Positions 1-64,000 of a stretch of DNA of 64,000 bases are shown here, one piece after another. The notes under the pieces are model-generated. The model was not told where the DNA came from and made no database searches. It saw only the letters and a list, made by a program, of their open reading frames with translations. This DNA comes from Marchantia polymorpha subsp. ruderalis. Taxonomy: Eukaryota; Streptophyta; Marchantiopsida; Marchantiales; Marchantiaceae. The translations under genes were made by a program, and so were the position numbers. Positions within the stretch are counted from its first letter, which is position 1. Each line of letters begins with the position of its first letter. The DNA lies in assembly GCA_037833965.1 (NCBI GenBank), contig AP031355.1:4427501-4491500 (forward strand), read 5' to 3'.

Positions 1-1263
1 GGTCTTGTGGACGCGCTACTCGACAGCGAAACTTGTCATTTGAAGGCACGCCAGCCTCGGAAGATCCTTTAGAATTACGACTCGGGCCGACCGGTAAGAC
101 CCTCTCCCTCTGTTTTGGTCCGCATCCATCCTGCTTCTCATTCTTTACTTTTGAATGCCGGTCTAATTCGTGGATCAATTTGTTGGCCTGGGTTCAGAGG
201 GATGTTTCTGAACGGGTTTTGTTTCTTTCATGCACAGCTGTGGTCAGATTCTTCTACATGATCGTAGTGGTTACATTGATTGTGATTTTTCTCCGCTGGC
301 ATGGGGTCTGACACCACATTACCTACTTTTCGCCATGCGTGTTTCTTGCAGCTTTCTCTACTCCGCCGACCTTGAGAAGATTGCGCGTCAATGGCACAGG
401 TCGAGCCCAGTTGCCTGAGAGACCAACTTTGATTCCCTGTAGGCAAGCGAGAAACGTGCCTCTGACCATCGATTTGACGAGCCCGACGCCTTCAAACGAC
501 GATTGTGTACTCATCACTGAGACTTTGGCACCGCAGGTGAGGGTTGGGCGAGGGATCAAGTGTTTTACTACCTCATTCTGCTGTTGCTGAGTAGTTTGAA
601 TGCCCAAATGATGTTTTATCTTGTTTACTGCTGTCGTGCCATTCCTACATTAGAGCACTGCCAGAACTCCTGTTCTTACGAGAATTCTATGTGCAGAGGT
701 TGCTCTCAGACTTGAGAAAACCTGAGAACTGGTAAATGTACGTCCAGCTGGCTGGACGTACATTTACCTGTACTGGCTGCACTGTGAGTGATAGCATTAT
801 TAAGTTAGTGAAGAAAAAGTCTTTGAAGTTGGAAGTTGAAGCCTACGAAGTTGTTCCAGAGTCATGGTGTCGATGTCAGGCCTCATTCTGTCATTGAAAT
901 GGATGTTCTGGAACCTGCTGTGGAGCATTGATCTGGATGTCGAGGATATTGTTCATGTACCGACTGCTTATGTTTATGTTCTGAATCATGTAGGTGTCCA
1001 AGCGCAAACGGGTGCCTACATTGCCAGCAGGAGCCAACGAACAGGCCAGCCAGGAGCCAGTGAAGGAACTGAGACTGACCTGCCCCATATGTATGGATGT
1101 TATGAGGGAGGAAACGTCTACAGTATGCGGTCATATCTTTTGCAGGGCTTGCATATCCGGAGCGATTGCAACTCAGCAGAAATGTCCCACTTGTCGGCGT
1201 AAGCTGTCGAGCAACAAATGTACACACAGGATCTACTTATCAGCTAGTTTGAGAAATTCATGA
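1..1263 (+). CDS. RNF4-like RING-finger E3 ubiquitin ligase, 3' exons (5' end outside window)
   Basis: Three exons are visible: 1-93 (read from base 3), 352-536 and 994-1263, joined by GT-AG introns with the frame kept. The last exon encodes a complete C3HC4 RING (CPICMDVM, then CGHIFCRACI, then CPTCRRKL) close to the C-terminus, as in RNF4-type SUMO-targeted ubiquitin ligases. Exon 2 holds hydrophobic-acidic patches, TIDLTSPTPSNDD and CVLITE, that resemble SUMO-interacting motifs. Exon 1 carries LELRLG, an LxLxL-like string. From family knowledge, such proteins bind poly-SUMO chains and ubiquitinate the modified protein in the nucleus. The RING and splice structure are seen directly; the SUMO role is inferred. 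The stop is TGA at 1261-1263, and the start lies upstream of the window. Another RING subfamily is possible. Confidence 0.85.
731..768. repeat. Perfect 18-bp-arm inverted repeat in intron 2 of the RING gene
   Basis: Arms 731-748 and 751-768 are exact reverse complements around a 2-base centre. It lies inside the second intron (537-993) and encodes nothing. It could be a transposon footprint or a cruciform-forming element. Confidence 0.9.
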
Positions 1264-2032
1264 CACGTCAACCTTGGTTGATGTGCTTTTGGAGGTAAAT
1301 GTGGGAGCAATGCAGGTCAGAGAGGACTGACTGTAGGATTGCAGCTCACGCACATTGTCGCCTCGTTGCAAATTTTCCTGAGCATAAGTTAGATTTATCA
1401 CGTAGTCACGGTTCTCATACCTTCACAACAGGCTCAGGCTCTCCTCACGAGTGCTGAAATAGTTCAGCCGTGGTCTGACACGAAAGTTCTCTCATTTATA
1501 TTTTTCCAACTGGGACTGTACATTCAGATGTTAAAGCCCGGAGTATGTTCCGATAGGCCAGGTTTACGTCTTAACTCGGAGTGCGATTTTTGTTCCATGT
1601 GTTGGTGTGACAGTTTAGGAAGTGACACAGTTATCATTGTGCAATTTCGCTCGGTGGAGCAGCGAAATGCAGTTCTTTAGTTCAATTTTTAAGCGGCGCG
1701 TCATCCGAAGTCTTTTGGATTGCAGTCTCTGGTCACGCATTGAACATCATGACACAATCTGCACAGCCCATCCAGTAAATTATTTAGCTCAGTTGTAGTA
1801 GGCATGTACAGACGTTCAGTACTTCTGACTTTGACCAAGTGAAATATTCGTCTGCTTAGGTCGATGAAGTGTAAAGAAGTCTACCGTGAAATTCACGAAG
1901 AAAGTTTTACCTAAGTTTTCTTTTGGGCGTGAGCCCATGTACTTGTATGTTTTCCCACTCTGATCCTACTCCTAGCTGTATGCTTGATGACATCACTGCA
2001 GAGTGTATAGTTTTCAATGTGCACGGATGGAA
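1264..2032. other. 3' flank of the RING gene
   Basis: The first few hundred bases are probably the 3' UTR of the RING transcript. I see no further coding exon, RNA gene or repeat here. Confidence 0.5.
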
Positions 2033-2332
2033 TCATGGATGAGGCTCACCGTCGCAATCCATACATTTAGCAGTAATGTGAGTCCAACCGTCTTGTGTTG
2101 TAGGTTCATGTACATGTTCAATGACTGGGTACATGAGCACATCTCCAGCCCACTTGAGGGAAGAGAAGAAGCGGATTAACAATTGCGAATTACTCCCTTG
2201 TAACTTGGCGGACTTCCCAGAATCCCAATGTTGGATGGTAGCGATGGATGAGGTCTGACAGGGAACGGACGGCGACCCGGTTACGGGTACAGAGGTCGAA
2301 GGCCGGCGTTGAATGTCGTCAGTCACGCTCAT
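2033..2332 (-). CDS. Hypothetical small protein, 99 aa
   Basis: An ATG-started open frame of 99 codons reads MSVTDDIQRRPSTS at the start and ends in CMDCDGEPHP. The N-terminal third is rich in Ser, Thr and Pro. The middle contains IRFFSSLKWAGDVLMYPVIE. I recognise no domain, and there is no signal peptide or membrane segment. The first 50 residues have a plausible protein composition, but the frame could be open by chance. No exon partner with clear splice sites was found on either side. It would be convergent with the RING gene. Confidence 0.25.
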   Translation of the reverse strand: MSVTDDIQRRPSTSVPVTGSPSVPCQTSSIATIQHWDSGKSAKLQGSNSQLLIRFFSSLKWAGDVLMYPVIEHVHEPTTQDGWTHITAKCMDCDGEPHP

Positions 2333-5300
2333 TGTGATTGATTATTGTGATGAACGAAGCTACACTGAGACTAGTCGTATTGCACGCGCGGGAAATATCT
2401 GCATAGTTTCTTCGTTCGTTCGACTTTCGTAGACCTATTTTCATTTACACATCTCACATTCATTTCATCAGGTATGTACGAACATCCCTCTCCAATCATG
2501 TCGCCCTACGATTCTTTGTGCAGTTTATCTCGTCACATGGGTGTCGAATGGTGGTGGGGATAGGGTACCCTGTGCACTCTAGTGCACCGAATCTTCACAT
2601 CTCCAAGGACTCTTCTCAAATCTCTACACTTAATCTTCCTGAAAAATTGGCTTGCAGAGTGAGTTTTACAGTTTTCTCACCTGTCGGCAGTTCGAGAGGG
2701 GAGCGGGAAAATTTTGTGTGGGACTTACGACTCTGGAATTTTTTTTCTCCAGCAAGATGACAAAGAACTCGTTTCTTTGCATTGAAAGGTGCAATTTCAA
2801 GTACGGTGTCAACTGACCAAGCAAAGTGGAGGAAGTGCAGAGTGAAGAACACGTGATCTAGTGTCGAATCCATTTGTAGAGGAGAGTGGAGCTCTGCACG
2901 TAATTCCTTGATTGAATCTCATGGCTTAGATGTGCAAGGATGATGTACACGGTGAAGAGGCAAGGAATGAACTCAAGGCAGTTCTTAAAGCCCTGCAGTC
3001 CACAACTCCGAGGACAAATAATCATCAAGTGGCTGAGGTTATTATCAAAACTCAAAAGTGTTATCATCTAAACAAGGAGGGGCTTTTTTAAGGGTGGTAC
3101 AGAGAAGTACAATTGGTAGTGTGTCTTCTCGAGAACTCTTTTGGCAGCGGCCAGAACATACACTTGCGCCGGAGCTCGGTATTATGGAGCAAGTTTGGAA
3201 CTGGTGATGGTTATGGGAAAATGGTGCAGTCGTGAGATCAACGACCCAGAACGCAACATAAGACGAACTCGGTTTTGGTCTCAGCTACTTGACCTGCGTC
3301 CTTTTTACGAAGTCCTTGGAGTATAAGACTGAAACGTCAGGCTATGTGCTATACACTTATACCCAAGATTGCAAACATGCCCTTCTCCGAGCAGGCTATG
3401 TTCTGTATGTTACTCACATGAGTCTGACGAGTGCAAGCATTCACAATTCTCGAGCATGTGTACTTCGCGACCTCAATGCACAACATCCATACGAGTACTG
3501 ATCTAAGTTGCAAGTTGGCCGGGAAGGTCGTTCAGAAGGTAATGGTATTCTAAGTATCATATCACGTGAACATCACTTTTGGAAAGCCCACCACTAATGT
3601 AATCTCGGAGCCTCTTGCTTGTTTGTCTTTTTGCTTCGAAAAGCTCAAGAATCATAGTATCAATCAATGTTTTATTCATGGTGTACCATGTTTACATCTA
3701 ACATGTATCCTCCATATTAGCTGCAGACGATTACAAAGAAAGAATTAAAAAAATATATTTCAGTCTGTTTCATATTTCCGTGAATGACACATCTTGTTGC
3801 AGCATCATCTTTTTACGTATCCTGGCGTTAGTCCTCTTCCATCAGCAGATGGGAGGGGGTGTGCACTCTACATCACCAATGATTGTGTGAAGAATGGCGG
3901 TGGAGAATGGTTTTTACGAAATTGATACTAAGTCAGGCTGGAAATTGGTGAAATGATTTGCATGAACCGTGGACCTCTCTCTTCGCTAACTACATTGTTA
4001 TGCTAGTAAGATGTTTCTACACAAACAGATGTTAGTGCTTGAAGCATTACCATACATACTTTTGTGTGATGACTAGAATAGCTTTGGAATCGTAACAATC
4101 ACTTTATGGAAGTCACTGTACAAATCTTCACGTTACTATACATGATTGTTCAAATTGCAGATCGAAAAGTATTAGAATGGAGAGAAATGAAAAGCAGTTA
4201 AAAAGCCACTGCCTAAGAAATTGTGAATTCGTGGCACAGAGACCTAGAGGAATCTAGTATTCTCTTGTTCTTTCTAGTTGAAGTTTTTCCCAAACGCAAA
4301 CTTATTTCTCAGTTCACTCATAATCACTTATCTAGTATTTTGGTTCAGTTTTCTCTCTGACAGGTTTTGAGTCAGACCATTTCATGTTTAAAACAAAAAA
4401 AGAGAACACTCTTAGGTTAACGCAAGAGAGGCGGGAAATTTCAAAGTTTTGCATATATTGCAATATGTCATTATCATAAGCTTTTCTGTGTCAAGCTTTA
4501 ACTTCAATTTCACGGTGCGTGAGATGTGTTGTCAATAAAGTGTAGTGTCGTTTACTGTAAAAAGGTCCAGACATTGATTTCATACCTGTAAATTTAGGAA
4601 TCGAGCAGACTACATCAACTCCTTCGTTAGTACGGGTATACAGATAAGTCTTGCAAGAGATTACTGTACCATCCCAGTCATGGGCAAATTATTGATAACT
4701 TGATTATTCTTCACAACCCTTGACACCTCATCGCACGATGGGAATGCCAATCATGAACCGTTAGAATCCTTTTGTCATGAATCTCAGCGCCTATTGCTTA
4801 TGATCTTCTCCAGTTGATATTGGTCAGTGAATGGAGGCTGCCTTATTTCTGTCCTAACAAAATAGTCTGGTTCAAAGTTTACACACTACTGAAATCGATC
4901 AAAGTAAACTTCAATGTTTCGTGGTTGGTTTCGAACCCTAAACCTTAAACCCTAGACCTGGATTTATTTGACCTGGATACATTCAGACTTAAATGACTTT
5001 CATCAGTTCTAGGACATGGACATGAACCTGGATGCAGACAAAGACACTGTGTTGACCACCGAGTGAATAAAAATGAGAATGCAAGTAGGTCCTTACTCTT
5101 CATTTACAAACTTCGAGATCTTCAAACAAGCATCCTGACTCCAAAGTTTATCTATAGCATCTTCGTTTGTTGTGTACTCTCACTAGGATGTCACGAGTAC
5201 CACTTGCCCATCATGAATCTTCCTCGGGCTGCTTGTGAGTTGACCGAACTACTGTCACCTTCTCAGCTGAATTATAGGAAATGAATCTTCCGCAGATTGG

Positions 5301-6207
5301 CAAGAGAAAATGCTTGCAAGAATAACTTGTGGCGATAGACATGAGAATCGAGACCGATTTCTGTCCCGACCGTTTTGGCTGAATGTATGTCATCAATTGA
5401 CTTCCGTCCCCGTTATGCTTGTAACACTGCCGGGCTCTCGATTGTGGCCCTTCAATTTACAAAAGACGATTGTACGAGACAATTTTACAAACAAAGACAA
5501 GGATATATTTTCCATATGCTTTCGGTGTGAACCATTATCAGTTGACAGTAGGTCATAGAAGGGAGAATAAATGTATATCGCTTGATTTTCCAACCTTGGA
5601 TGTAGTGGTAGAATATTAGAGAGTCGAGTGATGCTTCAATTTGCAGTGATAAACACGCCCACGTGATAAACATATCAACATGGAAAAAGATCATAAAGTC
5701 AGAGATCTCAATCCGAGTTAAGGAGAGAGTAGAATTATTCGTCGTTACAGCCCTTCGACTTCCGAGAAATAAATTTGTAGCTAGCCCCTCTGATTTATCA
5801 ATCAGACACCGTTGCAGTGATTAATCGCAGCACGAATCCATGGAACAACCAGTCGTTTAGTTGTTTGACATGAGGATACCGGTTCGGAATTCTGGATGGC
5901 GCTTGCTTGCTTGCGGCTCAAGGCTGACGCCTTTTGCATATTCAGATTCTGACGTTGCCAGCCACATAAAATTGGTTCTTACGTGCCAATACTACGTCAC
6001 ACGTTGATGACCGTTGTCCAGTTGAAATGTACAGCAAACTTTTGGTCCATTTCGAATCCTTGTTCTTGGAGACCTCAAAGGCTGTAATCTAAAGAGCTGA
6101 CTGGTGGCTGCCCGAGCTTACCTCAAAAGCAATTCTCAAGAGGGACAGGTGTCCTCCGTACTCGGAGTATTCCAATAATGAAATTCTAGTTCAGTGTGTG
6201 TGTGAAT
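2333..6207. other. Intergenic region without supported genes
   Basis: I see only short chance frames. A few degenerate CCCTAAA-like units occur near 4934-4956 (CCCTAAACCTTAAACCCTAG), too few and too imperfect to call an interstitial telomere tract. The rest is moderately AT-rich and featureless. Confidence 0.6.
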
Positions 6208-6350
6208 GTTGTTAGCGAAGAAAAGCTTAATGTGAAGTTTACAATGCTACACTTGAGTAGTCGCAGACCGAGTAACAACATTTAACCTAACCCTAGAATC
6301 CGCGGGACTAGAATGAACTGTTCTCCTCGTTAAAGATCTAGTGACTCACA
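6208..6350 (-). repeat. 3' LTR of the copia element
   Basis: This 143-bp repeat aligns end to end with 10237-10379. On the minus strand it starts TGTGAG and ends in ACA. The shared core includes AATGTGAAGTTTACAATGCT. Confidence 0.9.
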
Positions 6351-6364
6351 ACACCCCTCTCGAG
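6351..6364 (-). other. Polypurine tract of the copia element
   Basis: Read on the minus strand, the bases next to the 3' LTR are CGAGAGGGGTGT. This is the purine-rich primer expected for plus-strand synthesis. Confidence 0.7.
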
Positions 6365-6521
6365 GTGAACATGGTAATACTAGCAAACTTCTTGTAAATC
6401 TGCCAGAGATAGCATTCCAATAAAAAATCTATGTTTGTCAAACTTGTGTTGCGGTAGGGGTTCGTCAAAAGATCATTTGGATTGTCTTCCGTGTGTATGT
6501 ACTCAAGTGAAATTTCACCCT

Positions 6522-7184
6522 CTAAAACTTACAACTCCAACGGCATAAGACAAGTCGGGACGAGTATTGCACAGAAATATCAATTTGCCAACAATGTGGC
6601 AGTAGGCTTAAACGTCGACATGCATTGACCCCTTTGTCAGCTTCCAAGACATGGCCAACCGGAAGTGGAATTAGTTGGATCATCGAGGTATCAAGCTTGC
6701 ATTTGTCCAGCAATTCTGTAGTATATTTGTGTTAATGGAGTAAAGAATTCCCGTTGGGGAAATTGTGGAATTCAACACTGAGGCAGTGAGAATCAAGTCC
6801 TAGATACATCTTCCGGTAACGTGAATGTATTTGCGTCTTGATCTTTGTTATACGTGCAGACCAACTTCCTAGAAGTAGTAGATCATCCACATAGAGAAGT
6901 AGCACAGTGATGATCTTATCTTCTCGAAGTAAATAGAGGTTGGGATCAAAATTGCTGCGAGCCCAACCAACTCATCGCAGATAAGAGTTGATCTCCTTGT
7001 ACCATTGTCTAGGAGGCTGTTTGAAATCATAGATTGATTTTTTGAGAAGACAAAAAAGATGCTTCTCGCTTGACTGCTTAAAGCCGAGTGGTTGTTTCAT
7101 GTAAATTTGTTCCTGTAGCTTTTCATTTAGGAAGGCAAATATTACATCCATGTGATGCACTTCCCATCCAAGAGCTATAGACAA
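6522..7184 (-). pseudogene. Copia reverse transcriptase remnant
   Basis: Codons at 6972-7184 give the fingers/palm region (MDVIFAFLNEKLQEQIYMKQ, then KKSIYDFKQPPRQWYKEI), which matches the usual copia MDVKTAFLNG and LYGLKQAPRQWY motifs. The catalytic YVDD box is at 6882-6893 in another frame, preceded by hydrophobic residues. Codons at 6522-6713 resemble the connection region before RNase H, and again switch frame. At least two frameshifts separate these parts. No complete RNase H was found. The enzyme would have copied the element's RNA into DNA, but this copy cannot be functional. Confidence 0.85.
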
Positions 7185-7418
7185 TAAAATAAGAGCTCGA
7201 AGAGTTGATCAACATATCAAAGGAGCAAACGTTTCATTGTAATCAATGCCATGTTTTTGTTCAAGTCCTCTAGCTACCAGACGTGCTTTTAATCTCATAG
7301 AGATAACATCCAACTGAGGTTTGGCCTTGAAAATCTATTTGGATGAGAGGGCTTGTTGGCCTTCTAGAAGCTTGACAAGTTCTCATATGAAGTTTGAAAT
7401 AAGGGAGTCAAACTCCTC

Positions 7419-8452
7419 CTACATTGCTCCTCTCCACAGAGGATTCTTGAGAGCTTCAGCTACTAATAGTTTATCATTGGTAGATTGTGAAATCTCCACT
7501 ATGTTGAAGGAGCTGTGACCTTGTACATGATACTTATTCCGCAAAAACTGAAAGGGTCTTTTGTTTTTTTCACTAGGATTACGTCTTGGATCAGGATCAA
7601 GAGTCTTGTAAAGTATATATGTTTGTGGCGATGCTGGTAACGGCGATGAAGATGTTGATGTTGGTGAAGATGATTGTTGATTCGTTTGGTATGCATTCAC
7701 TTCAGAATTGTCATCTTCTAGGTGCAACAATTTGTCAGATGTCTCATCTGCAGTGTCAAATTCACTGAATAGGTCCAAAAACTTGTGGATATCTTGGAAA
7801 TGACCTGATACATTTTCAAAAAATGTTGCATCATTTGTAGAGATGATTTGTCCGATCACTGGATCATAGCAACGACATGACTTGGAGTCATCAAAATAGT
7901 CTACAAATACACACCTATGTGCCTTAGGTTGCAGTTGTGTTCGTTTGTCTTGTGCAATATTCACATAAACAGTTAACCAACAACACGGATGCGAGATAGA
8001 TCTGGAGACGACCATGAAGTTTCTCAAAAGGTGTTCTGAGATTGAGGGCGCCACTGGCACAAGAATTCAACACATAGTTAACAGCTCGTAGTGGCTCTAT
8101 CCATATATGTGAAGTAAAATTGTATGTGTTATATATGCAACGAGCACCTTCAAACAACATATGATTTTTTCATCTAGAAATAACATTCTGGTGAGGAGTT
8201 GCTATTGTCGTGAGTTGTCGAGTGATACCTTTCTTCTCACAGTAAAGGAGAGGTGGTCTCCTCCTCTATCAAATCAAAGTGCAGTGACTTTTGGATTCCA
8301 ATCATGTTCGGTGTGCCAAACCGAAGCCACCTTGTGTGGGTAGAGGTTTTCTCAAAGAGTACAAATTGTTGGAAGTGATGCAAAGTCTCACTTTTGAGAC
8401 GCATGAATTTGACCCATGTAAAATGGATATAATCATATGTGAAGATTAGCAA
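7419..8452 (-). pseudogene. Copia integrase remnant
   Basis: Three overlapping frames carry successive integrase pieces. Codons at 8237-8452 give the catalytic-core start (IFTYDYIHFTWVKFMRLKSE). Codons at 7924-8160 give ARCIYNTYNFTSHIWIEPL followed by NYVLNSCASGAL. Codons at 7419-8060 give the C-terminal region (KAHRCVFVDYFDDSKSCRCY, then DPVIGQIISTNDATFFEN), followed by a Ser/Pro-rich linker towards reverse transcriptase. The motifs match Ty1/copia integrase in order. The frame changes show a dead copy. Confidence 0.85.
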
Positions 8453-8824
8453 GTACTTGAACCGGTTCCTGCTTCAATTGGTTTGCAAAGATAGTTGGGG
8501 ACTAACCGTAGTGGACGAGTTGTCTTATTAACTGCAAGTTTGGAACACATGTCAGAACACATGTCTCGCAACGTCTGTCTCTTTCAACCTGGAGTCAAGG
8601 AAGCCCATGCACAAGTTGTTTTGAAGCCATATGATATGTTGTTTGATGACGAATATGACACAACCTTTTGTGCTAGAGATCGGTGAGGTCGAAGTTGCTT
8701 GAAAACAGTTGTTCTCAACGAAGGTAGATGATCCAATAAGGTTAGAAGGCTTATCTATTCGATCAAATCGTTGAAGCAAATGACTGAGAAAATGAGCATC
8801 GAACTGTTGTATCTGAGTAAAAAG

Positions 8825-9130
8825 TCAATATAGTTGACAGCAAGGATCACATTGGCCAAAGAGAATCGACCTTTGAAGATTGATCCTATTGAGTAGGAAA
8901 CGATATTCAGAGATGAACATTTCAAGAAAACCTGAATCTGAAAGTTTTCCTACTACCAGTGAGTTCTTGGTAAGACTTGACACATAAAGAATAGGTTTGA
9001 TCTCTTTACTTGAATCAACTCGGAAAGTTCTTTTGCCAATAACAGGTAAACGAGTTCCACTAGCTATAGAAACTTCAGAGTGAGAGGAGTCTGATTGGTA
9101 TGAGCTAAACATAGACATATTATTTGTCAC
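8825..9130 (-). pseudogene. Copia protease / pre-integrase remnant
   Basis: The frame carries GTRLPVIGKRTFRV and LYVSSLTKNSLVVGKLSDSG. These match the stretch after the copia aspartic protease, where an ADGT..PI.G.G pattern precedes LYVPSLTKNLLSVGKL. The catalytic DSGA itself is not visible, so the N-terminal protease part is lost or frame-shifted. Confidence 0.75.
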
Positions 9131-9696
9131 CTGACTACTAGCAACACTAGTCTAACAAGTATTCTTTAGATTCGTGTAAAGCCAAGGCTTCTAGCTCTAC
9201 TAACTCACTATCCAAACCATCTTCTAGTCCGTCAATGCAATCGTCTACTAAGTTCGCTTGCACCTTAAATCGGCACATGTTAGAAGCACGGAGTTGTAGC
9301 TGCACTATTTGCTCATCAACTATCTTCAAGTCACAATCATATTTCCAGTGATTTAAAGTACCACAATAATTACGACGCGTATTTTGTCAAATTGATCCGG
9401 TTCCATTTTTCTCTCGATAAGCAAAGAATTGTGAGAAGTCTGACTGAGAAGACTAAAAAGAGGGATGCTGAGAACGTTGTTTGCAAAAGTTGAACCGTGT
9501 GATTGCATTGGCAGTGTCATACTCTTGATGACTGTCAAGCCAAGTACTTTCTATTTGAAAACGTTGTACCAGATCTGTGAATTCAAGTGGAGGATCTCGA
9601 GACAAGTCGCTGCCGAAGTTTGAAACAAATGGTGCCCAGGAAAGTGGAAGACCCTTGAGAGTGTAATGGATTAGATCACTATCAGAAAATCGATGA

Positions 9697-10116
9697 TCAA
9701 TTGCAGCAAGTTGGATCTTGAGAGACTTTGATAGTTAAAAGGTATTGTTTGACTGTGACAGTAGCACGCAGCTTAAGAATAGCAAGCTTCTTAATTAACA
9801 TCAACCGACGTTGAGCATTGTTGGATTGATACAAAGTGCGCAATTCAGAAGAATTTTCTTCAAATTTGACGATGGAAGAAAGAATGTCAAGAGAGAAACT
9901 GGCATGTATCATAGTCATTGCTTTGATGCGTCGGCGGCAAACAATTGCATCGTCTCCAGCACCAACAGGAACCGGATCGAGTATGGTTCTCTCGTAGATC
10001 CCTTCGTCGTGAAACATGGTTTTAAATCGAATAGACCAATTCATGTAGTTGCTCCGGCCCATGAGTTTTTCTTCGGGAAGTAACTGTAAAACAGAGTTGA
10101 AGTGGTTGTCCTCCAT
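9697..10116 (-). pseudogene. Copia gag N-terminal remnant
   Basis: The frame starts with ATG shortly after the primer binding site and encodes 139 residues. It includes LMGRSNYMNWSIRFKTMF, the usual L.G.NY..W...M signature of plant copia gag (UBN2-type). Downstream continuation is broken. A further gag-like piece may lie at 9147-9329, but I could not identify a zinc knuckle. Confidence 0.8.
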
Positions 10117-10224
10117 GGCGGCCGGGAAGTACTACGCTATCTAGCATGAGAGAACACTACTATTAGAGTAAAAAGAAGTAACAAACTTGTCAAGATTCGT
10201 TTGCTGTACAGGATCCGAACACTT

Positions 10225-10236
10225 GCTCTGATACCA
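10225..10236 (-). other. Primer binding site for initiator Met-tRNA
   Basis: Directly inside the 5' LTR, the minus strand reads TGGTATCAGAGC. This is the standard plant copia primer site, complementary to the 3' end of tRNA-iMet. Confidence 0.95.
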
Positions 10237-10379
10237 TGTTGTGAGAGAAGATAAACTTAATGTGAAGTTTACAATGCTACACTTAAGTAGGTGCAGACCG
10301 AGGCACAACATTTAACCCAACTCTAGAATCCACGGATTAGAATGACCTGTTCTCCTCGTTAAAGATCAAATGCCTCACA
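10237..10379 (-). repeat. 5' LTR of the copia element
   Basis: This is the partner of 6208-6350. The boundary at 10237 is fixed by the primer binding site that abuts it. Confidence 0.9.
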
Positions 10380-13300
10380 AAAGTTAGAGACATAGAAGGC
10401 ATGGAATCCATATCCATGTAGATTTCAAGGCTGGGCGATGACAAATTTTGGTTTCATAGACATGGATTCGTCCAAGTTGGATCTAGAAGTAATGCTCTTT
10501 AGTTGAGGTTGGACAGTTCACGCTTCGAATGATTTATACCAAGTTAGAGATCGATGGAGAGAGAGAAGCAAATCGGTGAAGTAAACTTTTTGGAACTATA
10601 CGGCTGCCATTGAGGTCAGTTGTAACATGGGAAGACCGTGGGCGGTGGCACTTCAGTCACTTTTGGGCCTCGGCAATGCACCGCCACTTTTCTCGTCAAG
10701 AGAGGAATCAGAAAAAAATCTACAACTCACTATTGACAACATTTGAAGATATCGTGCTACACTGATTCATGTGGTCATGAGAAAACATAACACAACATTT
10801 ACTATGAAGGCTTAAGAATCTGTTATTAAATATTTACTTCAGCTAAGTTTTGAACTACGTTAACGAGCCAAAATTTTCATTCCTCTTCGTATAAAGAAAA
10901 ATTCTAACTCGATTGTCAAAAGATTTGAAAATTCCACTCGAATAATATTGAATAGAAAATCTGAGATCAGCTTAGAACACTTGTAAATGAAGTAGATTGC
11001 AATTATTATGCTCTACGGTAAACAAAAAATTCAGAAAATGTTTTATTTTGAATCTCCATCATTTTATCATGAACAGAAGGAAGATTAAACCCAAAATTTT
11101 CTCAACGCTTACCATTGAAGAATTGAACTCAATACTTTTCTAAAGATATCACCGTCGTCTTCATGACGTAACTTTCTAATATGTCCTAATTTTCGTCGTG
11201 CAACTTTCTCAACCCGTGAAAGTTAGGACTGTCTTCAGATCTTGGGCACATGTTGTTGTCAGATGAGTTTGGGCTTGAGATGTGGGTGAAGGGCATAGGC
11301 ATATCATTCTACGTTCCTCCTGGAGAATTCTCGAGTTTTCACCGGTTTGGATGTTTGGAGCCCACTTTTTCAATGTATGGAATCATTGAGCAAATGGATC
11401 CAAATGCGTTCGACGTTGTGACATCGATTCTATTTTCAGATGCGATCATCGTATCTGGAAAAGAGCTGGAGGTGGAGCCTAACAAATCCAAGACCTGTAA
11501 AGCATCTTTTGAACCGGCACGTGCTACACTGGTGGAAAGGAACATGTCGATCGTATGTTGTCATGACAAACTTCCGTCGAGGATGGATGGAGAATGGAGA
11601 GTGAGTCCGAAAAGCGACCCATGCAATGTGCGAATTTGGGAATTTGGGAATCTGGGGTCGGTGCGTTAGTGATCGTCGTACGTCCAACCCTTCACTTCCT
11701 TCCTGAATTCCTTCCTGCACAAAGAATGAATGGTCATCGAAGAGTCGGCCTCCCTTTTCGACGTTCGCAGCTCTTTAGATGAGTGCCGATCGGTACGTAT
11801 CACGAGGAATATCTCATCCCTCTCACAGAATATTTATGCCCCCATAATATGAAGGTTTTTGAGTACAATCTGATCCTCCTGTTCCGTTTAGCGCGATACA
11901 ATCACTTTTCCGTGTCCACAAAAGGGTCCATGCTCCGAAGATCTCCTGTTCTGGAAGAATTATTCATTGTTGTGATTGGGACGAAGGGCAGAGGCCCACT
12001 CTCCATATCCCCTTTTCGTTACATTCTTCGAGCCATGCAAGGACGTGGACAATTTTATGCTAAGGGGGACAATTTCATGCACGAACCCTCTCGTTTCCTT
12101 AATTTGTCACCTTGTAATGGCCTGTTGCATCATGCGCCGCCATTGTGCACTAACTTCTGCTCGAATCATCATCACCTGATAACCATCCAACTTTACTTCT
12201 TCGATCTTAGTGGAAGAAGTGGAAGCAAAGCATTGGGATGGAATTTGGGAATCCAGAATTTATCCTTCATCTTTCTGATACAGATGTAAAACCTGGATCT
12301 TCGAATACAGTATGGCACGCATCGCCACCTGGTTCGACAAAACATGCACAATTACTTTCAAGCCATGGGGCAGACAACCGTAAATCCTTCTAATTCGAGT
12401 CACTGATTCAAATAGACCCTCAGATGCCAACCAGTGAAACTTCAAGCGATTCACTGCAGAATGATCGCTCGCATAAAATTCAGATCCAAGTAAGTATAGC
12501 AAGAGGTATAGAAAGAAGATTACCCCGTCGGGCTATTCTCCAATAGCATGGCCATGGGGGGATTTTTCATTGTGCAATTCCAATCTATGCACGTTCATTC
12601 GTCCAAAAAGAGTATCCGTATATATAGATTATCTATTTCTTCTATGTACAGCATTAGCTATTACTCTGTGTGAACTATGGAATAAACTTGAATAAATTTA
12701 ATTTAACTAATGTAATATTTACTAACTATAATTTGAGTAGATTGTTTCACTTGGCCGCCTAGAGTAATCTCTCTCACTTGAATTTTCTTCTCTGCCTTCT
12801 TTTACCACCGAGACTAAGGGAGATAAATAAGTCGATTCTTTACAACCCACGTACTTTGGTAATTCCGGCTCGACATGCGTCCATCTAGGCGGGAGAAGAA
12901 TCTTTTGCTCAGCGTTAGTTATAGTATCAAAGTTTTCCACGTTTGACACCGTAAGTTGATGTCACTGAAAAGTATATGCTAGTTCAAATCAAGAATATAC
13001 ATCAACGTGTGAAGTATCCATGTTCATCTGCCAAGTTATATGTCAAACTTCTAATAATATTACGGATAGTTACACTCTGCCATCCAAAGAAATCATAAAC
13101 TATTTGAACATAGGATGTGTCTAAGTATCAAATTTTCAATAAAAATGTACTTAGACATTTAAACCTTAAGTTTTCACTAAATGTGAAACCTGATCGTAGG
13201 AGGAAAATCTATTCTTCACTAATGATATATCAAAATCCATGAGCATGTATACATTTGAATAAAAATCTTGTCAGTGAATGCTTACAAAAAATAAACAATT

Positions 13301-16300
13301 CCAGTAAGAGTGAGTGTGATATGCATTAGACTTATGATACATCAAGATACATCACAGCTTTATAGTTCCAATCAATGAGAGAAAATAGGAGATGAATTCT
13401 CATTTTCTATTTTGGGGCTAAATCATCTTTTGGTCTGTTATGAGAATACATGTCATGCAAAATGATTTGATATCATCCCTTATTTCTCAATGGGAAAAAA
13501 CTATATGATTTGATGATGAAGGAAAAAATTTAAAATTCAAATGCTTACAACTAACTAATCTTCATCCATCTAGTGATAAGTCAAAGTATTGGCCAATATG
13601 TAGATACGAGAACCAAATTTTTTTTCGCAAACTCAAACCATATTAATATAACAATATCCAAAAAAGACTTGATGAAGATCTTCATTTCCAAGTTATTGAA
13701 GTTTCTGAAAATGCTAGAGATTTATGTTGGAATATGGACGGCAAAAAGAAATTAAGTGGATTGAGTTAAACGCAGAAGTGCAAAATACAGTTATGAAATG
13801 AAACCAGGAGGTGACGTGAGATGAAATCATGATTAACTCAACTGACACTCATGCATAAACCGTCTTGTCCATGGCATCCATCACTAGGTGGAGATGGCTT
13901 TGAGTGGATCATGTCCAGGCCTCTTTAAATACGACACATACGGAACTTGAGGGCCAAAGTGCTGTATTTCGTTTTCAGAAAGTTCCTTATTTCCAACAAA
14001 AAATCTTTGTTCTCTAGGTGTAGAAACTAACGGAATCATTTAACTAAAACTTTGGGGTGACAATTTTTGACAAATCTTTGTTGATGTAGTTGATTTTACT
14101 AGAGAAACTTACGTAAATATTCAGCTAAATCTTTGCAGTGATCGTTTCTGACAATTTCTTTGTTCATTACCGTTACTTTACTGGAGAAACTAACTGAATC
14201 TTTGACTAAAACTTTGGTGCGACACCTGATGAGTTCAACCAAGTTCTAGTATTTTGTTTCCTTAGTTACTTCATTCACTTGTAGCTTTGAAAACACAAAA
14301 AAATTATTCAACTAGTTATAAAATATCAAGAAATTTTCAAAATTTCTCGGAAATAAAAGTACAAAGATAAAATAGTGAACCGAGAACATTACGAAGTCGA
14401 TGTTCTATGTGCACAAAAATCTGTTGATTGAAAAGTTTGATTCCAGGTTTTAAAAATAGATTTCCTCAACTCATGGAGTTTTTCGTAGTAGTAGTTTCAC
14501 CATTTTCAAACACTTGAACGCTCTGGAGAGTGATTTCTCCTTGCTGAAATGGAAAAAGTATATTCAGATATCAAAGATAACACCCATTTCTCTCAAAGTT
14601 GTATTGCATTGACAACAAATTCGACCGAACATGAGAATTTAGATCAAAATTCGGCCGAAAACTGATGAGTTCCTTATATTCCGTATTTTGATTTGAAAAT
14701 TATACTTATTTTGTTGAGATACGGAACATAAAGAATCCGCACTATATAGAGAGGTCTGATCATGTCGAATAATCGAAATCACAATATGCAAATATTAGAA
14801 AACATGAGAAACAACAATCATAAGAGCCACGGCAAATAATGAGTATCCAAAAGAAGAAAACAAATGATTCACGCATGAATGCGACCTTTCTGGGACTGCG
14901 TGCTCGCTCGAGCGATCGATGCCTCGTGAGAGGACCTTGTGCACCCACTGGTCAGAGAGGGGCCACCGACCGTCAGCATCAAATGAACGAGATTGCCTCG
15001 GGATCGTGCACACGACGAGCACTGCGTCAGATCCACCTTTGGAGAAAAGGGCATTTTTGGATATTCGTCGAGGCTGATTATTAATCTGGTGGACAGCAGA
15101 TCGCAGGTGGTGGTCCAGGGATGAAAAACTGCTCTATGGATAAAAACCCCATTCGAGGCAGAGGCAGACAAGGCAGACATCCGTAGGCTATGGAGTCCGG
15201 TTGACCACTGCTGGAAACATGAACCTATAATAAGTCCCAGACTGCGGGACTCGTTGCCCTTGGACAGAGTTAGCATGAGGACCAGAGCGTAGACCAGAGC
15301 ATGAAGCAGTCGCGGTTCGGGCCCCACATGAAACGACGGAATGGATGTCGACTTTGTGTTGTGAGCGATGAATAAAACCCAGTAGGGCTTCCTTCGCGTG
15401 ACAGTGGCCAATTACTGGGGTCGAAGGTGGTGGGGAAGTTGCTGCCGTACTACCTAGGGGCTTATTTTTAGAGGTACAGGAGTAGCAGCATCAGGCGGCT
15501 GAATTAACGAGAATTTCACCTACTACCACCAGTGACTAGCGTCGTAAACAAGCTACGGGTTCAGCCAAAAACTGGGTGGGAGGGAAGGTCCTCAAATGCA
15601 GCGCAAATTTTGCCATTTTCGTTTCAAGTACGCAGCCGCCGTCTAACCTTTGCCCGTGCTAACCAGATCTCAACTTCTCCTCGGTCGATGCCACTCTCCT
15701 GTCTTAAATTTTGACTATGGTTTGTCCAAAAGTGCTGACTTCTCCATTCCGCCGTACTTTGTTTGGATCGACACTTCAGACTGTCACGTTTTATCGCGCA
15801 TGAGAGGGGCTGCTCGTGACTGACAGTTATGGCGCGACGTACGATCTTCACATCATATCCATGAACTTGGTAATTACTCCTTCCGGTACGTAGCAATCAC
15901 AACTTTTCCAACACTACCGTTCGGCAATATTGGAGACAGTAACCAGACTTTGTTCCCAAGGTACAGTACTTCCAATTTCAGGTTTAAACCTCGAACACAT
16001 GGTGCCAAAGTACGAGGTGCATATTCGACTCGACCCTCTCACTCCCTTCGATATGAAATTTGCTCGTTTCACGATCATGCTGCGAACGAAGAATGCACAT
16101 AGACGATTGTAAACTCTCGACGACCGACCTACCCCAGAAAAAAGTATCGAGAAACTTGATTCCCACGCACACTCATGCACAATTACCCTCATCAGAGACA
16201 GTCACATGTTCGTGAACGTCGATACAGTTTATTTCCAAGTTGAACCGTATACATCAAAGCAGTTAGCAGACGCTTCTGCGTTTGAAGCTTGCTCCATACC

Positions 16301-16675
16301 CAGTGAACCACAATCTTACAAATATGTGTTTGTTCTTTCTTCCCGATGGAAGTCGCCAGCGTGACCTGTACAGCTGGACTCGCTATAAGGGAGTGAGGTT
16401 TGAGGAGCTATTACAGATCCTCCCTACAATAGTCAGTATCGCTTTCTTCTCTTCGCTATGTACACTGACCACACAATGGTCCATCGCTTCAGAGCCTTTA
16501 CTGGACTACGGGACTGTCAAAACATCGTCTCCTACATGTTTCCGACTACGAGCTACAACTCCTGTCGATGCTCAATCTATGTACAACACCATACACACTC
16601 GCACGCTATTTGTACAAGGTGAGTGCGCAGGTCCTCTCCTAGGGCTCAGAAAGAAGAAGGTAATCAATCGAGAGA
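10380..16675. other. Gene-poor region with unassigned open frames
   Basis: The first kilobase and 12.6-14.8 kb are AT-rich and featureless. Several longer frames exist (plus strand 11250-11669 and 11783-12289; minus strand 14869-15411, 180 codons), but they show no domain, have no splice partners and overlap equally long frames on other strands. I treat them as unproven. Confidence 0.55.
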
Positions 16676-17628
16676 TCATGGTCTGATGTGGTTCGAGTAA
16701 TCATATGTGCCGGCGCCCTCGAACCCCATCCACTCTTCCCACGAGTCCCAGTGCTCATCACCCACTCCATAACATCCTTCGATGTACTCGTCACCGCCGC
16801 AAGGCCTCCTGTCATCGCTCAGCGGAGGAAGCTGGTTCAAGGCGCGCTGCAAATTGAAGAGTCCAACGACGCCATCGTCAGAATTACATCCACAGCTTCG
16901 ATCTCATCCTGTTCTAGACATCTCTTGACCGACGAACGGGCGAAATACGAACGCTAACGAACGAGAAAGTGCAAACGCAATTGAATTAGAAGACAGGGTA
17001 TTCACCTCGTAAGCGCCGGTGATCTGGGCCATCTTGGCGGTGAAGTGTTCGCCTTTGTTGAGATCCGGATGAAACTGCATCAACAGAGCGACGATGAGAA
17101 AACTGAAGTTTCCATGAATTATTTCACGACACGGACGCAATTGGTGCCAAGTCGGTTGCCTAGGCAGTTGAGCTCGACAAAATCGGCCAAAGCCATCACC
17201 AATTGCTCGGATCTGGTACCCAGAAACGCCACAACTACAAAAAACCGAGGATCCAAGACCCGCCGCGCAACAAGACCACGGCACAATGGGAACGACCAAT
17301 TCATAGTCCGGAATTATGAATAGAAGAGTACCTGGATCGCCAGGGCACGGAAAGCGCCCTTGATTTCTTGCTTCGAGGCGCCACGACTGACCCCGAGGAT
17401 GTGGTAGCAGTCCAGCTCAGTCTCAGTCATGAACGCGGCAGCAGTGCCGACACGAGGAGGACTGGGGCTGGAGCAGGGGCTGTAGCTCCGGCCGCCCGAC
17501 TTGCAATCGAGCCCGAAACCCACGGCTCGGCTGGGAATCGGACACGGCAGCGACTCGCCCTTGAACGAACTCCCGAGCGGAGTGCCAATCTTGCTTGTCA
17601 GAGCGTTCAATCCTACAATCTGCGCCAT
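16676..17628 (-). CDS. J-domain co-chaperone, probably plastid-targeted, 178 aa
   Basis: Three exons (17332-17628, 17006-17074, 16676-16846) join in phase 0. They use donors GTACTC and GTGAAT and acceptors GATGCAG and TTTGCAG, and end at TGA 16676-16678. Residues 1-70 are Ser/Pro/Gly-rich with few acidic residues, like a transit peptide. Residues 73-128 are a J domain ([20 protein letters not shown]) with the Hsp70-activating HPD at 101-103. After the HPD the third and fourth helices are short, and the chain runs into an acidic-aromatic tail with [11 protein letters not shown] at 158-168. Family knowledge says J proteins recruit and stimulate Hsp70. The tail motif looks conserved, but I cannot name the subfamily. 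The start is the first ATG before the transit-like region, and the 5' UTR carries CAATT and GA repeats. Confidence 0.85.
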
Positions 17629-17652
17629 GTTGCAAAAGCCTCTCGCCCCTCC

Positions 17653-17677
17653 TCAATTCAATTCAATTCAATTCAAT
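17653..17677. repeat. CAATT pentanucleotide repeat just upstream of the J-protein start
   Basis: About five copies of the unit lie 25 bases upstream of the minus-strand ATG at 17628, so they are probably in the 5' UTR. Confidence 0.9.
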
Positions 17678-17824
17678 CGCCTTCCCTCGATTTCCTTTCC
17701 CTTCGCTTCCCTAAGCACACAATTTCACCACCAACCTCGACTCGAAAGGCACGCAATTCGATTCCCGTGCACGAGAAGTCTGCGATGCGAACTACGAAGC
17801 ACACTTGAAGAGAACGAGAGAGAT

Positions 17825-17827
<3 letters not shown>

Positions 17828-17857
<30 letters not shown>
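17828..17857. repeat. GA dinucleotide microsatellite in the 5' UTR or promoter of the J-protein gene
   Basis: Fifteen uninterrupted GA units (CT on the sense strand of the J gene) lie about 200 bases upstream of its start codon. Such CT tracts are common in plant 5' UTRs and can bind GAGA-type factors. Confidence 0.9.
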
Positions 17858-17860
<3 letters not shown>

Positions 17861-18116
17861 GCGACACAAGGACGTAGAGAGTTTGCGTAGAGCAAAGTAG
17901 AGCAGGGAGAGAATTGGAGAATTGGAGAATTAGCGAGTAATAAAAGGGGAACGGCGTCTCTGGCTCGCAGGCAGGACAGCTGCGCGAGATTTATAACGAG
18001 GGAGCAGGCAAATTGGCTCCGCAGATTTAGAGAAGGCCGAGAGGCAGAGGAGACAGAGCGAGAGAGAGACAGAGGGAAAGTGGGAGAGATGGCACCTTAG
18101 GGCGCGTCGGGAGGGC
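17858..18116 (-). promoter_or_regulatory. Probable promoter region of the J-protein gene
   Basis: This region is purine-rich on the plus strand with many GAGA stretches. No TATA box is obvious. The assignment rests on position only. Confidence 0.35.
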
Positions 18117-20130
18117 CTAATATTCCGCGACCGCTCCAGGAACCGAGAAATGGATTAAGTTGAGAAGGTGGGCCGGAACAGGATAAGCTTGTGTCGGTCG
18201 GGCGGGCAGGCGAGGCGGTGTTTTGTACTCGTTGCCCGCCTGGCCTCGGCTTCTAGCACTAGGCCGGCCCCAAGGGGCCCCCCTACGTGGCGAGCCACGC
18301 CGGCGGATCCCTCCTCCTCCTCTGTACAAGAACATTCCAGCTTCCCGTCATGGAAAACGTTCTTGTGAAGGAAGGGAAGGGAGCACTCCTTTCTCGGGTC
18401 TGCGAATGGCCGTCGCAATGCCATCGCGAATTTCTTCACCCGTGTTGGGTATCGGCGCTTCTCGGTTCGCGAAGACCGTGACCGTGACAGGACCATTCGC
18501 GCTGTCGTCCCATCGACGGGCGGACGGACGGCAAGCCAGTTTCAACCGAACGGCACACTCGCGCTGCGGTTGGCGACTCGTGCAGCGTAGCCTCGCTATT
18601 ATCGCGGTCGGATGATGCTTCCTTCCTTTATATTATATTTATCCACTCGAGATAAGCAAAAGGGGCTCGTGTACCCACTTTAGGACACGGTGGGTCGTGG
18701 CAGATCCCAGATCCAGGACTAAACTATCACCACCGCCTAAAAAAAATAAATGTTTATCTTTTGAGACCTTTGTGACTTGACGGCGAATTAAATAATTCAG
18801 GGGTTAAGGAATTAAGAAAAATGTCATTTTTCTTCTACATCTTGGGCCTAATTCTGGACCAGAGGCCGTCGGAACGGCGGGTGAACGTTCTGCAACCGTC
18901 GTGGTCGTCTCGGGTCAAATTATCCGAAAGGCAGGGCTCCGTACGAGGACGTTGCGGACGAAGGCTGGGCGTACGACCACGTGTCTCGACGGCGTGCTGG
19001 CGGACTCGTTACGGATAAGCTCCACGTTCGATTCCACGTCAGGAGGAGGAGCGGCCGCAACGGATTCCGAGACCGGAGGACGTCGGCCTGAGTAACGCCC
19101 AGACTCGGCATCCGCGGTTGTCCGCCCGAAGGATTCTCCTACCGTCTCGGCGGTCCTCCGCCCCGAGCAGGCCCCTCGTCCGCCTCCCGCCGCGCACTGC
19201 ACTGTACTTTCGGCCGCGTCCGAGGTGGCGTCCTCGACGACCTCGACCTTTCCCACTTCGGTCGGACGACCCCACCCCATTATTGCTTCTCGGTACCGCG
19301 AGAAGAGCAACCTCCACCTGCCTCTCTCTCTCGTCCGGGCAGCCCGTACTCCAGCTCGAGCTCCGCGCAGCTTTGCTGGAACGACCGGTCCCAGCAGGTC
19401 ACCTCCAGGAAGCCCTCCATCGCGAGTACTCTTCTCGGAGCGATGAACGAGGCGAGACCGATAAGGACCCAGCCGAGAATTAACCCTGAGAACGAACCCG
19501 AGAACGAACCCGAGGTAAACCCGCAGCACCGAGAGGCGCCTCGGTGTCGCCATCGCTTTCGCATCTCGGCGCCAGATCTGCTCTCATGACCGTCGGATCG
19601 GGTGCCGAGGTTACTATTTGTGTGTCCTCTGGCTCGCGATTCGGCCAAAATAGGCCGAGCAACTAAACCGTGTTCTCCCTCGCCGGTCAGAGGTGGACCA
19701 ATGAGAATCGTCCAGATCACTGCCAGTCGAAAAGCGTTCGCTGGGGTAAATGCTGCGGGCTCGGCTCCAAATAGATGGGCTTTCGTAGGCCCGTAGCCGC
19801 GTAGATATGATTCACTTGGCGGATCCGCGGGATGCCTCGCCAAATATATCCGCCCGGAGGTTACCTTGACCCGAGGTTACCTTCGAGGATGAACCTGGGT
19901 TCGTTCCAGGAGCACATCATCTGCACTCGGGCTCTCGGACTGTGTATCGCCGCGCATCGATGATCCAGTTTAGCGGTTTTCCAGCGAGGTACGTAATCCG
20001 CATTCGGAGACGTGGCGCCTCGTCCGAACCACCCCGACAAGTGGCGGTGTCGCCAAGATAACTCCTAGTTGAGATATGGATAGCGAACTGCCAGTTGCTG
20101 CGTGGTCGGCGGTTATTTGCCACTCGTGTT
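18117..20130. other. GC-rich island with long unassigned frames
   Basis: This 2-kb block is clearly richer in G and C than its flanks. On the minus strand, frames at 19280-19843 (187 codons) and 18915-19553 (212 codons) overlap in different phases, and plus-strand frames also stay open. The second frame contains a protein-like stretch (TEVGKVEVVEDATSDAAEST). The first contains MEGFLEVTCWDRSFQQSCAE. A short tandem (GGGTTCGTTCTC) encodes SGSFSGSFSG. Open frames on both strands are expected in GC-rich DNA, so coding status is uncertain. A decayed gene or a transferred fragment is possible. Confidence 0.35.
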
Positions 20131-23100
20131 AGGCCTTATCGAGTCCTTTAATGTAGGAGAGTTTGCATCCCCGAAACTGACTTCTCTAATTTCAGAGTGC
20201 GAATATCTCGTCCCTCTTCCGGCCATCTCGTTCTAGTGGCCTCACCCCATCTTTGCCAGCATGACGTCAGTTTTGATTTCGTTTTCATCTGTGAGAGTCA
20301 TCGAGCTGACGCATATGGCTTACATACTTAATTCCAAATTAAAACTCTGTGAACTATGTTAGCAAGGGTTACCGCAACTATGGTGTGATAGATTGAATAC
20401 ATAGATTGAGAAATCACCGACTACGTCTTATACATTACTTTGGATCGGTTTCAAAGGTGAAAGTGTTCCTCCGTGGCTGGACGCGTAGATTATTCTTCCT
20501 GGAAACCTCGAAGAAAAAGGCATATACCGCGGTCAAGGGGAATGCTTTAGTGCCAGAACGTACTTTGTCACGACTGAAAACATAGGTATAAAACACATTG
20601 AGGTTTTTTATAAGTAGTAAGTATATATATGAGTCAACCGCTATCATAAAACAAACTAAAAAACAACCTCTTGGGATGTGTGAATATACAAGGATTTTTG
20701 GGAGGAGTGCATTTATTGACATGGAAGTGAACGGGGGAGATCTTTACGTAATTATTGACTATCTTTCTCGATCGATGGTGAATGAAGAGCTACCGGGCAA
20801 AGTTCCCACATATGAAGTTAAGTAGAGATATCAACTATTTTTCTTTCTGTTCTTTAAAAGATAAGCGTCACTTTTTTTATATGAAAATTGTATAAGTGTT
20901 CTAGTTTATTGTGAATATTAAATTAGTAAAAATCATTTCTATAAACTATTACATATTTTTATATGTATTGAAATATGCATATTAAATTCTCCATATACAC
21001 TATATATTTAGTGTATATAGATCAATTTTTATGGATTATTTAAAAATAAAAAACATTCTCACGGTGCTGTTACTATACATTTTGATTTTATCCACACACA
21101 ACTTGAGCCAAAAATATATCGCATAAAGATATTCTCAAAATTTTTTATATATAACTTGATTATCAGCGTGAAGTTTGCTCCAAAATGATATTGAGTCAAA
21201 TTTTTTATCTTGGAACAAAAAATCTACTCTTTGATTTCTTGTTGTTGAAGTGAATGACACAAGGGGCACATCAGAGGAGTATTCAACATGGAAAATCCAA
21301 ATTTTTCTTGTGGATGGATCGCTTATTTATGCTCAAGGTACGCGTTTAAGCTATATCTGAGAGCAAATCAACGAAGCAAATCTGAAAATTATTTTAGAAA
21401 CTATTAAGGAGAAAGGTAGACTTATTCATCCTTGTTGCTGATTGTTTACATGGATTCCTGGAATTGACCTCATGTGATTCATCCTGCTCTAGTTTTGTCT
21501 TTACTTCGCAAATTAAAGGGACAGTAGAATAGACATTCTTATCAACATATCAATTTCCACAAAAAATACAAATTCGAGAAAAATTCTATGAAGAATGAAC
21601 ATTAGGACTCCAATACAAGCTCCAGAGTGTGTTCTCTAAGAGAAATTATCTTCTCTATATTTAGCTGAATTGTGAAATATTTTCTAGAATCATTGACAAC
21701 GCGATCACATCAGAGTGATAAAGGTGAATATCAAGAAAGTTTTACATTCTCTATATGAACATCTTTGATAATCTATATTTTCTTATTGCTTAAATCGAAA
21801 ATCATATTCTGTTGAATATAATATGACCTTGTTTAAAGTCTATCATGCATATATACATGTCTTAATATTAAATAATTAATAATCATAATGAACAATTTCT
21901 GCCTCTTAGGTTTGAAAGATTGGTACAAAAAGAAAACTTTAATTAGACTAGATTGTGTAAAAAAATTCTTCTAACTCAAAATAAGTAAATAAATTTCGGC
22001 TTATTAGTGATTATTAGTTCATTACATTTTATAGTATTGACCCAAAATTCTATTTTTAATTGTGGAATTCAACAAAAAATATTATTTTAAAGCATCGAGT
22101 ACAAATTAAATTTATCCAAAATATTTCATTACATGTAATGAAATATAGATTATCGGAAAAAAATTCTTATTATAAAAATTAAAAATGAAAAAAATAATTT
22201 TAGTACTTAAAACTTTTCAATCATGTTTATATTTTATCTACAAAGTTGATTAAATTCAACGTTTTTCCATTTAGAATATCATAAATAACAAAGTTTGACC
22301 AAATATTTGAATAAGCTTTTAAATAATTTTATGAAACATATGTCCAATTAATTTAAGTCTTAAAATTTTTAATTTTATTAAATTGAAAATATAAGTATTC
22401 AAAAAAATATTATATATCAGTTATTGGATGATTATCATTAGGGTATATAAAAATGATATTCGATGAAAATTTTGATAAAAAATATTCATTACAAAAAAAC
22501 ACAATTTGATTTAAATAACATAGATTTTTTGATTTAATTATTACATCATAAATAATGAAATTTTTGATCGATTATATTGAAAGAAAAAGAAGATTTCTTC
22601 GTTGAAATCTGAAATTATTTTAATCTTATGGTATTTTTATACATTTTAAATTTTTAAATTTTACATTTTTAGATAGCGAATATCAATGACTTGCTGAGAT
22701 TGTGGCATAAATATCATATACATTATCTTTTGAAACTTTCGAAATTATTGGATTGTATTAAATAAAATAATGATTGTTTTAATAAAAATATAATAGTAAT
22801 AGTAATTGGTATGCAATTTATAAACAACATCGTTGAATCAAACATTAAATTCATGTTGAAACGTTCATGGATCACTCCAGGTTATTAATTGGGATTCATT
22901 CAACCATATGAACAGTGTCGTAGATTGGTTATATGAACCACATATATTCGATTAATGAGTGTATAGCAATCACTGAAAATATCATTTGGATTTTGTCAAA
23001 AATCCAAAAGTTTATTTTATGAACTTTACAGTAAGTCATATAGCAAAAGATAATTTGACTTGTTATTATACAAGATGTGGAAATGAGGTTTCACGCCCTC

Positions 23101-23190
23101 GTGGAAGAAATATCTGTAATAGCTACCTTTAATGTTCCCTGATTGAAATTTAATCTAAACCAACCAGAGAATTTATCACTACTCACCAAA
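20131..23190. other. AT-rich desert
   Basis: I see no gene. The sequence becomes very AT-rich from about 20.8 kb, with short self-complementary stretches such as TATACACTATATATTTAGTG near 20995. Only chance frames are present. Confidence 0.65.
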
Positions 23191-23199
23191 CCACGAATC

Positions 23200-23422
23200 T
23201 TCTAACCTAGTAAGCCTTGCCTTCAAGTTCATGAAACTACTCACTGCCTTATGAACCACGTACAGTTTGCTAGAGACCAGAATTTCATAAGTATAAGATA
23301 CTGTAATTCGCAGTTTGCCTTCGGAAATCTGGCTGCAAAGGACAGGACTTCTAACCCAGTAAGCCTTGACTTAATCAAATTGCTTACTGCCTCATGAACC
23401 ACGTACAGACCGGTATAAACCG
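23200..23422. repeat. Two diverged direct repeat units, period about 149 bp
   Basis: TTCTAACCTAGTAAGCCTTG at 23200 recurs as TTCTAACCCAGTAAGCCTTG at 23349. The later part of each unit contains ATGAACCACGTACAG. The similarity between units is interrupted in the middle. This looks like a local tandem duplication of non-coding DNA. Confidence 0.75.
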
Positions 23423-23429
23423 GCAGTTC

Positions 23430-24637
23430 AATATTGTATCTCAAGACAAGAATTTGGTCTAAAAACTTGAATGATTAGTAACATATGATGAAAATTTTGT
23501 GCTTTTGAGAATCATTAAGAGGATCGATCACGTGTCACAAGGGATCTAAATCATTTACAGACCATAATAGAAAGAAATAATGCTTGAAGTATGTCGGAGA
23601 ACGGAGTTACGTGTTAGCCTTCACTTTAAACCCCAAAGTAAATTAAGTGATATAGCGAAAGGGAACAATGACCTTACACATAAATGGAGCTAGGAGCCAA
23701 GTTCAACACCATGGAAGATATATATAATCCTTAGTCTAAATTATGCAAGCTATCTAAATGAAATGATTTACCAATAGAAAAAAGAAAGCGGTAGTCATAT
23801 AACTGCTTTTAATCCTATTACAACAGATTATAGATAATGGCAAAATTGCAATACATCTATAACACTAGAGCCAAAAAAGTAAGACCGCTGCGTTCACTCA
23901 CTCACTCGCTCGGAATTTACACTGAAGACCGAAATCTGGAGAAGAGTATGAGTACGAGGGGACTTTCTCTTTATGGACAAGAAAGAGTATGACGGACTGG
24001 AAGGTGACGTGCATGGCGCTTGACTGGGAACAGGACGACCGACCACTGTGCCGAGGACGCCAGTCACCTCCGCGAGCATATGCTTTGGATGCGTCGCTTC
24101 TGAGCTTCAGACAAAGCAAGTGACCCACCGTCCACCACTCGTCGCCTGCTGCTTCTCTCTCTGAATCTCCAGGTCCATATTGACCGTAATAAACTCATGA
24201 TCGAGACATGTCAAGGAACTCGAATGAAAATGACGTACGTGCCTGGTGCTGCACTCTGCCCGAGCAGTCAGCGCAAGATTTCGCAGTATCTCTTGAACTC
24301 TTTCCCAAATGTGCAGAGTCTGATTTGCATCCACTCTCTTGCCCTGACGACACGACACGAAGAAGAAGACGAAGAAGGGTGAGGGACTTCAGGACCTTGA
24401 GCTTGAGCTCGAGTAGACGAGCCATGCATGATCGGGGTTTTGATAGCCGCCAGCATCGATCGGTCAATCAATCATTTGAACGCTGGTCTGACTGGCGGCA
24501 ACCAGCTCTCATGTGAGACGACTCAATCGGTGGATGACCGAACGGACCAGTCAGTTTTGTCAAGTTCCTGATATCGACCGGCAAACCTAAATTGTCTGAC
24601 TGGCTGGACCCCACTTACTGTATCTTCTTCGTATCGA
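23430..24637. other. Intergenic, no supported gene
   Basis: A less AT-rich patch at 23.9-24.5 kb has overlapping short frames on both strands, none with a recognisable motif. Confidence 0.55.
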
Positions 24638-24716
24638 TCCCGTCTATGTATCCAAAGGTCACAGCAAGAGTGATACCGTATCACTCTTGCTGTGACCTTT
24701 GGATACATAGACGGGA
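24638..24716. repeat. 79-bp perfect palindrome with 39-bp arms
   Basis: Arms 24638-24676 and 24678-24716 are exact reverse complements around a single central C. A partial third copy of the arm (TGTGACCTTTGGATACAC) follows at 24718-24735. A transcript across it would fold into a long perfect hairpin. It may be a recent MITE or foldback insertion, or a small-RNA source. Confidence 0.9.
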
Positions 24717-25065
24717 ATGTGACCTTTGGATACACTGATACGGGTTTTCATTTCTCCTGGCAAGTTGGTGTTATCACTCGTGCCATGTTTATCACATCTG
24801 GTTTGACGTACATCACATATCGATTCATAATAAGAGTGTTCAGTCATCATTCATCTTTTCGTGATGGTTAGATCTGGGAGACTGTCTGGAGCAAACATAT
24901 GCGCTGAAAGTAACTAAGCAAGTATTGTAACCTCTTGATATGAGAAAACAATATTTCTTCATATATGTAAATTGTGTAGAATCAATGTTTTTTTATCATG
25001 AAAAGTGTTCTTTAACTGTGAACTGTAAGTAAGTGTGCACTAAATCTTAATAAGTTGAACAATAT

Positions 25066-25570
25066 AAGAAATTTATAAGATTATTGGAATGATTGTTGTA
25101 CCACAATAAAACTATCAAAGTTGTCTATGAATTTCGTGTGTTAGTTCAATTGTTATATGAAGTTAGATTTTGGCTTATGAAAATTACTTCACATAGTCAA
25201 AAGTTGAAACCACATGTTATGAATAGCGCTTTTTGGTATATTATAATATATACTAAACTACAACTAGTTTGAAAAAATCATTTATTTTTGTTGAAAATAG
25301 TATAAAATGATTTATTATGATTATTTTTCACTAAAATTACTTTCATAATCAGCCCTATCGTAGCAACTCAACATATAACGTCATATCTACAAAAAATATT
25401 TTTTAAAATTTATTTTTATTTATATTTTTATAAACTAATAATAATAATAATAATTTTCATACGTCAAAATCTAACTCCATAAACAATTGAATTATCACAC
25501 GAAATTTATATACAAATTTAATAGATTCATCGTGGTACAACAATCATTCCAATAATTAAAAAAATTTCTT
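25066..25570. mobile_element. Foldback/MITE-like element with about 120-bp inverted repeats
   Basis: The left arm (about 25066-25185) is the reverse complement of the right arm (about 25452-25570) at roughly four out of five positions. Shared blocks include ATTGGAATGATTGTTGTACC and GTTAGATTTTG. The 266-bp spacer has no coding capacity. Arm ends are approximate, and I saw no clear target-site duplication. It fits a non-autonomous foldback transposon. Confidence 0.7.
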
Positions 25571-28500
25571 ATTATTAAGAAGTAATATCTGTGAAAAATT
25601 ACTTCAAATGAAGTAATCTTTGTGATATAGTCATAAATTATAATTTTAGAAATGTTAGAAAATGTAGTTTTATTTGAAAACTCAGGTGTTCAACATGATA
25701 TGGTAAATACATGTTTGATGAAATGAACAAACTGGATATATCATGTTCTTCATTTTAGTATGTTAGATTAATGTGGAGTTGAATGCTAAGATGATCATTA
25801 AGAAAGTTCAAGTAACATTGGAAACTCGATTGATGTTTATAGACATGTGTACTTGGAGCCCATATGACAAACCAATTTTATAAGAGTTGACATGGAATCT
25901 CAATCCAATCAAGTATTCAATAAATGACTAGGTTGGTAGTATTTATCTTTATCATGGCAAAAATCAACAACAATATACAGGAATGATTCATATGAAATAT
26001 ATCTGATTTTTCATAAATTTTATCATTCAATGTAGAAATTACTTTTATAGTAGGATGAAAAAACAACTTGAGATGAGATGGTTCCGTATGACATGTCTAA
26101 TTATATAAATGGTAAATGGCCCAGGAACCCAAAGGGTCAAAAGGCTGAAATACACGATACAATTTCAGTAAAAGTGTCTTATGTAATAGAGTTTTTCAAC
26201 TTGTTTGTGGTCAGTTTTTCAAAGCCAAATAATTCCGTCATAAAAACAACAATGAATGCAGTATTTTAATAAGGAAAATAAAACATTTTCTAGTTGTAAA
26301 GTTATAAAAACATCATTTTTTTATAAACAGTTCAGTTTCCATGTAGAAAGAGAATGACTTGTTTAAGATTCAATTTTTTTCCTACATTTGAATTCTATTA
26401 TAACTTCATTTCAAAAAGTGTTTGTTGTACAGATCTTTGAATTGTTAAAATTAATGATTTAAGTATAATTTTGCAATTGTAAACCAAATATTTTGTTTAC
26501 ATTGTAGGTGGATTCAAGTTTCATTTTGATATGTCACATTATTTACCTCACTTTCGTTCACAATTCCGCACAATGTCTAATCTAAATAAGCTTAACTCAC
26601 AATAAAATTGAAAACAATTGAAGTCTATTCCACATCAATTCAAGATGCACTGAAGAGATGTGAAGTACATTTTATCCTATGTAAATACTATAAATAAATT
26701 ACAGTTCGTTCTTGATGTGTTGTACAGTACATACATGATATTGTGTCAATTAAGAGAATCAACCATCGTATAAAGTGTATAAGATGTCACACAGTTAGCT
26801 TGGCTGTGACAGATTTCTAATTTTTTAAAATTAGTGATGTGTCGACCGTTTTCTCATGACGTGTATCATATTGATTCGATGTTACCCTCTGCGTATTTCC
26901 TCATCACGTATTTTTACTGGTTCGATGTTACACTGCGTATTCGATCAAGCCTACCACGACACCGGTAGCTCTTGTTTCGCCATAGTCGAGAACGAGTCAA
27001 CCACTACAGGAATGGTATACATGGTATCGGGTGGACCGCTTACATCATATTACACTCAGGATGAGATAATCCGGTGTGGTCAGCATGTCACATGCCATGT
27101 TTCCGGCTGGTGATTTCAATACCGAGGTGTAAACTCCACACTGATTAGCCTTCGCAGCAAGCAAAAGTGTTCCCAGTTCAAAATTGTGAAAAAGTTTTGG
27201 CTTGTTCACTGAGCGTATGCAATCAGGGGCAGACTTTACACAACGTACAAATTTTTCGATTCGTTTAACGAGCACAATATATATTACTTCGCGACAGAGT
27301 ATTTCTGAGATTTTTCAAAGGTTGGCCACGTGCTGATATTAGGACGGAGGCATTAATACTTGGACTTGGACTTGGACGGTCCAAGTATTCGGAAGAAAAT
27401 ACGATGGTTGAATAGTTTGCGCGACACATGGGACAGCAATATTGTGTTACTAGAAGACATAGAAGTACTCATAGTATTTGAGTATATATATTTCAGTACT
27501 ATACTTATATATTTCTGCAACCCTGAAGATGGAGAACATATCTCCGTACATCTGCATCACACTCAGATATTGATTTGAACAGACGAAGAAAGAATAAAGA
27601 ATAAAGAATAAAGAATTTTGTTAGCATGACCAACTTCAGCTTCTCTGAAATAGACTCTAATTCAATTTAGCCAGGTTTTCAAATATCGCCGGTGGCATCG
27701 AGATGGTACACGCATTAATTTCAAGAATTTGGTGACAACTTCGCAAAGAAGTGCACCTCACGGAAACAAGGAATTTTAAGAAGACCAAGTGAATACATCC
27801 TCGCCTCTACGTTTTATACGAGTGTTCGCATCACCGTCAGTACATTAATCCATACCACACTTGCTACTTAAAATTCTCTATCTCCCGCGATTTCGTAAGG
27901 CGCGAAGGATGGTGCAACAAATCTCGTGCAATATGAACCGTACAAAAAGCAGAAAACAACTGTCGTGGTCAAGGAAATTGATTCGCATTGCTTCCACGTT
28001 CCAAAGGCACAAGCTGGCCCATATATGAGTGATACTAATCGCTAGGCAGAAAGGAATAAAAGAGGCATAGATACAGACATCCAGAGAACATACAGTGAAA
28101 AGTCGGAGCAGGGAAGGGGCAGCGATCTAAGAGCCAGGAAGACCACGCATGACAATAACCTTCACGAAAGTCTGAAAGGGACGGGTGAGGATATTTTAAG
28201 CGTCGGACACTATCCTTCACACTATGATCATCTTAAATAGCGACATAGGAAAAGTTTCAAGAGCTCAGATTGACATACAGTGCATCACAGGGCCCTACGC
28301 GCTGCACAGCAAGGCTCAGTATCAGTTAGAAAACAGAACCTCACCCATGACCTTGCCTTAAAGTCTACATGAAAGAAAAGTACTAAACCTTTAGGTGAAC
28401 CAACCATATTGAGCGCGTATCGTTAAGAACCAGCAGATTGAACTCATCCAAGGTGCAATTAAAAAGTCATTGTTTCACGTATATTAACCTATATAGATGT

Positions 28501-29957
28501 GTATTGAGCTTTGCTGCTTTACATTTCATGCTAAAGTCATTCTAAACAAGTATGCTTGCTAGCAGACTTACACAGATACACATACATACAAAATCGTATG
28601 TATACAAATAACCTCGACACACCATAAAACTGAACTAACCATGATAAATTTCGTTAGTGAAAGAAGGGCACCCAGCAACAAGAAGCACAAAATGTCCACC
28701 AGCGAGAAAGACAGGGATACCCATCATCTTAACCCTCACAAATAAAACATGACGAAAATTGGTGTGGTAAGAACAAGAACAAATACCCAGAAAGGTACAT
28801 GGGTTCAAGTCTTTTCCTAAGATATAGCGTACCGTGGTGCACACAAATGGAACCACACAATTTGGATTACTAACGTGATTCTTGGACCCGGTGACAAATA
28901 CTCTACCGATAGCATGCATATTGGATGAGTTCCTGATACGTGCACTGGTACCTTTCAATGAGTGTATGCTGTGCTGCTATCGACTGCTGTACAGCACAAC
29001 CATCCGATATACACCAGGAGGCAGAAAAGTTGTAAGGTTGTCCAGCCGAACATTCAATCTTGATGCACTTGTACCACCCGTTGAGTGTGGAGCAACGTTA
29101 AGTTCAGATGACGAGGAAGGAGCCATACCAAAACGTCATCAAGTTATATAAGCAACGGGTATACCACGTATATCAGTCCTGTATAAATTTATGAGTATTT
29201 TTGATGACTAAAAGTGTAGATTGTTATACATCTACGAGATTTATGGACTTCTACGCAGATGCAAGTTCTCGTATTCGCGATTAGCACATGAGCAAAGTAA
29301 AGTAGGAGCAGATTGAATTTAAGCCTATCACAAATTTCAGCGATCACACAAACTATTGAGACACAATTGTACATAGAACTCACTTGAGTACAGCTTTCCG
29401 TCATATCAATTCTTTCATTCAGTATGACTCCAGGACATTGCAGCAAGATTTGAGCAAGACAAACAGTTCTAGACGGATACATCCATTGCCACCATAACAC
29501 AGTAGAGGAAAAAAATGACACCGAATTTGGTAAGCTACATAACACAGTAGGACAGAACCTTCCACTGTCAAGGCCGTCTAGGTCCATTGCTTGTACATTT
29601 GTTTCCTGTGGAAGAAATCTGCGACAGGAGGTGATGAAAGAACCGAACATTCTCAGGAAAATTTTCTACAGCAGTAGATCTGGAATAGTCGAGACTGCTG
29701 CAGACGAATTTGAATTACTGCTTTCCCCCACGAGCAGCGTCGCGCAGAATAAATATTCCGAAACCTCCTTCAAGAAGAAAGTTTGGCGCAGCAGGTAATA
29801 CGGACCTGGTATCCTTCCCGACTAAGAAAATTATCTATTTTGAAGATAACTACTGTGATGACCTCCGTAGACCCAGCATGGTTAGTGGTCTGAATTGAAG
29901 GCCAGTGCACAGTGTTGAAGGATTCACGTTTGAAGTTCCCTACATCAGACAAAGACC
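25571..29957. other. AT-rich intergenic region downstream of RPS18
   Basis: No supported gene. There are short tandem tracts: CTTGGA units near 27358-27376 and AGAATAA units at 27590-27616. A plus-strand frame at 28882-29151 ends in an acidic stretch (SSDDEEG) but lacks any recognisable domain. The last few hundred bases before 29958 are probably the 3' UTR of RPS18. Confidence 0.55.
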
Positions 29958-31064
29958 CTACCGCTTCTTCGACACACCGACTGTTCTTCCGCGACGACCA
30001 GTGGTCTTTGTGTGCTGACCACGCACACGCAGGCCCCAATAATGTCGGAGACCACGGTGGTTCCTACATGTCCGCAATTTCTATCAGCCTTGAATCACAG
30101 TACATACATACTCGTAGAAAGAACAAGTGTTTCATAACGAAACCATGAAATTTGAAAAAGACAGTGTTCCAAAACATTCATACCTGATCTTCTTCAGTCG
30201 CTCCAGATCATCTCTGAGTTTCATGTCGAGAGCATTCGACACTACTTGCGAGTATCGACCATCCTTGTGGTCTTTCTTTCTGTTCAAAAACCAATCTGGG
30301 ATTTTGAACTGCCTTGGGTTACCGACGATGACCATTAAGTTCTCCAGCTCTGCAGCTGAAAGCTCTCCAGCCCTGAATGTCGTGAAGGGACAAGTGCATT
30401 CTCAGTACACTCCTCGAGAGATCCCGCGCGTTGAAATTCGTTAAACTTAAAATGAATTAGACAAAGCCTACCTCTTGCTCATGTCAACATCTGCCTTCTT
30501 GCAGACGAGGTTGGCAAAACGACGACCCACACCTTTGATAGAGGTCAGAGCGAACATAATTTTCTGCCTCCCGTCGACATTTGTGTTCAGCACACGAAGA
30601 ATGTGCTGAAATTCTTCCCCAGCTATCAACGACTGCACACGTTCCAGCGAAACATCAGCCTCCGCAATGTAAGGTGCTAGTCGCGACCAGGTGAACTGGA
30701 GACAGCGTACGCGACTTCTATTGCAAATTCAAGCAGAATTGAAAGATTGAGAATGCAGAGAGAAGACCTGTGACTTAGTATTCGGGACTTGCTCAGATCG
30801 GCGTCATTAGGAACAACTCTTATGCAATGGTTTCATAAAAAACATGCCTGGAGTACAATAAATCCACACAACAGATGCCCCACATCGACGCATTTTGACT
30901 TTCGAGAGAAAATTTTCAGCGCCAAGTTGATTTAAAATTGCGCCAACTCACAGAGCCCGAAAAAGTAACCATTCCATCAGAGAATCTAGACGAGCACAAC
31001 GAGCTTTCAGGAAATTGACATCATACAAAAGCTCAAGCCCGCATCATAAGAGCTAACGTACCAT
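29958..31064 (-). CDS. RPS18: 40S ribosomal protein S18 (uS13), 152 aa
   Basis: Four coding exons: 31062-31064 (the ATG alone), 30472-30632, 30184-30372 and 29958-30063, with GT-AG introns and a 152-residue product, the usual length for plant S18. Recognisable segments in order are [75 protein letters not shown], then [20 protein letters not shown] and a basic tail ending KKR before TAG. The helix-two-turn-helix and basic tail contact the small-subunit head rRNA near the decoding site. The gene is divergent from LSM6, with telo-box motifs in the shared upstream region, as is usual for plant ribosomal protein genes. No defect is visible. Confidence 0.97.
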
Positions 31065-31550
31065 GATGAAGGAATCTCCTCCGTCTACAGGCGGAATTCT
31101 TCAGAACGAGAGAGCGCGTGAACCGCTTCGAGCTTCGAGGACACGAAAAAGAGCGAGAACGACGAGAGTTGCTGGTTTTAGGTTTAGGGCTCTGTTCTGG
31201 AACGGAGCCCACTGTACCAAGAGTTCAACCACGGCTAACCCGGGTCACCAGGTTCGGCAGTTACAGGACAATATAGTTCAGAAGACTATGCGGAGCACGG
31301 TCGGTCACGAAACCAGGTACGGCACGCTGCGTTCAGGCTACAAGAACATGCAGTTCTTGTACAGCGTAGATTCGACCACACGGTGACCATTTAGGGTTTG
31401 TCTGGATGTGAGGAAACGACATGTTCGTGATTAGCTCGAAGAAATGAATGGGGCGAGAGTTAGGTCTGAAGAAGTCGTGCTCGGAGTGCTGGTTTTTCCG
31501 TCGGAGGAGGTGAATCTCGGAAGTCCTTCGGCCTCGAGATTGGATCAGTT
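31065..31550. promoter_or_regulatory. Shared bidirectional promoter of RPS18 and LSM6, with telo-boxes
   Basis: Only 486 bp separate the two start codons. TTAGGGTTT at 31391-31399 is an exact reverse telo-box (AAACCCTAA), and TTTAGGTTTAGGGC at about 31177-31190 is a near copy. In plants telo-boxes are typical of ribosomal protein and translation genes and of growth-linked transcription. The 5' UTRs of both genes must lie within this interval. Confidence 0.75.
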
Positions 31551-32252
31551 ATGGATGGCGGGGCGGGAGGCAATGCAGGTGGTGGAGGGTTGTCGACTGC
31601 CAAAACTCCTGCCGATTTTCTCAAGTCCATCAGAGGACGCCCTGTCGTTGTGAAGCTTAATTCAGGAGTCGACTACAGAGGTCAGTTCCTTTGCTCGTAA
31701 TTTTCACGTGCGGGCCCGTTGTCGATGTTGGAAGACCCCCTATGCTTGTATGACTTGTTCTTGGCTGGCAGAAGATGTCTCCATTGGAGCCATTTGGAAA
31801 CCGGGTCGATTACATCGATATGAAATCTGATTGGATTTTGAGTCGACTGTGTCGAGCGGGTCCGAATTGAACTAAATTTGAGTTCTTTGTGGGAGGTTGC
31901 ATTGGGGTTCGAGCCGTAAAATTTATGCTTGTAAAACCTGAGATTGTTTTGCCGGGCAGGAATCTTGGCCTGTCTAGATGGATATATGAACATCGCAATG
32001 GAGCAGACAGAGGAGTACGTGAATGGACAACTGAAGAACAAGTATGGCGATGCGTTCATTCGCGGAAATAATGGTATGTCTCCAGTATGTCACAATTTGC
32101 TTTTGATTCCATTTGATGTATCGTTTGTTGTCATATATCATCGAGGTTCTGCGGGAGCCATGGATCTTTTTGTAACTTCTGATTCGTATTACCCACATTC
32201 TTCTACAGTACTATACATCAGCACGACGAAGAGGACTCTCGGAGATCAGTGA
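31551..32252 (+). CDS. LSM6: U6 snRNA-associated Sm-like protein LSm6, 95 aa
   Basis: Three exons (31551-31680, 31960-32073, 32209-32252) encode 95 residues. After a Gly-rich N-terminus of about 16 residues come TPADFLKSIRGRPVVVKLNS and GVDYRGILACLDGYMNIAME (Sm motif 1), a linker with EQTEEYVNGQLKNKYGDAF, and IRGNNVLYISTTKRT (Sm motif 2). The match to plant LSm6 is very close across the Sm fold. LSm6 is a subunit of the LSm1-7 ring (cytoplasmic mRNA decapping) and the LSm2-8 ring (U6 snRNA stability in splicing). The start is the first in-frame ATG before the Gly-rich stretch, and the stop is TGA 32250-32252. It shares its promoter region with RPS18. The gene appears intact. Confidence 0.97.
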
Positions 32253-35200
32253 GAAAGCTGCAGATGTCAGCACTCGTATACAGAGGAAGGCAAATGATGG
32301 GAGAGAGAGCTTCTTATGGAACCCAGGTTGGGGTCGCATGCGACCTTTGTTATATTTTACTGTTTCATAACACCTTTCTTATTTCGGGTCGGTGCATCGC
32401 ATCGCCCTGAGTTGTGAGTATCTTTGTTTAAATGAGTAGATTTTCAGAATTCAATGGACCCGGCCGTCATTTTCGAGAAGTTCTATAGAAGTTTATCAAG
32501 GATTATGCGGAGCTATTTTCTTTACAGAGGCTTTCAAGTCCTCCGGGTCTAGGAAACGTGGGTGGTCTGCGAAGCCAGACCTCCCGGAGTTATTTCATTA
32601 CGAGGTCTTCATAGGATACCGGATCAAGGTATTCGAGGAAGAAACACTCAAGAAGTTTGCTTCCCTGGGTGAATCAACGTAGGAGTAAACGCCAACTTGC
32701 GCCCTTCATACACATTATGTAAGTAAAGATTGTAATCTGGAAGGAGTTAGTGACTCAGTTTCGATTATGCGTTTAAAGATGTTGTCCATCATAAATCACA
32801 GTTAACGTGCTCTGACGAACTTTGCTTTGATTCTCAATCATGGGCTCTTGCTTTGTGTTGGATAAGGTGCACTTAAACCTCTCTGGTCGGTGCGACCGAA
32901 GAAAGTACTGTATCATAATTTCAGTGTGGTGTGAGAGAGACGAGTTTGTTACGCACCAAGGTTCTGTAGGAAGTCTTCATGACAAGTGTGAACCTCGAGA
33001 GGATATTGTCTGCAACCCATGGGTGAATGTAATTTAAAAGAGATTTCTGTCCGTCGTCACCCATTGCAGATAATTTCTCAAGCAGGAAACAGGTCAAAGA
33101 GCCACCCATTCTGACTGTAAGTGACTATTAGGCTCAGTTCGGCAGTGGTTGTACAATCTGTTTCGTAACAGTGATACTTTTAGGTCACAAAGTGTGTCTG
33201 CGGGCACCAGGTTAGGATGCAGTGAATTGTGATCATTGAAAGCTCTTCAAGACCGAAGCCCAGCTTATTCCCGTGTCCTATCTCGAATGCAAGCAAGAAG
33301 TCGTCTGCTAACACGGGGATGTTTAATGATTTAAACTAATCTCGTTCGTTAGAATCTATGGGTTTTTGAGCTAAAAGTCTGCATCATTTAGGTTTATTTT
33401 AACCCGGATACGGGTATAAGACTCTTGGTTCATTCTAGTTGCCGACCTACAAGATAGGTATGCAACTAGTGTAAGTTTTGTCATCACTTTCCTATGATTA
33501 CACAGAGAGATATGGAGACGCGGAAATCCAAACTTCTCAGTTGTGACAGCTTCGAGGCCTGAACCATTAATGACGGGGTATAGCTTTTGGAACGCATGCC
33601 TGCTAGAATAATGTACGGCGTGTTCCAGTACCACCTGGGTTTGAAGAGACGAAGATGTCAACAAGGGTTGTCCAGTGTAGAACATCATGGATGTTGTGGG
33701 GTTTCCTGGAACGCATACTCGAGTCGTAATCTTTAGTGTGATTGTGATTGGGATCAAATGCTTGCTGGTGATGATGGAACATATACTTTTCACATTTTCT
33801 CCCAGCTTAGCAGCTTGTATTATCCAATTGTGGTATGATGTGCTCTACGAAACTGATTAGAAGAAAAGTAAGTTTATTAAGGGTAAATATGTTCCATCTT
33901 CACTGAATTTCATGAAGAACCTCTCTATTAGGTTGTGGATCGAAAATCTTCATTTCCAGAGATATGTCGCTGCCAACACTTAAGAATCTACTGAAACCTC
34001 ACATCTTCACCAGTAAGCACACTATGTCCATGTAAATACATCTCACCCTCAGGACATTTAAGGATGGACCGTTGGTATCAATATCGACGACGTTCTCTTA
34101 CAGGCATTCGTCAACTACTTTTGTGTTTGTTCGATTTGTTGGTTTAAGTCTTCCCGTTGCCAAGGGTGCAATCACTTTAGTTTTGACCTGTACAGTAGAG
34201 TTTGATAAATCCGATCGTCAACCGGTTTACTTTCGCTGATGCCTACTTGACATGCACGCAATATAATTCTACGAGGTTGGTGTGGTGTTACAATGACTTA
34301 TGATGAAGGGCATAATACTATAGTGCTTGTTTTTCACATGATTGATAATACACCCCACAGTAAAACAATATCTCTTGGTTGAATGTTTCAGTTCTTCTTT
34401 TTAATGCATTCGAGAAGGTCATTACATGATATTTTCTTCATTGATGAAACCTAGGTCTTCACTGGCCAAACCCCCTCGCTCTTATACGAGGGTCTGCTCT
34501 CCTGATCGAAAGAAGATCCCTACCTATTCCATGCCAAACCCTCTTGGCCGTTTGAGGCTCTCTTCATTTCCGGTTGCCACCGCCAGCTCTACCTTCACCG
34601 GCTACAGATTGCCGATTCCCCTCTTATTGTGGGCATTGAAGTCTTGAAGGCCATTTCTTTTTACGCTCTTAACCGTCTAGCTGCCCAGGACATACACGTG
34701 TAGAGTAGGCGTAAATAAAGTCACACATATGTGAAGAATGAAAACATATTCCCACGAGTTAGAAATAGAATTCGAAAAATCCTCCGAGCTGTTAAAGAAC
34801 AACAATGAAGTAAATCCTCGCAAGTTTAAAGGTTAATTCGATGACGAATTTGAAACAGAAGACTTTGATACAAATTATACACATACAATGGGAGTAATCA
34901 TGAAGACAATTCGTTCATGTCAACACAAATGATTTTTCATTGCAGTAAACAATAAGCTCTTCGCATGTGGAAATGTTGTTTCATGTAAATGCTTTGTATA
35001 TTACAGTCACTGGAGTTTCCATTACGAATCATGATGTTATTAGAGTGGAAATTTCCTCGATGGGGTTTTTCCCTGGAATAACTTACATCAGTCTTCCCAA
35101 TGACCTTCAATTGACTTATTCGAACGAATCATATAGTTCAATTACAAAAATTGATATTCTTATATTTTACGAATACTTTGTAGTAGCTGGAATGGATACA

Positions 35201-36400
35201 TGGAGCAAGTTATTTACAATTTTCTCTTATCATATACAACAGCCATTAACAATTTTTGTTCTTAACTGAAACAATCTCATGGAGTTAAAATGGAGAATCG
35301 ATAAGTAAATGAACAAATCATATGAATTCGATTATAATTTGATTGATATAAAATGATACTATTCTGTATGTCTTTAGCATTAAAACCAGAACATGAAGTG
35401 ATTTTCAAGTCAACAATGATCTGAAAATGAGTACTAACATAAGATGTGAGATGAGAAAAAACTCAATCCCCAGTGAGACTCTAACTCTGTTTACTTCTGT
35501 ACGAAACCCAAAATAGTGAAATTTGAACTCATGAATAGGACAAGAATATAAAGGGAAAAATGTCAAAGTAATCGGCCCAACCATCAGCCACTTAGTTTAG
35601 TATCTGGCAGTCGGAGTGAAATAAGAATGGCGTGCCATATATGTTAGAGACAAAAGAATGAGCTGTGATCATCAAAGGAGAAACGAATAATCAGCAGCAC
35701 AAACAGTACACGGTGAAACATTGAATTACTCCGTGGATGACTTGTGAGAGGGAATATGCAGGTCTGTGATACATACACATCGAGAATTCTAACAATTCCG
35801 TATATTTGTCTCGTCCCTTAGAGACGGTGTGGAGTTGATGGAAATAACAAGATCGTGTTGACTCAAACTCTAAGTGTAGTCAATTGGGGAGCAGCACATT
35901 TTGTGTCTACAATCTGATGGTGATTAGGTTGAATAATTGGAAATAAGGTTCTATAAGGTCATGTTCTCTCCGAAGGGGACCTAGCCCCATACCAGCACCC
36001 ATTTGGTTTCATCCTTGTAGGAGCCTATTGGGTCTTACCATCATTTCTTTCTTAGTTCATCAGTTACCTCCAGCTAGTTAAGTGAAGGAGTAAAGTCGAT
36101 TGATTGGATGGCCGGTGAATAAAAGTGTCTACATGTGTTTCTGACGGCAACCAGGATGTTGTCCTTCACATGGTTGTCAGCTGTAAGTGAGAAACAATTT
36201 TGACTGACGGGAGGGTCAATCTCTCACTGGGAGGTACAATGCAGTTGGTACGACATCTGGGATCTGTACGTTTCAATGTGTCATCCAAAGTAATAAACTG
36301 GACATTAACAAAAGTGAGCACAATAAACTTCATGCCTGAATGGTGTCCAATGTATGTGTATGTTATTGCATCTTTCTGGGTGGCAAAACCATTATCGGGA
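32253..36400. other. Intergenic region between LSM6 and the tRNA pair
   Basis: The first part is likely LSM6 3' UTR. Beyond it are only scattered short frames (for example minus strand 33371-33793, 140 codons) without recognisable motifs or splice partners. I see no repeat or RNA gene. Confidence 0.55.
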
Positions 36401-36482
36401 CGACGCCTGAGAGATTCGAACTCTCGCGGGGAGACCCCATGTACTTAGCAGGCACACGCCTTAACCACTCGGCCAAAGCGTC
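36401..36482 (-). tRNA. tRNA-Ser (anticodon GCT)
   Basis: The 82-nt gene folds into the long-variable-arm form of serine tRNA. The acceptor stem is GACGCTT with AGGCGTC (one G-T pair), the A box contains TGGCCGAGTGG, the anticodon loop is CTGCTAA, and the B box is AGTTCGAATCT. No intron and no encoded CCA. It is identical to the copy at 36583-36664, which points the other way. Confidence 0.95.
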
Positions 36483-36582
36483 CCGGTTGAATTTAGGAAA
36501 TGCAAGGGTAAATTTATTTAACTATGCGCCAAATATCAAAACTGAAATTCTCTAAACGTTCTATCCCGTATTGTACATCCGG

Positions 36583-36664
36583 GACGCTTTGGCCGAGTGG
36601 TTAAGGCGTGTGCCTGCTAAGTACATGGGGTCTCCCCGCGAGAGTTCGAATCTCTCAGGCGTCG
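36583..36664 (+). tRNA. tRNA-Ser (anticodon GCT), inverted twin
   Basis: Same 82-nt sequence as the minus-strand gene 100 bp to the left. The first few flanking bases on both sides (CCGG before, TCCCGA after) are shared too, so the repeat extends slightly beyond the gene. The arrangement is tail to tail, with the two 5' ends facing each other across the spacer. Confidence 0.95.
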
Positions 36665-38072
36665 TCCCGACAGTGGGTTATGCTTCCCAGGAGGAGGCAG
36701 TTATACACATATAAATTAAACACAACTCACTCATGAAGTTTAATATGTTCATTTTTGTTAATGTCAGTTTAATACTTTAGATCACACATTAAATCACCAC
36801 ATATCTATCTATGTATGAGCTATGTATAATAAGAATACTGGAAGCATATATTTGTTGTGTTTATTGTTTTTGATTTTTTGTTACTCTTAGTTTATTAGTT
36901 AAGAAGTTGATCACAGATTAAGTGCTGGTACATCACATGTAACTTCAAGTGGATGTGAATTTCTCAAGTAGTTTGGTAAGTTAAGTAGCTCATCCAGATT
37001 TGAAAGTCTAACGGCAAACCATAAAAATGTTATTGATACCATGTATTTTTTGTTATGGGTGATAGTTTAGACATGAATTGAAATTCGAAATGAAAATATT
37101 GGTATAAGTTAAAAGTAAAATATCGGAAAGTTTTGTTTATAAATTTGGATTGATTCTTTTGAGTGCGATTATTATGTGCAGTTATCGATATAAAATAGAT
37201 GGAATTTAGATTTTATTTTGTACCAAAAATCATATATTTACTTTTTATAGGTACAAAATTTCACAGTTGTATATAAAAAATATGAATGACTATTTATTGA
37301 TCTTCAAGGATGGACATACGAGAAAATTTTGTTGTAATGTTCGAACCATAGAAGTTATGTAGCCATCTAATTCCTGCTATCGGAGTTGAATGTGTGGCCT
37401 ACTCTTTGTCGATTTCGCCAGACAAATATTCAGCAGTATAATTGCAGATCATGATTCCAATGAGACTCCAGGGATTTAAAGCACCGTGGTTCAAGAACAT
37501 CGAGAGACAATCGAACGAAGGCATGATCCGAAGCAGGTCGTAGATCAGAAACGTGGTGAGTCTTCGTTATGGTGTGTCAAGTGTTCATCAACTCGACTAG
37601 CTTTGACATATAGTATGTGAGAACGGACATCGAGCTCCAGTGGCTGCAGCAGCAACTCTCAGACTCTAGAGACCCTCAGCTCTGACGAACTCAATCCCAG
37701 GATTGGTCATTGGAGAATGTCCTCTCAACAATTTGACTGACGAACGAACGGTGCAAACACGCATGCTCATAACACTAGACGAAATCTGGTCTTGTGGAGC
37801 TTGTTACAGCTTCCAAATGTAACCCATAACCTATGGACTTGACATAAGGGTAGTTCTAATCCTACAGATATACATTACATCTTACAAGATTGCTGGTAGG
37901 TGGACAGCCAGTAGGTGTTTGGTGAATGTCGGATTATCACTTTGTTAAGTTTCAACTAATTGGGTTTCAATGGTCGTCAGGATCAGACTTTGAAGGATCC
38001 TGAAGAATTTAAGGTGTTCATCTTTCAAGGAGCTGTCCACTAATTGGACGCACCTCTGAGCTGAAGGGAAGT
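36665..38072. other. AT-rich intergenic region
   Basis: No gene seen. A short plus-strand stretch near 37446-37530 reads like protein (IPMRLQGFKAPWFK) but stops quickly. It could be a retroelement scrap. The right end includes the 3' UTR of the first peroxidase. Confidence 0.5.
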
Positions 38073-39618
<1,546 letters not shown>

Positions 39619-42600
39619 GTGGGTATCGGGTGATGCTGCTGAAACGACGAAGCAGAAATGATGAGCTTCCAGTTTCCAGTCAGCAAATAATTATCTCAAA
39701 CTCAATTTTCGGTACTTCAGGCCGAGTCTACGTTCTATCAGATATCAGACATGATTTTGAATGAAACAATAAATGTGATCAGACAAGGCGTCAGTGAGGA
39801 AACCAGTAAGCTCCAAAACGAACTACCATATATGAGGTACAAAAAACATTTGAAGAAGGATTCATGTAAATTGAAAGAGGGTTGTTGGTCGAAGTCATTT
39901 ACTATCTGAACGTGATGCAGAGTCAATGACTTGTCAGGAAGGTTTTCTCGTCCACAAGCTGTTGTTGGAATGATGGACCTGATGAGAGACAATGAACATA
40001 CGAATGTCTTGGGAGGTTGCGGAGGTTTTATATGTATGTTCGAGTGCACCAGTAGACACGTCGCTTGCCAAGTCAGCCCACTGCACTCCTCCATGGTAGC
40101 CGCAACCCAAGGAGGCTGAATATACTTCACATTCATATGCAGTGCAGGGTATCATGATCTTCGGTGGCGACTCTCAGATGTCACGTTTTTCAGATTCGTC
40201 ATCGTGTACTTGTTTGGGGTTAGGCTCTGTGATCGTGTACTGGTTTGAGTTCAGACTCTCTGATCGTTTTGTTCACAGTAGCAGGAGGTTCCAGTGCACG
40301 AGGGTCAGAAGGAAGCTGATTCGGAAGGCCCAATCTGCAGTAAAAGGCAGATATTGGTTGACTGGTCAAGCCATGGTTCTAGCTAGCGCTGGAGAGACAA
40401 GGATCATGATGACGGGTGATATCTGGAACAGCATTCTTCTTTTTCTTCTTCTTCAGGCGTGAGGGTGCTGTGTAGACCCGCGTGAGGTTGCTGCTGCTAC
40501 GACTCTGTGTACAATACTTAACAACCGAATGCAATCTTCACGTTTAGTAGCTTGCGTTGGTCGATGCATCTCGTTCGTCTCTCGGAGTGGACTACAATTC
40601 TGGTGCTGGTTGGAGTCTTTTGTCTCATACTCATGTTCTCAGATGTCCCTCCGATCAGACACGGTCAACACATCGCTTACTCGCGTCCATAGATCCGAAC
40701 ATTGCGATGCGTTCACTCTACAAGTCGTCCTTGTCGATTTGCCTGTCGGAATATCGATCATGCGAGAATCTGGTTGGAATCTACGAGTGAGCTCAGATTA
40801 TCCGAGCCTGGCCGAGGTATGGCCTGGAGCTGCGAATTGTCATGCGTCATTCATCCGCTCCCTGGCACCGAAACCAACCAGCTCTCAGCCTGCCCGGTCC
40901 GTGTTCCGTCTGTTGAATGCAGGCAGGCAGGCAGGCAGGGTGCGGACGCCATGGCTTTTAGTCGAGATCGGGCACATCACCGTCTGCATCGCGGCAGGAA
41001 ACTCTGCTGACTTTCTCCCGGGGAGGGGGATGGGCACGGAGAAAATCAGCAGACGGTGAAAGGATTTCTCTAGCCAGACTTTGATTCTACGTTTCATGAT
41101 ACACGATGATGGGCTGTCACAATGGTACACACACACACGCTCTGGCTGGCTCCATCTGCAGATGACGAGCGCTTGCTCTTGACGAGGTGTGTGTGCCCTT
41201 TCGAGGGACTCGAGCCATTCGTTTACTATTTAACAGTCCAATGCTGGAAAAAGGTAAATCTCTCCCCCATGAAGGTTGGTGTGAAATGTCTGCGCTCCTA
41301 CAATATCAGTTCATAGCTTGTTACTTTGGGCATCGTCCACTATATGCATACAATGTTCAGTGCCCCGAAATCAGAACAGAAATAGCAACATGGAATTCGT
41401 TTGTTCCTCAACTTCATCTGGTACGAAACATCTTGAAGCTGCATGTTTGTTAACATTTAAGAGCCTAATTTCAGATAAGTGAAGATGAATGTCATCAGTG
41501 AGGAAGGACTGAAGAGTATATGATGTGAGACTGGCTTTTGGAAAGGAAGACATGATTTTCAGTTTCTTTTGCTTTTACGCAGTCATAGGGTAAGAAGTAA
41601 AAACCATTTGTTGATTTCTTTTAATATGTTTCAGAGGAGGAAGAGGATGATGATGATGATGTGTGACTCCAGCTAGTGGCAGATACAGAAATTGGCTCAA
41701 GGACAAAACAGTTGTTTTTCATGAATTTCTCGGTTTTGAATTTATGCAAGGTGCCAGCATATCTTTACTTCAAGATAAAGTTTCGTAACTCGGAGTGAGA
41801 AACCGTTTTTAAAGATAAAATATTCAATTCGATCATTTATTTTCGTAATGAGCCAGTTCAGGCCCAAAAATAGGGCAACTTCTTCAATCGAGATTCTTAA
41901 GATTTTGTTTTTGGAAAGGCTATAAAAATTCTAAGACTTTGAGATAAAAATCTGAGGCTAATCATATAGTTTACTCAATTTCTTATTTAACGTTAGGAGT
42001 ATTATTTCTATGACTGAGTCATGAATGAGATTTGGACAACATATTTTACACTTCGTGAGAAAAAATGATACCACTTCTTATTGCTTACTTTCTTTAATAT
42101 TTAAAATTAAGTGTTAAAATATAAAGCAATACCTTACTTATGAATATTGAGCAAGTAAATTCAGCTTTTCTCTGGATTTTTTCCTGGATGTTCAAAAATT
42201 TGTTTAATAATTTGAAGCATAAATTTAATTTCAAAGATCAACCGTAATATCTTTGTTTCTTCTTATTAATATATAGTATAGTATAGTATAAGATACAGAT
42301 CACATAGATACAAATTTACATAAATATTTATTGATTATAACCTTTGTGCTCAATTCCAATAATGTTTTATTATTCTGGCAAGAAACTCATAATTAGAATT
42401 GAAGTATTCTTATTTAATTCATAATGATTTATATCCGTAATAAAAAAGAACATTAATATGAAAATACCTACTGCATTAAAATATAAGAATATAATCTCAA
42501 CTTGAGGTGATACGTTTAACCTTTGGATATCATAATTTTACTTCTAAGCCGTCCCATGTGTTTCTTTAATGAGAGTATATCCATATGTATTTTTCACATG

Positions 42601-43270
42601 AATACATCCATGCATGTAACTACAAACACACACGTTTTGGAATAGTTAACTGGTTTACATTAAGGAGATTGAGTGCACACAAGTGTCACTCAAGTCTTGA
42701 CAAGAGATGATGTTTTGCAAGATCAAAGCTTCCTATAAAACTCTCTTAGGTTATATCAATCCAGTCAGATTTTAATCAACTTGAATCGTACATGTTTAGT
42801 GTACACTTGACGGTTTCAAGAGGTGAACGTATGTAGACTAAATGAATTTATTGAAGTTAGTATTTTTTGTGAGCGGTACAAAATATATATGTAACATCCT
42901 GCATCTCATATGATGTGTACTTGTTTCCTATATTTCCAGGAAATACGAAGCATGTTATTCACTTCAGAAGTCAACCCAAATGACTGGAGTATCACAGCAA
43001 GCTCCGAACAGTGGAGTGTGTAAAGATTGGATGACAAGTATCAGTGAGGATCAGTATCATTAGATGTGGGAATGGAAATGTGTGACAATCGACATTCATA
43101 AGATGGTCTTGATTTGGATTGATGGTCCATGCATATTAGAGCTTTGCATATGAGGTTGTCCAAGTTCCATCCCAGTATATTACGTGTGCTCTTCATGCCT
43201 CCTCCATGACTGCGAGGACAGATCAAGTCCTCAGACTTGACTTTGTGAAAAGACTAGAAAGTCAGCGTCC
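39619..43270. other. Upstream region of the first peroxidase and AT-rich stretch
   Basis: 39.6-41.1 kb is probably the promoter side of the peroxidase. It contains a plus-strand frame of 176 codons (40529-41059) without recognisable domains and a GCAG tetranucleotide run at 40919-40939. From 41.6 to 43 kb the DNA is AT-rich with a TATAG repeat at about 42272-42292. No supported gene. Confidence 0.5.
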
Positions 43271-43708
43271 TTGAAAGAAAGACATCTCAATGTGGGCCAT
43301 GAGGTAATCAGTTCATGGTGGTACGAGGATGGATCTGGCCTCCGGCCTGATAAGCTACAGAAAGTGAAGGTGGAACGTCTCAAGAGGGCACGAAGAGAAG
43401 TTAGACCCAATAAGCTAATGATTGATAATGAATGGGTGGGAATATACAAACCGAAAACCATTCGAGTACAAGGCACAATGTGCTTGAATGTGGAGCCCCA
43501 TTGTTCTAACCAAATAAGTAATAGTAACGTGGAGCAACCAACGTACCACATGCTTCTTGGGATAGCTCTTTACTATCTGTACCTAGATAGTTCTAAATTT
43601 TTTCAATCTGAAATCATCATCCTTCCAGAGAGGGCCCTGCGCAGCACAGATGCTAGTACGTCTCATCATTCATTGCGGCCAGGAAGACGACTTGGCTTAC
43701 GAGAATGA
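43271..43708 (+). other. Unassigned open frame, 145 codons
   Basis: The first 60 residues are charged and protein-like (KLQKVKVERLKRARREVRPN), with no known domain, signal peptide or membrane segment. The frame also stays open upstream of the ATG for a short way. It could be a decayed transposon or gene fragment, or chance. Confidence 0.2.
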
Positions 43709-45382
43709 GGTAAAAAGAAACTCAAATGCCAATATGCTCCAAAGGAGAATATAGAAACGGAGGGGTCAGGAAATCTTATTGCCAAAAGCATGAATTGAGC
43801 GAATTCAAGGAACAAAACCATATCCATCGCATGCTACTCGGATCTACCACTTCGCATAGTCAGTCTGAATAGATGATAAGAGGAAACTTGTATAGGGGTT
43901 GTGTGTTCTTTCTTTCTTCCCTCATCCTACTTTCTAATATATTGGAGCTGAAACGAGAAGTCTTTTCAGCTCCAATCTCAGAAGTCTTGATCTCCTCTAG
44001 ACGTGGATTCCAACTCATACTAATATATTCTACGTATCCTGGGTTTCCCCTTTTTGTCCAACTTACATTTCGAAGACACTAAGAAATATGGTGAAAATGA
44101 TAGGAAGATCCAGAAAGTGATAACACTGGGCTAGCTAGGCCCCAAGAGCATTACAATGGAAAATCTGTGCTTATGCACCTGAAACATTAGAATTCTAAGG
44201 GTATCACTCTTCATGAATGGTTTTGGAAGATGTTGCCAAATCTAGACAACTCATAGTGCGCGCAGAATCGAACCCACACCATAGCTCTTGGCTGAGCTAG
44301 GTGTCGTGCAGTGAGTGGACCTACGGTTAGCTGAATGCAGGCAGGCCCATCAGGCAGGCCGGTTCGTCGATCGACAACTCAAACAACTTCTGAGTCCAAA
44401 TCAAACGTAGTCAGTATAAATCTATCGGATCTCTATTAGCAGTCGAAGCAGTATTTGACACTGGAATCGTATCAATAGTCGATTGCCGGGGTTTACATCT
44501 ACGGGTTCCCAGATGGTCTTCAGAATGTAGAAACGACTCGCTAACTCAGACAGACAGACAGACAGACCTGGAGGAACGGGTGGATGGGAGAGGAGAGAAG
44601 TTTGGGCATGGGCTGCCGAGGAGAATTCTCGAGGATCAGCCAATCGGAACCAATTGGAAGGAAAATGGAAGGCAGACTCATCAGAGAAGGAAATGAATCC
44701 GGACGGACCCAGCCACACAGCTTTGGAACGAAATTCTCGACAGGTTTTCTGAGCGTTTATTGACATCTGGACAACGACAGGGACTGAACGATGCCACCCA
44801 ATCTCGACGGCACATGCACGTCAGAAATGACATTTCCACGACCAGTATCCTAAACTCGTATGTGGAGACTAACGCCTGCCTCATACTACTCAGCCCTCCT
44901 AACTTCTAGCCTCGACACGGCCTTCTTCCTCTACCACGAGGCAATTGTCAGCCGTGCTGAGTCGCTCTGCCTGCACAAAACACACTACTTCTGTGCAGCC
45001 ACTCAGCTCTCTCGAGCTCACTCACTGCATACAATGCCTGGGCCATGAGGACCCGATTAAATTAGATGAGATTAGATTGGGTAAAATCACATTAAATTAG
45101 AGGCCTGCTGCTCGTTGCCGATCTAATCTAAACTGCAGCTAGGCAGTACCAGCTGCGAGATCCTCCGATGCAGTCACTGCTTTCTTCTTCTTCTACTACT
45201 ACTACAACTAGTACCACATCGCCGGGGCAAAATCCGAGCTCACAAAATTCCTGATCTTAATTTGTCAAAATCTTGACAGCGAAAGGAAATTCAAGGCATT
45301 CGATTAAATGATTAGTGAGGGTTAAAAGGGAGTTAAATGGTTAAATGTGCTATTAGGTACACGGATCGGAGATCGATCGAGC
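43709..45382. other. Intergenic region 3' of the second peroxidase
   Basis: No supported gene. A small hairpin lies at 43941-43976 and a CAGA repeat at 44547-44567. On the minus strand at about 44263-44300, box-A- and box-B-like strings sit too close together for a tRNA. The right end should contain the 3' UTR of the second peroxidase. Confidence 0.5.
43941..43976. repeat. 13-bp-arm stem-loop
   Basis: ATTGGAGCTGAAA at 43941-43953 is perfectly complementary to 43964-43976, with a 10-base loop. A T-run does not follow it, so it is not an obvious terminator. Confidence 0.8.
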
Positions 45383-47023
<1,641 letters not shown>

Positions 47024-50000
47024 CCTGACTCACCACTCGAACCAGGCTCCTGAACCACACTACAAGAGAATCAGCACATCGTCCTTGAGCTTCGTCGCTG
47101 ATTTGCACTACAAGAAATGGACTCTAGAGCTGGCACACTTCCAGAGTACAAAGTCCAGTCCATGATCAGCAAGGGATGGTCATGTCTACGGTCTGATGGA
47201 ATCAGGAAACAATATCAACATCAACACGAAAAGAGAAAGTGACAGCAGGTATCTGAGCAGCGTACAGTTTGGGTGCAGTTGTAGGCTATGGTGATGTTGT
47301 TGTTGTCGCAGACAACCGTCCTCAGAGTCTCACGAACTTCTATCTCAAACGAATGCCTGAGAGAGAAGGAGGGAGACCTGAAGACGAAGATGAATTTTTG
47401 GTCTGGCGTTGCAGACCTTTTATACGATCCGGTTTGCTGCACACAGAAGAATCCATTCCTTTGCGTGGGATTTTACATGATCCTCTGATATCGCCGGCAC
47501 CCAAGGCTGCAGGATGGAGGTCGATGGGCATGCACAGCCCCGTAAGCTCGGTGGTTTCATGTGGTCGCTCACATTCGTCGCTGATGAGGAGGACTCTGCA
47601 CTGCATCACAGCGCAGTACAGCCAGGTACGAACTCCAGATCCCTTCTGTTGGTGGGGTGATTAAGCTGGTCAAAGCAAGCAACACTCACTCTGAAACCTT
47701 CTCTATTACATTCCATTTTTGGCTTTCTGAATTGACTTTCCGTTCTATATTTTCTTCTCTTTCCTTGGGGCATCTGAAATATTTGAGCTTTTTCCGGTCT
47801 CCACAAATTTTCTCCAAAGTTGAGAACAGAAAGCTCAATGAAACTTGCTGGTGGCTAGATCAGGCGTGTTCACGTGTTGGAAAATCTTCCTGCTGGATGG
47901 ATTGCGGCTTTGCATCTAATATGATGACATGTGATTCAGGTACAGAGAAAACAGCGAAGAGAGGATTCAGTTCGATTCCATGGCTGTTGTTCAGATGATT
48001 TTGCGTGATTTGCTCGGAGACTGTTGCTCTGCAAAGAGCAGGCCTAGCTTGTCACGTATAATCATCATGTTTAGCCATTTGTTGGCCTGTTCACTGTACT
48101 TCGTGCTAGCGAGATAATCGGCTGCCCTTCCACATCCTTTGAAGTCAACTGCATCAAGCGTACGCGTAAGCACTGTGCTCGTCTACTTAGCTCGTCACTT
48201 AGTTGATGTCACTCGCGAGTCGAATTACTACAGATCTTTATCAGACTTTTGCTGCAAATTGCATCCGTGCACGAGGTTGTACTTCGCTTTCGCATGCACG
48301 TTCTCAAGAGGGTTATCAGATGTAGAACAAGTCGGGGGCAGCTTGTCCATGGCCACTCACCTCCACCCCGCCCCGCGCGCAGCGTGTGCGGAGGATGAAG
48401 GATCTCTACGACAATGTACAAGTTATGATGATGATCTGAATGGGAATCTGCGTTTGTAAGAGAATTCGTCCGAGTGGATCTTGAGGGCAAATTGAGAACC
48501 GCACATGGAGTGGACAAGATCAACTGCAATGTATAAAGTTGAACTAGCTGGGAAAGTGGATGTGAAGGTCGGTGTGATAATGATAATGAAGTCTGAATTT
48601 ACTTGAACTATGAATGAGCACAAAACCAAGCTTTTCAACAGACTTCAAAGAACCGATCCTGCAAGATGTGCAAAAGCTTTGCACATCTCGAACGACTACA
48701 GCTCACAATTGAGAATTCTGTTTTGCAAGAGGGTGACATGCGTCGACTTTTTCTACTCTAGTATAAAATCTAAAAACTCCCCCTGGTTCGGTTTCCTTCC
48801 AGTACAGACAGCTGTAAGGCAGGGGCAAGTCCGTCTGGCCTCTCTCGGTCGGTATCTGAGTCTGAGTGAGCAAAATCAACAACTGTCCTCAGAGTTTTCC
48901 TGACAAATTGGACACAACACAAGCTCGGGACGTTGCTCAAGATATTCAGACACCCGTGCACTTTTTATTACCTTCCACAATAATGAACACGAATTTTCGG
49001 AAGATTACAAGTTTGACACCCACAATCTCGCTCCGTGGACTGCAAAGAAGAACTGCACAGTCCTTCGTGACTCGTGACTACCAAATTACCAAAGCCACGA
49101 AAATATGGCGTTCCAAATACAGATTCACGCTGCCAACCGGTTTAAAAGGCCCCCTCACGATCTGCAACATGGAAATGTTGTCCCGGGTGCACGTGCGTGC
49201 TCACGAGCGTGGCTACAGATCTCGAGCACGGTACGGCATTGACCGACCGAGTACACACTGTCACGTGACCGGATATCGAGCGCGGTCATGCTCCGAGCAC
49301 CTGCCGACCGGGCACCATAACCTGACTCGGGCAGGCTCCAGGTACCAGACCTGGTTTATGACCGTTCTCTCCGGACATAGAAGTATGCTGAATTTGGCAG
49401 AACCGGTGACGCGCCCGGACTCCCGCCCGGAAATTCTTTCTAAATATAGAACACGCGCGACGTTTTCGAGTCTGTCCTGCTTCCGCGAGCCACGAACGAA
49501 TATTTGATGGCATATTCTCGGACACCGTGACCACGATGTGTTGTTCGTTCTCGTGGGCCAAAGAGTTGCGCTCGATCTGGTCCTGCTGCTGCTGCTGCTG
49601 CTGATGTGGCAGTGTGAATCTGGAGTTCCGAAGGTCCAGCTCGTCGGTTCTTTGCATCGACGGCAGTCGACGTGTGTGTGCGTGTGTTGCTTGCTGACAG
49701 GGCACGGTTGATATGGAAGGGGCGGTCTCTCCGTGTCGCGTTACAGAGCTCTGGTGACTTTCTGTTGTCCGAGTTGGGGACAATGTTGTCGAAATGAAGA
49801 CAGTGCAAATTCGTCCCGACTGATGTACAGATCGCTTAGAGTTCCTGGATGTTCACTGTGTACACTAATCCAGCCCATCATGTGCTTCATGGAGAAGTGG
49901 TAAAAATCACATTTCTTCAGCTCAGTTTAGATTATCCTTCCCTTGCAGTGGGTAAAACTTTCTAGCCCAATTACAATAAGAGAGACAGAGCTAGATTGTG

Positions 50001-51529
50001 GTCTGATCTCACACTAGTGCCATTAGAGTTCAAAGTTACAATCTCGTGTTGCTAAATTCGTGTATCTCACAATCAAGTTTCAGCATGTTTTTGTCAAGTT
50101 TTCAAAAATATGCTGAGATTATTCTCAAACTAGCGTCTTCATCTTAATGCAATATGATCCAAACCCGTAATCGACGGAATAGTTGCAAAGCCTTTCGCTC
50201 AGACTGCGAATCCTTTTCAGAAATCCTGTTGCGAAAAAGATCAGGACTCTCAATCTCGTGTTGTATTTCGCTGGAAAAGTCTTTACGCCTCTTTTTCCCC
50301 TATTTGCCAATACTCTATTCAATTCATCAGACAAGACACTCAGCAGGTTTACTTTTTACTATCTTTTCACATTTACAAGTTATCACTTCCATCATATATT
50401 CGCTCTTAAACCGCATCAACCTTCTCCTTTGTGTTGAACGTACCAAGCCATTATCTTTCCTCCACTTCCCGCTGTAACCTTTCCCGATCATTCCCGACGA
50501 ATAAATTGTCGAAGTGTGATTACAACTATCTCATTGAAATCAAATCAGAGGGACAGTTCAATGAGAGAGACTCAACGTTGAGAGTGAGTTGGACATTACA
50601 TAGGTGATAGGTAGTATTTTACTCTTCGGAATGTGAAGTAAAAAAAATTAAAATTGGGGACGGGGAAGAAACAGTTCTAAAGAAATAATAAAATACATAT
50701 CAAGCCAACTAACGTAGACATAACCGAATTGTGACAAATATAAGCAAAGTGTTTCCTGTAGGTAGATGATGACACGATGACTAGGTAGGTACAACGTGAA
50801 CAGAAAAATTTAACTGAATGAATTGAGCATCTTAAATGAGTATACCATTAGATTTAGTGTTTGTAATTGTTTGAGCCCCAACATTTTTTTGATTGAAATA
50901 GTGCGCAGTTTAATAATTATTTCTGATTACTCATATAGTAATTTACTAATAATAGTTTTAAACTTCTCTCACGTAGGTTCAATATCCAGTGCATCGAGAC
51001 AATAAATATACTATTCAGGATAATAATCTTTTTAACTCATCATTTGTATTATAGTGAAAGTGAAACGAATCCAATCACTCTTTTAAAAAACAATACTATT
51101 CTATTTTGTTTGAGTTGTTACTCAAACACATAGCATACATTTTAAGGCCGCAGCTAATGAGACTGGATGCGTTCCAATGGAAATGGAACTCGCGGATTAT
51201 TTCCGGTACGATAATGTAATCCGAAGCTTCCAAACGGCTAAGCTGCTGGCGGTGAATCAGGTGTTAGTATAGCTAGTCAATTTCAAGCGACAAATTTCAA
51301 ACCAAACGTGCTACCACATTGATTGGACCTCACGACCACACCATGCAGTTTACAAGAACCCGTCCACAGGAAGTTTAGAAAGGCAGAAAGAAGAAAGACC
51401 TTGTGACCGCATGATCGGGTAACCTCGCCTTGTCAAACTTCAAATCCAAATCCGTGTAGTCCAGACTGATAAAGATATGCAAATATACATATGGCGATGT
51501 CTACCGACACTACCACATCATTGTTTGAA
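47024..51529. other. Upstream region of the second peroxidase and intergenic DNA
   Basis: No supported gene. Overlapping antisense frames occur at 48866-49507 (plus, 213 codons) and 49286-49783 (minus, 165 codons). The minus-strand frame includes a seven-codon CAG (Gln) run at 49583-49603. A minus-strand frame at 47991-48173 (FKGCGRAADYLASTKYSEQA) looks protein-like but is short. None has a recognisable family. Confidence 0.5.
49583..49603. repeat. CTG/CAG trinucleotide repeat, seven units
   Basis: Seven uninterrupted CTG units. On the minus strand they would encode glutamines in one open frame. Confidence 0.9.
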
Positions 51530-53394
51530 TTATAAAGCAGGAAAGAGCTGATGTAGATTGGGCGTGTAAAATGACGGGTGGTCACAAAGCATGGGCACGT
51601 GGAATATAACGGTGTATATACAGCTTGGAGCTTCTTTGATGGTATGTTTAAATGCATTTCCCGGCTCTGTTGAGCAGACAAACCTCACCTGCACAAATTA
51701 ATGCTGTAAATCATACTCATCATACAGTCGTAAAACTCGTACTATTAGGTCGAGTAATGAGCACAAAATTGAAATTTTTTTTCAAAGTAAGTGTGCAATC
51801 TGTCGTTATTTACAACGCTTCATTTCCTCTCAAAGTTTGCCAATGAAACCATCGACCTACATCAGTCTGCCTTGGCTCATTCGTAAGATCACATCGTGTC
51901 CCGTTTGTGTACAAATGTGTGCGTGATACCTACAAGGTCAGTGTGGAATAACAAGGGCATCAACACCCTAACAATCAATGATACAAATTAGCTTGCTTGT
52001 GTTTATAAGTCGCGACTTCACATGCAATCATAACTCAATAAATGAACTTTATATGACCTGTCATCATCGGTAACTGCCTGTCATAGTCCGAGAGAAATCA
52101 AGCTATATCTCAAATAGACACGACTTTCATATCCATTTGCAGACCCTACCTTTGGGCAGCACTTTGAGAGCGAGGGTCTTTCTGCAAAAATGCGTAATTT
52201 TCGTCCCGATGCAAAGCTGCAGTTGCTTCCTCGTCATATCTTCCAAGAGTGAACTCTTGAGTAACGACGGCCTGGGATGAGAGGTGAAGGCACATCAGGT
52301 GAGAATATTTACGTTCACCCGATGCTGAAAATTTCAATCCATAAATGGCGTAAGGTCTCCTACTTGTGGTGTACGTCGCAAGTTTTATAAAGATTTACCC
52401 AGTCACTAACTAACCTAGCACACATGTCCTTAGTTTGTCAGAATTCAAACCAAGTTCACTCTAGGTATCCACAACTATGCTCTGACAAAATGCAGAGCAG
52501 GTCGACCTTCTAGCCAGTGGTGTCGACATGAAACTGTCTGATATCTTCGTTGTAACAAAGCTCATACGTCCACCATCCCTCAAGCTACAAAATATCCACC
52601 ATTCCGAGCATCAAATAACAAGTATCACCTTCCTAGTATATTTAGGCTTGCCTTCATACAAGAACTTCTAAATCAAACATACGTGATCATTTGTAATTTT
52701 GCAAGCTCTGTGAAAAAACTTCTGTGACCGAGCTCATTATTTCAATAACGTACTACTTGAAACTATTCTTCACACTCTACGAGAGAGAAAATTAAAATAT
52801 AAAGAAAGGAAAAAACCTTACCCAACGAGAACATTTGTCCTTCAGTGCTAACAGTAACTCATCAGGAGTTTTTCTTGTACTCCTTGCCTCGGTGACCAAG
52901 CCAATACTGTTCCCATTTGTTGACCTTCATCTTTCTTGGCATTTTGGGTCACATGAGGATCTGAAAGGACACACATGTCCATCCCTGTCGGTCATTGGTA
53001 CAATTTCTTGGTCTGGTTCCTATAGAAACGCCATCTTTAGATAAGATTGTTCCCTGGTACCCAAAGAGACGGAAAAGAGGAATGCCCTCGATTTTGCGAG
53101 AGGTGAAGGAGAGAAGATGTTAGTATGAAGCTCTTTTCGAAGCATGAGAAACACTTCATGCTTTTACCCTACAATATTTCCGATGAAACTTCTGCGTCAT
53201 AGAGAACCGTGCATACAAAGTCTCCAACTTTTCACAGATAGTCCGACGCATTCGACTCTTTGTTAGCTTATATAGAGGACATAGCAGATCATTGTATTGG
53301 TGTAGAGGTCTCACTGTGGGGTGAAGGGAATCAACCGGGTGCAGCTAAATCTTGCACTTAGGTTCTTGAAAGCTTTGAACGAAGGGCATCTCTC
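51530..53394 (-). pseudogene. OS9: OS-9-like ER lectin (ERAD, MRH domain), disabled copy
   Basis: Six exons can be read in order with GT-AG introns: about 53315-53394, 52822-53019, 52507-52584, 52150-52271, 51861-51929 and 51530-51688. They carry the OS-9 landmarks: HPVDSLHP, EIVPMTDRDGHVC, RKTPDELLLALKDKC, EGWWTYELCYNEDIRQFHV, VVTQEFTLGRYDEEATAALH, then YTNGTRCDLTNEPRQ and VRFVCSTEP with PMLCDHPSF. OS-9 binds trimmed mannose glycans of misfolded glycoproteins in the ER and hands them to the HRD1 ligase. This copy is broken four times: TAG at 53345-53347, TGA at 52927-52929, TAG at 52510-52512 and a +2 (or -1) shift near 51911-51918. The signal-peptide exon was not found. Introns are kept, so it is not a processed copy. 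MRH tryptophans and most cysteines remain, which suggests fairly recent loss. Confidence 0.85.
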
Positions 53395-53980
53395 CTGTCA
53401 ACAGAACAGGTAGATTACATATTATGTTGGTGATATGCAATCAAAACAGTTCAGTAGCAAGGAATGATCTAGTAATCATACACTCAAAATGGCACATAAA
53501 ACACCATCTGCTATTGTGGTTGAATTTTTCAGTTAGTTTCTGGATAACGCAGGGATGACTTTCCAAATAAAAGTGAACCGTACATACACTTCACAGTTGT
53601 CGCCATTTTGTCAAAATTGCTGAACCTCATTTGAGGATAGAAACTTTGTCTGACAATTAGACAGAATCATGAAACCAATTACCTTCCCCAAAAGTGATGG
53701 ATGTGCATGGATTGCAGACACGCCCCAGGAGAATCCAGGTTTGTAATGCATTGAGCTGGGGCAAGTCTTCTACGGAGATTGTTATGCAAGCTTAGCTGGT
53801 TGGAGAACCAGAATTCCTTCCCTTAAATCTCAATCTTCGGCGACGGCTAGTCGAATCATAAACACCCCGTGAAGCAACAAAAACATCTTCTCATCCTTTT
53901 CCACATTGAGATGAAACAAGTGGAATATTCATCGGAGAAAGCGAAACTCATGAAAGGCTATTACTTCCAAGACATCTTAA

Positions 53981-54560
53981 TTACCCTAAATCCACCGTTT
54001 CAATGGCCACAGAAGTTCCTTGCTCCAAGAACCGCTGTGTCCATTGAAATTTCCAACACAATAATCTGGACGAAGAGTTCGGTAGCATAAACCCCGCTCC
54101 TTCTCTCAAAGCCGGGACGACATGAAATTTCTTGGCCTCCTGGCAATCGCAACGCATAAGCTTGAATCCAAGAGACCACTCCCCAAATCGAACTGCAAGC
54201 CCCGGACAACCGCTCATTGAGCTCCTCTTCATTGACACCATCCATCTTTGAGCAACGAAACTTCTCTGCTCCAATTGTGTTCCGAGGGTGCTGGGGAGTG
54301 CACGAAGGTCGAATCTGTTAGTTTCCAGCAAGAGGTTCTGACTGCAAACTAGGGTGGTGTGATTTCCCATCATAGAGATCGCTGCAAAGTTTATCCATGG
54401 TGACGGACTCGCGATTTTGGTCCGGTCCCTACCTTGCTTCGAGACACCATCGACAGAATAAAACCTCAGGGGACGACATTCATCGGAAATAGGGAGAGTT
54501 GAGTACAGATCTGGAAATAAGATTCCACTTGTTGTCCAGTGGACGGAGACTTCCTCGGGA
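53981..54560 (-). other. Unassigned open frame, about 190 codons, possible gene relic
   Basis: One frame stays open from about 54560 down to 53981. It includes IPSTYRIPEEVSVHW, FPDLYSTLPISDECRPLRFY and TLVCSQNLLLETNRFDLRAL, and an overlapping frame also looks protein-like (NERLSGACSSIWGVVSWIQA). The composition is protein-like, but I do not recognise a family. The tone is reminiscent of the variable region of plant F-box proteins, a weak impression. No start or splice structure is convincing. Confidence 0.3.
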
Positions 54561-57500
54561 ATGCGGTAGGTTGATGGAATAAGCTCCCCAACATTATATT
54601 TCTATCATTATACTATCTCGATTCAATTTCCGGTGGCACCAAGTATGAGGTTAATAATGTATACTACAGTGACACGTATCATCATCAGTGGTAGCATTCT
54701 GTAAGATATGATACAGTTCGCCATTCAGTGACTTTGTGTTCATTCATATGTCTCAAAGTTGTGGTAGTGAAGGCTACCTTCCCATTGGAGGTGCCGATTT
54801 ATAGATGATTAGTAGTTTAGATTCAAATAATTATCTTTATCCTTTATTACGCTTTTTCATAAATTGATAAATTTATTCTTAATGATATTATGAGATAAAA
54901 GAAATAATACATATGTATATGTATGTGGTGTTTGAATTTATATGGCTCTCGTCCGGTTCGAGCAAAATTCTGGCCCTCGGCCATCGTTACTGGTGCAGTG
55001 TCTTCGTGCGCATATATCACGAAGCTTGTGTCTCATTCCGACTGTTTGTTTCTCGTTGCAATTTGGGGAGAGAAGATGATGGACGGATACATCGAAGTTA
55101 GCTTTACTTGGTGGGCACGGAGAACTGCCACTGCGGGATTGTTGGTGTGCGTTTTCTTAATCGTTCTGATAACTTGGTGAATGTCTCGATTCTAACATTC
55201 TCGATTATTTTCGGAGTCAGGGTGACGTATAGTGCCCTATTAATTCGATGGCCGGACTGCGGCATCATCAACCCATCGCACGCCAAGTTCTCGTAGCCTG
55301 AATCATCAGGAACGTCATGCACTTTCGAGAGGTGTATCGATGGAATGTGCCAGTGCGGAACTGGCGTCTTTCTTGAAAGCGAGGCATTTTGAAATGCAAA
55401 CAAGCAGGAATACAGCATTCCCGAGGAACAATGTGGCAATACAGACCTCGATCCGCTCTTGCGCTTGTGGCAACCAGGCCGTGCTGAACTAGTTCACAGA
55501 GACCCTCTGGTGAGCCTCTCCTTATGATGTAATAGCTTTGAGTCATTAGTGCGTATGTGGATATGTGCGCTCCAGGTTCATAAGATTCTCAGCGGTCCAG
55601 AAACATGAGCCGAACCATTAAAGAAATCGATGGTAAAGCTGGATAGTTCGATCGGACATGTAAAAATCATCTATCCGCAATTGTGTACGACGAGATGAAC
55701 AAGCTGTGCACGTGAAGACTAGATGCTTCAGAAAATGCATCATCTTCCTTTCGTAAACTCTGCTCACGGCAGCATTTGCGTATTGTTCGGGCATATGGTC
55801 ACATCTTGGTCGAGTTCATCGATAAACTCAGAAGTAAGAGAGAGCTGTAGAGATGTGAAAAGTACCTGGAATGTATTTGGTGTGTTCTAGGTTATACCTA
55901 TTCTGTCTTCTCTGCCATTGGCTCACAAATTTATTTTAGACAAGGTTCTTACTTTCTCTCATCGAGCCCTCCCTCCCTCCGCTTGCTGTACAAAATTGCA
56001 GTCTTGGGCACAACAACTTTTCCGTTTTTCACAACCTTGATGTGCCAAGAGACCCACTCTTTCGAAGTTGACGAGTTTTGTTTGAAAATTCAGTGAGCGT
56101 CAGATAATCTTGATACTTGAGAAGGTATCTCCAAATTAAGTTGATGAGGTGCTATGACACAGAAGACTAGATAGAGACTAGCAGTTGGCTGACCTGAACA
56201 TTGAGCATCCATCATCTTCAAACCAGCTGCCGATCGTTGATCATTGCCATGATCACTGATCGACCTTATCGCCCATAACGACTGTGAGTCTCCAGCTCGT
56301 TTTCGAAGCTCAAAACGCGACAAGCTTGAGACCAACGCTCACTTTGAAAGTACTCCTAACCGGTTTTCAAGAGATTCTGCAGGTTCTGGACATATGGACA
56401 TCTAAAGCTGTCCTCACATGGACAAGCAAGCTTGAAGCCTTCGGGGCGCTGCAAAAAGCCAGTCCTTATGAAGCACTTGAGAATTCAGTACCACTGGATT
56501 AGTCATGTCTGTGTCAGTATTATGTCATGACTCTAACGACGTATTCAGGTTTATCTGCTTTAGTTCTCTTTTCTCTAAACCTGTCGGGCAGGTTGACAAT
56601 TTCAGAGCGGAGAGTTGCAGTTTATGACTATTGTTAAAGTCAAATATTTGGAATTTCGATTGTTAGAGCGGTAACTTTGAGTCGTGTAGTATAGAAGAGG
56701 ACAGTCAGTCAGTAGTCAAAGACAGAAGATTCAACTCCATCAATTTGGCAACTTTCATCGCTGACTCAACATGCAGCGAAATCCTCCTGTTGCACTTCAA
56801 AGCCGGACTCAAGTAGATTGAAATTCTTGCAGATGATTCGCACGACGCCCGTAGTTAAGGAGAAAGACATAAAATCATCAATTCAAATGGTTACATCGAT
56901 CGGATTTTCATCATGTACTGTTGTAAAAGTTAAGAAGACGGCTGCATGAACGTTACTATAAGTACCATTCATGCAGGCGAGCGAGCAGCGACCGGACATG
57001 CGGTCACCGTCAGTAAAATTCTGATGGCTGTAGCCTGAATTCTTGTGGTACATTTAGACGGAGATCTCCGCCGGGCGCAAGGTTAGGACACTCTATTCTA
57101 CACAGTTCCCTTTTCTCTTGTCTCGTGACTACGTACCAGCTCCTGAACTGCTGTTCTTGGGTCAGGAGTCGGCCCGCTATAGAGTTTCAAAGCGAATAGC
57201 AGAAATCATTCAGTCTTGGTATCAAATCCATGGCTTGACGCATGTCTGCTTCAGCTCGGTTCAATTCTGTCGAAGTGCGCCGCCAAGTGCGCTTCGATTT
57301 ACATCTGTGGGCTTTGCAGACTCTTAATAACCTTCGACACTGGACGAGGGCTGACGCTGCCCAGATTTACTCCATATCATATTGCGAAGGTACCTGAGGT
57401 TCCCTCCTGATCCAAGCCTTTCACGATTTCTTACAAGTTTTGGAAGATTTTATGCTCGCTCGCCTGATGTCTTCATCCTGGTCGCTATACTCGAAAATTC

Positions 57501-58378
57501 AATCAATCCTGCACCACTCGTATCAAATCTTTTGAGAAACCTGTAAAGGGATGGAGAGGCAATTCTTCCAATTTGTTCCAAAATGCAGCCGAGTCTATTT
57601 TCTCACAGGGAAATTGCGGCTTCCGGTTCAACAACGAGACAGAATGAAATCCGTCGTTCGCTTAGGAGGACGATTTTGATGTAAGTTTGCCAGTCAGTGA
57701 TCATACAAGGTTGATGAATTCCCACAGCGATCGACCATACACATCATGACAGTACTGTACCTCAATGCGATCAATAAATGGTACGAATTAAAATAATTCA
57801 TGATATATTATTCACCGTGGTGTACAATTAGTAAGCGAAAAGATAAGAAAAGGCGTTTTTCACAAGATCGCGTAATATTCCAGGTCTTCGTCTTAGATCT
57901 ACGGCGTGGATTGGAGAGGCCGTAAAATTTTCAAAATCTAGGGTCAGGATCATAACAATCGGCGGTCGAGATTGCTGATCCATGCGATGGATCATGCAGC
58001 ACCTTTTCGGGTGTCTTTTCGGGCTTATGACCTTTCGGACATCGGATCTTCGTCGATAGTCAGGAAGTCCGAAACGGACACCTCAATTCTCATCGACTCA
58101 TTCAATTCCGACAGATAGAGGCTTGGTCTGAGGGCATTCGTCCGGGCACATTCTCTAGACTAAGTCCAAATATCTGTCGGAAAATGATCGCTCTTATCGG
58201 TGCCTGAATTGACATATTGTTGAGTGACACGCCAGCGTAAAAAGAATTTCTCATACATATATATAAAAAAATTATTTTAAGAAGATGACGATAAAATGGA
58301 ATAAATAATTGAACAAAATGACTAAACGATAAAAATTGTCAATCGCATGGAGCTCGAATATACACACTATAATAAAAA
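54561..58378. other. Intergenic region upstream of the kinase pair
   Basis: No supported gene. Frames near 54.9-55.5 kb overlap on both strands and lack motifs. A minus-strand run at about 58.06-58.18 kb reads like protein (MRIEVSVSDFLTIDEDP) but is only about 40 codons. The last 150 bp before 58379 are AT-rich and probably contain the promoter and 5' UTR of the first kinase gene. Confidence 0.5.
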
Positions 58379-59822
58379 ATGGCGCACTTTCCAATACCAC
58401 CCCCACCATCACCACCATCACCCCCACGATATATGGACGCAAGTGATCCGGACCAGGTAACTCAATCCTATGGCATTGTTGAAGAAAATAAGGGGGGAGG
58501 AAATGGGAAAATCATTCACTCTTAATTTAGATCCTTAGATGAGTTTGGCCCCGCCACCTTCGCCGCCTAGATCCATCGTCAGTGCAGCGATGAGAATGAA
58601 TACCTTAAATGTCAGACTCGAGTGTCGAACGAATCATCTGTAGAGGTTTGGTTCGATCGCCCAAATGATCGAGGAGATCATGGAAAATGGACTAGTTGTA
58701 AATCTGAGTTTTGTGCCATGTGGTTCTCGCATTTGCTTTCCTGCTCACGAGTCCATCTCAGGCATTCAGTAATTTAGAGTGTCTGTCGAATGGAGAATAA
58801 ATAAATGCCAAATAGCTGCCAAAAAAGGTAATACTGATAAAAATGACGAATTTGGAAACTTCCAGCGTGTACCAAGCAGAGGAGCTCTCATGGGCCGAAA
58901 TAGAAATAAGCCCCGCTTAATGATAAAGCAGCTTTCGAACGACAATGAAATCCATGACCACTATACAACCCTGCAATTATTGGGCAGGGGCGGAGAAGAC
59001 CTTGCGAGGACTTTCGACGTTAGATTGGTGAGACACAAACGGATCCGATGTGCAATGAAGGTCCAATCGCTTGTGCCGGACTCGGACGAGGACGAGATCG
59101 AAGAGGACGCTGAAGGACGTGTGATGAATGAAATTCAAATCTTGAACAACGTACTTCCTCCTCACAAGCACATAGTCGAGCTCCGCGATATCCTTCTAGG
59201 TGTAGAGAAATTCTTCATCGTCACCGAACGATGTGCCTCAAATGATTTGGTAGAGTTTTACCCAACTGCCAACAACACCAGAGCGCGCAACATCTTTAAG
59301 CAATTAGTCGAAACCGTCCAATTCATGCACGACTATGGAGTGGTGCATTACGATTTGAAAGCGCAGAACGTTCTGTTCGACACGACGCTCATGAGGGACA
59401 TCAAGATCATAGACTTCAATAAAGCCAGGTATTACCGAGACCTGGCCACCAAGACCTATAATAATTTTAATCCGGACCGATATTATTGGAGCGATCGCCA
59501 CAATTTTAGACCGGGTGATCCTTACAAGCAGACATTGCCAGATATCAGACAGTTGGGCAATATTCTCTATAGCATGTTGGCCGGCACCGAGGTCCAACTC
59601 GGTGTGGACGATTTCTATGAGACGGACGACCTGCCCGAGGTTAGAACGCAGGTCTTCAGCAGTGAGGCCATTCATTTGTTAAGTCTGATTGGACCTTCCA
59701 AATGGTTAATTCCTAACCCCGGGCCCCGGTCCGCGCTTAGGTTAACCAATAATATGCGTCTTGAGCCCGTCACTCCTGTGCCGGGCACTCGAGAGATTCT
59801 TCAGCATCCTTGGATTGCTTGA
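58379..59822 (+). CDS. Divergent protein-kinase-like protein, about 357 aa (DFN variant)
   Basis: Proposed exons are 58379-58456 (Pro-rich, 26 codons), 58539-58577 (Pro-rich, less certain) and 58866-59822 (kinase domain, acceptor CTTCCAG). The domain runs from LLGRGGEDLARTF through AMKV (ATP lysine), NEIQIL (helix-C Glu), VVHYDLKAQNVLF (catalytic Asp and Asn), IIDFNKARYY (DFG changed to DFN at 59412-59420) to REILQHPWI. The Gly loop lacks its third glycine. There is no APE motif after the activation segment. The Arg before the catalytic Asp is Tyr, so it is a non-RD kinase. An acidic insert (DSDEDEIEEDAEG) follows strand 3. It may be a weak kinase or a pseudokinase. It is the tandem partner of the gene at 62.3 kb. 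I do not recognise the family; it is not a receptor-like kinase. Confidence 0.8.
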
Positions 59823-62256
59823 ACGACATCATTTGTTGCTCTCATCTTCGTAGATATCTCGTCCTCTGATTTCATCCGATCCGATGCCAGCGGAAAATCT
59901 TCCAGGTAAAGCGGGTAATGCATAGTTGCAACCATTTTTCACCATATGTCGTCCAACACTAGAATCACATTCATGTAAATAAATATAATTATTTATGCAT
60001 GATAATCTGGATATTCAAATGCAAATTTACAGCTGTGTTGAATCTCACAAACTATTGTCAAAGTAATTACAACGCTAGGAATGTAATGTAGATGCTCAAA
60101 TATCACTGAAATTGAACAAATTTTGAGAAACCGTTCCTGAATGTACTAAAAATGTAGCAGATTTTTCCATGTCACTTGAAACTACTAGCCAAAATCACCC
60201 AAAAGATATGCATTATTTACATGACGTGAAATAGACCTAAAAGGAATATGTATGAATAAGTAATCATAAATGTATACACATATTTTTTTTAACTCTAAAA
60301 CTATTGAGATCTTAATGGATCAGTTTAAAATTTGATTAAAAGGGCATGTTCTTATAAAAGAAGATATACCTCATCCAACTAAGTCGTTAAATTCACAATC
60401 CAGGGGTTTTGGTTTCTGAAAATTTTGGTTGAAACTACACTAGATTAGTAAATCATTCAAAGCATATTGTAAAATTTATTTCTTAAGTATTTTTATATCT
60501 ACGACATAGACATCATGATAAACCATTTACTATCACAAAGTAAAAGTGTGTACTGTAACAAAAATAAAATTTATAGTTTATGTTCTTTTTTCAAATACTC
60601 CTATCATTGCAAAAGACCTTAATGAAAAAGAGTTTTGGTTTATTTTATTGTATTCTAACTTAACTGTTGTACTTTTTACCATTATAGATATGCTGAAATC
60701 TCACATGCTACATACGTATTTTCGAAAAATGAACTTATAAAATCATCTAAAAAACTAAATAAAAAAATTTATTGAATTGTAGCTTATGAAAGAAAAATAT
60801 TTTCTTGAATTGATCATCATTATTAATAAATTTAATTTAAAGAAATAACCTCAAGATTTCACCTGTACATCTGGTATTTATTAAATGAATCGTATACTTC
60901 GGTAAGAAGATACTCATAATGAGTGAAAATTCTTCATTCCTTATTTTTTTATTTTTATCTTATTCTTATTACACAAAGAATACTAATGTAGTACTTGTGA
61001 TTAACTTAATGAACCAATATAATGACGTTGAGTGCATCAAATTTTGAACACAAATTCAGTTTTTATTTACATATCGTCATATTAATATCGAAAAAATAAT
61101 CATTTTTCTTATTATACCAGTAAAAGATGTTGAGTTTCAATTGAAATAATTATACTTTCTTGGTTTATATGAAAAGAACAGAAAGTAGGGTTTCATAATT
61201 GGTATTTGGAAAACATTGACAAAGTTTGTTGGCATTTTCGTCTTATTTTTCCCTTATATAGAGTCAGGAGGTTCATTTTAGGAATTTAAGGTTACTTCAC
61301 CATTCTTAATCGTAAATACCGACTGCAAGATCATTGCAAGTATTCTTATATTTCTAGTCTAAACTCTTGCTCTCCTTCAAAAGTGCAATATATACTTCAT
61401 CTTTATAAGAGAATCTATTTTCTGGTATAAATTTTCACTTTGTAACTAGAATTTTTTTTATGTTGAAGAAATTAGTAAATTTTCATCGTTCGTATCATCT
61501 TCTGTTTTTGCATGAAAAAAGAAGATTTGTAAATCCGAAAACTTCGGATTTACAAATCTTTTCAAAAATGAAAATTTTCATTTTTGAGCTAGAATAGTTC
61601 AAGTAATCAATAGCGTATCAGAAATCCTTCAAGAAAGACAAAGACTTGAAGACTTTTACATCTTGTTCTTATTGTTATATATAACCAATCTCTTCAACTT
61701 TGATCTTTTTTCATATGCATTTGAAGTGTACCGTTTGGAAATTTTGGTAAACAGACTTAAACTTTGAAAAAAAAATTTGCAACCGTCCAACATACTGTTT
61801 TACCGTTTGATCTAACATGAAGGAAATAAGTGATTAGGGTCCTGATGCCGTCTGTACCATGAAAAGACACATCTTTTCAGGCTATCTACGGACCAGATTG
61901 AGTTTATCTGAGGTCTAAACAAGTTGATCCACGTCCATGTTTAAGCTTGGTATATGTCAATGACTTCAAATATTGTGAAGGTTTGTGGCTATTCAATCAT
62001 CTTCTCTAGAGATGTAGTCCGTAAATCATGAGAGACTCAACTTCATACTTTGATTACAAGAATCCTTCCGTTCACCATCTCTAGCTTTCTGATTCACATT
62101 CTGATCTTTTCAATAAATAACACATTTTTTCACTTCCTATTTGGTCGTGTTTCAATCTCCTTTGACATGATTCAAAAGAAAAATTGTAAAACTGTAACAA
62201 TTGCGTCGTCTGTAACATTGACGTTACGTCACATCAACTGGAGTTCAATGTAATAA
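59823..62256. other. AT-rich spacer between the kinase genes
   Basis: No gene is seen. The sequence is strongly AT-rich and contains the adjacent hairpins at 61522-61587. Confidence 0.65.
61522..61587. repeat. Two adjacent perfect hairpins
   Basis: Arms 61522-61539 and 61543-61560 (18 bp) are exact complements with a 3-base loop. Directly next to it, 61562-61587 is a 26-bp perfect palindrome of AT-rich sequence. No coding sequence overlaps. Confidence 0.9.
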
Positions 62257-63605
62257 ATGGCGGACGGGAGATATCCGATAGATCACCGAACCGAAAGAGA
62301 CAATCGCCCACATAGTCCTGATAGTCCGACACGTCACCGAAATCGAGAGGTAATTTCTCCAGAGGACTTCTTTGTTTTGAGGTTTCCGTCAGTTCATTAA
62401 CGGGCGAATTTTAATAACGACGCAATTTTCTCTGCCGTAGAGAAAATAATGCCCCTGAAAGCAATACGACGTGTGCTGATTTATTCTATGTCAGTCTGAG
62501 GCCGTCAGCATAGTAGATAAGTGGCCATTTATGATGATGCTGAATCTCAATGTAATTGCGAGCGAAACGCAAAAGCACGATATCGTGCCGAGTATCTTCT
62601 GATTCGGAATTTCCCATCATCGACTGTTGATGTTTGGGTCAAAATGATGAAATTGACTCGTAAAACTTTCGTGCAAACCAGTCGCCGGAAGATCGTCGGG
62701 AACCAAGTAATGATCCCGGACCTCTGGGTCGAAACGAAATTCAGCCCTATCTTCTATTAAAGCAGCTAAGCGATGACACAGAAATTACAAATTATTACAC
62801 ACAAATCAGAGAACTCGGTCAGGGTTCGTATGGAAAAATCTACGAAGTTCAACAGAGAGAGAATCCAAGGATCAGATTAGCTTTAAAAGTGCAACCAAAA
62901 GCTCTTGCAAATCCAACTCAGGGCGGAGACGTACAGGGAAGATTGGATCGCCACCTGAAGCGGATGTATCATGAAATAATAATATTAAACAGAATACTGC
63001 CTCCTCACAAACACATTCTTCAAATAAAGGACATTCTCATAGGTCCAAACACCATCAACCTCGTCACGGAATTATGTTCGACCCAAACCTTGAAGGACTT
63101 TTTTCCAGGTGCCACGAATGCCACCGCAGCCAGAATCTTCAAACAACTGGCCACCACAGTTCACTTTATACATCAGCACGGAGTCGTGCATAATGATTTG
63201 AAATCGGTCAATGTCCTCTTTGCCAGTGCTGGGATGCGAGACATCAAGATCATAGACTTCGGCATATCGGCTTATTATGAAACCATGGCCACCAGGACAT
63301 ACCACAATTTCAATCCACGCAGCTGGTTCGCAGAGGAAGAATTACGTCAGGCCGGTGATGGATATGCGTCGCCATTCGGAGACGTCGAGCAATTGGGCAA
63401 TCTTTTGCATTGCATGTTGAGTGGCAGAGATATAGACCCTACGGACTGGACCGATCCGGAACCGGACCCCGAGCCCAGGACAGACATATTTGACGACAAT
63501 GCGCTCCATTTGTTTGGCCTCATAGGGCCCTACGAACATCGCGCTGATCCGAGCGCTCGGCTTCCTGAATTGGAACAGATCCTCCAACATCCTTGGCTTC
63601 GATGA
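62257..63605 (+). CDS. Divergent protein kinase, 338 aa (tandem paralog)
   Basis: Exon 1 (62257-62349) encodes 31 residues rich in Arg, Asp, His and Pro. Exon 2 (62682-63605, acceptor AAACCAG) continues in phase. The kinase domain starts LLLKQLSDDTEITNYY and has a canonical Gly loop (GQGSYG), ALKV lysine, helix-C Glu in YHEIIIL, VVHNDLKSVNVLF with catalytic Asp and Asn, an intact DFG (IIDFGISAYY) and ends LEQILQHPWL. The HRD Arg is Asn (non-RD), and no APE motif follows the activation segment, which reads TYHNFNPRSWF. All ATP and catalytic residues are present, so activity is plausible. The closest relative in view is the gene at 58.4 kb, sharing the exon plan, PPHKH, MRDIKIIDF and YNNFNP/YHNFNP blocks. 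The CAMK-like end (HPW) is the only hint of group. Targets are unknown. Confidence 0.85.
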
Positions 63606-64000
63606 GTTTCTGCAGATTTTTGCTTTCCTAATAAAATGTCTCAACATTGTCTGTAATTTTTGCAACAGGATGCTCTTCAAATCACCAAACATACAGCCTA
63701 ATGCCAGAATAAAATAAAATAATATACCTAACGAACAACCTTAGTACCTTGATTTCTAACATGGTTGACTTCAATTTCAGACCATCTTGAACCATACCAA
63801 ATGTTCGACTCTAACATCTCTAACCATCTCCAATTTCTTTCAATTACGCTTTTTTTCTCACGTCATACAAGTTTACATCATCATGAAGTATATTAGCATA
63901 TGATGAAATTTTTGCTCTTTTCTTTTGTGAAAACTTTAACTAGCTTTTCTTGCAATATGTATCTTATTTTTCATCAATATTTATATTTTTTTTTTAATTC
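63606..64000. other. 3' flank of the second kinase gene
   Basis: AT-rich sequence with AATAAAAT-type strings at about 63630 and 63707 that could serve as polyadenylation signals. Nothing else is seen before the window ends. Confidence 0.5.

Follow-up and report, generated by a model that had tools for sequence, protein, structure and literature searches.

A probable truncated OS9 pseudogene within a mosaic locus of Marchantia polymorpha

A broken, intron-bearing copy of the gene for the ERAD lectin OS-9 lies on contig C6 (AP031355.1) of Marchantia polymorpha subsp. ruderalis, within the 64,000-nucleotide stretch analysed here (the window). The question raised by this locus is whether a second OS9 gene has decayed in place or whether part of a gene located elsewhere has been deposited there. 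The copy is most probably a truncated unprocessed OS9 pseudogene, that is, a partial DNA copy of the gene on contig C5 that was pasted into an autosomal locus on C6.

The OS9 fragment and its parent gene

Six OS-9 exons are present in the correct order on the minus strand between positions 53394 and 51576, as a first-pass annotation made from the letters of the window had described. A tblastn search with the protein product of the C5 gene recovers them as six hits with E ≤ 1, the values ranging between 9e-19 and 7e-8 against a best E of 0.034 in 30 shuffled windows, and PF07915 matches the window at 52522-52581. Within the genome searched (9 contigs, 241,466,482 bases), PF07915 has two matches at E ≤ 0.001, one in the window and one on C5.

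The annotation had reasoned that such a copy implies either a duplicate elsewhere or loss of the function. A genome search for an intact OS9 found the duplicate, an apparently intact gene of eight exons on C5 (locus L003, C5:31557500-31567400) with 304 codons in 915 bases, a single terminal stop, and GT-AG introns. Loss of the OS-9 gene is rejected, and nothing points to a loss of its function. Its exons were placed by hand as follows:

Exons 1-4 of the C5 gene: L003 2775-2862, 3573-3655, 3950-4156, and 4395-4472
Exons 5-8 of the C5 gene: L003 4713-4834, 5053-5119, 5286-5398, and 5705-5861

The predicted product has a hydrophobic N-terminus and matches PF07915 at 2.5e-16 (60.8 bits, cut-off 27). 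Seven distinct PDB sequences match it at E ≤ 0.01, the best being ER lectin 1 (ERLEC1, 9.2e-35), and the others including human OS-9 (3.3e-22; MRH chain 3aih, 4.2e-18), an ER quality-control lectin (2.3e-7), and the OS-9 homolog 6vk3 (1.3e-6). The sugar-contact residues of the MRH domain (W-W, Q, R, E, Y) are presumably kept in the alignment with these PDB sequences. Across the MRH domain, the C5 parent resembles the OS-9/ERLEC1 family of ERAD lectins (PDB 3aih and 9og0, human OS-9; 6vk3, homolog), whereas the window copy has neither end of the gene and is unable to encode the protein. A long inverted repeat, observed by eye, lies downstream of the intact gene at L003 9240-9650. Among the papers listed in literature searches, none concerned OS9 in Marchantia by its title.

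The copy in the window duplicates 2.58 kb of the C5 gene and runs from 54031 to 51452 on the minus strand, with 89.95% identity over 2608 aligned columns (blastn) to C5:31560435-31563021 (L003 2936-5522). The lower limit of 51530 assigned earlier is simply the next stop codon. The introns were duplicated along with the exons, as seen by blastn, by alignment, and by a DNA search of the genome against itself; they match those of C5, which upholds the earlier reading of a broken, unprocessed, intron-bearing pseudogene. A processed (retro)pseudogene is ruled out by the presence of introns. Both limits of the fragment are sharp, one inside intron 1 and the other inside intron 7, so that it contains neither exon 1 of the C5 gene, which carries the start codon and N-terminus, nor exon 8. 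Exon 8 has no match anywhere in the window by protein search (tblastn). The fragment is composed of the following parts:

51452-54031, minus strand: OS9 fragment with part of intron 1, exons 2-7 and their introns, and part of intron 7 (blastn, own-genome DNA search, alignment)
53315-53394, minus strand: exon 2 equivalent, with TAG at 53347-53345 (GAG in C5); its start is 3 bp shorter than in C5
52822-53019, minus strand: exon 3 equivalent, with an 8-bp deletion between 52979 and 52978, a later 1-bp deletion, and TGA at 52929-52927
52507-52584, minus strand: exon 4 equivalent and start of the MRH lectin domain (WW), with TAG at 52512-52510 (AAG in C5)
52150-52271, minus strand: exon 5 equivalent, frame open
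51861-51929, minus strand: exon 6 equivalent, with a 2-bp insertion (frameshift) near 51915
51576-51688, minus strand: exon 7 equivalent, frame open; donor GTCATT (GTAAGT in C5)

Genome-wide, the protein search listed 15 matches at E ≤ 10, eight of them to the C5 gene and seven to the window copy, with exons 1 and 8 found on C5 only; this search scored the best candidates only, such that weak OS9 remnants could escape it. Besides C5 and C6, the own-genome DNA search with OS9 found two C8 pieces, each of about 206 bp. The latter are arranged in tandem at L023 4559-4753 and 4964-5162 (C8:20856048-20856252 and 20856457-20856661), are 90-91% like the end of exon 3 plus intron 3, and represent another, separate scatter of OS9 DNA.

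The largest defect of the window copy is the absence of its two ends. Of the four lesions listed earlier, all sites are real, but the tally of three stops and one frameshift does not hold. Two stops arose by substitution relative to C5, in exon 2 and exon 4, whereas the TGA near 52928 is a consequence of the 8-bp deletion upstream in exon 3 and not an independent lesion; the subsequent 1-bp deletion restores the frame (net −9). The frameshift in exon 6 stands. The exon 3 deletions, the altered donor after exon 7, and the missing exons 1 and 8 were absent from that list. The donor of exon 4 is weak (GTCGAA in C5), which leaves slight doubt about the 3′ end of this exon. Were the true donor located further upstream, the TAG at 52512-52510 would fall within the intron, and the remaining lesions would stand regardless.

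A mosaic between two host halves

The OS9 fragment is the last of three foreign fragments (A, B, and OS9) that together form a mosaic of 2.95 kb. The two sequences that flank this mosaic, 54911-54399 and 51449-51288, correspond to a single place on C3 (4485165-4486528) with 71-95% identity, and the downstream half resumes 2 bp past the end of the OS9 fragment. The parts of the locus other than OS9 are:

54399-54911, minus strand: host locus, upstream part, 71-79% to C3:4485165-4485970
54198-54401, minus strand: foreign fragment A, 74% to C6:13771749-13771995, including the start of a 102-codon frame there
54038-54192, minus strand: foreign fragment B, resembling a dispersed repeat
51288-51449, minus strand: host locus, downstream part, 89-95% to C3:4486316-4486528

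In place of the mosaic, the C3 locus contains 342 bp (L042 4972-5313); this counterpart is a diverged relative of the host locus and not an allele. The first 46 bp of the downstream host part also match C8:6188183-6188228 (91%), and further downstream, window positions 51041-50457 are 68-73% identical to that C8 locus. A repeat of about 210 bp at L043 4000-4210 (C8:6187499-6187709) adjoins this C8 relative; it accounts for 39 of 43 rows of one genome search, among the best 40 of 65 candidates. The repeat that fragment B resembles makes up 16 of the 18 rows of its own genome search, with two pieces together at C2:2041356-2041816.

Fragment B ends about 6 bp before the OS9 piece, and 5-6 bp separate the matches at the A-B and B-OS9 joins. 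Shared bases occur at the 5′ end of the mosaic (ACC) and between OS9 and the host (GG). No significant inverted repeat was found between the flanks 54032-57000 and 48501-51451. The borders share a word of at most 5 bp, both at the OS9 ends and at the mosaic ends, and 5 bp is also the most frequent maximum among 500 random window pairs; no target-site duplication above chance was found at either set of ends.

An 81-codon ATG frame (54245-54000, minus strand) runs through fragment A, fragment B, and OS9 intron 1. Its first residues match the 102-codon frame at L044 4949, with no Pfam family, and neither of the two open frames that cross the 5′ junction matches Pfam at E ≤ 1. Elsewhere in the window, pieces of peroxidase-like genes (PF00141), which we take to be class III, lie in two neighbouring places on the minus strand (38076-39690 and 45386-45820). 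Two protein-kinase-like open frames (PF00069) occupy 58773-59819 and 62664-63602 on the plus strand, their DNA being 65% identical over 349 columns. Retrotransposon remnants at 7422-10131 (minus strand) comprise an SH3_retrovirus domain and, below threshold, a match to Copia gag.

Divergence and constraint

Between C5 and the window copy, exons differ at 32 of 660 sites (4.8%) and introns at 185 of 1901 (9.7%; Fisher p = 6e-5), and this lower divergence of the exons fits one constrained and one free copy. The exon changes are distributed over codon positions 1, 2, and 3 as 10, 10, and 12. Nonsynonymous changes number 22 at 514.7 sites and synonymous changes 10 at 136.3 sites, giving a ratio of 0.58 with a resampling interval of 0.29-1.39 (32 changes).

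Models that assume 0.1 of the neutral rate for a copy under constraint were compared with the 22 nonsynonymous changes counted. With C5 constrained and C6 free from birth, 27.5 changes are expected when all introns set the rate (P = 0.17 for 22 or fewer), and 32.3 when the five faster introns do (P = 0.037). Constraint on both copies predicts 5.0 or 5.9 changes (P from 2e-8 to 3e-7) and freedom of both copies 50.1 or 58.7 (P from 7e-6 to 4e-8), and both models are rejected. Constraint on C6 for half of its life predicts 16.3 or 19.1, which is compatible with the count; this model is disfavoured by the truncation of the copy and not by the counts. Across about 200 bp that can be polarised by the two C8 pieces of OS9, 11 changes fall on C6 and 3 on C5, with 2 undecided.

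Introns 4 and 5 differ at 20 of 453 sites (4.4%), versus 165 of 1448 (11.4%) in the other five (p = 4e-6), and one neutral rate fails to explain them. Their positions are:

52506-52272 and 52149-51930, minus strand: slow introns 4 and 5 of the window copy (C5 counterparts L003 4473-4712 and 4835-5052)

These slow introns may reflect gene conversion between C5 and C6, or conserved intron sequence and constraint on C5. An intron-borne RNA was rejected as the cause, as Rfam gives 0 matches up to E of 1 in L003 2700-5900.

Origin of the copy and its meaning

The chromosome on which the copy lies bears on the suggestion, made in the first-pass annotation, that one gametolog might have decayed on a non-recombining sex chromosome. 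U and V chromosomes do occur in dioicous liverworts, but the window is on a contig of 31.4 Mb (C6) and the intact copy on one of 33.2 Mb (C5). The only match to BPC (GAGA_bind) in the genome is on C1, a contig of 5,591,195 bp. Since BPC genes of M. polymorpha are located on both U and V (MpBPCV on the latter), it is the exact length of C1, and not its BPC gene, that makes it the U chromosome. The v7.1 totals given in passages of PMC13078153 are 248,042,680 for Tak-1 plus chrU and 242,451,485 for Tak-1, and their difference, taken as the length of chrU, is exactly that of C1. Passages of PMC9516144 describe MpBPCU, on U, as the feminizer of M. polymorpha. C6 and C5 are then almost certainly autosomes, and the reading as a decaying gametolog is rejected.

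That the copy was once a complete second OS9 gene that later lost both ends would account for the survival of six exons with all enclosed introns, and the substitution counts are compatible with partial past constraint on C6. However, the host resumes 2 bp after the end of OS9, fragment B stops only some 6 bp before its start, exons 1 and 8 are seen on C5 alone among the best candidates of the protein search, and the data do not accord with prolonged constraint on the two copies, such that this history is very unlikely. The copy was most likely already truncated at both ends when it was made, contrary to the decay of a full copy that had been supposed. It is extremely unlikely that the copy is a functional second gene whose lesions are errors of assembly or base calling: the divergence from C5 extends over introns as well as exons, two exons are lacking, and the lesions are several and separate. 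In addition, a quality value of 82.9 is reported in passages of PMC13078153, if the assembly is Tak-2 v7.1. It is very unlikely that the mosaic has become a new transcription unit from the ATG of fragment A, with OS9-like RNA from further downstream serving as a source of small RNA or a decoy acting on the parent.

The more substantial alternative concerns how the fragments were joined. A DNA transposon of the Pack-MULE or Helitron kind may have captured OS9 and its two neighbours, with the C3 and C8 relatives belonging to the same element family. Such elements typically unite several fragments from different places; here the foreign fragments are flanked by the halves of a host sequence that recurs on C3 and C8, and it is because this sequence is repeated that capture keeps some plausibility, though as the less likely course. 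Against it stand the flanks of the window copy, which lack a significant inverted repeat, and the absence of a target-site duplication above chance. Palindromes at E ≤ 1e-4 are limited to two short ones in the C3 locus, with none in the C8 locus, and the relatives found number only three and have different parts in common. Helitrons are recognized by a 5′ TC, a 3′ hairpin with a CTRR end, and insertion at AT; no clear Helitron ends were seen by eye on the alignment.

The mosaic most likely originated when a break was repaired by template switching (filler-DNA repair), and less likely through transposon capture; the 2-3 bp homologies at two junctions are weak evidence. Under filler-DNA repair, 2.6 kb of the C5 gene, from intron 1 to intron 7, would have been copied as DNA into C6, arriving with two unrelated fragments and replacing about 342 bp of the kind present in the related C3 locus. 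Such a copy would have been incomplete from birth: without the start codon and N-terminus in the first exon, the upstream region of the parent, and the last exon, it could not have made OS-9 and would have drifted without constraint.

Gene movement through double-strand-break repair with filler DNA was reportedly described by Wicker et al. in 2010, a study that PMC3503983 cites. As in such movement, foreign genomic DNA lies here between host ends, with short junction homologies and no transposon ends seen; unlike in those cases, the empty-site comparison is only a diverged related locus, and three fragments occur in a row. Passages of PMC3503983 and PMC3445842 describe the pasting of filler DNA during break repair in grasses as well as capture by transposons. 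The joining of several fragments in one unit within repeated sequence is shared with Pack-MULE and Helitron capture, but terminal inverted repeats and a target-site duplication were not found here, and Helitron ends were judged by eye. For wheat chromosome 3B, passages of PMC3445842 report gene fragments and unprocessed pseudogenes at non-collinear sites and describe fragment capture. The window copy resembles these pseudogenes in being an intron-bearing, disabled fragment at a new site with an intact homologue elsewhere, and differs in that it resides in a liverwort and that the same genome reveals its donor as well as a related locus free of the inserts.

The window copy is an ordinary kind of genomic debris and falls into a known class of pseudogenes. 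A possible surprise is thereby removed, as the OS-9 gene of this genome is intact-looking and no decay on a sex chromosome is involved. For annotators, the exons on C6 call for caution, as they are not a second OS9 gene. Within a single liverwort genome, the locus neatly illustrates how a gene fragment can be lodged with other scraps in an autosome, and both its donor and a related locus free of the inserts are known.
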